From contig JAURNL010000093.1 of NCBI GenBank assembly GCA_030830205.1, positions 1 to 48,932 on the forward strand: a DNA stretch of 48,932 bases, in the 5' to 3' direction. The translations under genes were made by a program, and so were the position numbers. This document shows positions 1-48,932 of this stretch, in pieces; positions within the stretch are counted from its first letter, which is position 1; the number at the start of each line of letters is the position of its first letter. This DNA is from Crocinitomicaceae bacterium. Its GTDB lineage: Bacteria > Bacteroidota > Bacteroidia > Flavobacteriales_D > Crocinitomicaceae. Under the pieces are notes generated by a model that was not told where the DNA came from, did not search any database, and saw only the letters and a list, made by a program, of their open reading frames with translations.

Positions 1-2420
1 CAACTACTCCCGTTAAATCTTCTGTCGTTTGACCATTACTCCAACTGTATGTGTAGCCCGGTACTCCCCCTGATACTGATAAATCAACTCCACCCGTTGG
101 CGTACCAAAACATAAGGCACCTGATGGATATAAAGTGACGGCTAAGGCACTTCCAGGTGCAGTAACAAATCCAGAATAAGTAGCTGTACAGCCATTGCTA
201 TCGCTGACAATAACAGAATATGTACCCGCGCTTAAATCAAATAAATCCTGAGTTGTTGCGCCATTGTTCCAATTATAGGTAAATGGACTTGTGCCGCCTG
301 TTATTGTTAAATCTACAATACCATTGGTGTCTCCTAAACAAACAACATTATAAACTGTAGCATTGACAGTGAGCGGTCCTACTGGTTCTGTTATATCAAA
401 ACTTAAAAACATACCACAACCCAACACATCCTCAACATTTACGTAGTATTGCCCTGATGCAAGATTTGTAACGTCTTGTTCTATTGCACCGGTTCCCCAT
501 TCATACACATATCCTGGCATACCACCAGAAGGTGTAAGATCTATCCATCCGTCTGCACCGCCATAACAATTTACAGGGTAAACGGTCGAGGCAACCATAA
601 CGGTATTAGAAGGGTCTAGGATTTCTACAGGTAACGATTCCTGACAACCGTTTGCATCAGTGACTGTTATTACATAAATCCCATTCTGTATACCCGTAAT
701 ATCTTGAGTAATAGCCCCATTATTCCAACTATAAGTGTAGCCGGGTGTACCGCCTACCACACTTGTATTTATCGATCCAGCAACAGAATCTAGACAATTC
801 GCATTCGTATGGGTCTCGGTAATCGTCATTGAGGTTAGAGGCTGGGTCAGTGTAATACTGTCCATCTCAGTACAATTATTTGCGTCTGTTACTGTAACTA
901 CATATGTCCCTGCTGGCACTCCTGAAATGTCCTCTGTAGTTGCACCATTTGACCATGCAAAACTAAATGGAGCAACACCTCCAGTTACACTAAAATCTAC
1001 AGAACCTGTTGAGTCATTTAAGCACAAAATATCTTGTCCTGTAATTGAAGTAAGGATAGGAATGGCTAAATTGAGTACCGTAACAGACAATGATTCAGCA
1101 CAACCATTTCCGTCTTCAACTTGAACTGTATAGGTGCCTGCAGACGCTAGATTAACATCCTCATTAAAAGTAAGATTACTCCATACATATGAATACGGAG
1201 AGGTTCCTCCGCTGGTTGTAAGGTCTATTGATCCTGGGCCATCGCAGCCTGCATCCACGTGCGTTTCAGTTAGAACAAGTGGGCCTTGTGGTTGAGTTAC
1301 AACAAATGTTTGCCCGATTGTGCAAAGATGATCATCGGTAACGAGAACACTGTATGTTCCTGCAGGCAAGGAATTTATATTCTGGGTGCTAAATTGACCA
1401 GCATTCCAGCTGTAAATATAGGGTGTAGTGCCTCCAGATACGGCAATATTAACAGCTCCATCGTTATCTCCAAAACAAGCTATTGGGGTAACTAACCCTG
1501 ACATAGATAGTGGTGCAACTGGTTGTTGAATAGTAGCACCATAGGTGATTTCACATCCATTCACATCCGTAATTTGAACGTTATAAGTACCTATTGGTAA
1601 ACCTGTTAAATCCTCCGTTGTAGTTCCAATTGACCAACTGTAAGCATATGTTGGCGTACCGCCTGAAACCGCAATGTCGATAGAGCCTGTTGCATCACCA
1701 TAGCACAATACATTTTGTTGAGTATGTGTTACAGAAAGGGGTTGTAATGGTTGAGTCACGGTAGTTTCTATGGAATCTTTACAATTGTTGGCATCCGTGA
1801 CGACCATTTCATAAATTCCAGCCTGTAAATTAGATAGATTCGGGGTAATTTGCCCGTTTGACCACAAGATTGTGTAAGGCAAGGTGCCGCCCGCTATTGT
1901 TGTTGAAATTGCGCCATTTGTTCCAGCATAACAAAGTACTGCTGTTGGGCTTGCTGTTAAGGCAAGGTCAATTGGTTGAGAAAGTGTTACACTAGAAGAA
2001 GAAACACAGCCATTAGCATCGGTAACTGTTAGTGTATATGTGCCGATAGGCAAATCAGAGATACTTGTTGAACTAGCACCATTACTCCATGAATAGGTGT
2101 AAGGAGCCGTTCCTCCGCTAACGGAACTGGAAATGCTTCCATCCGAGGCTCCAAAACAAGAAATTTGTTGTCCATTATAATCACTCGTGACTTGCAAACT
2201 CACGATTAAGGTGTCTGGTTGTGTAATCGTAAAACTCGTATCAGACTGACAAGTAAAATTGTCTGTTGCAACAAGTGAATACAACCCTGGGCCTAAGTTG
2301 GAAATATTATTGGTCGTCTGGCCACTTGTCCAAAGATAATTAATTGGTGCACCACCAGTTACACTTGTTGATATGGCCCCATTAGCCGCATTATAACAAG
2401 AAACATTGGTCAAGGATACC
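1..2420 (-). repeat. Tandem SprB-type coding repeats, period about 228 bp
   Basis: The conserved YSW(S/N)NG core recurs near positions 33, 262, 490, 717, 945, 1167, 1395, 1625, 1853, 2081 and 2320, a spacing of 222-239 bp (about 76 codons). The repeats sit inside the adhesin reading frame and probably continue past the left edge. Each unit carries paired cysteines (a VxC near its start and an NGC near its end), typical of Ig-like SprB modules. Confidence 0.85.
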
Positions 2421-4297
2421 AAAGAAATGGTTGGTTCCGGATTGACTACAATGCTGTTGGTAATGTTGTTAAAGGTACATGCAGATCCATTAAATGTTAC
2501 ATCAAGTTCATAGACCCCAGAGTTGAGGGTGCTGATATTTGCAACAAAAGGATTATGAGTAGTATCTGTAAATCCTTGAGGACCTGACCAAAAATAATTT
2601 GCCCATTGCGAGTAAATAGTATTTAGCTGGAGTGTATCACCTGGACACAATGGATCATTTACAGAAAAATCTACCGGTGGACAAGATGCAGTAGATATCG
2701 TTACCTCATTATTAGCCGAAGTAGGGCAACCAAAAGCATCGTAAACATCAGACGTACCATTGTTGGTTACCGTATTACCTGAAAGAGAACCCGTTCCAAA
2801 TATATAAGCTTTGTTTTCAAGCGTTGAGTCACATTTCAAAATAAGACAATCACTGGAGACCTGTACTTGAAACTTAACCAAAACACTATCCAAAGATGTA
2901 TTGACCATACTTCCTCCTGAACTCGCATTTGCACCAGTGCCCACTCTGTATTTAACAAATCGATTTACGGGGTCATACTCCGCTTGATCGTCTCCGGGGG
3001 CATCCGTTTTAGGCCCTACATTGGGGCCGTTTACCACAACCAGTGAATTTGGGACATATTCTGTTCGAATATCTAGCGTATCTGTAATGTAACAGTTCAA
3101 TGCGACGTCTGAACCAATATTTTTCCCGGAAACCGTGTATTCTAAAATATCACCAGGCATAACAGAACCTCCATTAAGGTCATTAACAAACACGGTTGCC
3201 CGTAAATCAGGTTCATATATATCAATGGCAGAGGTGATTACCCTAGAAAGAATGGTCTCTGAAACTGTTGTTACTCTGATGTTTGCCGAAGTGGCGCCAT
3301 TGGCTAAATAATTTTGCGTAGAGTTGTTTGGAATGAAAATATTGGCATCATAGCCCAATGTATTGTTATAGCTTGGATTTCGAAATGGGGTTAATACTGC
3401 ATTATAGGAAATTGAGCTATTGTAGAGGTCAGTTGCATTATGAAGGGCATCTGAAACCTGAACATAGTTAGTTCCTACACCATTAAATAAGAGTTGATCT
3501 CCCGTTTGAGAACGGTCGCCGTCATAAGCCACAACACCCAGCTCAAAAGTCACTGCGCCAGATAATGGGGTTAAGAAACCAGAGATAGGAATAGTCACTG
3601 TATTCGATGAAAAACCTTGACTAACATTCGCCAAACCATCAAATACTGTAAGATTTTTATACGGATCAGAGATATTTTTATAAACAACAACAATAGTCCA
3701 TCCACCAAAGAGATTACTGCTATTGACCTGCTGTACTTGATCCGCAATGGTAAAGCGGCCTTTAATGCCAGCTGACTGCACAATATTGGTAATATTTTTG
3801 AAACAGAAATAGGAAACTGCACCTGTAGTATTATTTATCGTTTGATCTGCAACTAGAGACTGGTAAGAGCCATTGTTAACCTTTAGTTTAATATTGCTTC
3901 TATTAACATAATTAGCAGTTGAGGTATTAATTTTACCTCCCCAGTATAACCCAGCCCAACTTATTTCTGAACAATTTGGAAGGTTTAGACTATCACTTGA
4001 AGACATGAAAGTCGTAGGATCATTATCAATGTCAACATAGGACATAGTATAACTATTGTTTTGTCCGTTGCCTGCTGGAGGAATTTGCGCTTGGGCGTTG
4101 GTACAGCTCGTGGAAGAATTACATGAAACTGAAACATTAGAAATAAATCGAATACCTCCTTTTTGTTGAGTTTGGTAACGAATATTAAAAGGACTAACGA
4201 TTTGAGCTATAGTAGCAATGGATGTTCCAAATGTAAGCGCAAATGCAAACAGGAGTTTCAAATAAAAGTTGGTATTTGGAGAATAGTTATCTTTCAT
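1..4297 (-). CDS. SprB-repeat secreted adhesin, C-terminus beyond left edge (partial)
   Basis: A continuous frame of 1432 codons runs from an ATG at 4297 to the window edge without a stop. Residues 1-33 look like a signal peptide (hydrophobic LKLLFAFALTFG, then AQ). Next comes an N-terminal domain with a GGWTIVVVYKN-type segment seen in gliding-associated proteins, then a DUF11-like domain (about 3230-2850; PGDILEYTV, ITDTLDIRTEYV). After it come about eleven SprB-type repeats of roughly 76 residues, each with a GG.(A/P)PYTYSWSNG core, a T.D(L/I) step and a GTY.V.VTDANGC ending. Proteins of this build are normally exported by the T9SS and end in a gliding-motility-associated C-terminal domain, but that end is outside the window. 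Role inferred: large surface adhesin for gliding or attachment. The repeats are diverged at DNA level, so this is not a recent expansion. Confidence 0.85.
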   Translation of the reverse strand, partial: MKDNYSPNTNFYLKLLFAFALTFGTSIATIAQIVSPFNIRYQTQQKGGIRFISNVSVSCNSSTSCTNAQAQIPPAGNGQNNSYTMSYVDIDNDPTTFMSSSDSLNLPNCSEISWAGLYWGGKINTSTANYVNRSNIKLKVNNGSYQSLVADQTINNTTGAVSYFCFKNITNIVQSAGIKGRFTIADQVQQVNSSNLFGGWTIVVVYKNISDPYKNLTVFDGLANVSQGFSSNTVTIPISGFLTPLSGAVTFELGVVAYDGDRSQTGDQLLFNGVGTNYVQVSDALHNATDLYNSSISYNAVLTPFRNPSYNNTLGYDANIFIPNNSTQNYLANGATSANIRVTTVSETILSRVITSAIDIYEPDLRATVFVNDLNGGSVMPGDILEYTVSGKNIGSDVALNCYITDTLDIRTEYVPNSLVVVNGPNVGPKTDAPGDDQAEYDPVNRFVKYRVGTGANASSGGSMVNTSLDSVLVKFQVQVSSDCLILKCDSTLENKAYIFGTGSLSGNTVTNNGTSDVYDAFGCPTSANNEVTISTASCPPVDFSVNDPLCPGDTLQLNTIYSQWANYFWSGPQGFTDTTHNPFVANISTLNSGVYELDVTFNGSACTFNNITNSIVVNPEPTISLVSLTNVSCYNAANGAISTSVTGGAPINYLWTSGQTTNNISNLGPGLYSLVATDNFTCQSDTSFTITQPDTLIVSLQVTSDYNGQQISCFGASDGSISSSVSGGTAPYTYSWSNGASSTSISDLPIGTYTLTVTDANGCVSSSSVTLSQPIDLALTASPTAVLCYAGTNGAISTTIAGGTLPYTILWSNGQITPNLSNLQAGIYEMVVTDANNCKDSIETTVTQPLQPLSVTHTQQNVLCYGDATGSIDIAVSGGTPTYAYSWSIGTTTEDLTGLPIGTYNVQITDVNGCEITYGATIQQPVAPLSMSGLVTPIACFGDNDGAVNIAVSGGTTPYIYSWNAGQFSTQNINSLPAGTYSVLVTDDHLCTIGQTFVVTQPQGPLVLTETHVDAGCDGPGSIDLTTSGGTSPYSYVWSNLTFNEDVNLASAGTYTVQVEDGNGCAESLSVTVLNLAIPILTSITGQDILCLNDSTGSVDFSVTGGVAPFSFAWSNGATTEDISGVPAGTYVVTVTDANNCTEMDSITLTQPLTSMTITETHTNANCLDSVAGSINTSVVGGTPGYTYSWNNGAITQDITGIQNGIYVITVTDANGCQESLPVEILDPSNTVMVASTVYPVNCYGGADGWIDLTPSGGMPGYVYEWGTGAIEQDVTNLASGQYYVNVEDVLGCGMFLSFDITEPVGPLTVNATVYNVVCLGDTNGIVDLTITGGTSPFTYNWNNGATTQDLFDLSAGTYSVIVSDSNGCTATYSGFVTAPGSALAVTLYPSGALCFGTPTGGVDLSVSGGVPGYTYSWSNGQTTEDLTGVV

Positions 4298-4333
4298 GCA
4301 GGTTCTTGGAGAGTTAACAGCTTGATTATAACG

Positions 4334-4361
4334 AAAAAGGCCACCAAAAGGTTGCCTTTTT
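4334..4361 (-). terminator. Rho-independent terminator after the carboxyltransferase gene
   Basis: A hairpin with arms AAAAAGGCCACC and GGTTGCCTTTTT (one mismatch) and an AAAA loop lies 25 bp past the stop of the carboxyltransferase gene and before the adhesin ATG. On the minus strand the stem is followed by a T-run. It separates two co-directional genes. Confidence 0.65.
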
Positions 4362-4385
4362 ATGTTGATTAAAATACTACCAATT

Positions 4386-5927
4386 CTAAAGAGGAATATT
4401 ACCGTGCTTTTTTTGAGGTAATGCTTCTGCTTTTTTCTCAAGCATTTTGAATGCGCTGATCAATACACTTCTTGTCTCCGAAGGCAAAATTACCTCATCG
4501 ATTATTCCTCTTTCAGCCGCACGATAAGGATTGGCAAAAGTTTCAGCGTATTCAGCTTCTTTTTCGAGCCATTTTTCTGCAGGATCAGTAGCAGATGCTA
4601 TTTCTCTTTTGAAAATAATTTCAGCGGCCCCTTTAGCACCCATTACTGCTATTTCTGCCGTAGGCCAAGCAAAACTGAGGTCTGCACCCAAACTTCGCGA
4701 GTTCATAACGCAGTAGGCGCCACCATAAGCTTTTCGAGTTATGACTGTAATTTTAGGCACGGTAGCTTCTGCAAATGCGTAAAGCAATTTTGCTCCATGG
4801 GTAATAATTCCCCGCCATTCTTGATCTGTTCCTGGTAAAAATCCAGGGACATCCTCAAGGACAAGAAGCGGAATGTTAAATGAATCACAAAAGCGTACAA
4901 ATCTGGCGCCTTTTCTCGATGCGTCGATATCGAGTACACCTGCCAAAGATGCCGGTTGATTGGCAACAATTCCAATGGTACGACCTTCTAATCGGGCAAA
5001 TCCAACTACAATATTTTTTGCAAAATCTTCATGCACCTCCCTAAAACTATTATCATCTACCATGCAGTCGATAACGCGTTTAATATCATAAGGAATATTG
5101 GCATTTTCGGGTAAAATTTGCTCAATTTGCTTGCTTTTGGAGGGCTGAAAACTAAAAACTGGCGTAGTAGGAGCCTCCTCATTTGCATTTTGCGGTAAAA
5201 AAGTCATAAGGTCGCGGGCCTTGCGAATACAGTCTACATCGTTAGCTGCAGTGAAGTGGTTTACTCCCGATTTTTCAGCATGTGTTTTTGCCCCCCCTAA
5301 ATCTTCGGAACTCACTTCTTCATGAGTTACTGTTTTGACCACGTTGGGACCAGTAACAAACATGTAAGAAGTCTCCTCCACCATAAAAATAAAGTCTGTA
5401 AGTGCAGGAGAATATACTGCTCCTCCAGCACATGGGCCCATAATAAGCGAAATTTGAGGTACCGTCCCTGAGGCACGCGTATTGCGAAAGAAAATATCAG
5501 CATACCCACTCAAAGAAACTACACCTTCTTGAATTCTAGCACCGCCGGAATCATTCATTCCAATAATTGGAGCTCCATTTTTCATGGCCATATCCATAAT
5601 CCGACAAATCTTGGCCGCATGCGTCTCAGACAGAGAGCCTCCAAGAACCGTAAAATCTTGAGAATAAACATAAACCAAACGCCCATGGATTGTTCCATAG
5701 CCAGTAATAACACCATCGCCGAGGAATTTTTGTTTATCGAGGCCAAAATTGCTTGACCGATGTTCTACAAAAGCGCCAATCTCTTGAAAACTATTTTCGT
5801 CAAGTAAGAGTGAAATGCGCTCTCGGGCAGTGAGCTTTCCTTGTTGATGCTGTTTATTGATGCGTTCAGTTCCTCCGCCTTGATGGAGAGCCTCGCGTTT
5901 ATCTTGGAGTTGTTGTTCTTTTGCCAT
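4386..5927 (-). CDS. pccB: Acyl-CoA carboxylase carboxyltransferase (beta) subunit, propionyl-CoA type
   Basis: Biotin-dependent carboxyltransferase that moves CO2 from carboxybiotin to an acyl-CoA, most likely propionyl-CoA giving methylmalonyl-CoA, in the cytoplasm. The 513 residues fit the family length. Visible marks are a GKLTARERI start, [11 protein letters not shown] (about 125-135) and [11 protein letters not shown] (about 164-174) of the crotonase-like CoA sites, AYGGAYCVM in the second half, and the family's typical HGNIPL end. I start at ATG 5927: the longer frame begins with TTG at 5945, which falls inside a promoter-like box. The biotin carrier gene at 17764-18225 is a likely partner; no biotin carboxylase gene is in the window. 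Methylmalonyl-CoA decarboxylase alpha subunit is the main alternative, but no decarboxylase membrane subunits are nearby. Confidence 0.9.
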
Positions 5928-5942
5928 AGTAATCTTGAACAA

Positions 5943-5950
5943 CAAAAATA
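5943..5950 (-). promoter_or_regulatory. Bacteroidetes -7 box upstream of pccB
   Basis: TATTTTTG on the minus strand matches TAnnTTTG and ends 15 nt before the ATG at 5927. No clear TTG element is seen 19 nt upstream, so support rests on the box and its position. Confidence 0.4.
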
Positions 5951-5956
5951 CAGATT

Positions 5957-6523
5957 TTAGTTCTTTAAAAAAGCGGCTCTATTTTCCAACAGAATGAGCA
6001 CAAGCCAAGCGGCTAAAAAGAAAGTGATTTCTACATTTGCTGACCAATTGAAAATCGCCAAGCATAATGACATCAGCATGAGGATTAGAGAGGCCATTAA
6101 TAAGCGCGTTCCAAGTTTTTTAGCTACAAGCATCGGATTAAAATAACCCGTGGTCATGATTTCCATTCGCTGCCGAGAGCGCTCAGTATAAATGAGCAGC
6201 GGTACAAGGATAATGCCCTGCGGAATGAAGAAATCTGTATACCAAAAAAAGTCTGAAAAGGCTGTTGTAAACCGCCAAGTAGGTTCGGTCAAAACCATAT
6301 AGAAATGTGCAAGCACAATAAAACTCAGGTAAAACAACGTTGGGCGTAAAAGGAGTTGGGCATTTCGACTTTCTTTGCGATAGAAAATAAAAATCAACCT
6401 TATGCTCAAATCAAAAATGATAAACAATAAAATAAAATAGAGATCCCAGCTCCAAAAAATGTACCCCAACATTGGCAATAAAAAATCGCCGAGAATTTCG
6501 CTAATTATTTGGGCTTTCTTCAT
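5957..6523 (-). CDS. Polytopic membrane protein of unknown function
   Basis: 188 residues, very hydrophobic, with about five predicted membrane segments (for example [82 protein letters not shown]). Charged loops such as YRKESRN and [10 protein letters not shown] separate them. I do not recognise a family and see no catalytic motif. The ATG overlaps the stop of the TPR lipoprotein gene by 4 bp (ATGA), so the two are probably translated together and may act together in the envelope. Confidence 0.75.
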
Positions 6524-7515
6524 ATACGTTTGCGTAAAACTTTGACACGGTCTTTAGAAAGTTGATAAGTCGAATCTACTTTCAAGGCTTTAGCATAAGT
6601 AAATAGCGCGTTCGTTAGGTCATTTCGGTCTTCATATAGCAGTCCCATATTGTGATAAGAAGGAATATGTTGTGGATTAACCTTTACAGCTTTTTTATAA
6701 TAGAACATTGCGCTATCAGGCTGATTGTAGGTAAATTGGGCCAAATATCCTAAATGAAAAAAACCATCGGCATATGTAGAATCTACTTTAGTCATTTTAC
6801 GATACAATCGCCTTGCTGCTGCAGGCTGTCCGAATTTTTCTTTGGCAAAAGCCAATGCGTAAATCACTTCGGAATTTTTAGGTTGTAATTGATAGGCGGT
6901 CATGTATTTTTCGATGCAGATAGGATTGTTTTCATACTCATAGAGCGATCCTAACAAAAGATAAGTCATATAATAGTTAGGGTCTTGCTGAACAGCAGTT
7001 TCATATGAAGAAATAGCCAATTTGATGTTGTTCTCAAACTTATAGATGGTCCCTTTTAAGATATATGCATCGCGATAGGTTTTGTCTATGCGGAGCGCTT
7101 CGTTGATATATTTAAAAGCTTTGTCATAGTCACCTAGCAGCACGAGCGTATTAGCCAAGCCGATCAAAGCGGCTACATTTTTTGGCGCCTTCTTAACTAA
7201 GTTTCGGTACATAGTAAAAGCACGAAAGATATCGTCGGCGCTGCGGTTTGGCTTATTGATGAGGCATTCAGCATACAATACTCGAGCCTCAATGTTAGTA
7301 GAATCTAGCCGAAAGGCTTTTGCCCCATAGTTCAATGCTTTATCAAAAAGCAATGAATCCATTAAGTTATTCCCCTTTTGAATAAGTAATTCCAATGAAT
7401 CTGGATGAGCTGCTAAGAGTTGATCAAGGGATTGTTTTTTGCTTGAACCTTGTTTTGGATTGCTACAGCCAACTATTATAAGACCACTTATAAAGAAAAA
7501 AGAGATAATGCGCAT
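6520..7515 (-). CDS. TPR-repeat lipoprotein
   Basis: 331 residues starting with a lipoprotein signal: a hydrophobic stretch and lipobox LIIVGC, giving lipidated Cys17. The rest is a run of about seven tetratricopeptide repeats, with signatures such as GDYDKAFKYINEALRIDKTY, LLGSLYEYENN and AMFYYKKAVKVNPQ. TPR solenoids are protein-interaction scaffolds; a periplasm-facing anchored scaffold is inferred. A TAATTTTG box ends 4 nt before the ATG. The gene overlaps the downstream membrane-protein gene by ATGA. The specific partner cannot be told from sequence. Confidence 0.85.
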   Translation of the reverse strand: MRIISFFFISGLIIVGCSNPKQGSSKKQSLDQLLAAHPDSLELLIQKGNNLMDSLLFDKALNYGAKAFRLDSTNIEARVLYAECLINKPNRSADDIFRAFTMYRNLVKKAPKNVAALIGLANTLVLLGDYDKAFKYINEALRIDKTYRDAYILKGTIYKFENNIKLAISSYETAVQQDPNYYMTYLLLGSLYEYENNPICIEKYMTAYQLQPKNSEVIYALAFAKEKFGQPAAARRLYRKMTKVDSTYADGFFHLGYLAQFTYNQPDSAMFYYKKAVKVNPQHIPSYHNMGLLYEDRNDLTNALFTYAKALKVDSTYQLSKDRVKVLRKRI

Positions 7516-7519
7516 ATTA

Positions 7520-7527
7520 CAAAATTA
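7520..7527 (-). promoter_or_regulatory. -7 box immediately before the TPR lipoprotein start
   Basis: TAATTTTG on the minus strand matches TAnnTTTG exactly and is separated from the ATG by 4 nt. With the usual box-to-start distance, transcription would begin at or next to the A of ATG. No -33 TTG is obvious. Confidence 0.45.
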
Positions 7528-7531
7528 AGAT

Positions 7532-7562
7532 TTTGAATTGGATTCTTTCTTGCGTAATTTTG
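7532..7562 (+). promoter_or_regulatory. Complete Bacteroidetes-type promoter for the small CxxC protein
   Basis: A TTTG at 7532-7535, a 19-nt spacer and TAATTTTG at 7555-7562 match the -33/-7 architecture of Bacteroidetes primary-sigma promoters. The box ends 17 nt before the ATG at 7580. It lies back to back with the box of the divergent TPR lipoprotein gene. Confidence 0.6.
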
Positions 7563-7579
7563 TAACGTAAAATTAAGTT

Positions 7580-7825
7580 ATGAAGCGTAGTATCATTCTT
7601 GTTGTTCTTTTCCTGCTAACAAACGTTCAACAAATAGTAGCACAAGGTTGCTCCCAATGCAAAATGCTCGCTGAACAAGGCAATGGACTAGATGAAAATA
7701 GCTTTGCAGGCAACATCAATGGAGGCATACTTTATCTTATGCTAATCCCCTACCTCATATTGCTGTTTTTATTTAGAAAGCAGATTTTCAATTTTATCAA
7801 AGGACTTTTTAGTCCAAAAGCCTAA
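7580..7825 (+). CDS. Small membrane protein with CxxC motif, Bacteroidetes-conserved type
   Basis: 81 residues: a signal peptide ending near VAQ (about residue 21), then GCSQCK with C24 and C27, a short periplasmic stretch (about 28-48), a single membrane segment (about 49-65) and a basic cytoplasmic tail. The arrangement CS(Q/M)C followed by a GINxGILYLM.IPYL-like segment is, from memory, a recurrent small-protein family in Bacteroidetes without assigned function. The CxxC pair suggests metal binding or thiol chemistry, which is inference. It has its own promoter, and its stop overlaps the end of the convergent oxidoreductase gene by 4 bp. Confidence 0.8.
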   Translation: MKRSIILVVLFLLTNVQQIVAQGCSQCKMLAEQGNGLDENSFAGNINGGILYLMLIPYLILLFLFRKQIFNFIKGLFSPKA

Positions 7826-8847
7826 TCCCAAAACACCACTACTTTCCCCATTGTTTGACCAAGGCCTAGGGCCTCGTGTGCCTCGAAAAACTGCCCCATT
7901 TGGTAACACGATACATTGGGTAATTTGATCGCTCCATCTCGATACAAGCGCAGCATGGCTTTCATTGAATTTTGAATCACCTCTGGTTGGGTTTCAGCAA
8001 TTTTTAGCATATTAACGCCTAGCAAGTTTTTAGATTGCATCATTAAGCCAATGGGCAAAATGAAACCCATTTCCCACAAAAAAGATAATTTGCCAATAAT
8101 TCCTTTTCGGGTGGCCAAATCTGCACCACCAAATAGGAATAACCTTCCTCCGGGCCCTAATAATTTAAGATCTTTTTTAGCCGCAATCCCTCCCACTGCG
8201 TTAAATGAAGCGGTGAGTCCATTTGGGCCAAATGAGGAAGCGACAACTGTCTCATAGGATTCATTGTTATAATTAACTACAACATCTACTCCTAAACTCC
8301 TGACATAGTTTGCTTTCTGATCTGAACCAATTTTGGCAACAACAGTTGCTCCTTTATTCTTGGCAAGTTGGATTAAGAAACTCCCTACGCCGCCGCCCGC
8401 TGCATGAATCAATACTTTATCATGAGCCTGAATGGGTGAAAGAACTTCTGCCATGTAGTGAGCCGTTACACCTTGCGTTGCAAAAGGCAATGCACTTTGA
8501 GCGGACAACTCTCCAATTGGAACAATTGCATTTGAAGTAGTTTTGGCGTGTCTAGCATAGGCACCAAAATGTGAAAAAGCCAATACACGCTCACCCAATA
8601 ATGCTGGGTCAACAGCAGCGCCTATTTCGATAACACGTCCAACGAGTTCATAACCGAGTACACATGGTTTAGGTGGTGCCTCTCGATATAAGCCAAGGCG
8701 AGCCATCACATCTGCATAGTTCAGACCAAAGGCTTCACTAGCAATTAATACTTCATCCTCTTCAAGCGGAGAAAGGGTTAAATGTTGAAGCTTAAATGCT
8801 TCTTTGGCACTTCCATTTTTTACTAGTACAAAAGCTTCTGTCTGCAT
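7822..8847 (-). CDS. Zinc-independent MDR oxidoreductase, quinone oxidoreductase/VAT-1-like
   Basis: 341 residues of the medium-chain dehydrogenase/reductase superfamily. The N-terminal GroES-like part includes GLNYADVMARLGLY and the PxVLGYELVG region; the Rossmann part has AAGGGVGS at about 149-156 for NADP(H) binding. The catalytic-zinc and structural-zinc cysteine sets of true alcohol dehydrogenases are absent, which points to a quinone/enone reductase of the QOR or VAT-1 branch. The substrate is unknown. Its ATG shares one base with the stop of the upstream barrel gene (TAATG), so it is likely co-transcribed with it, although a functional link is not evident. Confidence 0.85.
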   Translation of the reverse strand: MQTEAFVLVKNGSAKEAFKLQHLTLSPLEEDEVLIASEAFGLNYADVMARLGLYREAPPKPCVLGYELVGRVIEIGAAVDPALLGERVLAFSHFGAYARHAKTTSNAIVPIGELSAQSALPFATQGVTAHYMAEVLSPIQAHDKVLIHAAGGGVGSFLIQLAKNKGATVVAKIGSDQKANYVRSLGVDVVVNYNNESYETVVASSFGPNGLTASFNAVGGIAAKKDLKLLGPGGRLFLFGGADLATRKGIIGKLSFLWEMGFILPIGLMMQSKNLLGVNMLKIAETQPEVIQNSMKAMLRLYRDGAIKLPNVSCYQMGQFFEAHEALGLGQTMGKVVVFWD

Positions 8848-10571
8848 TAGAAGCGAGCTGTAATACCCCCCATTACTTGGAAAGGCTGAACAGGGTAACT
8901 ATACCAACGATTGTAACGTTGCGCCGCTAAATTATTAGCCTGAATAAATAATGAAACCCTCGGTGTGTAACGGTATTCCAAGCCTAAATTGACATCTACA
9001 ATTGCCCCCAGGTCAACATAAGATTGCTCTCCTTGAATTTGAGCATTTGGAGCTGTGGCACGAACTAGTGCCTTACGACCCGTTTCGATATTTGCATCTA
9101 TTTGGGCATAAAATTTATCATACAAGTTATAGGAACCACGCGCAGTGAATTGCAATTCAGGAAGATTCCATGCATAGGCATTATGATAACACTGATATAT
9201 ATTATAGCGTCCCAAAACATCAATCTTCAATTTCTCTCCTGCCTGATAACTTAACGATCCTTCAAATGTAGTTTGGTTAAGGGTGTCGTAAATTACGGTT
9301 AAGTAATTATCATAAGCAAAAACTGTATCAGTTACAAAGAATGCCTTATTTTCTATATGTAAGAAATGAAGCCCAATATTGAAACTCAGAGATTGGCTCA
9401 GAGTGCCTTTGAATCCAGCATAGATGTCATATGGATTATGTTCATTCCGCAAGGCAACATTTGTGCGAATAAACGGATTGATTTGTGTTAAACCTTGGAT
9501 GGTATTTTGTTTAAGTCCTCCTTTTAAACCAATGTATGGAATAAAAATATTGTTAAACATCGCATATTTAAATTCTGCATTTGGATAGACAAAAAAGTCT
9601 GTTCCCGCTTGTCTAATATCTGCTGTAATTGTTACGCCTAGCTCTACCTTGAGTCGATCACTCAAGGCCTGAGTCCAAACACCAGGCTTGAAATCTATAA
9701 TGCTATTTTTAACCACAAAACCAGTGTCTCCAAAAGTATAAACACTATCTAAAATACCGCGTTTGTACGCATTATTTCTAAGGCCTAAATCGGCGTAAAA
9801 ATGCTCATTTTTGTAATTGTACCAACCACGTGTTTTGATCGCAAAATTATCCTCTTTGGTTCGCCAAATTTTGGCAGAATCTAGTGGAAGCGTCATAAAA
9901 TGATGGTAATTTGCCTCAAAAGACAAATTCAGTCTTGCGGAGTCTCCACGCAGCCAATGATAAGCAAGTGTTCCATTCATTAACTGAAAACGTTGGGCAA
10001 TGCTATCCGCAGCGATAGTATCATTAGGAATACCGTAATAATGGAAACCGTTGTTGTTGTAATTTCCATCAACCTTGAACTGATAATTACGCTCGTTAAG
10101 TCCAAAATAAGCGTTGGCCGAACTACGGTCATATTGTGCGGGGGCATATATTGTCTTGGAACGGTCTTTAATTTCACCAAAGGAGCTTAGGTGTTTCAGA
10201 TGTGCACCATAAACTAAATTCCTCGAACGATCTGAGGTATAGTAAACTTCACCCAAAGGCATAATAACTGAGCCAATACCAGCTCTTACATAAAAAGGGT
10301 AGAGCTTAGATAATTGCTCGGAGGTTTCAACTGTTGCTGCCTCTATGGTATCGAGTAAAATTTCAGTCTCTGCCTTAAAAAATAATAGCGGATAGTCTTT
10401 TACAACTGTTGCCTTTACGGAATCAATAATTTTGGGATTTTCCAATATCCGAGTTGCGGGCTCCACCTGCTGGTTGGTAATAGTATAAACAATAATGCTG
10501 TTATCTCCTTGCTGTGCCCAAATTTGGAGCCCAGTAAGTAGAAAAATGAATGTGCTGATCAATCCTTTCAT
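8847..10571 (-). CDS. TonB-receptor-like outer-membrane beta-barrel without plug
   Basis: 574 residues with a signal peptide ending at WAQ (about residue 19). After a short N-terminal region come alternating amphipathic strands with aromatic girdles (for example YGAHLKHLSSFG, NNGFHYYGIP, LNLSFEANYHHF, DLGLEYRYTPRVSLFIQANN), ending in GGITARF with the terminal Phe expected for outer-membrane insertion. I see no TonB box or plug domain, so it is not a normal TonB-dependent transporter. It lies 3 bp after the large TPR gene in the same direction; this pairing looks functional (see findings). Substrate and role are unknown. Confidence 0.8.
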   Translation of the reverse strand: MKGLISTFIFLLTGLQIWAQQGDNSIIVYTITNQQVEPATRILENPKIIDSVKATVVKDYPLLFFKAETEILLDTIEAATVETSEQLSKLYPFYVRAGIGSVIMPLGEVYYTSDRSRNLVYGAHLKHLSSFGEIKDRSKTIYAPAQYDRSSANAYFGLNERNYQFKVDGNYNNNGFHYYGIPNDTIAADSIAQRFQLMNGTLAYHWLRGDSARLNLSFEANYHHFMTLPLDSAKIWRTKEDNFAIKTRGWYNYKNEHFYADLGLRNNAYKRGILDSVYTFGDTGFVVKNSIIDFKPGVWTQALSDRLKVELGVTITADIRQAGTDFFVYPNAEFKYAMFNNIFIPYIGLKGGLKQNTIQGLTQINPFIRTNVALRNEHNPYDIYAGFKGTLSQSLSFNIGLHFLHIENKAFFVTDTVFAYDNYLTVIYDTLNQTTFEGSLSYQAGEKLKIDVLGRYNIYQCYHNAYAWNLPELQFTARGSYNLYDKFYAQIDANIETGRKALVRATAPNAQIQGEQSYVDLGAIVDVNLGLEYRYTPRVSLFIQANNLAAQRYNRWYSYPVQPFQVMGGITARF

Positions 10572-10574
10572 GGC

Positions 10575-13500
10575 TTAGTCTTCGTTGATTTCAATTTTCA
10601 TTTCTGGTTGTGGCTCTTCATTCACTGAAGGATTTTTGAGCTGCATGAGTTCATCCCATAAATCTGAGGCTTCAGCCAAGACGCCATCTTGTTGATCTGG
10701 ATAAAAATCGAGAACAGACTTGAGCGTTTGCTCAGCCTGAAACAAATCATCTCTATTCATATGCACACGGGCCTGAAGCAATAAACCTTTAGCAACCCAA
10801 TAATTATAGCTCGGCTTCATTTTGAGCAATGCTTTCACCTCTACTTCGGCCTCGTCATACATTTGCTGACCAAAATATATGTTGGCTAATAGATACTTGG
10901 CCTCTGAACCCATTGATGTAGTCGTATTTTTTACCAACCATTCTAGCGACGGCTTTGCCGCCTCAAACTGATTAAGGTGATAATTAGAGAGTCCTATTGC
11001 ATACTCAGCCTCAACTTTTAACTGTGGAGTTAAACCGGCATTTTCTAATACAAATTGCGCATTTTCAATAGCAAGCTTGTAGTTGAATACCATAAATGCG
11101 CAACGCATAATACCCAATTTTGCATCAAAGGTACTTGTTGGTTTAGCGGCTACATTTTCTAATTTTTGGTAATACTTTAATGCTTTTTCGTAATTCTTAT
11201 TCAAGTAAAAGTATGCGGCTGTTTTAGCTGAAGCAAATTCAGCATATGTTGTTACGGAAGTGGCTAAATACTTCTCAAACTGAGCAATAGCTGCGCTTGT
11301 ATCCTTGATTTTGAGAAGGCTATGACCATAATAGAAGAAAGTTTCATTGACGTAGCGGCCATTTGGAAACTTGGTTAAATAGATTTCAAATTTCTCTACA
11401 GCCTCTCTAAAATTAGTATCCTGATACGCCGCAAGAGCTGGTGAATAAAAAATATTTTCTTTTTCTTCCGTAGAAATATTAGCGCACGGATATCGGTCTA
11501 TTACTTCAGAGGCCAAATCGGGTTTTTTCATTGCATTATATACGTCTATTAGACTGAGCACAACCTTTTTACAAACCTCTCGTTGTTGCTCATAAGTTGC
11601 TAAAATGTCCATATAAGCTTGTTCCGATTTGATATAATCCCATTTTTTATAGTAGATGTCTGCTACATCAAGCTGAACATCCAAAATATAGGGGGATTTT
11701 GGAAACTCCAATAAGAAAGTTTGGTAAGTACTTAACGCATCGTCATAATTGAGCTGTGACATGTAAGTCCTCGCTAACTCATATTGCGCATTCATACGGT
11801 ATTTTGATACGGGCTCTTCTTTGAGTAACTTGCTTAACGTAAGTACTTTTTCAGCCAATTGGCCATTAAATCCTTGCGCTTTGGCCAAATAGAAAAGTGC
11901 CTTATCATTGAGTGCAGAATTAAGATTGTAGGCTTGTTGATAATATAGAATTGCTTGCAGATTTTGCTTGTTGACATAATATGCATCTGCAATACGAAAA
12001 GTAGCATCTACCACTTTTAGCTCTTTGCTAGGGTTAAGTTGCAAATAAGTTCTGAATGATTGGATTGCTTCGTCACGCTTGCCTTGTTCAAAATAAGCGT
12101 ATCCAATATTATAGTAGGCATCGACTTTCTCTGGTAAGGCATTTGATGCTGGAGAATTTATGAAATCGCGATACATATTGATCGCTGCAGGCAACTCTTT
12201 TTTTCGGAAAGATATATCCGCCATCCAATAACGGGATAGGGCAACCATTTGTGGGTCCATCGGATAGGTATCTACACGCTTAAAAGCATTGTAAGCTTCG
12301 GTTAATTGGCCTTTTTGAAATAACTCTACACCATAGTTGAAGGCAACGGTTTGATACACTTTTTTAAGTTGTGCATCTTTAGACGGTAGTTTTTCAATAG
12401 ATTCGAGAGCCTTAGCAAAATTAGAGGTATTGGTATAGACATTTACCAAATACTGATATACATCGCGCTTTCTTTTTGAATCTGGGTATTGACTGAGGTA
12501 ATTTTCAAAAGCACGAACAGATTCATCATATGGATTGATGTCTACCTTAAAAGACAAGACTGCAAATTGAAACAATGCATCCTCTTTAATCTGGGGGATA
12601 AATGTCATTTCCGCAGCACGTTCAAAAGCACTTCGAGCCGGCAAGAGTTTATTTAATTGTAAATAAGCATCGCCGATTTGATACATTGCAATTTGACACA
12701 AACTATCTCTGGATCGAGTAACGCGATCGAAATTTTTAATGGCTTTCTCAAACTGTTTGTTTTTGTAATAAGCATAACCCAATTCATAGTAGTCATCTCG
12801 GGTTCCGCGAGCATTTTGATGATAGCGCTCTAAAAACGGAAGTGCTAAATCAAATTTACCCATTTGATAATAGGCATTACCAATGATATGCTGGATATCA
12901 AATTCATTATTCACAAAACCACAATTCAATACCGTTGGTGCAAAATCAATTACTTCTTGATATTTACCTTGTTTGTATAAAATTTGTGCAATGTAATAAG
13001 GCACAACTCCACAGAATGTAGAATCCTTTTGTAGAGCTTGAAATCCTTCTAATGCCTCTTGTAATGAAGAGCGCAAATAACTTATATGGGCATAATAATA
13101 AAGTGCCGGTTTAGCGTATTGTGTACTGCCATCCTTAATATCTTTAAATGCTAAGTAAGCAACGTCTTCGTCTTCATTTTGGTAAGCAGAATACCCCAAT
13201 TTAAATAAGACCTCTTCTTTTTGATTTGCACTTAGACTTGCTAAATTGATTTGAGCAAAAGCTACTTGTGCATTAAGGTAATCTTCCGATTGAAAATAAT
13301 TTGAGCCTACCCCTATTGCAATATCATTTTTGAAATTATTTTCAGGATACGTTTTATTAAATTGCTCTAGCAACGGAATTGCATCATTGTTATAAAGCTT
13401 TAGTGCAGACATGCCCTCGTAATAATAGGCCTTTATTAAGTAAGGGTCATGTTCGTTGCGCTGTTGACTCTGGCAACGATTGATAAAGACCCTGAACTCC

Positions 13501-13649
13501 TGTTTTGCCGCGGCATATTGAGCTTTAGTAAATAATTCTTCAGCATTGAAAAATGCCGTATTTTCTCCGCTATATTTAACGGATTCCTGTGCCCAAATGA
13601 ATAAAGGGAAACACAACAGGAAGACAAGATAACGCAAGTTACGATTCAT
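10575..13649 (-). CDS. Large periplasmic TPR-repeat protein
   Basis: 1024 residues from the chosen ATG at 13649, which opens directly on a signal peptide (RYLVFLLCFPLFIWAQ). The longer frame to 13796 would add 49 unlike residues and overlap the divergent ftsE start. The mature protein is almost entirely tetratricopeptide-type helical repeats, e.g. AYYNIGYAYFEQGKRDEAIQ and YYELGYAYYKNKQFEKAIKN, with an acidic tail (EEPQPEMKIEINED). Such solenoids bind other proteins. Only 3 bp separate it from the plugless barrel gene, suggesting a TPR-barrel envelope complex. No catalytic domain is visible. Confidence 0.85.
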   Translation of the reverse strand: MNRNLRYLVFLLCFPLFIWAQESVKYSGENTAFFNAEELFTKAQYAAAKQEFRVFINRCQSQQRNEHDPYLIKAYYYEGMSALKLYNNDAIPLLEQFNKTYPENNFKNDIAIGVGSNYFQSEDYLNAQVAFAQINLASLSANQKEEVLFKLGYSAYQNEDEDVAYLAFKDIKDGSTQYAKPALYYYAHISYLRSSLQEALEGFQALQKDSTFCGVVPYYIAQILYKQGKYQEVIDFAPTVLNCGFVNNEFDIQHIIGNAYYQMGKFDLALPFLERYHQNARGTRDDYYELGYAYYKNKQFEKAIKNFDRVTRSRDSLCQIAMYQIGDAYLQLNKLLPARSAFERAAEMTFIPQIKEDALFQFAVLSFKVDINPYDESVRAFENYLSQYPDSKRKRDVYQYLVNVYTNTSNFAKALESIEKLPSKDAQLKKVYQTVAFNYGVELFQKGQLTEAYNAFKRVDTYPMDPQMVALSRYWMADISFRKKELPAAINMYRDFINSPASNALPEKVDAYYNIGYAYFEQGKRDEAIQSFRTYLQLNPSKELKVVDATFRIADAYYVNKQNLQAILYYQQAYNLNSALNDKALFYLAKAQGFNGQLAEKVLTLSKLLKEEPVSKYRMNAQYELARTYMSQLNYDDALSTYQTFLLEFPKSPYILDVQLDVADIYYKKWDYIKSEQAYMDILATYEQQREVCKKVVLSLIDVYNAMKKPDLASEVIDRYPCANISTEEKENIFYSPALAAYQDTNFREAVEKFEIYLTKFPNGRYVNETFFYYGHSLLKIKDTSAAIAQFEKYLATSVTTYAEFASAKTAAYFYLNKNYEKALKYYQKLENVAAKPTSTFDAKLGIMRCAFMVFNYKLAIENAQFVLENAGLTPQLKVEAEYAIGLSNYHLNQFEAAKPSLEWLVKNTTTSMGSEAKYLLANIYFGQQMYDEAEVEVKALLKMKPSYNYWVAKGLLLQARVHMNRDDLFQAEQTLKSVLDFYPDQQDGVLAEASDLWDELMQLKNPSVNEEPQPEMKIEINED

Positions 13650-13655
13650 AGAATG

Positions 13656-13680
13656 TAAAATTAATGGGGGCGTGGGCCCA
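13656..13680 (-). promoter_or_regulatory. Promoter-like leader of the TPR/barrel operon with GC-rich element
   Basis: A near-consensus box (TAATTTTA, 7 of 8 with TAnnTTTG) at 13656-13663 lies 6 nt before the ATG at 13649. Directly upstream is an unusually GC-rich run containing a GGGCCC palindrome, in an otherwise AT-rich spacer. It could be an operator or simply leader sequence. Confidence 0.25.
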
Positions 13681-13765
13681 ACTTGACCACTACATCCAAA
13701 AGTTTTAAACCTGAATTTGTTAAGATAAAATCGCAGCATTTGATATTTGGTTACGACATATTGAA

Positions 13766-13773
13766 CACATTTG
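13766..13773 (+). promoter_or_regulatory. Possible -7 box upstream of ftsE
   Basis: CACATTTG matches TAnnTTTG at 7 of 8 positions and ends 16 nt before the GTG start. A TTTG lies at 13746-13749, 16 nt upstream, slightly close for the usual 19. Weak support. Confidence 0.25.
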
Positions 13774-13789
13774 TGTAAAAATAGAACTT

Positions 13790-14461
13790 GTGTCAAATGT
13801 CATCGCATTGGCTGCGGCCAATATTTACCAACAAGATCAACTGATCTTAGCAGATGTTCAACTTGAACTTTCTGCGCAATCCTTTGCATATCTTATAGGG
13901 AAAACCGGAAGTGGTAAAAGTAGCCTACTGAAAACCCTTTATGCCGAAATACCCTTAATTGAAGGTGAGGGGGAAGTATGTGGTTACACATTGAAAGGAC
14001 TCAAACGCAAGAATATTGCATTTCTCCGTCGTAAAATTGGAATTGTTTTTCAAGATTTTCAGTTGCTTACGGACCGAAATGTACTTGACAATCTCAAGTT
14101 CGTTTTAGGGGCAACCGGTTGGAAGGACAAAAAATTAATTGAACAACGTGCGCTCAATTGTTTACAGCTTGTTGGTATAGAACAAAAAGCAAATTCCCTG
14201 CCCCATATGCTCTCAGGAGGTGAGCAACAAAGGGTTTCAATCGCACGAGCTCTACTCAATCAACCTGCACTTATTCTTGCAGATGAACCAACAGGAAATC
14301 TTGATCCAGAGACCTCAAAAGAAATCATGGAACTTCTTTTAGCAGTAGCAAAGGAGGAAAATACAGCCATATTAATGGCTACACATGACATGCAAATAGT
14401 AAAAGACTACCCCGGTAGAATCTTAGAAGTCATTGACGGGAAATTGATAGAACGCTTATGA
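13790..14461 (+). CDS. ftsE: Cell-division ABC transporter ATPase FtsE
   Basis: 223-residue ABC ATPase. Walker A GKTGSGKSS at 37-45, Q-loop FQDF at 87-90, signature LSGGEQQRVSIARAL from 141, and Walker B LILADEPTG at 161-169. The short length and single NBD fit FtsE, which with membrane protein FtsX transmits cytoplasmic signals to periplasmic cell-wall hydrolases during division. The start is GTG: the residues from it align with the usual FtsE N-terminus, and no in-frame ATG is close. ftsX is not adjacent; the next gene downstream is convergent ansA, whose 3' end overlaps by 6 bp. A LolD-like role is the alternative. Confidence 0.85.
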   Translation: MSNVIALAAANIYQQDQLILADVQLELSAQSFAYLIGKTGSGKSSLLKTLYAEIPLIEGEGEVCGYTLKGLKRKNIAFLRRKIGIVFQDFQLLTDRNVLDNLKFVLGATGWKDKKLIEQRALNCLQLVGIEQKANSLPHMLSGGEQQRVSIARALLNQPALILADEPTGNLDPETSKEIMELLLAVAKEENTAILMATHDMQIVKDYPGRILEVIDGKLIERL

Positions 14462-15484
14462 ATTAACGCGTGTTAATTCACCAACTACTGGTGTACTTAA
14501 AAAAGATGCTAACTCAGTAGCTGGAACATTAGCCAACGCATACATGCACTTAGTGAGTGCAGCTTCCGCAGTAAGATCTTCACCACTGATTACCCCTATT
14601 TTTTCAAAGAAAGTACTGGTCTGATAAGCCCCTTGTTTTACTGCGCCACTCTGACACTGTGTAATATTCAATACCTTACCTCCAGCTGCAATAAACCTTT
14701 GTAGAGCAGATTGAAATGAAGGATTACTAAAAGCATTACCCGCTCCAAAAGTTTCAATGACTAAGATTTTAACTTCCGGGAAATGAAGTGCCTTTTCATA
14801 AGTATGAACAGGCATTCCAGGGAAAAGACGCCACATTAATACTTCGTTCGAAAGACTCAAATTAGCTTGTAGTGTTGGTAACGAAGTTCGAAACAAACGC
14901 TCTTTAAACCATTCGATTTGAACACCTGCTTTTGCCAACAACGGATAATTCGGTGCAGCAAAAGCCTCGAACTGATGAGCGGAAATTTTTGAACTTCTAT
15001 TTGCTCTAAATAAAGCATATTCGAAATACACAGCAACTTCTTGTAAAATTGGTTGGCCGTTTGCTTCTGTTGCTACAGCAATTTCGATGGCTGTAATTAG
15101 GTTTTCTTTTCCGTCCGTTCTAATGATTCCAATCGGTAATTGAGAACCAGTAAATACGATAGGCTTTTGAAGCCCTTGCAGCATAAAACTCAATGCACTT
15201 GCAGTATACGCCATCGTATCAGTACCATGAAGAATCACAAAGCCATCAAAATCCTGATAAGCCGTGCTAATCCAAGTAGCAAGCTCTTGCCAGTGCGTCA
15301 TGCCCAACTCTGAGGAATCTAAAGGAATATCAAAACTCTTAACGTGAATGTCTAGATCAAAACGCTTGAGTTCTGGAATATGCGCATAAAGATGATCAAA
15401 ATCAAAACTTTCCAATGCGCCGGTCTGCGCATTGGTAATCATACCGATAGTCCCTCCTGTATAAATTAAAAGTAGCTTACGCAT
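14456..15484 (-). CDS. ansA: Type I (cytoplasmic) L-asparaginase
   Basis: Hydrolyses asparagine to aspartate and ammonia. From ATG 15484 it is 342 residues, normal for type I. The first catalytic site is YTGGTIG at 8-14 (nucleophile Thr12), followed by DSSEL (56-60) and the second catalytic site HGTDTM at 86-91; FTGSQLPIG is also typical. No signal peptide is present from this start, fitting the cytoplasmic form. The longer frame would add a hydrophobic 15-residue leader that overlaps tatD further and is less likely. The start overlaps the tatD 3' end by 8 bp, indicating one operon galE-tatD-ansA. Confidence 0.9.
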   Translation of the reverse strand: MRKLLLIYTGGTIGMITNAQTGALESFDFDHLYAHIPELKRFDLDIHVKSFDIPLDSSELGMTHWQELATWISTAYQDFDGFVILHGTDTMAYTASALSFMLQGLQKPIVFTGSQLPIGIIRTDGKENLITAIEIAVATEANGQPILQEVAVYFEYALFRANRSSKISAHQFEAFAAPNYPLLAKAGVQIEWFKERLFRTSLPTLQANLSLSNEVLMWRLFPGMPVHTYEKALHFPEVKILVIETFGAGNAFSNPSFQSALQRFIAAGGKVLNITQCQSGAVKQGAYQTSTFFEKIGVISGEDLTAEAALTKCMYALANVPATELASFLSTPVVGELTRVNS

Positions 15485-16274
15485 TTTCGAAAATAAGGAA
15501 TTTATCAAGATCAAATAAGCGGACTGCATTATCAGATGTATGCTTTTCTATTTCTGCTGCACTTAGTCCTAGTATTTCTTGAAGTTTGCTCACCATTTCA
15601 ATTAAGTAACTCGGTTCATTTCGCTTGCCTCGAAAAGGAACTGGAGACAAGTAAGGGGCATCTGTTTCAAGTAAAAGCCGATCTAGGGGTATGTCCCCGA
15701 CAACTTCAGCTAATCCGGCATTCTTGTAGGTGATCACACCTCCTATCCCAAAATAAAAGTTTTCATATTTAAGAATGCGTTTTACCTGCTCTTTACTACC
15801 CGTAAAGCAATGGAATACACCGCTCAATTCGGGGGTCCATTCTTCATCTAGAATAGCAAATAATTCTTCAAAAGCCTTGCGCACATGTATTGCAATAGGT
15901 AACTGTAGTTTTTTTGCCCACTGTACTTGTATGCGAAACACCTCTTTTTGTGCTTCTAGATAGGTGTCATCCCAGTAGAGATCTAGGCCAATTTCACCGA
16001 CAGCGCAATACCGTGATGGGTCGCCAAAAAGTTGGCTTTCAATCAGAGCAAGTTCTTTTTGCCATTGAGTTTTGACATAAGTGGGATGCAATCCCATCAT
16101 TGGGATACAATTTTTCTCTACAGAGGCCAACTTTTCTAAGGGTAGAATGCTTTCAGAATCTATGTTGGGCAAAAGAATCACCTTAACACCATTTTGAGCG
16201 GCTCGGGTTAACACTTCAGAACGATCATGATCAAATTCTTCAGCGTAAAGATGTGAATGCGTATCTATGATCAT
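15477..16274 (-). CDS. tatD: TatD-family metal-dependent DNase/hydrolase
   Basis: 265 residues of the TatD amidohydrolase-type TIM barrel. The metal ligands are visible: DTHSH (His6 and His8), GEIGLDLYWD (Glu), the His of AIHVRKA, HCFTGS, and the Asp of LLETDAPYLSP. Family members are 3'-5' DNases or D-aminoacyl-tRNA-type hydrolases. The start MIIDTHSHLY at 16274 is chosen because it gives an ATGA overlap with galE and the family's normal N-terminus. It overlaps ansA downstream by 8 bp. Confidence 0.9.
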   Translation of the reverse strand: MIIDTHSHLYAEEFDHDRSEVLTRAAQNGVKVILLPNIDSESILPLEKLASVEKNCIPMMGLHPTYVKTQWQKELALIESQLFGDPSRYCAVGEIGLDLYWDDTYLEAQKEVFRIQVQWAKKLQLPIAIHVRKAFEELFAILDEEWTPELSGVFHCFTGSKEQVKRILKYENFYFGIGGVITYKNAGLAEVVGDIPLDRLLLETDAPYLSPVPFRGKRNEPSYLIEMVSKLQEILGLSAAEIEKHTSDNAVRLFDLDKFLIFENA

Positions 16275-17293
16275 AAGGTCGCAAGGTATTGCTCCCAAGC
16301 CCAAGCGTCTTTAAGAGCGTCTTCAATATTTAGACGAGATTTCCAACCAAGAAGCTGCTCACCTTTGGTGGCATTTGCATATATTTCAATAACATCTCCT
16401 TGTCTTCTAGGGCCAATAATATAGGGAAGTGAGTGGCCAGTGACGCGTTCAAATGCGGCTACAATCTCTAAAACAGAGGTGCCTCTTCCTGTTCCGATAT
16501 TGACAGCCTCTAATAGACCATCCTCTTGGTTAATTAAAAAGTTTAAAGCCGCAACATGCGCTTCAGCAAGGTCTTGAACATGAATGTAGTCTCGAATACA
16601 TGAACCATCTCTGGTAGGATAATCCGCTCCAAAAATAGTCAGGTGAGGGTATTTCCCTATAGCCGTTTGGGTTACAAATGGCAGAAGATTATTGGGTTTG
16701 CCAATTGGAAACTCGCCAATCCTTGCTGAAGGATGTGCTCCTACTGGATTGAAATAGCGTAGATTCATCAGTTTATGCTGCGGTGTACTCCGGTGAAAAT
16801 CGGCAATAATTTGTTCACCCATCCATTTAGTATAGCCGTATGGTGACTCTGGTAATTGCTTTGGAGTTGTCTCACTCACCTCTTTCTCACCTTTAGGCTC
16901 ACCATAGACTGTACAAGAAGAGGAAAAAACAAAATTCTTGACATGATGTGTTGATAAATGTCTCAACACATTGATTAGTCCGACTAAATTATTCTGATAA
17001 TAGTCTAACGGTTTTTCTACCGATTCGCCAACAGCTTTATAAGCTGCAAAATGAATGACCCCTTCAAATTGATATTGATCAAATAAGCGAGTTAAGGCTT
17101 GGTCCTCACAAATATCTATCCTATGTAACAATGGTTCATTTCCCAAAATTGAGCGCAAGCCCTCTAAAACAATTTGATTAGCATTACGGAAATCATCGGC
17201 GATGACAGGTGTATAACCTTGCTGTTGCAGCGCTATCACGGTGTGTGATCCAATATAACCAGCACCACCTGTTACGAGTACGAATTTATTCAT
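16271..17293 (-). CDS. galE: UDP-glucose 4-epimerase
   Basis: 340-residue extended short-chain dehydrogenase/reductase that interconverts UDP-glucose and UDP-galactose with bound NAD. Glycine-rich NAD site GGAGYIGSH at 9-17, SSSCTVYG with the catalytic Ser near 124-126, and Tyr152-x3-Lys156 in SPYGYTKWMGE. NLRYFNPVGAHPS and RDGSCIRDYIHV are diagnostic of GalE rather than other sugar epimerases. First gene of an operon with tatD and ansA. A consensus TAACTTTG box ends 4 nt before the ATG. Confidence 0.95.
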   Translation of the reverse strand: MNKFVLVTGGAGYIGSHTVIALQQQGYTPVIADDFRNANQIVLEGLRSILGNEPLLHRIDICEDQALTRLFDQYQFEGVIHFAAYKAVGESVEKPLDYYQNNLVGLINVLRHLSTHHVKNFVFSSSCTVYGEPKGEKEVSETTPKQLPESPYGYTKWMGEQIIADFHRSTPQHKLMNLRYFNPVGAHPSARIGEFPIGKPNNLLPFVTQTAIGKYPHLTIFGADYPTRDGSCIRDYIHVQDLAEAHVAALNFLINQEDGLLEAVNIGTGRGTSVLEIVAAFERVTGHSLPYIIGPRRQGDVIEIYANATKGEQLLGWKSRLNIEDALKDAWAWEQYLATL

Positions 17294-17297
17294 AAAA

Positions 17298-17305
17298 CAA
17301 AGTTA
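17298..17305 (-). promoter_or_regulatory. -7 box immediately before galE
   Basis: TAACTTTG on the minus strand, exact TAnnTTTG, with a 4-nt gap to the ATG at 17293. The position predicts a leaderless or near-leaderless mRNA. No -33 TTG is evident. Confidence 0.45.
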
Positions 17306-17315
17306 GGAGAAACCA

Positions 17316-17346
17316 TTGGTAGTTGAACAGCTTTACGCTAAGTTTG
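17316..17346 (+). promoter_or_regulatory. Complete promoter for the DUF2141 gene
   Basis: TTGG at 17316-17319, a 19-nt spacer and TAAGTTTG at 17339-17346 match the Bacteroidetes -33/-7 layout. The box ends 11 nt before the ATG at 17358. It lies back to back with the galE box. Confidence 0.6.
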
Positions 17347-17357
17347 TTATTAGCAAT

Positions 17358-17762
17358 ATGAAACTTATTCTAGCTTTCTGTTTACTTGGGCTTTTGGGCA
17401 ATAATTACGATCTTGTGGTGTTGGTAGAAGGCATCCCCAATAATAAAGGAACGCTCTTTATTGGGCTCTTCAATTCGAGTACCTCATTTCCAAATTTTGG
17501 TAAGCAATTTAAAGGCGTAGTAGTCACACATGATGGCAAAAGCCATACCTACACATTCAAAAATTTGCCAAGAAATAGTTATGCGCTGGCTATTTACCAT
17601 GATGAAAATAAAAATGGAAAGCTCGATAAAAACCTGTTTGGTGCTCCTACAGAAGCATATGGCTTTTCAAATAATGCAAGGGCAACCTTTTCAGCGCCAA
17701 GCTTTGAGTCGGCAAAAATTGTCTTGAATCAAGATAAAAAATGCCAAATTAGGATCAAGTAA
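17358..17762 (+). CDS. DUF2141-domain secreted protein
   Basis: 134 residues. A hydrophobic signal (LILAFCLLGLL) precedes one DUF2141-type domain: G.(L)FIGLFNS near the start, the core FKNLPRNSYALAIYHDEN, then NGKLDKNLFGAPTEAYGFS, an order typical of this family. Function of the family is unknown; it is usually exported and may bind Ca2+ or lipids, which is unproven. The ATG at 17358 is preferred over an upstream in-frame TTG that lies within the promoter. It ends 1 bp before the convergent biotin-carrier stop. Confidence 0.85.
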   Translation: MKLILAFCLLGLLGNNYDLVVLVEGIPNNKGTLFIGLFNSSTSFPNFGKQFKGVVVTHDGKSHTYTFKNLPRNSYALAIYHDENKNGKLDKNLFGAPTEAYGFSNNARATFSAPSFESAKIVLNQDKKCQIRIK

Positions 17763-17763
17763 A

Positions 17764-18225
17764 TCAATTGAACGTAATCAATAGTGCTCCTTTTTCAACC
17801 ACATCACCTTCTTGGATCTCTATTTTAGCAACCACGCCTATACCTTCAGCTTTTAATACATTTTCCATTTTCATGGCTTCTAAGGATAATAAAGGTGCGC
17901 CAGGCTCAACCTCTTGACCCAATTGGATGTGAATTGCAGTTACACGGCCAGGCATTGGAGCCTGCATCTCTTTGAGCTTGCGCAGTTTGGGTTTATCAAG
18001 ACCCATTGAAGCTATAAGTTCATCTAGTGGGTGACCTTTTCTAACATGAAATGTTCGGTGGTTGACGCGAATGGTGAGCTGACCTGTTTCAGACTGATCA
18101 TCAACCAATTCACCGTGATATTTTTTACCATCAAACTTGATTTCAAAAAACCGATGATCAAACCATTTGACTGCGGCACCACCAAGAGTTTGAGTTTCTT
18201 TACCGTCTAGGAACCAATTGTTCAT
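17764..18225 (-). CDS. Biotin carboxyl carrier subunit of an acyl-CoA carboxylase
   Basis: 153 residues. The C-terminal 75 form a biotinyl domain: APMPGRV, then EAMKMEN with biotin acceptor Lys119, and a closing EGDVVEKGALL. The N-terminal half resembles the linker (BT-like) region seen in propionyl-CoA carboxylase alpha chains, so this is a stand-alone carrier rather than acetyl-CoA carboxylase AccB. Likely partner is the carboxyltransferase at 4386-5927, about 12 kb away; the biotin carboxylase must be encoded elsewhere. It starts 5 bp after ileS and is probably co-transcribed with it. Confidence 0.88.
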   Translation of the reverse strand: MNNWFLDGKETQTLGGAAVKWFDHRFFEIKFDGKKYHGELVDDQSETGQLTIRVNHRTFHVRKGHPLDELIASMGLDKPKLRKLKEMQAPMPGRVTAIHIQLGQEVEPGAPLLSLEAMKMENVLKAEGIGVVAKIEIQEGDVVEKGALLITFN

Positions 18226-18230
18226 ACGTT

Positions 18231-21200
18231 TTATTTTGAAAGTTCAATAGCGGTATCGGCAGGTGCTTCAATTTCCTCAGTTTTTTCAACTGGTAGACTT
18301 ACGAATTGAATATCATTGGCCAAGACCTCTGTACAAATATAAGCTTTATGTGTTGTAATAGCGTCCTGAATAGCATCGGTTGTATCTACCTTGACAATGA
18401 TGCGGTCTGTGACATCAAAAGCGCATTCTTTACGTAAATTCTGAATACGATTTACCACTTCGCGTGCCACTCCTTCAGCCTTTAGTTCAGGATTAATCGT
18501 CACGTCTAAGGCTACAGTGAGGCCATTTTCATTGGCAACTAACCACCCTGGGATATCTTGCGCTTGAATTTCAAAATCTGAAAGATCCAATTCAATTTGC
18601 TCTCCTTCTATTTGACCCTTCCAACCAAGTGTCTGCTCAATTTGAGCAATATCTTTCTGATCAAATTGCTGAACCAACTGACTTATAGCTTTCATTTGCT
18701 TGCCATATTTAGGGCCAATGGTTTTGAAATTGGGTTTGATCGATTTGACTAAAATTCCGGTATCGCTCAGTAATTCGAGTTCTTTCACATTAACTTCTGA
18801 ACAGATAAGATCCGTTACATGTCTAAAATTAGCTGCGTCTTGCGCACTCAAAACAGGAATCATGATTTTTTGTAATGGCTGACGCACACGAATATGTTGC
18901 TTCTTTCTGAGTGCAAGAACCAAAGAACATGTTTTTTGTGCCAATTCCATTTGGGTTTCTAATGTCGGCAAGATTTGCTGATCAACTGCCTTTGGGAAGT
19001 CTGCAAGATGCACAGAGGCTAGTCCTTCACTATTACTGGCAGCATTTAAATCTGTATATAGCTGATCCATGTAGAAAGGTGCAATTGGGGCAGCTAAAAT
19101 AGATATGGTTTCCAAACATTTGTAAAGTGTCTGATATGCAGCTAATTTGTCTTGACTGTCATCGTTTTTCCAGAAACGACGTCGACACAAACGAACATAC
19201 CAATTAGAAAGCTGCTCAGTAACAAATTCTTGAATGGCACGACCAGCTTTGGTTGGCTCATAAGCTGCATAGGCTGCATCTACCTCAGCTACCAAAGAAT
19301 TGAGTTTAGAAATAACCCACTGATCAATTTCTGGCCGGTCTTCTAATGCAATAGTTGGCGTGTTTTTATCAAAGCCATCAATGTTGGCGTATAAGGCAAA
19401 AAATGAGTAGGTATTGTAAAGGGTTCCAAAAAACTTGCGTTGTACTTCTGAAATTCCTTCCAAGTCAAATTTGAGGTTGTCCCAAGGCTGTGCGTTGGTA
19501 ATCATGTACCAACGGGTCGCATCTGGTCCGTATTTGTCTAAAGTGGTAAATGGATCAATTGCATTTCCTAGTCTTTTAGACATCTTTAATCCATTCTTGT
19601 CTAGCACCAAGCCGTTAGATACAACATTTTTATATGCTTTCTCACCAAATACCATCGTTGAAATGGCATGCAACGTGTAGAACCATCCTCGTGTTTGATC
19701 CACCCCCTCCGCAATAAAGTCAGCAGGAAATGCAAGGTTTTCATCAATGAGCGCTTTATTCTCAAAAGGATAATGCAGTTGGGCATATGGCATTGCGCCG
19801 GAGTCAAACCAAACATCAATGAGATCTGCTTCACGTCTCATAGGCTTGCCAGTCGGTGATACCAAAATGATTGGATCTACTTTATGTTTATGTAGATCTA
19901 TTAATTCATAATTATTATTTGAAAAATCCTCAGGATTAAAGGAAGCATAAGGATTTTCAGTCATAAGCCCCGCATTGATTGACTTTTCAATCTCCTGCTT
20001 AAGCGTGGCAATAGAATCAATGCAAACTCGCTCATCTCCTTCTTCAGTAGACCAAATTGGTATTGGAATCCCCCAGTAGCGTGAACGTGATAAGTTCCAG
20101 TCATTCGCGTTTTCCAACCATTTTCCGAAGCGACCAGAACCTGTTGCCTCTGGTTTCCAATTAATTTCTTTATTGAGTGCAACAAGTTTTTCTTTTTGAT
20201 CGGTAACACGGATGAACCACGAATCAAGTGGGTAGTACAAAACTGGTTTATCGGTGCGCCAACAGTGGGGATAAGAGTGCTCGTATTTTTCAACCTTAAA
20301 AGCCTTTCCTTCTTCCTTGAGCTGAATCGCAATTTGGACATCAACAGAGCGTTCAGGCTCTTGACCCGCATCGTAATATTCGTTTTTGACGTACATCCCT
20401 GCATAGGGACCTAACTCTGGTCTAAAACGGCCTTGCAGATCAACCAAAGGCACGAGATTACCTCTCTCATCTGTGACAAGCAATCCAGGCACACCCGCTT
20501 CAGCAGCCACTCGGGCATCATCTGCACCGAAGGTTGGAGCGGTGTGAACAATTCCTGTACCATCCTCAGTTGTAACAAAATCCCCGCCAATTACTCTAAA
20601 CGCCTCATTTGCATTTTCTGCAGGTTGAGCAAATGGTAATAATTGTTGGTATTTTAAACCAATTAGTTCTTGACCCTTACAAGTTCCGAGGACTATATAC
20701 GGAATTTGTTTATCTCCGGGGTTATAACGCTGAAGTTCTTCTGCCTGCTCTACAGCCACAAAACCTTTTGCAAACTGATAGGGCACCAAATTCTTGGCAA
20801 GAATTACCTGAATGGGCTCGAAGGTATATTGATTGTAAGTAGCTACTATCGCATATTCAATATTTGGACCAACAGTAAGCGCTGTATTTGAAGGAAGCGT
20901 CCATGGTGTTGTTGTCCAGGCTAGCAAGTGTGTTTTATTGGAGAAACGAATATCAAAAGGTGTCTTTTGAGCTTCCAATAATTCAAACATAGCAACAATT
21001 GTAGTGTCTTTAACGTCTTTGTAACAACCAGGTTGATTGAGTTCATGAGATGAAAGACCAGTGCCCGCTTTCGGTGAATATGGCTGAATAGTATAGCCCT
21101 TATACAATAAGCCTTTGTTGTAAAGCTGAGCTAATAACCACCATACTGTTTCCATATACTTGGGCGTATAGGTAATATATGGATCTTGCATATCAACCCA

Positions 21201-21626
21201 ATAACCCATCTTTTCAGTAAGTTGGTTCCAAATATCTGTATAGCGCATCACTGCTTCTTTACAAGCATCGTTGTATGCATCAATAGATATTTTTGTGCCG
21301 ATATCTTCTTTGGTGATTCCAAGTTCTTTTTCTACACCCAGCTCAACTGGTAATCCATGGGTGTCCCAACCCGCCTTACGATGTACCTGCTTACCTTTTA
21401 GGGTTTGATAACGACAAAAGATATCCTTAATTGCGCGCCCCATTACGTGGTGAATACCAGGAAGACCATTGGCAGAAGGTGGGCCTTCATAAAAGACAAA
21501 AGAGGGCGCGCCATTGCGCTGTGCAACAGACTGCTGAAAAATAGATTCTTTTTTCCATTTTTCAAGAACACTTACAGCGACATTGGGGAGATTCAATCCT
21601 TTGTACTCAGGATATTTTGCTTTCAT
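18231..21626 (-). CDS. ileS: Isoleucyl-tRNA synthetase, type 2 (eukaryote-like)
   Basis: Class I synthetase charging tRNA-Ile. 1131 residues, longer than the bacterial type 1 enzyme (about 930). Marks are PPSANGLPGIHHVMGR at about 49-64 (signature region), GWDTHGLPVE, WTTTPWTLPSNTAL of the CP1 editing domain, GVDQTRGWFYTLH, and KMSKR at 681-685. The GLSSHEL segment and the long C-terminal region fit type 2 enzymes common in Bacteroidetes. The signature reads GIHH (57-60), not the usual HxGH (see findings). Upstream is a weak box (TAAATTCG, 21649-21656). Downstream the biotin-carrier gene follows after 5 bp. Confidence 0.95.
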   Translation of the reverse strand: MKAKYPEYKGLNLPNVAVSVLEKWKKESIFQQSVAQRNGAPSFVFYEGPPSANGLPGIHHVMGRAIKDIFCRYQTLKGKQVHRKAGWDTHGLPVELGVEKELGITKEDIGTKISIDAYNDACKEAVMRYTDIWNQLTEKMGYWVDMQDPYITYTPKYMETVWWLLAQLYNKGLLYKGYTIQPYSPKAGTGLSSHELNQPGCYKDVKDTTIVAMFELLEAQKTPFDIRFSNKTHLLAWTTTPWTLPSNTALTVGPNIEYAIVATYNQYTFEPIQVILAKNLVPYQFAKGFVAVEQAEELQRYNPGDKQIPYIVLGTCKGQELIGLKYQQLLPFAQPAENANEAFRVIGGDFVTTEDGTGIVHTAPTFGADDARVAAEAGVPGLLVTDERGNLVPLVDLQGRFRPELGPYAGMYVKNEYYDAGQEPERSVDVQIAIQLKEEGKAFKVEKYEHSYPHCWRTDKPVLYYPLDSWFIRVTDQKEKLVALNKEINWKPEATGSGRFGKWLENANDWNLSRSRYWGIPIPIWSTEEGDERVCIDSIATLKQEIEKSINAGLMTENPYASFNPEDFSNNNYELIDLHKHKVDPIILVSPTGKPMRREADLIDVWFDSGAMPYAQLHYPFENKALIDENLAFPADFIAEGVDQTRGWFYTLHAISTMVFGEKAYKNVVSNGLVLDKNGLKMSKRLGNAIDPFTTLDKYGPDATRWYMITNAQPWDNLKFDLEGISEVQRKFFGTLYNTYSFFALYANIDGFDKNTPTIALEDRPEIDQWVISKLNSLVAEVDAAYAAYEPTKAGRAIQEFVTEQLSNWYVRLCRRRFWKNDDSQDKLAAYQTLYKCLETISILAAPIAPFYMDQLYTDLNAASNSEGLASVHLADFPKAVDQQILPTLETQMELAQKTCSLVLALRKKQHIRVRQPLQKIMIPVLSAQDAANFRHVTDLICSEVNVKELELLSDTGILVKSIKPNFKTIGPKYGKQMKAISQLVQQFDQKDIAQIEQTLGWKGQIEGEQIELDLSDFEIQAQDIPGWLVANENGLTVALDVTINPELKAEGVAREVVNRIQNLRKECAFDVTDRIIVKVDTTDAIQDAITTHKAYICTEVLANDIQFVSLPVEKTEEIEAPADTAIELSK

Positions 21627-21669
21627 GAACGTTTGCTTTGTAAAGTCGCGAATTTACGACAAATCGAGC

Positions 21670-21677
21670 TATTTTTG
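21670..21677 (+). promoter_or_regulatory. -7 box upstream of the GreA-like gene
   Basis: TATTTTTG matches TAnnTTTG exactly and ends 6 nt before the ATG at 21684. No -33 TTG at normal spacing. Confidence 0.4.
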
Positions 21678-21683
21678 CAAGAT

Positions 21684-22133
21684 ATGTCTCTCAAAACAAG
21701 GCTCCACGACCATTTATTTACCGCACTGGAAAGTAGAAAAACTTCGTTACAACTTCAACGAAGCCAATTAAGTATTGAAAGTACAGAAAGTGGTAAAGGC
21801 TCTGCTGGAGATAAACACGAGGTTGGCATTGCCATCGCACAAATAGAAATTGAAAAACTAGACCAACAAATTGCCCTTGCGCAACAACAGCTTCAAGCAT
21901 TACAAAAAATAGATGCAACTCTTGAAATCAAACAGGTCCAGGCTGGTGCTATGTTTGAATCTGATCAAAAATGGTTTTACTGTAGCGTGCCTTTCGGACA
22001 GATTAATTTAGACCATATCACTTTTTTTTGCATGAGTACAGAGGCGCCTTTATTTCAAGCTCTCAAAGGAAAAAAAGAATTGGAAACTGCAGAATTTAAC
22101 GGTCGAATCTGGAAAATCAATCAAGTTTTCTGA
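21684..22133 (+). CDS. GreA/GreB C-terminal-like protein, often mislabelled 3-oxoacyl-ACP synthase
   Basis: 149 residues. N-terminal helical half with ESGKGSAGDKHEVGIAIAQ and a coiled-coil-like Gln-rich helix (about 50-80), then a compact beta-rich C-terminal domain resembling the FKBP-like domain of GreA. The SAGDKxExGxA motif is typical of a small Bacteroidetes family that databases, from memory, often call 3-oxoacyl-ACP synthase without any ketosynthase motif. A role at RNA polymerase is inference. The reading frame extends upstream to 21405, antisense to ileS, but the start at 21684 follows a promoter box and gives the family's length. Its stop overlaps the next ATG (TGATG). Confidence 0.7.
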   Translation: MSLKTRLHDHLFTALESRKTSLQLQRSQLSIESTESGKGSAGDKHEVGIAIAQIEIEKLDQQIALAQQQLQALQKIDATLEIKQVQAGAMFESDQKWFYCSVPFGQINLDHITFFCMSTEAPLFQALKGKKELETAEFNGRIWKINQVF

Positions 22134-23371
22134 TGAATCGGACACCTAAAATAGCGATTATTGGAGGGGGAGCCGCAGGATTTTTTGCCGCAATTTCGGC
22201 TAAGCAACATTGGCCCAATGCAACTGTTTGCATTCTTGAAAAAAGCAATAAATTCTTGTCTAAAGTAAAGATTTCTGGGGGTGGAAGATGCAATGTTACA
22301 CACAACAGCCCAGATATTAAAGAGCTCTCAATGGCTTACCCAAGAGGTAGCGCACAACTAAGAAAAGCATTTCATCAGTTCTCTGCCCTAGACACGATTC
22401 AATGGTTTGAAAGCCGCAACATTCCGCTTAAGATTTATCCTGATGGTTGCATTTTTCCACTGGCAAATGACTCACAGGTCATCATTGACTGTTTTTTAAA
22501 TACCTGTTATGAACTTGGTATTACACTTCAGGTCCAACAAGTTGTTTCAAAAATTGAAATGCATAATGATGGGGTCAGTATTTATCACAATGAGGAAATC
22601 CAAAATTATGACCATGTCATTATTTGCGCAGGAGGCCACCCGAAAAGAAGTAGTCTTCAATGGATTGAAAACATTGGACTCGAAATTGTAGAGCCTCTTC
22701 CATCATTATTTACCTTTAATATGCCTCAAAATCCCATTTGCGAACTAATGGGAACTGTTGTGCCAAATGCTACTGTTAAAATCGAAGGGACCAAACTCAG
22801 CGGACAGGGGCCCTTACTGATTACTCATTGGGGTATGAGTGGTCCCGCAATACTCCTACTTTCTGCCTGGGGAGCACGAATCCTTGCAGAAAAAAACTAC
22901 CATTTTTGTGTATTGGTCAATTGGCTTGATCATAAAAAGGAAGATGTTCTTCGACAAGAGTTGTTACTGACCATAGGTACTCATGGTGGAAAAAAGTTAG
23001 CTAATTGGAATCCTACCCCTCTCACCAACAGACTTTGGACCCATTTACTTGAACGTGCAGGGCTTTCTTCTGATCAGCGTTGGGCTGAAATAGGTAAAAA
23101 AGCAATCAATAAGTTAGTTAGTACTTTACTTAATGACCGCTTTGAAGTAAAGGGTAAAACCACTTTTAAAGAAGAGTTTGTTACCGCAGGAGGTGTTGCA
23201 TTAAATGAAATTGATTTTCAAACCATGAAAAGCAAAAAATTTCCTCACCTCTCTTTTGCTGGAGAAGTTTTGGATGTCGACGGCATCACAGGCGGATTCA
23301 ATTTTCAAGCGGCTTGGACAACTGGATTCATTGCCGGAAAGCACGCCTTAAAACCAGAAAAATCTGCTTAA
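22133..23371 (+). CDS. BaiN/HI0933-family FAD-dependent oxidoreductase
   Basis: 412-residue flavoprotein. Dinucleotide-binding GGGAAG at 11-16 near the N-terminus, [10 protein letters not shown] from 48 (the family signature), [24 protein letters not shown], and [22 protein letters not shown] cut short at the C-terminus as the second FAD-contact motif. The family includes BaiN and RdsA-type proteins; the physiological substrate here is unknown. Translationally coupled to the GreA-like gene by a 1-bp overlap; its 3' end overlaps convergent asnS by 4 bp. Confidence 0.9.
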
Positions 23372-24813
23372 AATTCAGCGTTCAATGGAGTGCGTGGAAA
23401 TGGAATAACATCTCTAATGTTGGACATACCTGTCACAAACATAACCATTCGCTCAAAGCCAAGGCCAAATCCTGCATGCGGAACCGTTCCAAATTTACGC
23501 GTATCAAAATACCACCAAAGCTCTTCTGCTGGGATGCCAAATTCTTCGCATTTCTGAACCAATATTTCGTACCGTTCTTCGCGTTGTGAGCCTCCAACAA
23601 TTTCACCAATTCCAGGGAAGAGGACGTCCATAGCCGCAACTGTTTTCCCATCTTCATTCAATCTCATGTAAAATGCTTTGATCTTGGCTGGATAGTCAGT
23701 TAATATAACTGGGCAATTGAATTCTTTTTCAACTAGATAACGCTCATGTTCACTTTGGAGGTCAATTCCCCATTCTACTGGATACTTGAATTTCTTCTTC
23801 TTGTAATGATTCGAATTCAACAAAATTTCAATAGCCTCAGTATAGGTTAAGCGCTTGAACGGATTTTCTATGACGAATTTTAGACGATCAATTAAGCCCA
23901 TCTCGTGACGCTCATTTGCCGGCTTTTGAGCTTGCTCTTGTGCATCGCGATCTTGTAAAAATTGGATGTCCGCACCACAATGTTCTAGGACATAAGCACA
24001 AATATATTTCAAGAAGGCTTCTGTAAGATCCATATTGTCTTGGAGATCGTTGAAAGCTACCTCAGGTTCTATCATCCAAAATTCTGCTAGATGACGAGAA
24101 GTATTTGAGTTTTCTGCCCTAAAAGTAGGTCCAAAAGTATAGACTTGTCCTAGCGCCGTTGCGGCTAATTCTGCTTCTAACTGACCCGATACAGTTAAAT
24201 TGACTGCCTTGCCAAAGAAATCATCTTTAAAATCCACCTTGCCTTCGTCATTTAACGGTGGGTTTTTGGCATCAAGCGTTGTCACTCTAAACATCTCTCC
24301 AGCTCCCTCAGCATCTGAACCGGTAATAATTGGTGTATGGAGGTAATAAAAACCGCGTTCATTAAAAAACTGATGAATGGCAAACGCCACTGCATGGCGA
24401 ATTCTAAAAACTGCACCAAAGGTATTTGTTCTGAATCGGAGATGTGCTTGCTCGCGCAGAAATTCAAGACTATGGCGCTTTGGTTGCATGACCGTTTTTT
24501 GGACATCATCAGGATGTGCATCACCGAGAATTTCTATTCCTGTCACTTGTAACTCTACAACTTGACCAGCACCTTGTGATGCCACAAGTTTTCCTCTCAA
24601 GGAAAGAGCTGCTGCCGTAGTTATGCGCTTCAACAATACCTCATCCCACTGCTCAAAATCTATAACTGCCTGTAAATTGGCCATACAAGATCCATCATTG
24701 AGCTGTACAAAACGATTGGAACGAAAGGCTCTTACCCAACCCTTTACAGTGATTTCTTGTCCAAGCAAAGCCTCATGGCCAGCCAAAATTTCTGAGATGC
24801 GTATTCTTTTCAT
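23368..24813 (-). CDS. asnS: Asparaginyl-tRNA synthetase
   Basis: Class IIb synthetase charging tRNA-Asn. 481 residues. OB-fold anticodon-binding domain at about 15-110 ([20 protein letters not shown]), then the catalytic domain: motif 1 region [22 protein letters not shown] cut to its core [12 protein letters not shown], motif 2 [20 protein letters not shown] and motif 3 [15 protein letters not shown]. AsnRS rather than AspRS is supported by the [10 protein letters not shown] segment and overall length. A TAACTTTG box ends 4 nt upstream of the ATG and includes the stop codon of the DUF4907 gene. Confidence 0.95.
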
Positions 24814-24817
24814 GCTG

Positions 24818-24825
24818 CAAAGTTA
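24818..24825 (-). promoter_or_regulatory. -7 box before asnS, sharing bases with the DUF4907 stop
   Basis: TAACTTTG on the minus strand, exact TAnnTTTG, 4-nt gap to the ATG at 24813. Its first three bases are the TAA stop of the upstream gene (24825-24823). Confidence 0.45.
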
Positions 24826-25179
24826 GTGAATGTTTAAATTCTTTAAATCGTCTTCACTAACCGTTGGTGGAAAGATCTTAGCTTGAAGCTTGGTTTTCAC
24901 TAATTCTGCTACGCGCTGTGCATCAGCTTGCGTTTGAAAACCATCATTTCCAGACCTTCCTGGAATAGTAGGTTGATCAAGTAATAATTTCCCGTTTTGA
25001 CGAATTTGATAACCCCAACCAGTTGGACTTTGTACGGTCGTAATTTCAAAGCTCGTTTTGGACTTTGACTTTGTTGGAAAATGGGTAATTGGCTTGTGAA
25101 GTGGTTTAACCTCATTGAGCTCCACTGGATCAGCATTGCACGCTACCAAAAAGAAAAGAATTATAAAGGACCGCAGCAT
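24823..25179 (-). CDS. DUF4907-domain lipoprotein
   Basis: 118 residues. Signal with lipobox LVAC (Cys14), then a DUF4907-type domain: TTVQSPTGWGYQIRQNGK, LLDQPTIPGRSGNDGFQT, and a C-terminal PPTVSEDDLKNLNI. From memory this family often sits next to kelch proteins in Bacteroidetes, as it does here. The start at 25179 gives a proper lipoprotein signal; the longer frame to 25266 adds residues read out of frame from the kelch gene. It overlaps the upstream kelch gene by 19 bp and is last in that operon. Function unknown. Confidence 0.8.
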   Translation of the reverse strand: MLRSFIILFFLVACNADPVELNEVKPLHKPITHFPTKSKSKTSFEITTVQSPTGWGYQIRQNGKLLLDQPTIPGRSGNDGFQTQADAQRVAELVKTKLQAKIFPPTVSEDDLKNLNIH

Positions 25180-26381
25180 TTGACAAAAGTAGTGGTTTGT
25201 TGAATTTCTGCTGCATTCATATGAAGGTAATAAACACCATCTGGTAAAGACCGGACATCTGCGCATAATTTGGAATCATTTCTTTCAAAAGTAATATCCA
25301 TTTTTTGACCCAATTGATTCCAAACTTCTAAGTTAAATTCTTCTGATGTTAAAGAAATAGAAATAAAATCTGAAGTTGGATTTGGATATGCGTTAAGTTC
25401 AAACAATGCATGCTCTGCAATAGAGGTTGTGCCACTATATGCCCAAAGGTCATCATAAAAGGTCCCGTTGTTATATCCAGTGCCAATAAATCCCCATCCA
25501 TCTAAATAGAAAGCAACTGCATTTATTCTACCTGGACCTGGAAGATCTGCGCGCTGTATCCAACTGTTTAAATAGTAATTATACTCCCAGAGATCTTTAT
25601 GGTATACGTAATTGGCGTCTTGGCCTGTTCCGAGGTAACAAACTGGGAATGCGGACCACCCACAAGCTCCGGAGCGCGGACCACCAGGGAAATTAGCTTT
25701 TTGAATCCACTGGTCTGTTTGTGGGTTATACATCCAAAAATCATTTTTAAGCGTTCCGTCATCACCCGTTCCAATAAAGCCAAAATTTTCCATTGAAAAA
25801 GCCACGGCGGCTCGGCGTGGTGTGCCGGAAAAATCAGTGATTTGTTCCCAAGTATTACTGTTTGGGTCGTAGGCAAAAAAATCGTTCTTGAGACCTGCTG
25901 CGCTATTTCCTGTTCCAACGTAGGCCTTATTGCCAATTACAAAACTCACTGCCTCTCTCCGTGGAGCACCTACAAAGTTTGCTTTTTGAGTCCAAGCTTC
26001 TGTACTTCGATCGTATTCCCATAAATCATTCATAAACGCTATGGTTTGAGTCTGACCCAGGCCCACATACCCTTTGGTTTGGCCTTCATGTTCTAAGGCA
26101 AATGAAATGGCGCCTATTCGTCCTAAACCCGTTCCACCTTCTCCTCCCAATGAGACTTCATCATCCCAATCATCTTGATCAGCACGATAAGAGTACATTT
26201 TTCGCTTGTATTCGAAATCATCTGTTCCTGCGACCACGTATGCCCTATTTCCAAGAACAAAAGTACTTGCGGCAGACTTTGGGGGGCCATTAACTGTATC
26301 TCTTTGCTGCCAATAATCTTGCCCGAAAGCAGATAACTGCTGAAGAAAAATCACATAAAACGTTAATAGTAACCTACTCAT
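25161..26381 (-). CDS. Kelch-repeat secreted protein with T9SS C-terminal domain (copy C)
   Basis: 406 residues: signal peptide ending near AFGQ, six kelch repeats of about 50 residues (pattern R..AV.F....AY.GTG......DF..Y.P....W.Q...FPG), forming a predicted six-bladed propeller, then a T9SS sorting domain (ELNAYPNPTSDFISISL to DGVYYLHMNA). Such proteins are carried across the outer membrane and anchored or released. The C-terminus ends KCCGPL, unlike the usual basic K.VK-type end. It overlaps the upstream copy by ATGA and the DUF4907 gene by 19 bp. Ligand unknown; carbohydrate or protein binding is possible. Confidence 0.88.
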   Translation of the reverse strand: MSRLLLTFYVIFLQQLSAFGQDYWQQRDTVNGPPKSAASTFVLGNRAYVVAGTDDFEYKRKMYSYRADQDDWDDEVSLGGEGGTGLGRIGAISFALEHEGQTKGYVGLGQTQTIAFMNDLWEYDRSTEAWTQKANFVGAPRREAVSFVIGNKAYVGTGNSAAGLKNDFFAYDPNSNTWEQITDFSGTPRRAAVAFSMENFGFIGTGDDGTLKNDFWMYNPQTDQWIQKANFPGGPRSGACGWSAFPVCYLGTGQDANYVYHKDLWEYNYYLNSWIQRADLPGPGRINAVAFYLDGWGFIGTGYNNGTFYDDLWAYSGTTSIAEHALFELNAYPNPTSDFISISLTSEEFNLEVWNQLGQKMDITFERNDSKLCADVRSLPDGVYYLHMNAAEIQQTTTFVKCCGPL

Positions 26382-27586
26382 ATCTTCGTGATTTTTTTGG
26401 AGAACGTTTGTCCATCTAAAAGCGTAAAATAAAGAATGTAGCTACCAGATTCCAAGGCAGAGCAATCTATTGAATGCTGATATGACTCATTTTTTTCAGA
26501 TTGAAGCACTTTGATACCCATTATATTATAGACTTCAAAATTTGATACAAAGTTTGACAGACCGCTAATCTTTAAAGTTGAACTTACTGGATTGGGATAG
26601 ATTTGTAAAGACGATTCAAGTTGTTCCAATGCAGCGTAATTAGAAGGCTCATAAACATACCAACTTTTCTTTTTACCTGAATATCCTTTTCCGGTCCCAA
26701 CATATGCCTTATTGTCTATCACAAATGAAATTGCACTCTTTCTTTCACTTCCGCCATATGCAGCCCTTAGCGTCCATGAATTTGTTTTTGGATTATATTC
26801 AATTAGATCTGATAGTAAACCGCCGTTATTTCCTAAACAAACAAATCCTCTTTCTTCAAGTGAAAAAGCACTAGCGGAACCCCTTTCGTATGCAGGAAAA
26901 GAAGCTATTGCTTGCCAATTATTAGCCCCTGGATCATAACAATAAACGTCCTTTTTAAAAATATTTTGGTCAGTTCCCATGCCCACATAAGCTTTTGAAC
27001 CAACAACAAAAGAGAGCATTTGATAGCGCACACCGCCTGGAAAGCTAGCGCGTTGAATCCACTGATTATTGCTCGGCTTGTATTCCCACAACTGACTACT
27101 GTACAAATTTGGACCTATTTTCCCGCCGCAGAGATAGCCTTTGCCTCCTACAGCAAAACCAGTTGCAAAATAAATACCATCACCCCCTCCGCCAGGAAAA
27201 TCTGCAACAGCTGCCCACGAATTGGTACTAGGGTTGTAACGCCAAAAATCCTTTAGTCTATCTCCTGTGGGGCCTGATATGCTATCCATGCCGGTGCCTA
27301 CAAAGGCAAAGTTCCCAATGACGAAGGAAACTGCATCACGGCGAGGTGAACCCGGTAAATCTGCTTTTTGAGTCCAGGCATCAGATTGAGGATTGTATGC
27401 CCATAAATCTTTATGGACAATCTCAGCTGTATCTATTCCCCCACACAAATAACCAAAATTACCAATAGCAAATCCAGTGGCGCGTTCGCGTTTGCCCATA
27501 CCCACATCATTGAGCTTCGTCCAGGTATTATATTGGGCTGTTACCCATAAAGGGATGAATACCAAACAGAACAAAAACAACCTCAT
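26378..27586 (-). CDS. Kelch-repeat secreted protein with T9SS C-terminal domain (copy B)
   Basis: 402 residues: signal peptide ending VTAQ, six kelch repeats (for example RRDAVSFVIGNFAFVGTG and RYQMLSFVVGSKAYVGMG), and a T9SS sorting domain with LQIYPNPVSSTLKISGL, a YNIMGIKVLQ strand and a final LDGQTFSKKITKI, a normal basic end. A paralogue of its neighbours on both sides, with ATGA overlaps at both junctions. The repeats keep the W and paired Gly residues expected of a closed propeller. Exported to the cell surface by inference; ligand unknown. Confidence 0.88.
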   Translation of the reverse strand: MRLFLFCLVFIPLWVTAQYNTWTKLNDVGMGKRERATGFAIGNFGYLCGGIDTAEIVHKDLWAYNPQSDAWTQKADLPGSPRRDAVSFVIGNFAFVGTGMDSISGPTGDRLKDFWRYNPSTNSWAAVADFPGGGGDGIYFATGFAVGGKGYLCGGKIGPNLYSSQLWEYKPSNNQWIQRASFPGGVRYQMLSFVVGSKAYVGMGTDQNIFKKDVYCYDPGANNWQAIASFPAYERGSASAFSLEERGFVCLGNNGGLLSDLIEYNPKTNSWTLRAAYGGSERKSAISFVIDNKAYVGTGKGYSGKKKSWYVYEPSNYAALEQLESSLQIYPNPVSSTLKISGLSNFVSNFEVYNIMGIKVLQSEKNESYQHSIDCSALESGSYILYFTLLDGQTFSKKITKI

Positions 27587-28728
27587 TTTTTGATTATTTT
27601 TTCTTCGTAAATAATTTGATGATCATTGCCAATTTTCAAGATGTATTTCCCTGGATTTAAGTGTGATACATCAATACTTTGTTGTAAAAACAACAACTGG
27701 TCTTTCAAATACAACCTTCCATTCAAATCAAATATGCTGATTTCAATATCTTGAGACCAAATACCCATACATTGAATTTGCAATTGATTTACTACGGGAT
27801 TGGGATAGGCTTTCACTGCTAATTGATTTGATATCAATCCAATGGTGTTATCTGTTGGATTAAACTGCCAAAAATCGTTAAAATTGATTCCATTTGTTCC
27901 AGTGCCAATGTATCCTCGGTCATGAATAGCAAATGCCACAGGAAACCTTCGTTTTGTTCCCGGAAATTCAATTTCTTGAGTCCATGAATTTGAGGCTGGA
28001 TGAAAGGACCAAACCTGATCAGTAACCAATGACAATCCTCCTACATACCCAGAGGTTACATATCCCCTTTGCTGAATTGCAAATCCAGAACTTCCCCCTG
28101 TTGAGAGCCCGGGAAAACTAGCGCGTTGGATCCATTGATCATGAAGTGGTTTATATTCCCAAAGTTGAGTTCCTCCTTTAATAAACCCACTCCCTTCAAT
28201 TACAAATGAGCAAGTCCATTGACCAAATGACATTGGTGCTGTAGCACAAATTGACCAGGAATCTGTATTGGGATTGTACTTAGCCAATTGATTCGCCTGA
28301 TATACAAAACCCTCATTATTCACTGCAAATCCTTGGCTATCACCTGGATTAGGTAAAATGCAATTGGCAATTGGTGTCCAAATGTTTTGAGCAGGGCTGA
28401 ATTTGTAAAATTGAGTGCTCAAAGCAGATCCGCCTCCAACAACAGGACAATTATCGACTACAAAAGCCACTGCGCCATGTGTGCTGACTGGAAAATCTGC
28501 ACGCTGAGTCCAAGTGTCGGATGCGGGATCATATTCCCACCAATCTTTGTAGGAAATATCCTGACCTGTTCCGTTAACGTGTCCTAAACCCAAATATCCT
28601 CGATGTGAAGTTGCACATCCAGTTGCTCGGTGCCTACCTGGTCCGCCCATACTAGACTTTTGAATCCAAAATTGAGCATAGTAATCAGAAGCAAAAAAGA
28701 TAACGAGCAATAAAGTATAAATCCTCAT
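27583..28728 (-). CDS. Kelch-repeat secreted protein with T9SS C-terminal domain (copy A)
   Basis: 381 residues from the ATG at 28728, which gives an ATGA overlap with the upstream GEVED gene (the longer frame from 28740 adds MAEI). Signal peptide to about YYAQ, six kelch-type repeats, and a T9SS sorting domain (VKAYPNPVVNQLQIQCMG; LNPGKYILKIG). Repeats 2-4 are more degenerate than in copies B and C: several lose the GTG turn or the D.W.Y strand (for example NEGFVYQANQLAKYNPN). This suggests older divergence or a different binding face. Ligand unknown. Confidence 0.87.
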   Translation of the reverse strand: MRIYTLLLVIFFASDYYAQFWIQKSSMGGPGRHRATGCATSHRGYLGLGHVNGTGQDISYKDWWEYDPASDTWTQRADFPVSTHGAVAFVVDNCPVVGGGSALSTQFYKFSPAQNIWTPIANCILPNPGDSQGFAVNNEGFVYQANQLAKYNPNTDSWSICATAPMSFGQWTCSFVIEGSGFIKGGTQLWEYKPLHDQWIQRASFPGLSTGGSSGFAIQQRGYVTSGYVGGLSLVTDQVWSFHPASNSWTQEIEFPGTKRRFPVAFAIHDRGYIGTGTNGINFNDFWQFNPTDNTIGLISNQLAVKAYPNPVVNQLQIQCMGIWSQDIEISIFDLNGRLYLKDQLLFLQQSIDVSHLNPGKYILKIGNDHQIIYEEKIIKK

Positions 28729-29855
28729 AATTTCTGCCATTTTTGAATTCTCCCTGTTTCAAGTTCTTTTAAGAAATAAACTCCGGCATCTAAAAAATCA
28801 AAGTTATAAAAGGACTGTTTATCAGTATTTAAAGTCTGTATTACATTTCCTTGCAAGTCTAAAAACTGGAAAGTGCCTGCATTTGGAGTTAGGTTTAGAT
28901 CGCCAAAACTTGGGTTTGGATAAGCGTTAAACAGACTTTGCTCATGAGCATCCAGGCCTACATAACTTGCATTGATTTGCAGTGTATAATCACCACTAAA
29001 TGCCCCCCAGCCTTCTACTACAATATAAAGTGGGCCCAAATCTGTGGCATCAAAGGATAATGAAGATTGTGGCGCACACTCTGGATCATCATCGTTGTAA
29101 GCAATTACAGTCCCATTCATGTCAATAACACTTAAAAAAGTGTCAAAATTTGAACCACAAAGAGAGACATTAACTTCAGCAAGTAAGGGATTAGGTTCGA
29201 AATAATAATAAATATCTGGAGATGGATAGACATAATTGTGATTCGAATAACATATTTCCGTTGAACGGGTATCTGTATATGGAAGTGTCGTCACGATAAT
29301 TGCATCATTTTGTTCGTCGCCAGGATAACCGCTGCAATCAAGACCATTGGTCAGTGTAATGCCGAAATCTGTAACAGAACCCCATGTGAATGTTCCACAA
29401 GGATTAAGTGGTAAGGACCCCGCCTCGCGATGCATAACACGCAAGCGGGATTGGCCATTTACAGCATTTGCTGGAACTGTAAAGGTCCAGTTTTGAGTAA
29501 GTGCTGGAGGAGTTCCTGCCCAAGTGCCTAAACTTTCATTCGGGTCAAAAATTCCATTCTGGTCAAAATCTATCCATGCCTGACCTACTCCTGCATAATT
29601 ACCATTGCAGGTACCAAATTTGATGGAAATCGTATATGTAGCGCCCGCATTTAGTGATACGTTCACACTTTGCGAAAGGTCATGTAAGCCTATTACGCCA
29701 GGGCAACCTGTATAATTGATCGTGCCAATTACACCCGTTAATACCACACTTTCAACATTAGAATCTACGGTGCTAGTAGGTCCAACACTGGTGCAATATT
29801 GAGCAAAAACAGTAAATTGTAGGATGGTAAAAAGCAGTAAGTAACTGTGTTTCAT
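28725..29855 (-). CDS. GEVED-domain secreted protein with T9SS C-terminal domain
   Basis: 376 residues. Signal peptide to VFAQ; a GEVED-type domain at about 20-170 with the hallmark AWIDFDQNGIFDPNE and SRLRVMHRE; a pre-peptidase C-terminal-like beta domain at about 185-300 (FDTFLSVIDMNG, AYNDDDPEC, LYIVVEGWGAFSGDYTLQI); and a T9SS sorting domain (LFNAYPNPSFGDLNL to LETGRIQKWQKL). No protease domain is visible, so it is a binding or structural cargo. First gene of the kelch array operon; a near-consensus box (TATCTTTC, 29872-29879) lies 16 nt upstream. Confidence 0.87.
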   Translation of the reverse strand: MKHSYLLLFTILQFTVFAQYCTSVGPTSTVDSNVESVVLTGVIGTINYTGCPGVIGLHDLSQSVNVSLNAGATYTISIKFGTCNGNYAGVGQAWIDFDQNGIFDPNESLGTWAGTPPALTQNWTFTVPANAVNGQSRLRVMHREAGSLPLNPCGTFTWGSVTDFGITLTNGLDCSGYPGDEQNDAIIVTTLPYTDTRSTEICYSNHNYVYPSPDIYYYFEPNPLLAEVNVSLCGSNFDTFLSVIDMNGTVIAYNDDDPECAPQSSLSFDATDLGPLYIVVEGWGAFSGDYTLQINASYVGLDAHEQSLFNAYPNPSFGDLNLTPNAGTFQFLDLQGNVIQTLNTDKQSFYNFDFLDAGVYFLKELETGRIQKWQKL

Positions 29856-29919
29856 TCGGTAGTAGTTTACCGAAAGATAGTAATATTAAAGGTATTAACA
29901 AAAACGTAAATTACACTTA

Positions 29920-30483
29920 TCATTTGTTGTTCCAGTTTGTCATAGCCATTGCCAAGCCATCAAAAACAAAACTTTTTGCAGCCGAAACGGCTGTTTGCAT
30001 CCTTTCTGGGAGGGCTTTACGTTCTTCTGATTTCCACTCGCCCAAAACATAATCAGCTTGACGACCTTTAGCAAAATCTGATCCTACCCCGAAACGAAGT
30101 CGAGGATATTCCTGTGTTTTGAGTAATGATTGAATGTCTTTTAGCCCATTGTGCCCCCCATCGCTTCCCTTCCCTTTCATGCGTATTGTGCCAAATGGTA
30201 ATGCAATATCATCAGTAATCACAAGTAAGTTGCTGAAAGGTATTTTTTCTGCTTGCAACCAATAATTAACTGCTTTACCAGATAAATTCATGAAGGTAAT
30301 TGGTTTGATGAGCACGAGCTGACGACCTTTATATTTTGCTTCGGCTTTAAAAGCAGCTTTGTCCAATGTAAAAGTAGCGCCAAGTTCAGCGGCTAACTCA
30401 TCTATAACCTTGAAGCCAATATTGTGGCGAGTTTCGAGGTATTCAGATCCTGGATTTCCTAAACCAACTATCAGGAATTTCAT
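29920..30483 (-). CDS. pth: Peptidyl-tRNA hydrolase
   Basis: 187-residue cytoplasmic esterase that frees tRNA from peptidyl-tRNA dropped from ribosomes. Active-site residues are visible: Asn10 in GLGNPG, His20 in TRHNIGF, Asp91/92 in VITDDIALPFG and Asn112 in GGHNGLKDI. Length is typical. Its start is 1 bp after the stop of the outer-membrane barrel gene, so it is the last gene of the rluB-to-pth run. Confidence 0.95.
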   Translation of the reverse strand: MKFLIVGLGNPGSEYLETRHNIGFKVIDELAAELGATFTLDKAAFKAEAKYKGRQLVLIKPITFMNLSGKAVNYWLQAEKIPFSNLLVITDDIALPFGTIRMKGKGSDGGHNGLKDIQSLLKTQEYPRLRFGVGSDFAKGRQADYVLGEWKSEERKALPERMQTAVSAAKSFVFDGLAMAMTNWNNK

Positions 30484-30484
30484 A

Positions 30485-31351
30485 CTACCAATTTGGGCAG
30501 GTATTACACTTATCAGACTGTTTCAAATAGAATAAGGCACCTACTACGATATCGCGTTGACCGTACAAAAATGCCTGCTTAGCATGTGAGTCATAGTCAT
30601 TGGGGCGTGTCTTAACACGATACTGACCCATAAAACCTCCCTGAATATTAGCAGCAATAAATAAATGTTTGAAAAACTCAGCGCGCAAACCTAAGTGACC
30701 AGATGCTCCAACACCAGATAAAGAAAGTGTTTCCATTGACTTTTCACCTGCAAAAGTAAAGTCATTGTAAGAAAGAATAGGACCTGCTCCTACACCCATC
30801 ATGGTGGTCAAGGCAAAATTTCCTTTCTCAGTTTTATAGACTTTAAAAACATTTGTGAGTTGGACATTGATGTAATTGAGCCCATTTGTATTTTCATAAT
30901 GAAACGTACTTTCATTTGTTGTAACCGTATCTCTATCAAAGGATCCTGACCAACCAGTTGCCTGATCAATTCCTGGGCTAATTGATCCACTTAAGTAGTA
31001 AGTAGGTCCATGCTTCATGACATACTTCATATGTTCGTAGCCAAAAGATACAGCCCAGTTACGCTTGAAATTATAACCGATACGTGCATCGAATTGAGGG
31101 ACAGTAATGGTTTTTAAGCTAATGTATTCATTAAATTCAGTTGAAGGGCGATCAGCTGCCTCTACTCCTTGCAGCTTGAAATCATAGCCCGGCCCTATGA
31201 AATGAATCGTGCTTGGCGTATAAATACTCCGGTTATAGCCCCAATAAATAAACATCGTTCCAGGACCTGTCGATTTCTTTTGATTGAGATATTGAGCCTG
31301 TAGCGTGGCTCCAAAGGGGAATAAAAGCGCAAGAAAAACTATATATTTCAT
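30485..31351 (-). CDS. Outer-membrane beta-barrel protein of unknown function
   Basis: 288 residues from ATG 31351 (ATGA overlap with the preceding gene, and a clean signal peptide to LQAQ). The mature chain shows beta-strand pattern with WGYNRSIY, GPGYDFKLQGVEAADRP, ARIGYNFKRNWAVSFGYEHMKYVM and FFKHLFIAANIQGGFMGQYR, a set I remember from a conserved Bacteroidetes outer-membrane family with no known function. The last strand is followed by a Cys-containing tail (CNTCPNW) in place of a terminal Phe. Sits between pth and a membrane-anchored protein in one operon. Confidence 0.75.
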   Translation of the reverse strand: MKYIVFLALLFPFGATLQAQYLNQKKSTGPGTMFIYWGYNRSIYTPSTIHFIGPGYDFKLQGVEAADRPSTEFNEYISLKTITVPQFDARIGYNFKRNWAVSFGYEHMKYVMKHGPTYYLSGSISPGIDQATGWSGSFDRDTVTTNESTFHYENTNGLNYINVQLTNVFKVYKTEKGNFALTTMMGVGAGPILSYNDFTFAGEKSMETLSLSGVGASGHLGLRAEFFKHLFIAANIQGGFMGQYRVKTRPNDYDSHAKQAFLYGQRDIVVGALFYLKQSDKCNTCPNW

Positions 31352-32064
31352 CGGGCGATAATTTGTATCCACTCCTTTTGACTTAGGATTCGTTCTAAAC
31401 GAAAATGAATGGATTTGTTACTATTGTGCCAAGCTACGAGACCGTATCCTTTTGCAAAAATACTGAATTGTAACCCCGTTATCTCTTTTTCAGTACGCCT
31501 AAAAGGATTCAAAACGGTACGGCGAATCTTGTCTTTAAAAACCAAAGCTGCTGCCTTTTTCTTATCCAGAAATGAAGTTGGTTGCTTTTTATGCAGCTTA
31601 CGAAAAACCTCATGGAGCAAGACGGTTGAATCAACAACTCCACTGAATTTGGAAGCAAACCATGTTTCCTTGTTTAAATCATACGGGAAAAGCTGTGTTT
31701 TGTACAGCATTGCTTTCTCTTTACTTTCCATGCGATTGACAACCATATGATCTTGCACTACAAGAGAATCAATGTTATAATTCATAGCCTCGCGCAAGCG
31801 ACCATCTGCCGCATAAACCTCTACAATTAGGTGAGGTCCTGCAGCATCCTCTACTGTGTAAATCCTATGAAATTCTTCATCTAAACCATTTGCAATATCG
31901 CGATACTGATAGATTTTTGGGATGGTGTCAAGCGGATAAAAGAAAGCCGCATTTGGATTTAGACTTTGATATGTAAAACTTGAGTCAGACACATAACCTT
32001 TGACATACCACCCGATAATGGAGGCAAGTAAAGTAATCATGCCAAAAAAGACCCACTTTTTCAT
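31348..32064 (-). CDS. Membrane-anchored protein of unknown function
   Basis: 238 residues with one N-terminal membrane segment (WVFFGMITLLASIIGWYV, about 4-21) and a predicted periplasmic domain. No recognisable motif or catalytic pattern; the central part is basic and Lys-rich (KKAAALVFKDKIRRTV). ATGA overlaps on both sides (rluB-like gene upstream, outer-membrane barrel downstream) make co-translation likely, so it may support the barrel. I do not recognise the family. Confidence 0.75.
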   Translation of the reverse strand: MKKWVFFGMITLLASIIGWYVKGYVSDSSFTYQSLNPNAAFFYPLDTIPKIYQYRDIANGLDEEFHRIYTVEDAAGPHLIVEVYAADGRLREAMNYNIDSLVVQDHMVVNRMESKEKAMLYKTQLFPYDLNKETWFASKFSGVVDSTVLLHEVFRKLHKKQPTSFLDKKKAAALVFKDKIRRTVLNPFRRTEKEITGLQFSIFAKGYGLVAWHNSNKSIHFRLERILSQKEWIQIIAR

Positions 32065-32915
32065 TTAGACATCTTTAAATAGGCAATTTCTTGTTCGGTG
32101 AGGTGGCGATAATAGCCACGTGGTAAATCTTTTTTAGTCAGACCTGCATACATCACACGATCGAGCTTAATCACTTGATAACCTAAGGACTCTACCATTC
32201 GACGCACAACTTGATTCTTTCCAGATCGAATTTCAACACCAATTTCATGGTTACTCCCGCCGTCTACAAAACTTGCCTCTTCAGCTTTAATCCGTCCATC
32301 ATCGAGATCTAAACCACGCATCATCTTTTCAAGGTCTTCACGAGCAACTGCCTTATTTGTCTCAATATGGTAGATTTTACGCGCGTGGTATCGAGGGTGC
32401 ATGAGTTTTTTCATCATGTCGCCATCGTTTGTAAATAACATTAAACCAGTAGTTTCTCGGTCCATACGGCCAACTGGAAAAATTTGCTCGCGACACGCTT
32501 TACTTACAAGCGTCATAACGGTCTTTCGGCCACGAGGGTCGTCCATTGTGGTGATGTATCCTTTTGGTTTGTTGAGCAATACATAGCGCTTAGTGCCAGC
32601 ATTGATAGTTTCACCATCATACTGTACGACATCTCCAGGCTTGATTTTATAACCCATTTCGGTGACAATAACACCATTAATGGACACAACGCCTGTTTGA
32701 ATCAGTACGTCAGCCTCTCTACGAGAACAGATGCCCGCATTCGACAAAAACTTATTTAACCTAATCGCATCTTCACGAAAACTAGGTAGCGGATCTCCTT
32801 TTTTGACTTTGATTTTATAATCGATGTATTTGCGCTTATCACGGGCACTCACCTTCGGTGCATCTTTAGCACCGCTAACTTTAGGTTTTGCACCTGTTTT
32901 CTTTGGTTGTCTCAT
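32061..32915 (-). CDS. rluB: RluB/RsuA-family 23S rRNA pseudouridine synthase
   Basis: 284 residues. Basic N-terminal extension of about 50 residues, S4 RNA-binding domain (RLNKFLSNAGICSRREAD from 52), then the pseudouridine synthase domain with catalytic Asp152 in GRMDRETTGLML, and C-terminal GKNQVVRRMVESLG. The family modifies 23S or 16S rRNA; RluB is the most likely member given the S4 domain and RMDRETTGL motif, but RsuA or RluF cannot be excluded. A TATCTTTG box is 7 nt upstream. First gene of the run ending in pth. Confidence 0.88.
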   Translation of the reverse strand: MRQPKKTGAKPKVSGAKDAPKVSARDKRKYIDYKIKVKKGDPLPSFREDAIRLNKFLSNAGICSRREADVLIQTGVVSINGVIVTEMGYKIKPGDVVQYDGETINAGTKRYVLLNKPKGYITTMDDPRGRKTVMTLVSKACREQIFPVGRMDRETTGLMLFTNDGDMMKKLMHPRYHARKIYHIETNKAVAREDLEKMMRGLDLDDGRIKAEEASFVDGGSNHEIGVEIRSGKNQVVRRMVESLGYQVIKLDRVMYAGLTKKDLPRGYYRHLTEQEIAYLKMSK

Positions 32916-32922
32916 TTGAGTA

Positions 32923-32930
32923 CAAAGATA
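32923..32930 (-). promoter_or_regulatory. -7 box upstream of the rluB-like gene
   Basis: TATCTTTG on the minus strand, exact TAnnTTTG, 7-nt gap to the ATG at 32915. No -33 TTG seen. Confidence 0.4.
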
Positions 32931-32948
32931 GGGAAAAAGAAAATGCCT

Positions 32949-33617
32949 TTATTGTGGCTCTTGTAGTAGTTGATCGATATGTGCTTGGAGCTTACTGACT
33001 TCCTGAGGGTCCGTGCCGTCGTAATACCCTCTAATTCGCAATTGTTGATCAACTAATACAAAATTATTTGTGTGGATAAAATCGCTGCCCGCATCGCCTA
33101 AATTCTGAGCTTCAGCAGGCTTGAGCACAAAGAAAGAACGCCTTGCTAACTGGTACAATTCAGATTTTTTTCCCGTCAAAAAATGCCATTGACCAGATTT
33201 TGCTTGGTGTTCGTTGGCATAGCGTTTCATCTGTTCGATGCTATCTGTATCTGGGTCTACTGTGAAACTAAAAATGCGAACTTCCGGATTCGAGGCGAAT
33301 TTTCGCTGAATTCGCTGCATTTGTGAATTCATAATGGGGCATATACTTTTACAAGTTGTAAAGAAATATTCAACCACACTCACCTTGCCTTTCATGTCTG
33401 CCGTTGTAACCCATTGTGCGTCTTGGTTCTCCAAACGAAAATCACCAATACGATGACCCTTTCCTATTCTCAATATTTCAGGATCAACCATCTCGGATTG
33501 AACGTCTACTGGATTAATAACCGGCAATGGTTTTTGTTGATTACCCCCGCTCAGGAAATAATAGACTACTGGCAAAAGGATTAGGATTAAAACAACTAAA
33601 AAAAGAATCCGCTTCAT
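32949..33617 (-). CDS. SCO1/SenC-family copper chaperone
   Basis: 222 residues. One N-terminal membrane segment (about 4-22) anchors a thioredoxin-fold domain with FFTTCKSICPIM, giving the copper-binding Cys89 and Cys93, and the third ligand His182 in SDFIHTNNF. Family role is metallation of the CuA site of cytochrome c oxidase or thiol-disulfide control. No oxidase genes are nearby. A TAACTTTG box 4 nt upstream overlaps the stop of the kinase gene, suggesting its own promoter despite only 9 bp spacing. Confidence 0.9.
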   Translation of the reverse strand: MKRILFLVVLILILLPVVYYFLSGGNQQKPLPVINPVDVQSEMVDPEILRIGKGHRIGDFRLENQDAQWVTTADMKGKVSVVEYFFTTCKSICPIMNSQMQRIQRKFASNPEVRIFSFTVDPDTDSIEQMKRYANEHQAKSGQWHFLTGKKSELYQLARRSFFVLKPAEAQNLGDAGSDFIHTNNFVLVDQQLRIRGYYDGTDPQEVSKLQAHIDQLLQEPQ

Positions 33618-33621
33618 TTGA

Positions 33622-33629
33622 CAAAGTTA
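33622..33629 (-). promoter_or_regulatory. -7 box before the SCO1 gene, sharing bases with the upstream stop
   Basis: TAACTTTG on the minus strand, exact TAnnTTTG, 4-nt gap to the ATG at 33617. Its TAA (33629-33627) is the stop codon of the NadR-like gene. Confidence 0.45.
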
Positions 33630-34133
33630 CTGATTCAATAATTCATAAACCTTGACTTTTATCAGTTCTTGCCGATTTTCAATAGAGCCCGTTAAAATGG
33701 TAAAATTTCGATTGAATTGCTTCAAAGATTCTAGGTATAAGTCAAATAAGAATTGTCGATTATGAGGATTCTCTCGCAAAGGATCAGCTTCCCAAGGTAC
33801 ATCTGGCGCACATAAAAAATAGTGGTCAAATTGTTGTTCATTCAAAAGTGAAATAATAGCAGGACTTACATGATCATATTTCACCCTTGACCATATGTGG
33901 AACACATGCATTTCGGTATCGGCAATAAATCCCGTATTGGGCCATAATTCGGTTTGCTTGATTGCCATTAAGTCCAGATCATCTTGGACGTAGGTAGATT
34001 TTTCAGCGAGGTAGGTTCTGGCATATTCGGGTATGTAAGGGAGATCTAAAAACGATGAAAGCCAAACGGCATGTGTGGTTTTACCACTAGACTCTGGTCC
34101 AGTAAACGCTATTCGGCAAGTTGCTTTTTCCAT
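33627..34133 (-). CDS. NadR-like single-domain P-loop kinase (nicotinamide riboside kinase-like)
   Basis: 168 residues comprising one AAA_28/NadR-type kinase domain. P-loop GPESSGKT at 12-19, the PEYARTYL motif following it (about 35-42), and later DTEMHVFHIW and FLCAPDVPWEADPLR. The NadR adenylyltransferase and repressor domains are missing. It overlaps pnuC by 25 bp, so it likely phosphorylates the vitamin taken up by PnuC, nicotinamide riboside giving NMN; thiamine as substrate of the pair is the alternative. Confidence 0.8.
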   Translation of the reverse strand: MEKATCRIAFTGPESSGKTTHAVWLSSFLDLPYIPEYARTYLAEKSTYVQDDLDLMAIKQTELWPNTGFIADTEMHVFHIWSRVKYDHVSPAIISLLNEQQFDHYFLCAPDVPWEADPLRENPHNRQFLFDLYLESLKQFNRNFTILTGSIENRQELIKVKVYELLNQ

Positions 34134-34702
34134 TTTCTCAAACCATTAATTGCTAATAGCAGATATCCAAAATACAATAAAGCCGTTGACCACCAATGTT
34201 CTGTGCTGAACCAAATAACCCCAACGATATTGACGACAATCCAAATATGCCAATTTTCAAGTATTTTTCTTGTTGTAAGCCAAGTAGCGAGTAAGGAAAA
34301 AATGAAAAACTGAGCGTCAAGAATTTCACGACTGTTAGGAACAATTACCGAATTGTTTTTTGAGGCCCCAGCTAATTTAATAACTGTTGCAAAAATTAAA
34401 CCGAGCAGTACAGCGAGTAATATCCATTTCCAAACTGAAAAGCCAATTGATCGAATCGGTAGAGGTTCCTTATTGGCAGACCAAGAAATTAAACCGTAAA
34501 ACCCAAGGATGATATATGCAACTTGTTGACTAAACAAGCCTACAGTGGACATCAGGTAGAAGAAGATTGCATAAAAAAATGCACTCAATATCCCAAAAAG
34601 CCACCCTATCGAACGTTCAGTAGCAATAAAGTAAACATAGATGAATCCGAGAATTGCTGCTACTAATTCTAGTATTGTAACTAGGTAATTAAGACCTACC
34701 AT
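34109..34702 (-). CDS. pnuC: PnuC-type vitamin transporter
   Basis: 197 residues with about seven membrane segments. The family motif WHIWIVVNIVGV and the early SIGWLFGILSAFFYA segment mark PnuC, a facilitated-diffusion transporter for nicotinamide riboside or related vitamins that works with a trapping kinase. The adjacent kinase gene, overlapping by 25 bp, fits that coupling. I see no TPP riboswitch or TonB-receptor gene beside it, which mildly favours nicotinamide riboside over thiamine. Follows porZ by 1 bp. Confidence 0.85.
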   Translation of the reverse strand: MVGLNYLVTILELVAAILGFIYVYFIATERSIGWLFGILSAFFYAIFFYLMSTVGLFSQQVAYIILGFYGLISWSANKEPLPIRSIGFSVWKWILLAVLLGLIFATVIKLAGASKNNSVIVPNSREILDAQFFIFSLLATWLTTRKILENWHIWIVVNIVGVIWFSTEHWWSTALLYFGYLLLAINGLRKWKKQLAE

Positions 34703-34703
34703 A

Positions 34704-37031
34704 TCAGCGAATCACAAGTACTTTGGCTACCTTGCGCTCCCCTCCTTGGTAGTTGTTGGCAGTCCAGAAAAAATAAACGCCCGTTGGGACTTTTTCGCCA
34801 TTGAGGTTTTGGCCATCCCAGGTTGCTGTGCCCCCATTGGATTGTGTTTTATAGATGAGGTTTCCTGCTGCATCAGTTATTTTAACATCGGAATTATAGC
34901 GGATTCCCTGAATAGTAATAGGGCCGAAATATTCTGGCCTCACTGGATTAGGGAAAACTTGTAGCGACTCATAGGTTGGGTCTTCATAGGTTGCATCTAT
35001 ACGAAACGAGACTAATCCTTTATCTGTAACTATATAAAGTTCGCCCGTTGTATGATTAAGTTCAATATCAAAAATTGTATTTGAAATCAGGGGGGAGTTG
35101 TCTTCATTATATTGGGCTATGATTTGAGTGCCGTCAGGAGAAAGCAACACAAGTCCTGCATTGGATAAAGCTATCCATTTGCGGTTGCCCCCATCAATCT
35201 CTATATCCGTAATGCTTGCGTCACCTAATACCAACTCATAATTTCCTTCAAAAGGAATAAGGATACGTTGGGCATCATAATTGCCTGCACCCGCAGAGAA
35301 GCTTCCATTTGCATTGTATAATACAGCAAAACCAGCGTCGGTCCCAATCCAGAGCTCGCCATCAAAGTCTGCTGCTAATGCGGTAATCTTATTGGAAGGT
35401 AATGCTCCAAGGAGGTCGCCAGTTGTCAGTTGAATAATTTTATCATCACTAGGATCGTCCAATGTACCTTGATGCTGTAAACCAATGAGCCCATTTGCGT
35501 AGGTTCCCATCCAAATATTATCTTGAAAATCGATTTCAATTTTGGTAGTCATTTTATTAGATGCGCCCGGACCAAGGTAGTAACTTGACCATGTTCCATC
35601 TGCTTGACGCACTTTTATTGGTCGATCCGTATAGCCATTAATGGTCCAAAGATTTCCTTTTTGGTCAAATTTTAGGCCCGATACCAATGACCAGCCATTG
35701 CCAATAGAAACCGGTTGAAGTGGCGAATTTGTTTCATCAAAAACAAGCGTGTCAGATTCATTAAACAGAGTTAATGGTGCAAAAGAATAAGTGCCCGCAG
35801 CCAATTCTTTAGGGTTCTTTGGATTTACAGCAACCGTAATAAAATCCCAGAGCGTATTGAAATCCCAAGCACTTACACTTGGTGTATTGTGAAAACGCCA
35901 TTCATTCTCCTCTAGGATATGAATACCATTTCGTGTAAACGCTGGAGCAATTTCAGCCTCCAACCGACCAGAACCTACTGCCAAAACACCCTCTTGCCAG
36001 TCCATGGTGTAAACATAAGGATTCGCCAATCCCTCAATAGAAAAGCGCTTGCAAGTAAATGCATTGATGTGTTCGAGTAAGCCCCACGCTTGATCAGCAC
36101 TCCAAAAAGAATTACCAAGTTTACAAATACGAGAAGGGTTGATCCAGCGATCAATTAGACCCGAAGTATAGGCGTTTATTTGTACACCATTAGGACTATA
36201 AAAAAGAATGCCCCCATCGGTAGAAATAGCCATTTGTGTACCAATAACTTGGATACTTGAAATTTGATAGCTAAACGGTTCGTTAATAACATTGATGAGG
36301 ATATTGTTGTCAAGACGGAAAACTGAATCTTGGCCGTACGCATCGTTGGTACGCAAGACCCAAAATTGGTTACTGAAGGTTTGTAATTCACTGTATTGAT
36401 TTTCGGTCTGAAAAGGAAAACGCAAATCACGATCCCATTGTGAGTAATCTGGAAGAGCTGGATTGCTGCGCAATCCCTTTAACATTTGAGTTGGCGTTAA
36501 TGCAAAAATAGAATCTTGGGTTATAGCAACATCTACAATGGCCTCTAAACTATTTGTTGGATAATAAGTATCCTTGATTTCCTCTTTGGCAACATCGATT
36601 AATACAATTGAAAAGTCATTTGCAACATATATAAAATTTCCAAAGCGCTCGAACTTATTAATTCTTTTCGAATTTGAAATTTGTGCCAACTTAATAGCAG
36701 GCAGATTGGTAATATTGCCCGAAAGCCATTTGTCAATATTCCCATTGGTGTAGCCAATGTATATTGCATCATCTATAGGATCATGATATAAACAAGAAAT
36801 CTCAATATCTGAGAGCCCATTTAGGGCTGTCTTCAAAACGCCTTCTTCTGTATAAGGGTTGTAAATATAAAGGCCGTTTTCGAGTGCGGTAAAAACACGT
36901 TCGCCGTCTGTAACAATATCAATGGCTTTTGCACTAGCCACATGAAATTTCCATGAGCCCATCGGAATCTGAGCCTGGGCTAAGAAGCTGATGCATAATG
37001 ACAATGCAATAAGAAAATAACTAGGCTTCAT
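34704..37031 (-). CDS. porZ: PorZ-like T9SS attachment-complex propeller protein
   Basis: 775 residues, matching the roughly 776 of Porphyromonas PorZ. Signal peptide to LAQAQ; an opening GSWKFHVASAKAIDIV; a first propeller with ALENGLYIYNP and NGLSDIEIS, then YIGYTNGNIDKW; a second propeller with two-component-regulator-type blades (NKITALAADFDGELWIGTD, LWTINGYTD); and a T9SS sorting domain (LQVFPNPVRPEYFGPITI, GVYFFW). In the known system PorZ binds A-LPS and assists PorU in cargo anchoring at the cell surface. It overlaps the upstream glycosyltransferase by 11 bp. Assignment by architecture and motifs. Confidence 0.82.
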   Translation of the reverse strand: MKPSYFLIALSLCISFLAQAQIPMGSWKFHVASAKAIDIVTDGERVFTALENGLYIYNPYTEEGVLKTALNGLSDIEISCLYHDPIDDAIYIGYTNGNIDKWLSGNITNLPAIKLAQISNSKRINKFERFGNFIYVANDFSIVLIDVAKEEIKDTYYPTNSLEAIVDVAITQDSIFALTPTQMLKGLRSNPALPDYSQWDRDLRFPFQTENQYSELQTFSNQFWVLRTNDAYGQDSVFRLDNNILINVINEPFSYQISSIQVIGTQMAISTDGGILFYSPNGVQINAYTSGLIDRWINPSRICKLGNSFWSADQAWGLLEHINAFTCKRFSIEGLANPYVYTMDWQEGVLAVGSGRLEAEIAPAFTRNGIHILEENEWRFHNTPSVSAWDFNTLWDFITVAVNPKNPKELAAGTYSFAPLTLFNESDTLVFDETNSPLQPVSIGNGWSLVSGLKFDQKGNLWTINGYTDRPIKVRQADGTWSSYYLGPGASNKMTTKIEIDFQDNIWMGTYANGLIGLQHQGTLDDPSDDKIIQLTTGDLLGALPSNKITALAADFDGELWIGTDAGFAVLYNANGSFSAGAGNYDAQRILIPFEGNYELVLGDASITDIEIDGGNRKWIALSNAGLVLLSPDGTQIIAQYNEDNSPLISNTIFDIELNHTTGELYIVTDKGLVSFRIDATYEDPTYESLQVFPNPVRPEYFGPITIQGIRYNSDVKITDAAGNLIYKTQSNGGTATWDGQNLNGEKVPTGVYFFWTANNYQGGERKVAKVLVIR

Positions 37032-37986
37032 GGTTAAGATCAGAACTTAGGGTTTCTTTTTTGATGATATAAGTTGGTCGTTGCTTGCTCTGTACAAAAA
37101 GCTTGCCTAAATAGATCCCCACTATACCAATAAGAATCATTTGAATTCCTCCAATGAATAATACCGATGCAATTAAAGAAGTCCAACCAGTGATAGCAGC
37201 ATCTGTAAAGACAGCGGTATAAATGGCATAACAACCGTAAACAAAGGATAAGAAAGCAAAAAAGAGGCCTAAATAGATAGAAAAATAAAGCGGTTTTGCA
37301 CTTGATGATGTAATGCCGTTTATGGCAAATTGCAGCATTCTGGCAAAAGAGTATTTACTATTACCGCTAAATCTTGCTGCCGGTTGATAATCAAGGGCTG
37401 TTTGCTTGAAACCAAGTGTGGGAATCAAACCCCTTAAAAACAAATGAGATTCTTTAAAAGACTGAATGGCACTAACTACTTTACGGTCCAATAAACGAAA
37501 ATCGGCTGTCCCCTCCTCAATTGGAACTTCAGATAAGCGATTTGCTATCCAGTAAAAGATTTTTGCACTTAATTTTTTAAATAAGCCAATATTTTGTTTG
37601 TCTTGACGACGGGTGTAAACAACCTCAGCGCCTTCGCGCCATAGTTTAACCATTTGGGAAATAAGTGCCGGTGGATGCTGAAGGTCAGCGTCTAGACTAA
37701 TTACTGCGGCACCGCGCGCATGATCAAGCCCTGCTTTAAGAGCGTGTTGGTGACCAAAGTTTCGGCTAAATTGCAGATAATGAACCCGAGGATCTTGTAA
37801 ACGTAAATCCTCTATGCGTGCTAAAGAAGCATCTGTACTGCCGTCATCAATAAAAATGACTTCGTAGTTTTCGATACCAATCTGAGCTAAAACCTGACAT
37901 AGTTCGGTGTGCAATCGTTGTACATTTCCCTCCTCATTAAAGGTGGGAATGACAATGGAAAGATCTATGTAAAGATGTGGGTTCAT
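37021..37986 (-). CDS. GT2-family membrane glycosyltransferase, GtrB/dolichyl-phosphate-mannose-synthase-like
   Basis: 321 residues. GT-A domain at about 8-230 with SIVIPTFNEEGN, DDGSTD (47-52) and DADLQHPP (99-106), followed by two membrane segments near 232-254 and 268-292. This layout fits enzymes that transfer a sugar to undecaprenyl phosphate for later use in the periplasm. Sugar unknown. Its 3' end overlaps porZ by 11 bp; because PorZ binds a lipopolysaccharide, a link is tempting but unproven. A near-consensus box TAAATTCG (37993-38000) lies 6 nt upstream. Confidence 0.88.
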   Translation of the reverse strand: MNPHLYIDLSIVIPTFNEEGNVQRLHTELCQVLAQIGIENYEVIFIDDGSTDASLARIEDLRLQDPRVHYLQFSRNFGHQHALKAGLDHARGAAVISLDADLQHPPALISQMVKLWREGAEVVYTRRQDKQNIGLFKKLSAKIFYWIANRLSEVPIEEGTADFRLLDRKVVSAIQSFKESHLFLRGLIPTLGFKQTALDYQPAARFSGNSKYSFARMLQFAINGITSSSAKPLYFSIYLGLFFAFLSFVYGCYAIYTAVFTDAAITGWTSLIASVLFIGGIQMILIGIVGIYLGKLFVQSKQRPTYIIKKETLSSDLNHEA

Positions 37987-38065
37987 TGAAAGCGAATTTA
38001 CGCAATTATCTTGTCTTTTAATGTTGCTTTGTTAGGAAGATCCGTGCAAATCGGCTGCCTTTCCC

Positions 38066-38073
38066 TATATTTG
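38066..38073 (+). promoter_or_regulatory. -7 box upstream of the RidA gene
   Basis: TATATTTG, exact TAnnTTTG, 15 nt before the ATG at 38089. No TTG at 19 nt upstream. Confidence 0.4.
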
Positions 38074-38088
38074 CTTAAATTCTATGTA

Positions 38089-38526
38089 ATGTCCACAAAT
38101 GATCGTATCTCTACAGACAACGCCCCAAAACCGGTAGGTCTGTATCCGCACGCGCGTCGTGTTGGCAACTTGTTATTTTTATCTGGTGTTGGGCCAAGAG
38201 TAGCTGGCTCGGATGCTAATGATTCATCTGTACCTGGTCTAAAACTTGATCATAATGGGAATTTTATTGAGTTCGACTTTGAAGCTCAATGCCGAAGTGT
38301 TTTTGAAAATGTTCGTATCATACTAGAAGCCTCTGGGTCTTCTTGGGATCAGTTGGTAGATGTGACTGTATTTTTAGTGAATATGAAGCGTGATTTTCAC
38401 ACATACAACAAGTTGTACGCAGCATATTTCAAGGAAAACTTGCCCTGCCGCACGACGGTTGAGATTTCCTCACTGCCGACGCCAATTGCCATTGAACTCA
38501 AATGTATCGCAACTATTGAATCTTAA
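38089..38526 (+). CDS. RidA-family deaminase, 2-aminomuconate-deaminase-like
   Basis: 145 residues from ATG 38089; the longer frame to 38011 crosses the promoter box. Features of the RidA/YjgF fold: GLYPHARRVGNLLFLSGVGP, FDFEAQCRSVFENVRIILEASG cut to its core QCRSVFENVRIIL, VTVFLVNMKRDF and the conserved Arg-Thr-Thr-Val (CRTTVEI) with Glu near IELKCIA. The N-terminal PHARRVGNLLF pattern and the LVNM segment resemble 2-aminomuconate deaminases of aromatic (kynurenine) degradation; a general imine deaminase is the alternative. First of three plus-strand genes. Confidence 0.8.
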   Translation: MSTNDRISTDNAPKPVGLYPHARRVGNLLFLSGVGPRVAGSDANDSSVPGLKLDHNGNFIEFDFEAQCRSVFENVRIILEASGSSWDQLVDVTVFLVNMKRDFHTYNKLYAAYFKENLPCRTTVEISSLPTPIAIELKCIATIES

Positions 38527-38529
38527 TAT

Positions 38530-39111
38530 ATGACAGCATTTATCATCCGAATTATTTTAGCACTCGTTGCTACTTTCTTTAATGTCTACCTTTTTGTTTC
38601 AGGCCATTGGGGTTGGGGCATATTCTTTATTTTCATCACTGCACTCATCATTCTTTCATTTTTTAGAAATGAAAACATGATTTTAGCGCTCAATCAAATG
38701 CGTGTTGGTAATCAAGATAAAGCAAAGACTTACATCAACAAAATTACCCATCCTCATTTGTTGCCAAAAAAACAACATGCCTATATTCTATACCTCAAGG
38801 CCGTACTCGGAGCACAAGAACTTGGTTTTGCTGCTTCAGAACAACTTTTGCGTAAAGCAATCGGGCTAGGACTGCGCCAAAAGGAAGATAATGCAGTTGC
38901 ACGTATGCACCTTGCTGGTATTTGTGCTCAAACTGGGCGGCGTCAAGAAGCATTGGCATTACTTGCTGAAGCTAAAAAACACGACAAAAATGGCATGCTG
39001 CGAGATCAAATTAAAATGTTGCAACAACAACTGCAAGCAGCTCCCTCGAAAAATCAAATGCGCATGGCCCAAATGATGGGTGGACGCAAGAAAACCCCTA
39101 AAATGCGTTAA
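38530..39111 (+). CDS. Membrane protein with TPR-like cytoplasmic domain, unknown function
   Basis: 193 residues. Two N-terminal membrane segments (about 4-22 and 27-46), then a helical TPR-like domain (QHAYILYLKAVLG, ARMHLAGICAQTGRRQEALALL) and a basic Gln/Met-rich tail ending GGRKKTPKMR. Starts 3 bp after ridA and ends 1 bp before the methyltransferase start region. The basic tail could contact nucleic acid or ribosomes, which is inference. Family not recognised. Confidence 0.75.
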   Translation: MTAFIIRIILALVATFFNVYLFVSGHWGWGIFFIFITALIILSFFRNENMILALNQMRVGNQDKAKTYINKITHPHLLPKKQHAYILYLKAVLGAQELGFAASEQLLRKAIGLGLRQKEDNAVARMHLAGICAQTGRRQEALALLAEAKKHDKNGMLRDQIKMLQQQLQAAPSKNQMRMAQMMGGRKKTPKMR

Positions 39112-39112
39112 T

Positions 39113-39976
39113 ATGTCACAGCCCCCTCGCGCAATTGCGCCTTCTTGGCCAGATTACCAACTCATCGATGCAGGAGGTGGCAAAAAACTAGAACGCTGGG
39201 GAAAGGTCATCACCATAAGACCCGATATTCAAGCTTATTTTCATAGTGGTAAACCTTTTACTGAGTGGAAAGAAGTTGCACATTGGGAATACACAGAAAT
39301 TCCAGGTAAAAATGGTCGTTGGAAAGCACTAAAAGCCGATGCGCCTGCAGAATGGCAAATTTCATTTGGTCGTCTTAAATTTAACTTAGGCACCAGTACC
39401 TTTAAGCATGTTGGTCTATTTCCTGAACAAGCCATCAACTGGGCACACATTGATGAACATGTGCAATCCGAAGATAAATTTCTCAACTTATTTGCTTACA
39501 CTGGAGCTGCTAGCTGTATGGCTAGGCTCAAAGGTGCCGATACTTTTCATATCGATTCCTCTAAATCAATATTAAACTGGGCGAGTAACAACATGGATGC
39601 CAGTCGCTTACTCAATATTCACTGGGTGCTAGAAGACGCCTTGAAATTTGCTGAACGAGAAGCGCGCCGGGGTCGTAAGTACGACTACATTTTAATGGAT
39701 CCACCAGCCTGGGGTAATGGTGTAAAAGGAGAAAAGTGGAAACTCGAAGATAAAATTGATCAGCTCTTTGCTGCATGCGCTCAAATTTTAAGCCCCAAAG
39801 GAAGACTAACCCTCAATACATATTCTCCCTCTATTGAGGCCAACCTCTTGACAGAATTGGCCGAAATGTATTTTGAAGGGCGTTCAGCAGAACACAGTGC
39901 CCTTTATTTAGAGAGTCAGACAGAGAAGACGCTTTATTGCGGAGAACTTTTGAGGATTGCCCCTATCCAATTATAA
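39113..39976 (+). CDS. Class I SAM-dependent methyltransferase, RlmI-like
   Basis: 287 residues from ATG 39113, which follows the upstream stop by 1 bp; the longer frame from 39080 overlaps the TPR gene. N-terminal part (LIDAGGGKKLERWGKV) resembles the PUA-side segment of RlmI/RlmL-type enzymes. The methyltransferase domain has FLNLFAYTGAASCMA (motif I), FHIDSSKSILNWASNN, and catalytic-type DPPAWG (motif IV). The family makes m5C or m2G in 23S rRNA; the exact target is unknown. Its 3' end overlaps convergent phoH by 6 bp. Confidence 0.85.
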   Translation: MSQPPRAIAPSWPDYQLIDAGGGKKLERWGKVITIRPDIQAYFHSGKPFTEWKEVAHWEYTEIPGKNGRWKALKADAPAEWQISFGRLKFNLGTSTFKHVGLFPEQAINWAHIDEHVQSEDKFLNLFAYTGAASCMARLKGADTFHIDSSKSILNWASNNMDASRLLNIHWVLEDALKFAEREARRGRKYDYILMDPPAWGNGVKGEKWKLEDKIDQLFAACAQILSPKGRLTLNTYSPSIEANLLTELAEMYFEGRSAEHSALYLESQTEKTLYCGELLRIAPIQL

Positions 39977-41302
39977 CAATTCGTTAGCCAAGTTAGCCAA
40001 CTCAGAACGCTCTCCCTTCTCCAAACGAACATGAGCAAAAAGAGGCTGTCCTTTTAGACGATCGATAAGATAAGCTAGCCCATTACTATTTTCATCGAGA
40101 TAAGGGGTGTCTATTTGATGAACATCACCAGTAAACACAATCTTTGTATTTTCCCCAGCACGTGTGATGATGGTTTTTACTTCATGGGGGGTTAAATTTT
40201 GTGCTTCATCAATGATGAACATGATATTACTCAAACTTCGGCCTCTAATAAAGGCAAGCGGAGTAATTACTATCCTTTTAGTTTGCTCCATTTCTAAAAT
40301 GGCTTTGTACTTCTTTTCGTTTTCTCCAAACTGCGACTTGATAAACTTAAGGTTATCCCATAAGGGTTCCATGTAAGGTCCTATTTTATCATCTGCATCA
40401 CCTGGCAAGAAGCCAATTTCTTTATTGGAAAGTGGGACCAACGGTCGCGCTAAAATTACTTGATTAAATTTCTTATTCTGCTCAAGGGCTGACGCAAGGG
40501 CTAATAATGTTTTGCCTGTTCCTGCAACCCCTTGCATAGCTACTAATTTTATTTCAGGATTTAAAAGTGCATGAAAAGCAAAAGCCTGCTCCGCATTTTT
40601 TGGTTTAATGCCATAGACAAACTCCTTCTCGATCCGCTCAATTTGATCCGAATGATGGTTATAAAACGCTAAAGACGATGTTTTTCCATTTTTCAGGATA
40701 TAATAACCGTTAGTGATTTTACGCTCGCCAAGCAAGCCATTTTCTTCGATAGAACCACGTGTAAAAATCTCGCGGATCACCTCTGAGTCTATGCCTTCAA
40801 CACCATACTTACCAGGAGTTTGCATTTCCGCTGAATTGACCTTTCCAGTTTCATAATCTGCAGCAACAACGCCCAAAGCCTTCGCTTTGATTCGTAAATT
40901 GATGTCTTTTGTAACCAATATGACCGATCGATTTGGCTCAAGCTCAATTAAGGAAAGTGCAGCATTGATGATTTTGTGATCATTTTTGCCCATGGCATAT
41001 ACTTTTTCAGCATTGATCCCTTTAGGCTCCTCATCCATAACCACCTTGAACTTCCCCAATCCTTTACCCAAGGATATCCATTCTTGTAGGGAACCATGAC
41101 CCGAGAGTTTATCGATGAAACGAATAACCTCTCGAGCAGAAAAGTTTTTTGTGTCATTGCCAATTTTAAATTTGTCAAGTTCTTCTAAAACCGTAATTGG
41201 TATCGCAACAAAATGTTCCTTAAAATTGACGATTGCATCGAAGTCGTGTAATAATACTGAAGTGTCTAAAACAAAAATCTTTTCTTTTTTTCTCATCCGC
41301 AT
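39971..41302 (-). CDS. PIN-PhoH fusion ATPase (PhoH2/YlaK type)
   Basis: 443 residues. N-terminal PIN nuclease domain (about 8-140) with FVLDTSVLLHD (Asp13), the EELDKFK segment and TKDINLR (Asp133). C-terminal PhoH ATPase with Walker A GVAGTGKT at 258-265, Walker B MFIIDEAQNLTP and sensor FTGDVHQID. PhoH2 proteins are reported to be RNA helicase/ribonucleases; the PIN acidic residues look intact. The first ATG (MRMRKKEK) is used; a second ATG lies two codons in. Confidence 0.9.
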   Translation of the reverse strand: MRMRKKEKIFVLDTSVLLHDFDAIVNFKEHFVAIPITVLEELDKFKIGNDTKNFSAREVIRFIDKLSGHGSLQEWISLGKGLGKFKVVMDEEPKGINAEKVYAMGKNDHKIINAALSLIELEPNRSVILVTKDINLRIKAKALGVVAADYETGKVNSAEMQTPGKYGVEGIDSEVIREIFTRGSIEENGLLGERKITNGYYILKNGKTSSLAFYNHHSDQIERIEKEFVYGIKPKNAEQAFAFHALLNPEIKLVAMQGVAGTGKTLLALASALEQNKKFNQVILARPLVPLSNKEIGFLPGDADDKIGPYMEPLWDNLKFIKSQFGENEKKYKAILEMEQTKRIVITPLAFIRGRSLSNIMFIIDEAQNLTPHEVKTIITRAGENTKIVFTGDVHQIDTPYLDENSNGLAYLIDRLKGQPLFAHVRLEKGERSELANLANELL

Positions 41303-41380
41303 TTTTTTTGAAAATACTTATTTTTCTCTTTGAAAAACAAAGCAGGTTGAAAATAAATGCTGAATGTGAATTGAATGTTA

Positions 41381-42265
41381 TTACTTCTTAAAGAAGGACT
41401 TAAAGACGCTGTCGAGGCTGGTAAACTTAAAAGAAAAACCTGCTTGCTTGATTTTATGGTTACTCGCTCTTAGGTCAGATAACACTAAAATTGCGCGTTC
41501 ACCTAAAAGCAATCGCAATAGAAATGCAGGAATATTTGGCATGAATAATGGACGCTTAAGCCACTTAGCTAAACGGGTTGTCATGTCGGCATTGGTATCA
41601 TTCCCTCCCAATGCATTATAGATACCTTCTAATTTATTATCGTATGCAAAGAGCATAAGCCTACAAAGATCATCAATATGAATCCATGGGCTAGTTTGTG
41701 AGCCTGAGCCCACTGGCGCGCCTATTCCCCAATAAACAGGCTGTTTCATGAGGTGTAAAGAGCCTCCATGGCGAGATAAAACCATTGAAATGCGCAAAAT
41801 CGAACCTGGAACTTGATGGAGAATAAGTTGATGAGCAGCCTCCCACTCTTTGACAACGGTGGCCAAAAAATCGTGGCCATAGGGCTCTTCTTCTGTGAAA
41901 ACTTTTCCTGGAAGGTTTTCGTAGCAATTCACTCCAGAAGCACCTATATAGTACTTGAGGTTTGTCATTTGCGGAATTACGGAAGATAAAAAATGAGTGC
42001 TCTGCACCCTAGATGATAAGATTGCCGCCTTTCGCTTTGTTGTCCATCGTTGAGAACCTATGTTCTCGCCAACTAGATTGACAAGGATATCTATTCTAGA
42101 TAATTTACTCGTGCTTATCTTTTCTGATTGAGGATCCCAGTGTATATGACCGTGCTTCTTTGGATTACGCGTAAGTTTAAAAACCCTAAAACCACGGTCT
42201 TTAAAATGACGAGTGAGGTGACCACCGATGAGGCCAGAACCTCCGGCTATTAGAACCGTTGGCAT
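41381..42265 (-). CDS. TIGR01777-family NAD-dependent epimerase
   Basis: 294 residues from ATG 42265. Extended SDR fold with glycine motif AGGSGLIGGHLTRHF at the N-terminus, INLVGENI-like LVNLVGENIGSQRW (family signature), VQSTHFL, SGVNCYE and WIHIDDLCRLML. Known as YfcH in E. coli; substrate unknown. A longer frame to 42286 is possible and would repeat MPTV twice; I prefer 42265, which begins 8 bp after the upstream stop and gives the normal N-terminus. Confidence 0.88.
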   Translation of the reverse strand: MPTVLIAGGSGLIGGHLTRHFKDRGFRVFKLTRNPKKHGHIHWDPQSEKISTSKLSRIDILVNLVGENIGSQRWTTKRKAAILSSRVQSTHFLSSVIPQMTNLKYYIGASGVNCYENLPGKVFTEEEPYGHDFLATVVKEWEAAHQLILHQVPGSILRISMVLSRHGGSLHLMKQPVYWGIGAPVGSGSQTSPWIHIDDLCRLMLFAYDNKLEGIYNALGGNDTNADMTTRLAKWLKRPLFMPNIPAFLLRLLLGERAILVLSDLRASNHKIKQAGFSFKFTSLDSVFKSFFKK

Positions 42266-42273
42266 ATGGTCTC

Positions 42274-42540
42274 TTACTGTTGGCATGTCTCTTGGAGTTC
42301 GTGAAGTAAATCGGGAGAGGCTTCTTGAAGTTCTTTACATAAAAGCGTCTTCTTTTTTAGCGCTTTGCTGAGTTCAAGTGAATCATTGTGACTTGCATTT
42401 TGCTGCCAAATCACTTGGGTTAATTCATTCACTTTTTCTGCCTGTTTTAAGCAAGCACATTGTGCTTGATCAGGCTGAGAACAAGAGAAAATCAAAGTGA
42501 AAATACTGCTTATGAAAAATATTACTTTTATGGACTTCAT
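42274..42540 (-). CDS. Small lipoprotein of unknown function
   Basis: 88 residues. Signal with lipobox LIFSC (Cys20), then a short helical domain rich in Cys (CACLKQ, TLLCKEL, ETCQQ). Five cysteines in the mature part may form disulfides. Resembles small Cys-rich lipoproteins common in Bacteroidetes but no named family is recognised. TAAATTTG lies 7 nt upstream of the ATG; co-directional with the epimerase 8 bp downstream. Confidence 0.75.
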   Translation of the reverse strand: MKSIKVIFFISSIFTLIFSCSQPDQAQCACLKQAEKVNELTQVIWQQNASHNDSLELSKALKKKTLLCKELQEASPDLLHELQETCQQ

Positions 42541-42547
42541 TATTAAA

Positions 42548-42555
42548 CAAATTTA
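42548..42555 (-). promoter_or_regulatory. -7 box upstream of the small lipoprotein
   Basis: TAAATTTG on the minus strand, exact TAnnTTTG, 7 nt from the ATG at 42540. Confidence 0.4.
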
Positions 42556-42577
42556 AAATATTCTCGTACAATCTCAC

Positions 42578-44056
42578 ATGCGTTACTGGACTTCTTTTCT
42601 ATTTATTTTCTTTTCTGTAGGATTGAGCTTTTCACAAGATTGCCAGCCGATCTTCAGACCAAAAAAAGAACTCCCGGCAAATGTCCTTTTGTGTCCTGAA
42701 GCAATGCAAGCTGACTTAGCTCAGCTACATAAACATATTTTAGAAACACACCCCAACCCAACCTACTACGGAGAATTTCAGGACCTCAGCTTGGCCTATG
42801 CCAAAGCACAAGCTCAAATAGGCATTCCATTAACCGTATTTGACTTTCTTTTAGTTGTGAACAAATATCTGTTCACCTTGAAAGATTCACATACTAGCAT
42901 CAATCCAAAACAATTTCTTTACGAAGTCAATGCTAGACGAAAAGTGCTTCCCTTTTTTGTACAAAAAATTGATGAACGTTTTTATGTCTCTGATGCTTAT
43001 CATCCGGACTTTATGATTGGGGCAGAATTACTCCGAATAGATTCTTTTGATGTAAAAGAATTATATCAATACGCCTTGGGGTTAAGTTTGACAGAAGGAG
43101 ATGCGAATGCTGCATTGGAGGAAGTGGCCAATGATAACATAGGGGTGGTTTACAACTTACTCTCCATGGAATATAAGAGGCCCAAGTGCGGACTTGTTCA
43201 AATGGTCAATCCAGAAGGAGATACGCTCACCAAAGAGATCGACTTTAGCTCCTCTTGGAAGTATTTAGTTTCCTCTATTTTCAAGGATGATGAGCAAGAA
43301 ATACAATATTCCTTTGATGAACAAAATAACGGTGTTTTAGTTGTGAACTCCTTTCAACCTCTCTCGCTGAACTTATTCAAAAAACAAATCGATGACTTTT
43401 TCAAGGAAGTTGAGCAACGAAATTGCAAGACGGTTTTTATCGATTTACGTAATAACCTTGGTGGACTTCTGCTCGCCGAAGAATATCTATTTAGTTATAT
43501 CAATACAAAGCAGGCATCAATCAAAACTAACTATCTCTACAAGCGCAGTGATTTCGATCGTTTTGCTCTTTTGAGTCCTATGCAAAAGGTCCAATTTGAA
43601 AATCGAGCAAAAAATGTATACCCGAATGGAATCATTTCGAAAGAATACGATTTTTATAATTTACCCAAAGGATCAGTATTTACAATACTTTATGATTATA
43701 TACCTGAAAATAACCTTAATTATCTTTTTAAAGGCGACTGCAATCTTGTGTTAAATGGAAATTCCATGTCTGCATCAGTGCTATTTGCAGCCTGGTTTAA
43801 ATACATTGAGCGAGGTCAAATATTAGGTTCCCCTTGTATGGGCGGAACAGGCGGAACATTTGGTAATCCAGCGATTATTACACTTAAGCATTCACACATA
43901 GATGTAATGGTAGCTACCTTGAAATTTACTCCTTACCATATTCAAGAGCGCGTCCTTTCAGAGATAGTTCCTGACATTTCTCTTAAGGCAACCCGAGAAG
44001 ACATTCTAAGGCAGCGTGATCCGTTAGTAGAGTTCTTGAAAACTTACCAAAAATAA
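42578..44056 (+). CDS. S41-family serine peptidase, tricorn/IRBP-like
   Basis: 492 residues with signal peptide to about SFSQ. Family features: LKDSHTSIN with candidate catalytic His105, VFIDLRNNLGG, and the nucleophile motif GNSMSASVLFA (Ser398 as candidate). The Lys of CtpA-type enzymes (in GEKTFGKG) is replaced by GSPCMGGTGG, so a His-based tetrad like that of tricorn peptidases is expected. No PDZ domain is obvious. Periplasmic or surface location from the signal. Ends with a 13-bp overlap with the convergent YqaA-like gene. Confidence 0.85.
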   Translation: MRYWTSFLFIFFSVGLSFSQDCQPIFRPKKELPANVLLCPEAMQADLAQLHKHILETHPNPTYYGEFQDLSLAYAKAQAQIGIPLTVFDFLLVVNKYLFTLKDSHTSINPKQFLYEVNARRKVLPFFVQKIDERFYVSDAYHPDFMIGAELLRIDSFDVKELYQYALGLSLTEGDANAALEEVANDNIGVVYNLLSMEYKRPKCGLVQMVNPEGDTLTKEIDFSSSWKYLVSSIFKDDEQEIQYSFDEQNNGVLVVNSFQPLSLNLFKKQIDDFFKEVEQRNCKTVFIDLRNNLGGLLLAEEYLFSYINTKQASIKTNYLYKRSDFDRFALLSPMQKVQFENRAKNVYPNGIISKEYDFYNLPKGSVFTILYDYIPENNLNYLFKGDCNLVLNGNSMSASVLFAAWFKYIERGQILGSPCMGGTGGTFGNPAIITLKHSHIDVMVATLKFTPYHIQERVLSEIVPDISLKATREDILRQRDPLVEFLKTYQK

Positions 44057-44472
44057 TAGCCAGCCCAAACTACAATATAACGAAATAGCTTACCGACACC
44101 CATCAATAAAAAGGTAGGAAGCCAAGGCGCCTTAAAAAAGCCTAGTGCAATTCCAATAACATCTCCGATGATAGGAAGCCAGCATAACAATGCCATCCAG
44201 CTGCCAAAACGATGAATACGTAACTGCCATTCATCTATGGCTTTTTGTTTAGCACCAAATTTTTGCAGCCATGATGTCTTTCCCAAGTAACCTATACCGT
44301 AATTAAGCCAAGCACCAGCTGTATTGCCAACTGTTGCAACTATGATACAAGTCCATGGCTCATAACCCAAATATAACATGGTTGTTAGAAAAATCTCAGA
44401 AGCCACAGGTAAGACTGTTGCTGCTAAAAAACTTGCCAAAAACAAACCAAAATAACCGTATTCGAAATTCAT
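44044..44472 (-). CDS. YqaA-family membrane protein
   Basis: 142 residues, four to five hydrophobic segments, with GYFGLFLASFLAATVLPV cut to its hallmark ASFLAATVLPVASE, GNTAGAWLNYGIGY, and CWLPIIGDVIGIALGF, typical of YqaA within the DedA/SNARE-associated superfamily. Inner-membrane location; function is unknown, possibly lipid transport as in other DedA proteins. Lies just past the terminator of the T9SS cargo gene, so it probably has its own promoter. Confidence 0.85.
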   Translation of the reverse strand: MNFEYGYFGLFLASFLAATVLPVASEIFLTTMLYLGYEPWTCIIVATVGNTAGAWLNYGIGYLGKTSWLQKFGAKQKAIDEWQLRIHRFGSWMALLCWLPIIGDVIGIALGFFKAPWLPTFLLMGVGKLFRYIVVWAGYYFW

Positions 44473-44480
44473 AAGTATAA

Positions 44481-44504
44481 AAAAAGCCGGTAAACCGGCT
44501 TTTT
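44481..44504 (-). terminator. Strong rho-independent terminator after the T9SS cargo gene
   Basis: Perfect 10-bp stem AAAAAGCCGG/CCGGCTTTTT with a TAAA loop, located 20 bp past the stop of the cargo gene. On the minus strand it is followed by T7. One of only two clear terminators in the window. Confidence 0.85.
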
Positions 44505-44523
44505 AAAATTAAGGCGAAACTAA

Positions 44524-46344
44524 TTAACGTTTAACAAATTTCTTTGTAAGTATAGCACCATTGGTTGTGATAGTTACAGTGTAAATACCTGCTGCCCATT
44601 GTTCTGATGACAATCCAATTTCTTGGGCACCAGCAGTTAATTGTGCTAGTATATTACGCTGCATTACTTTTCCTGTAAGGTCTGTTACTGTAATATTGAC
44701 ATCACTTGTATTTTTCAAGTCAAAGCGCAAAGTTGCGTGCTGATCAGTTGGATTTGGTAAAACAACAGCTTGACTTAACTCGGATTGCTCCATTACATTC
44801 AAAATGGGGTCAAAATTCATGCGAACCATCGGAGTATTGGTGGAATAGTACCAAGTGTTATCAGCCATATCTAGGAAGAAAGTCGTTTGTGGATCAGACT
44901 TTCCGGCATTAGAAACACGCAATCCTGCTGAATAAGAACCTACAACCGCGAGGTAAGTAGTTCCAGCATATACATCAACGTAAGGCTCGAGCTCCAATAC
45001 TAAATTTGTATTCAAGTTATTGGAAGCAAGTACAAATGGGGCAGATTCTGATTCAAATACGAAATCGCCTGTAGTCGCGTCAACAGAGTACAATTTAACG
45101 AATATTTCAGTTCCTACAGTTGCACCATTAGCGCCGCCCGGTAGACGAACATTGATAGCTTTTAATGTTGCATCTTGGAAGATATCAAATAGGTTTCCTG
45201 ATTCAAAACCATCTGTGCCATTTGAGGTTGATCCAGATGGAGTCCCATTGTCACGTGCATAAATAAAATCTGTTACCGCAAAGTCTATATTGGAAATAAC
45301 ATTGTTAGCTGGGATATCATCAGTTGAGTCTGCTGTAATTGTACGAGTAATGGAGATATTACCTGGTGTTGCTGGAGGCGTATAAAATGTTGTCAATTCA
45401 ATAACAGCGGTATCAAGTGAATTGATGCTCACTGGTGAAGATGAATCTGTCCATGCGCCATTATTTGCATTAATATTTAATTGAACGTTGGTTTGTGTAT
45501 TTACACCTCCATTAAATACATCTGCTGAAAAGCCAATTTCAGTAACTTGCTCGTCTGGAATTTGATAGTATGGAAGTCCTACAGAACCCCAAAAAGTTGA
45601 TGTTACAGAAAGGTCGTTAGTTGGATTCGTAACTATTTTGACATCATCGATGTACCATCCGTATGTAACCCAAACATTAGGGTTGGTTGCTGAACTTGGG
45701 AAGTTGGTTGTCCAAGAAAAACGCACCCATATTGGGCTTGGTGTGACACTCAAGAAAGTAGCCAAGTTTATAATTTTAGTATCTGGATTAGCATATGCTG
45801 ACCCGCCAGCAGATGATAAAACCGGTTTGTCTAGGTTGTTTCCAACAGTAACCCAAGTGCTACCATCAGTAGAAATTTGAATTTCCTGAAGATCGTTGAA
45901 GCGAGCTCCATATTGTTCAAATTGCAAGGATACTTGATTGCTACCACCTAGTGCTGCGATATCAATTGGCTGTGCCGAAGTAAGGGTGTAAACAACATTC
46001 AATGCTTGTGTTCCTGGTGAGGCGGTAGGGTCTCCGTTTACGAGCTCTGCATAGTTACCACCAGAAGTTGAAGTTATTCCATTCGATGACCACCAACCAT
46101 CATTCGTACTATTAATGTTCCAACCAAATTCTATACCGCTCTGTCCTGAATTATCTAAGGTCCAGTTAGCTGGGTCAGAAAAATCATCAGACCAAAGCGT
46201 GATCCCTAAAATCTTTTCATCTGCTGGTGCTTTAACATGTACGTTAGGAGCCTTAACCAAATCCTGGAAAGTCTGTATACGTGGTGCTTTTTGAGCGTAG
46301 GCAACAGAGGCAATTGCACTAAATAAGAGTATTAATTTTTTCAT
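44524..46344 (-). CDS. Choice-of-anchor-J-like secreted protein with T9SS C-terminal domain
   Basis: 606 residues from ATG 46344 (KKLILLFSAIASVAYAQ signal). A choice-of-anchor J/MAM-like domain at about 45-230 (WSDDFSDPANWTLDNSG, VSLQFEQYGARFNDLQEI cut to its core, GWYIDDVKIVT), a middle CARDB/Ig-like region, another beta domain (about 350-500), and a T9SS sorting domain (VVLPNPTDQHATLRFDL, AAGIYTVTITTNG, TKKFVKR with the basic end). An earlier ATG at 46353 is possible. Cargo of unknown function; monocistronic, bounded by a strong terminator. Confidence 0.85.
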   Translation of the reverse strand: MKKLILLFSAIASVAYAQKAPRIQTFQDLVKAPNVHVKAPADEKILGITLWSDDFSDPANWTLDNSGQSGIEFGWNINSTNDGWWSSNGITSTSGGNYAELVNGDPTASPGTQALNVVYTLTSAQPIDIAALGGSNQVSLQFEQYGARFNDLQEIQISTDGSTWVTVGNNLDKPVLSSAGGSAYANPDTKIINLATFLSVTPSPIWVRFSWTTNFPSSATNPNVWVTYGWYIDDVKIVTNPTNDLSVTSTFWGSVGLPYYQIPDEQVTEIGFSADVFNGGVNTQTNVQLNINANNGAWTDSSSPVSINSLDTAVIELTTFYTPPATPGNISITRTITADSTDDIPANNVISNIDFAVTDFIYARDNGTPSGSTSNGTDGFESGNLFDIFQDATLKAINVRLPGGANGATVGTEIFVKLYSVDATTGDFVFESESAPFVLASNNLNTNLVLELEPYVDVYAGTTYLAVVGSYSAGLRVSNAGKSDPQTTFFLDMADNTWYYSTNTPMVRMNFDPILNVMEQSELSQAVVLPNPTDQHATLRFDLKNTSDVNITVTDLTGKVMQRNILAQLTAGAQEIGLSSEQWAAGIYTVTITTNGAILTKKFVKR

Positions 46345-46376
46345 TTTTTGCATATTTTGTTTAAATATAATCATTT

Positions 46377-47147
46377 CTATACGTCCTTCAAAAAAGGTAA
46401 ATTTTTTCTGCCTTGTATCAATTCATCTGCTGAACAATTGGCGATAAATAACGCTTCGTGTTCAAGTGGTGTTAACAATTGATTTCCCAATAAATCGATG
46501 GCCTGACTATGACCAACATATTCTAAGCTGTTGCCATCTGTCCCCACTCGATTGCATGCAATAAAATAACACTGATTTTCTATTGCTCGAGCTTTTATCA
46601 AAGCATCCCAATGTGAGATGCGTTTTTTTGGCCAATTTGCAACATTTAAAATAGCATCATAGGCCGGAGTACCATCTTCATTTAGACGATTACGTACCAG
46701 TTCAGGAAAACGCAAATCGTAACAAATTTGCAAGTTTAACTTCCAACCAAGATAGTCTACAATGACTTCATTGTCTCCAGTTGTGAATAGTTGATCCTCT
46801 CCCCCTAAACCAAATGCCTTTCGTTTATCGTAAATTTCGTGGGTACCATCAGGAAACATAAAAACGCCTCTGTTTATATAATGGGCATCTTTACTTATCA
46901 TTATTGAAGTATAAATAGCCGTTTGTTTGATTTTGGCTAATTCTTTTAGAAACAATAAACCGCTAGAATTTGTCCAATTATCAGCAAAACTAACATCCAT
47001 CGAAAAGCCTGTATGAAACATTTCAGGTAAGAGGAGCAAGTCAAAATTTGGGCTCAATTCTAGTAAGGATTTAATTCGATTGAAATTTGCATCCTTATTC
47101 AGCCAAATTTGATCATATTGTAGTATGCCAATCGTTAAATCTTGCAT
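46377..47147 (-). CDS. Omega-amidase of the nitrilase family (YafV-like)
   Basis: 256 residues with the complete nitrilase triad: Glu42 in LLLLPEMFHTGFSM, Lys108 in IYDKRKAF, Cys142 in QICYDLRFPEL. FGLGGEDQLFTTG is typical of omega-amidases, which hydrolyse alpha-ketoglutaramate or alpha-ketosuccinamate to the keto acid and ammonia. The start at 47147 matches the family; the gene overlaps the aminotransferase by 13 bp, consistent with the two-step transamination/deamidation pathway in the cytoplasm. Confidence 0.9.
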   Translation of the reverse strand: MQDLTIGILQYDQIWLNKDANFNRIKSLLELSPNFDLLLLPEMFHTGFSMDVSFADNWTNSSGLLFLKELAKIKQTAIYTSIMISKDAHYINRGVFMFPDGTHEIYDKRKAFGLGGEDQLFTTGDNEVIVDYLGWKLNLQICYDLRFPELVRNRLNEDGTPAYDAILNVANWPKKRISHWDALIKARAIENQCYFIACNRVGTDGNSLEYVGHSQAIDLLGNQLLTPLEHEALFIANCSADELIQGRKNLPFLKDV

Positions 47148-48265
47148 AGGCGTTCTATTGCAGTTTCTAAAGTTTCCTTTGTTTTTGCATAGCAAAATCT
47201 AATGAGCTTGCGATCTTCTCCATTTGCATTAAATACAGACAATGGAATGGTGGCTACACCATGTTCTTTAGTGAGGCGAATACAAAAATCAGTATCAGGC
47301 TCGTCCGAAATAGCCGAATAAGATGCAACTTGAAAATAACTACCTTGCGCAGGGAGTAATGTAAAACGACTCTCTCGCATTCCTTCACGAAAAAAGTCTC
47401 TTTTTTGTCTATAGAAATTAGCCAAATCCCTTATTTCAACTTGATCAAGATAGCTAGTAAGTGCTTTTTGTGCTACACTATTAACAGAAAAAACTAAAAA
47501 TTGATGCACTTTTTGTATCTCCTTCATGAGTTGAGGAGCACAAACCAAATAACCCATTTTCCACCCTGTTATATGGAATGTCTTGCCAAAAGAAGATATG
47601 ATAATTGAGCGCTCACGAATAAGCTCTCTTTGATGAATAGACTGATGTGTATTTTCAAATGCAATGTATTCATAGACCTCGTCGGAAAGCAACAATAAAT
47701 TCGGAAAATCTAACATGACACTTTCCAATTGTTCAAAATCGCTATTATCCCAAATTGTTCCACTAGGATTATGTGGATTATTGGTTATCAACATGCGCGT
47801 ATTGGGAGTTATAGACTCCCTGATTTTCTTCCAGTTTGGTCTAAAATCCTCTGCTAAAGGAATACGTATTGGTCTTGCTCCAGATAAAAGAACAGGTGCC
47901 TCGTAACAGTCGTAACTTGGATCTAAGATAATTACCTCTTCTCCACTATGTACAAATGCTTGTATGCTTGTAAAGATCCCTTGAGTTGCCCCTGCCGTGA
48001 TCAAGACTTCATCTGGATCAATGGACCTGTTGTATTGTTTGGCAATTAAAGATGCTATTTGTAAACGCAAATCCAAAAGCCCTTGCATTGGTGCATATTG
48101 ATGAGATGTTGTCAATGCCGCATCTACAAGACAATTTTGAAGCAAAGGATCAATATCAAAGTTTGGGAATCCTTGGGCTAAATTAATAGCGTCGTACTGC
48201 TGCGCAAGGGCAGACATTTTTGTGAAAATTGTGGTACCTACCTGGGGTAATTTGGAGGCGAACAT
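47135..48265 (-). CDS. PLP aminotransferase, methionine/glutamine type (YbdL/KAT-like)
   Basis: 376-residue fold-type I aminotransferase. LAQGFPNFD (substrate loop typical of YbdL and kynurenine aminotransferase), NNPHNPSG at 162-169, SDEVYEY around Asp195, and the PLP lysine Lys228 in SSFGKTFHITGWKMGY. Likely uses methionine, phenylalanine or glutamine with 2-oxo acids. Together with the omega-amidase gene that overlaps by 13 bp it can form the glutamine transaminase/omega-amidase pathway, e.g. recycling the methionine-salvage keto acid KMTB; the salvage genes themselves are not seen here. Confidence 0.9.
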   Translation of the reverse strand: MFASKLPQVGTTIFTKMSALAQQYDAINLAQGFPNFDIDPLLQNCLVDAALTTSHQYAPMQGLLDLRLQIASLIAKQYNRSIDPDEVLITAGATQGIFTSIQAFVHSGEEVIILDPSYDCYEAPVLLSGARPIRIPLAEDFRPNWKKIRESITPNTRMLITNNPHNPSGTIWDNSDFEQLESVMLDFPNLLLLSDEVYEYIAFENTHQSIHQRELIRERSIIISSFGKTFHITGWKMGYLVCAPQLMKEIQKVHQFLVFSVNSVAQKALTSYLDQVEIRDLANFYRQKRDFFREGMRESRFTLLPAQGSYFQVASYSAISDEPDTDFCIRLTKEHGVATIPLSVFNANGEDRKLIRFCYAKTKETLETAIERLCKI

Positions 48266-48348
48266 AGAACAGTAGAATATTGAATTTATTACAACCCAAA
48301 TTATCTATCTTCAGCTCTTGACTCGAATGATCCCTATACTATAAATGC

Positions 48349-48932
48349 TTAATTCTTAAGTCGTGGAGCAGTTGAGTCAGTAGAAATATTCAAGGAAGTG
48401 ATGATAAATGCAGTACGTCGATTTAATTGGTTTTCCTCTTCAGAACAACTATTACGAATTGAGCCCTCACATGGACAATCTACTTTAAGTTGTGATTCAC
48501 CATAACCCTTATAGGTGATTCGCTCTGGATTTGAAATTCTAGACTTGATATAATTTGCCGCATTTGTAGCTCTTCTGTTGGAAAGTCCCTGATTATAACT
48601 AGCTGAACCTCGGCAATCGGTATGTGAACCCAATTCTACTTCAATCTTAGCATTTTCATTCATAAAGCGGACAACTTTATCCAACTCAATGATTGCGTCT
48701 GGACGTAAATCCGCTTTGTCAAAATCATAATAAATCGATTTTAATCCAAGCAGAGCAGTAATATCTTGTTCTAAAGATAATGGTTCTAGTGTCAGATCTA
48801 TAAGACTTGCTACCTGCAAAAGACTGGAATCTTTCACGATATGTTCTAGTGCGATTTCTTTTGATACGTAACCCTCTTTATCCAAGAATATATTTAAGCG
48901 GATTTTGGTCTCTAATGGAATACTATCAAGTA
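48349..48932 (-). CDS. OmpA-family protein, C-terminal portion (5' end beyond right edge)
   Basis: At least 194 codons are in the window, and the frame stays open to the right edge, so the N-terminus is missing. The C-terminal OmpA peptidoglycan-binding domain is clear: IYYDFDKADLRPDA, LGSHTDCRGSASYN, LSNRRATNAANYI and NRRTAFIIT. The NPERITYKGYGESQL segment and the extra CPCEG..RNSCSEEE cysteine insert are common in Bacteroidetes OmpA proteins that carry TPR/WD40-like N-terminal parts. It probably tethers an outer-membrane complex to peptidoglycan. The first visible TTG at 48885 is not the start. Confidence 0.85.
   Translation of the reverse strand, partial: LDSIPLETKIRLNIFLDKEGYVSKEIALEHIVKDSSLLQVASLIDLTLEPLSLEQDITALLGLKSIYYDFDKADLRPDAIIELDKVVRFMNENAKIEVELGSHTDCRGSASYNQGLSNRRATNAANYIKSRISNPERITYKGYGESQLKVDCPCEGSIRNSCSEEENQLNRRTAFIITSLNISTDSTAPRLKN

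Follow-up and report, generated by a model that had tools for sequence, protein, structure and literature searches.

The window, a stretch of 48,932 nucleotides from a Crocinitomicaceae bacterium (contig JAURNL010000093.1), carries on its minus strand five genes that overlap head to tail in the order GEVED–kelch A–kelch B–kelch C–DUF4907. The first gene of the unit (28725..29855) encodes a GEVED-domain protein of 376 aa ending in a type A sorting tail of the type IX secretion system (T9SS). It is followed by kelch A (27583..28728, 381 aa), kelch B (26378..27586, 402 aa) and kelch C (25161..26381, 406 aa), all three with T9SS tails, and then by a gene (24823..25179) for a small, lipoprotein-like DUF4907 protein (PF16250) of 118 aa with a lipobox-like stretch before a cysteine. 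The ORF coordinates agree with the initial annotation, which had described five genes without a gap: ATGA junctions, that is, 4-bp overlaps, are found at GEVED/A, A/B and B/C, and kelch C and DUF4907 overlap by 19 bp. Kelch A has an alternative in-frame ATG at 28740, and in the ORF list DUF4907 has a longer start at 25266, which we judged less likely. The cassette is flanked by a peptidyl-tRNA hydrolase gene (pth) and by a class II tRNA synthetase gene of the D, K, N type, presumably asnS rather than another of that class. The leader between pth and the GEVED gene (29856..29919, minus strand) contains a candidate promoter (TTG ... TATCTTTC), which we take to be of the Bacteroidota type; its TATCTTTC part is present in two of the four genus members, making it a weak candidate. 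Another stretch, TAACTTTG at 24814-24830 on the minus strand, lies at the end of DUF4907 directly before the tRNA synthetase gene and is presumably promoter-like. At 30485-32064, also on the minus strand, two genes gave no Pfam match at E 0.1; the first of them has a weak AcfA-type outer-membrane barrel match.

We looked at the domains of the five proteins with Pfam and NCBIfam profiles. PF16250 matched the DUF4907 protein at E 4.5e-21 with 74.8 bits (cut-off 25) over 65 of 67 positions (Pfam), so that the window protein has the same domain over nearly the full profile. Kelch repeats scored above the curated cut-off in kelch A (Kelch_6, 43.6 bits, cut-off 25.3), as did several Pfam kelch families in B and C. 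The sorting tail (PF18962/TIGR04183) was above cut-off in kelch A, B and C and in the GEVED protein, where Pfam also found PF20009, confirming both the three kelch proteins with sorting domains and the flanking GEVED/T9SS protein that had been proposed. From these tails, export of the four proteins via T9SS is predicted. SprA, a T9SS protein, is encoded in the window's own genome, and the cassette resembles T9SS type A cargo in having a C-terminal sorting domain in four of five proteins together with SprA; the difference is that here the cargo is a set of kelch propellers in a fixed order. According to PMC10952558, the GEVED domain is a companion of an adhesin domain, and in CshA-type fibrillar adhesins NR2 invariably has GEVED after it, the reverse not being stated. 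The window protein has PF20009 in common with these adhesins and, unlike them, is short and bears a T9SS tail. Pfam at E 0.1 listed no CshA-type binding domain in it, nor an NR2 domain as far as the profiles include one.

Kelch C, modelled with 32 sequences at a mean pLDDT of 90, forms a propeller of six blades, which an N-terminal strand closes, and then an Ig-like C-terminal domain; the blades were counted by eye from the modelled strand list. The six-repeat architecture initially given for all three kelch proteins is borne out by this model for kelch C only. Among the 50 matches listed, the model matched the kelch domains of KLHL17, KLHL20 and Keap1 (E 7.6e-18 to 1.2e-15), and a sequence profile against the PDB likewise found KLHL/Keap1 kelch domains. 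Kelch C has the fold and repeats in common with propellers of this type; unlike them, the cassette kelch proteins are bacterial, carry a T9SS tail and come from sets of two to four genes with a definite order. The DUF4907 model (13 sequences) consists of three strands, a helix and a short helix, with residues 41-118 above 90 pLDDT by block. No PDB structure matched it at E 0.001 in Foldseek, and against PDB sequences nothing scored better than E 0.24. With VIA-align, the top row was the methane monooxygenase inhibitory subunit (Z 5.8, 52 aligned, 2.6 A), and HVO_2922, which we take to have the DUF1508/YegP-like fold, reached Z 4.9 (55 aligned, 2.5 A); both lie below 8, and such matches to a predicted model are too weak for naming a family.

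We then looked at the conservation of the unit. PF16250 was searched in 60 genomes of the window's family, 22 of which were positive, and in 247 genomes of the class, 55 of which were positive, the own genome, with its single DUF4907, being counted in both. The 74 further matches were fetched as 73 loci that extend some 6 kb to either side, or as far as the contig allows. With the window added and a partial second match in L072 set aside, this gave 74 DUF4907 proteins, whose neighbour genes were scored against HMMs built by iteration from the proteins of the window. Within the family, a same-strand kelch/T9SS gene was found directly upstream of DUF4907 in 22/22 loci, the window included; the arrays comprise two kelch genes (4 loci), three (9 loci) or four (9 loci). 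Since this holds for all 21 other family loci, the arrangement of the window is not due to chance. In 21 of the 22, at least one possible DUF4907 start falls between -53 and +3 bp relative to the stop of the kelch gene; for L050, the script gave only a far-upstream start, and an internal ATG was seen by eye at about -13. A GEVED homologue precedes the array in 16/22 loci, window included. These counts are based on clustering, a stricter threshold having missed clustered members, and Pfam confirmed GEVED in all five loci tested (the window and four others). GEVED is missing from five loci that cluster with one another in the kelch trees (L051, L052, L054, L062 and L064), and its position is out of view in L053. 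Downstream of the unit, four genus members have the tRNA synthetase gene; in the other loci, a TrkA-type gene (nine loci), a nitroreductase gene (three) or a further gene takes this place, as identified by Pfam on one member per cluster. With at least six such downstream contexts, conservation concerns the unit itself rather than its surroundings. In the 38 DUF4907-negative genomes of the family, tandem kelch matches were found only in G028 and G057, whose arrays run off the contig end ahead of the DUF4907 position.

The relationships among the kelch proteins were studied with quick trees, for which SH-aLRT is the only support. In a tree of 109 kelch proteins, the 22 family proteins adjoining DUF4907 grouped as clade r1 (support 100), and the 22 family proteins in second position as clade r2 (support 99); kelch A, B and C of the window belong to r3, a head class, r2 and r1, respectively. 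In a tree of 126 proteins, the r1 clade had 33 rows (SH-aLRT 97) and the r2 clade 35 (95), and both reached families f38, f28 and f45 besides that of the window, four families in all. A lone kelch near a contig start in G041, another DUF4907-negative family genome, falls outside both clades. In the arrays, r1 comes after r2, and a head gene (r3 or r4), if there is one, precedes both; this order recurs in the three further families at the loci examined. By tree, r2 stands directly before r1 in 33/33 examined arrays holding both, namely 22 of the family, five DUF4907-linked and three unlinked ones of f38, two triads of L139, and L140, which stops about 100 bases before a contig end with its downstream side out of view. 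L137 has r2 before r1 too, by HMM class alone; HMM classes marked '?' and the r2-r1 pair of L147, outside both clades by tree, were left out of the count. The 15 extra loci (L135-L149) were chosen among the matches listed and are a selection of arrays, not a full survey.

Kelch triads were also found without an adjacent DUF4907. In the f28 genome G194, six tandem kelch/T9SS genes (L139:3958-11294) form two consecutive head-r2-r1 triads. Of the five f38 genomes inspected, three have a second cassette GEVED-r3-r2-r1 (L142-L144; GEVED by Pfam), and one DUF4907 lies elsewhere in those genomes. The r1 and r2 proteins of these cassettes nest within the clades of the Crocinitomicaceae (support 100 and 97) and not with the remaining copies of f38, and their r3 proteins join the r3 of the window's family (support 100) in a group without other members. 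The simplest reading of these trees would be whole-cassette transfer between families; an old duplication followed by losses is the alternative.

We compared the kelch proteins of the window with those of three genus relatives (L050/L048/L049). Identity was 79.8/73.5/58.6% for kelch A, 78.1/76.3/52.4% for kelch B and 68.8/68.2/52.8% for kelch C, kelch A being the best conserved in two comparisons and kelch B in the third. In these three relatives, the flanking tRNA synthetase and Pth were better conserved than any of the five cassette proteins. The dN/dS ratios were mostly uninformative, with synonymous sites saturated in 16/21 comparisons and five finite values of 0.019 to 0.223. Near-invariant positions specific to one clade (at least 93% within the clade and at most 25% in the others) numbered 10, 11, 5 and 10 for r1, r2, r3 and r4, which is consistent with distinct roles of the four classes. 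Kelch A had been called the most degenerate of three unevenly diverged copies. It does have the lowest profile score (PF24681, 45 bits, below the cut-off of 50, vs 91 for B and 84 for C), but its identity to the genus relatives does not agree with this. A recent tandem duplication was rejected because each position has its own clade across genera, and decay of kelch A was rejected because its clade is kept in 16/22 family loci and it evolves no faster than B and C. Altogether, judged from the sequences, the three kelch genes represent orthologous classes that are old and distinct and keep a fixed order, and the idea of unevenly decaying copies does not stand.

To define the link between DUF4907 and kelch genes across the class, we counted same-strand kelch genes within 300 bp of DUF4907 and found them for 46/74 proteins, in 16 families. 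The two are often neighbours, and the finding that could have told against the initial annotation, namely that they rarely occur together, was not made. DUF4907 stands at either end of the kelch array depending on the family; in f38, it lies ahead of the array rather than behind it. At the genome level and ignoring phylogeny, kelch (E <= 1e-20) was present in 52/55 DUF4907-positive vs 68/192 negative genomes of the class sample, the three exceptions being G081, G176 and G277, and in 22/22 positive vs 16/38 negative genomes of the family, again ignoring phylogeny. Conversely, 68/120 kelch-positive class genomes had no DUF4907 match.

Eleven kelch ORFs had no detectable T9SS tail. Five were left out: L108 and L110 are cut by an end, L079 has a stop inside the match, the start of L082 was not found and L118 may have a weak tail. 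The remaining six, all full-length (L069, L070, L073, L074, L077 and L092), appear by eye to have a lipobox-like signal at their beginning. Three of the six (L069, L070 and L073) have a run of acidic residues after the cysteine, which resembles the signal for surface export of lipoproteins reported in PMC5080379. A DUF4270 gene is found near all but L092, and beside it in these five loci clustering detected a further gene of about 400 aa. A DUF4270 gene also lies near L114, whose DUF4907 is without a kelch neighbour. SprA was found in 239/247 class genomes and, outside the family, in 47/50 DUF4907-positive ones, the three without it being G239, G117 and G131. G239 is 56% complete and the relatives of G117 have SprA, which leaves G131 alone to separate DUF4907 from T9SS. 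This genome (99% complete) has a pair of a lipoprotein-like kelch and DUF4907 (L073) and no SprA match. A tie of DUF4907 to T9SS was thus weakly tested, SprA being near-ubiquitous, and the G131 pair speaks against it. Since the six full-length kelch neighbours without a tail are lipoprotein-like, and one of them occurs in a genome where SprA was not detected, it is apparently the propeller and not the route of secretion that DUF4907 goes with. The exchange of a sorting tail for a lipoprotein signal with DUF4907 retained would part a partner of the propeller from a partner of the secretion system.

The overlapping genes, the conserved order, the T9SS tails and SprA in the same genome are the basis on which we read the locus as a co-expressed cassette, and overlaps and tails support the surface-directed propeller array, encoded as one overlapping unit, that had been suggested from the start. 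Our tentative reading, to which we give slightly less than an even chance, is that several non-redundant kelch propellers, often with a GEVED protein, would be placed on the cell surface by T9SS, with DUF4907 acting on them from the periplasm. The five genes would be expressed together; the head (r3/r4), r2 and r1 propellers would be a matched set of complementary binders or subunits and might form one surface adhesion or ligand-binding layer. No observation made here points to the host or prey ligands considered in the initial annotation; glycans, also named there, would be conceivable ligands. DUF4907, whose gene begins at or within the end of the last propeller gene, would face the periplasm and act on the propellers before or during export by holding, capping or tethering them. 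We infer such an action because DUF4907 stays beside the propeller whether this has a T9SS tail or a lipoprotein signal. A broader version, in which DUF4907 is a dedicated, route-independent periplasmic kelch escort in Bacteroidota and the head-r2-r1 triads are an obligate heteromeric surface machine moving between families as a unit, appears improbable to us.

DUF4907 might instead be itself a surface lipoprotein, an extra component such as an anchor of the exposed propeller complex and not a periplasmic partner. A lipoprotein-like signal in 58/74 DUF4907 proteins, by a crude rule erring both ways, fits this, as do the acidic residues, at least two within positions +2 to +6, of 6/22 family members, which resemble the signal in PMC5080379 and make surface exposure of some of them possible. 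However, the window protein has one acidic residue in that stretch, and in L069, L070 and L073 it is the kelch protein that bears the acidic run and the neighbouring DUF4907 does not. Moreover, by eye, three homologues (L073, L074 and L080) look membrane-anchored, so that their domain would face the periplasm, and further ones carry what look like ordinary signal peptides. We regard the surface reading as doubtful, and a periplasmic side for DUF4907 as plausible.

It could also be that DUF4907 acts generally in the envelope and sits with kelch genes by history, through operon packaging only. The 28/74 loci without a kelch neighbour are in line with this; they include all seven of f17, all six of f21 and four of five of f24. 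The neighbours tested there look unrelated. A SprB-repeat T9SS protein adjoins DUF4907 in L071 (Pfam), and its cluster mate does so in L088. Yet packaging would need repeated re-association or long retention to account for opposite array ends by family, different kelch types and 16 families, and 23/26 genomes whose sole DUF4907 is unlinked have kelch elsewhere (hand count). Packaging alone is therefore unlikely in our view. To call DUF4907 a dedicated partner goes too far outside the family, where the unlinked loci and the triads without DUF4907 speak against it.

That the kelch proteins are sialic-acid mutarotase (NanM)-type enzymes acting on extracellular sugars is very improbable: matches over partial stretches (TIGR03547 at 81 bits in kelch B) and the shorter Pfam model PF24996 (NANM; 61.9 bits in B and 48.1 in C, cut-off 45) point that way, but the full-length NCBIfam models stay far under cut-off (at best those 81 vs 256 bits), on which score the TIGR03547 identity was rejected, and the closest solved structures among the matches listed are protein-binding KLHL/Keap1 and designed kelch domains.

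Among the papers listed from the literature searched, with few subscription journals, none describes a cassette of kelch proteins with T9SS sorting domains or lipoprotein-type kelch repeat proteins in Flavobacter, and the literature searched for DUF4907 (PF16250), mostly outside subscription journals, gives no function for it, in line with the initial remark that the function appears undescribed. On the reading of a propeller cassette with a periplasmic DUF4907, this domain of unknown function would be given a definite partner that can be tested in many families of the class, and secreted bacterial kelch proteins could be a maintained ordered set and not redundant copies. Finally, a fourth, distant kelch/T9SS gene lies outside the cassette on another contig of the window's own genome (L141:6092-7273), and the genus relatives G022 and G040 each have one extra kelch match away from the cassette.
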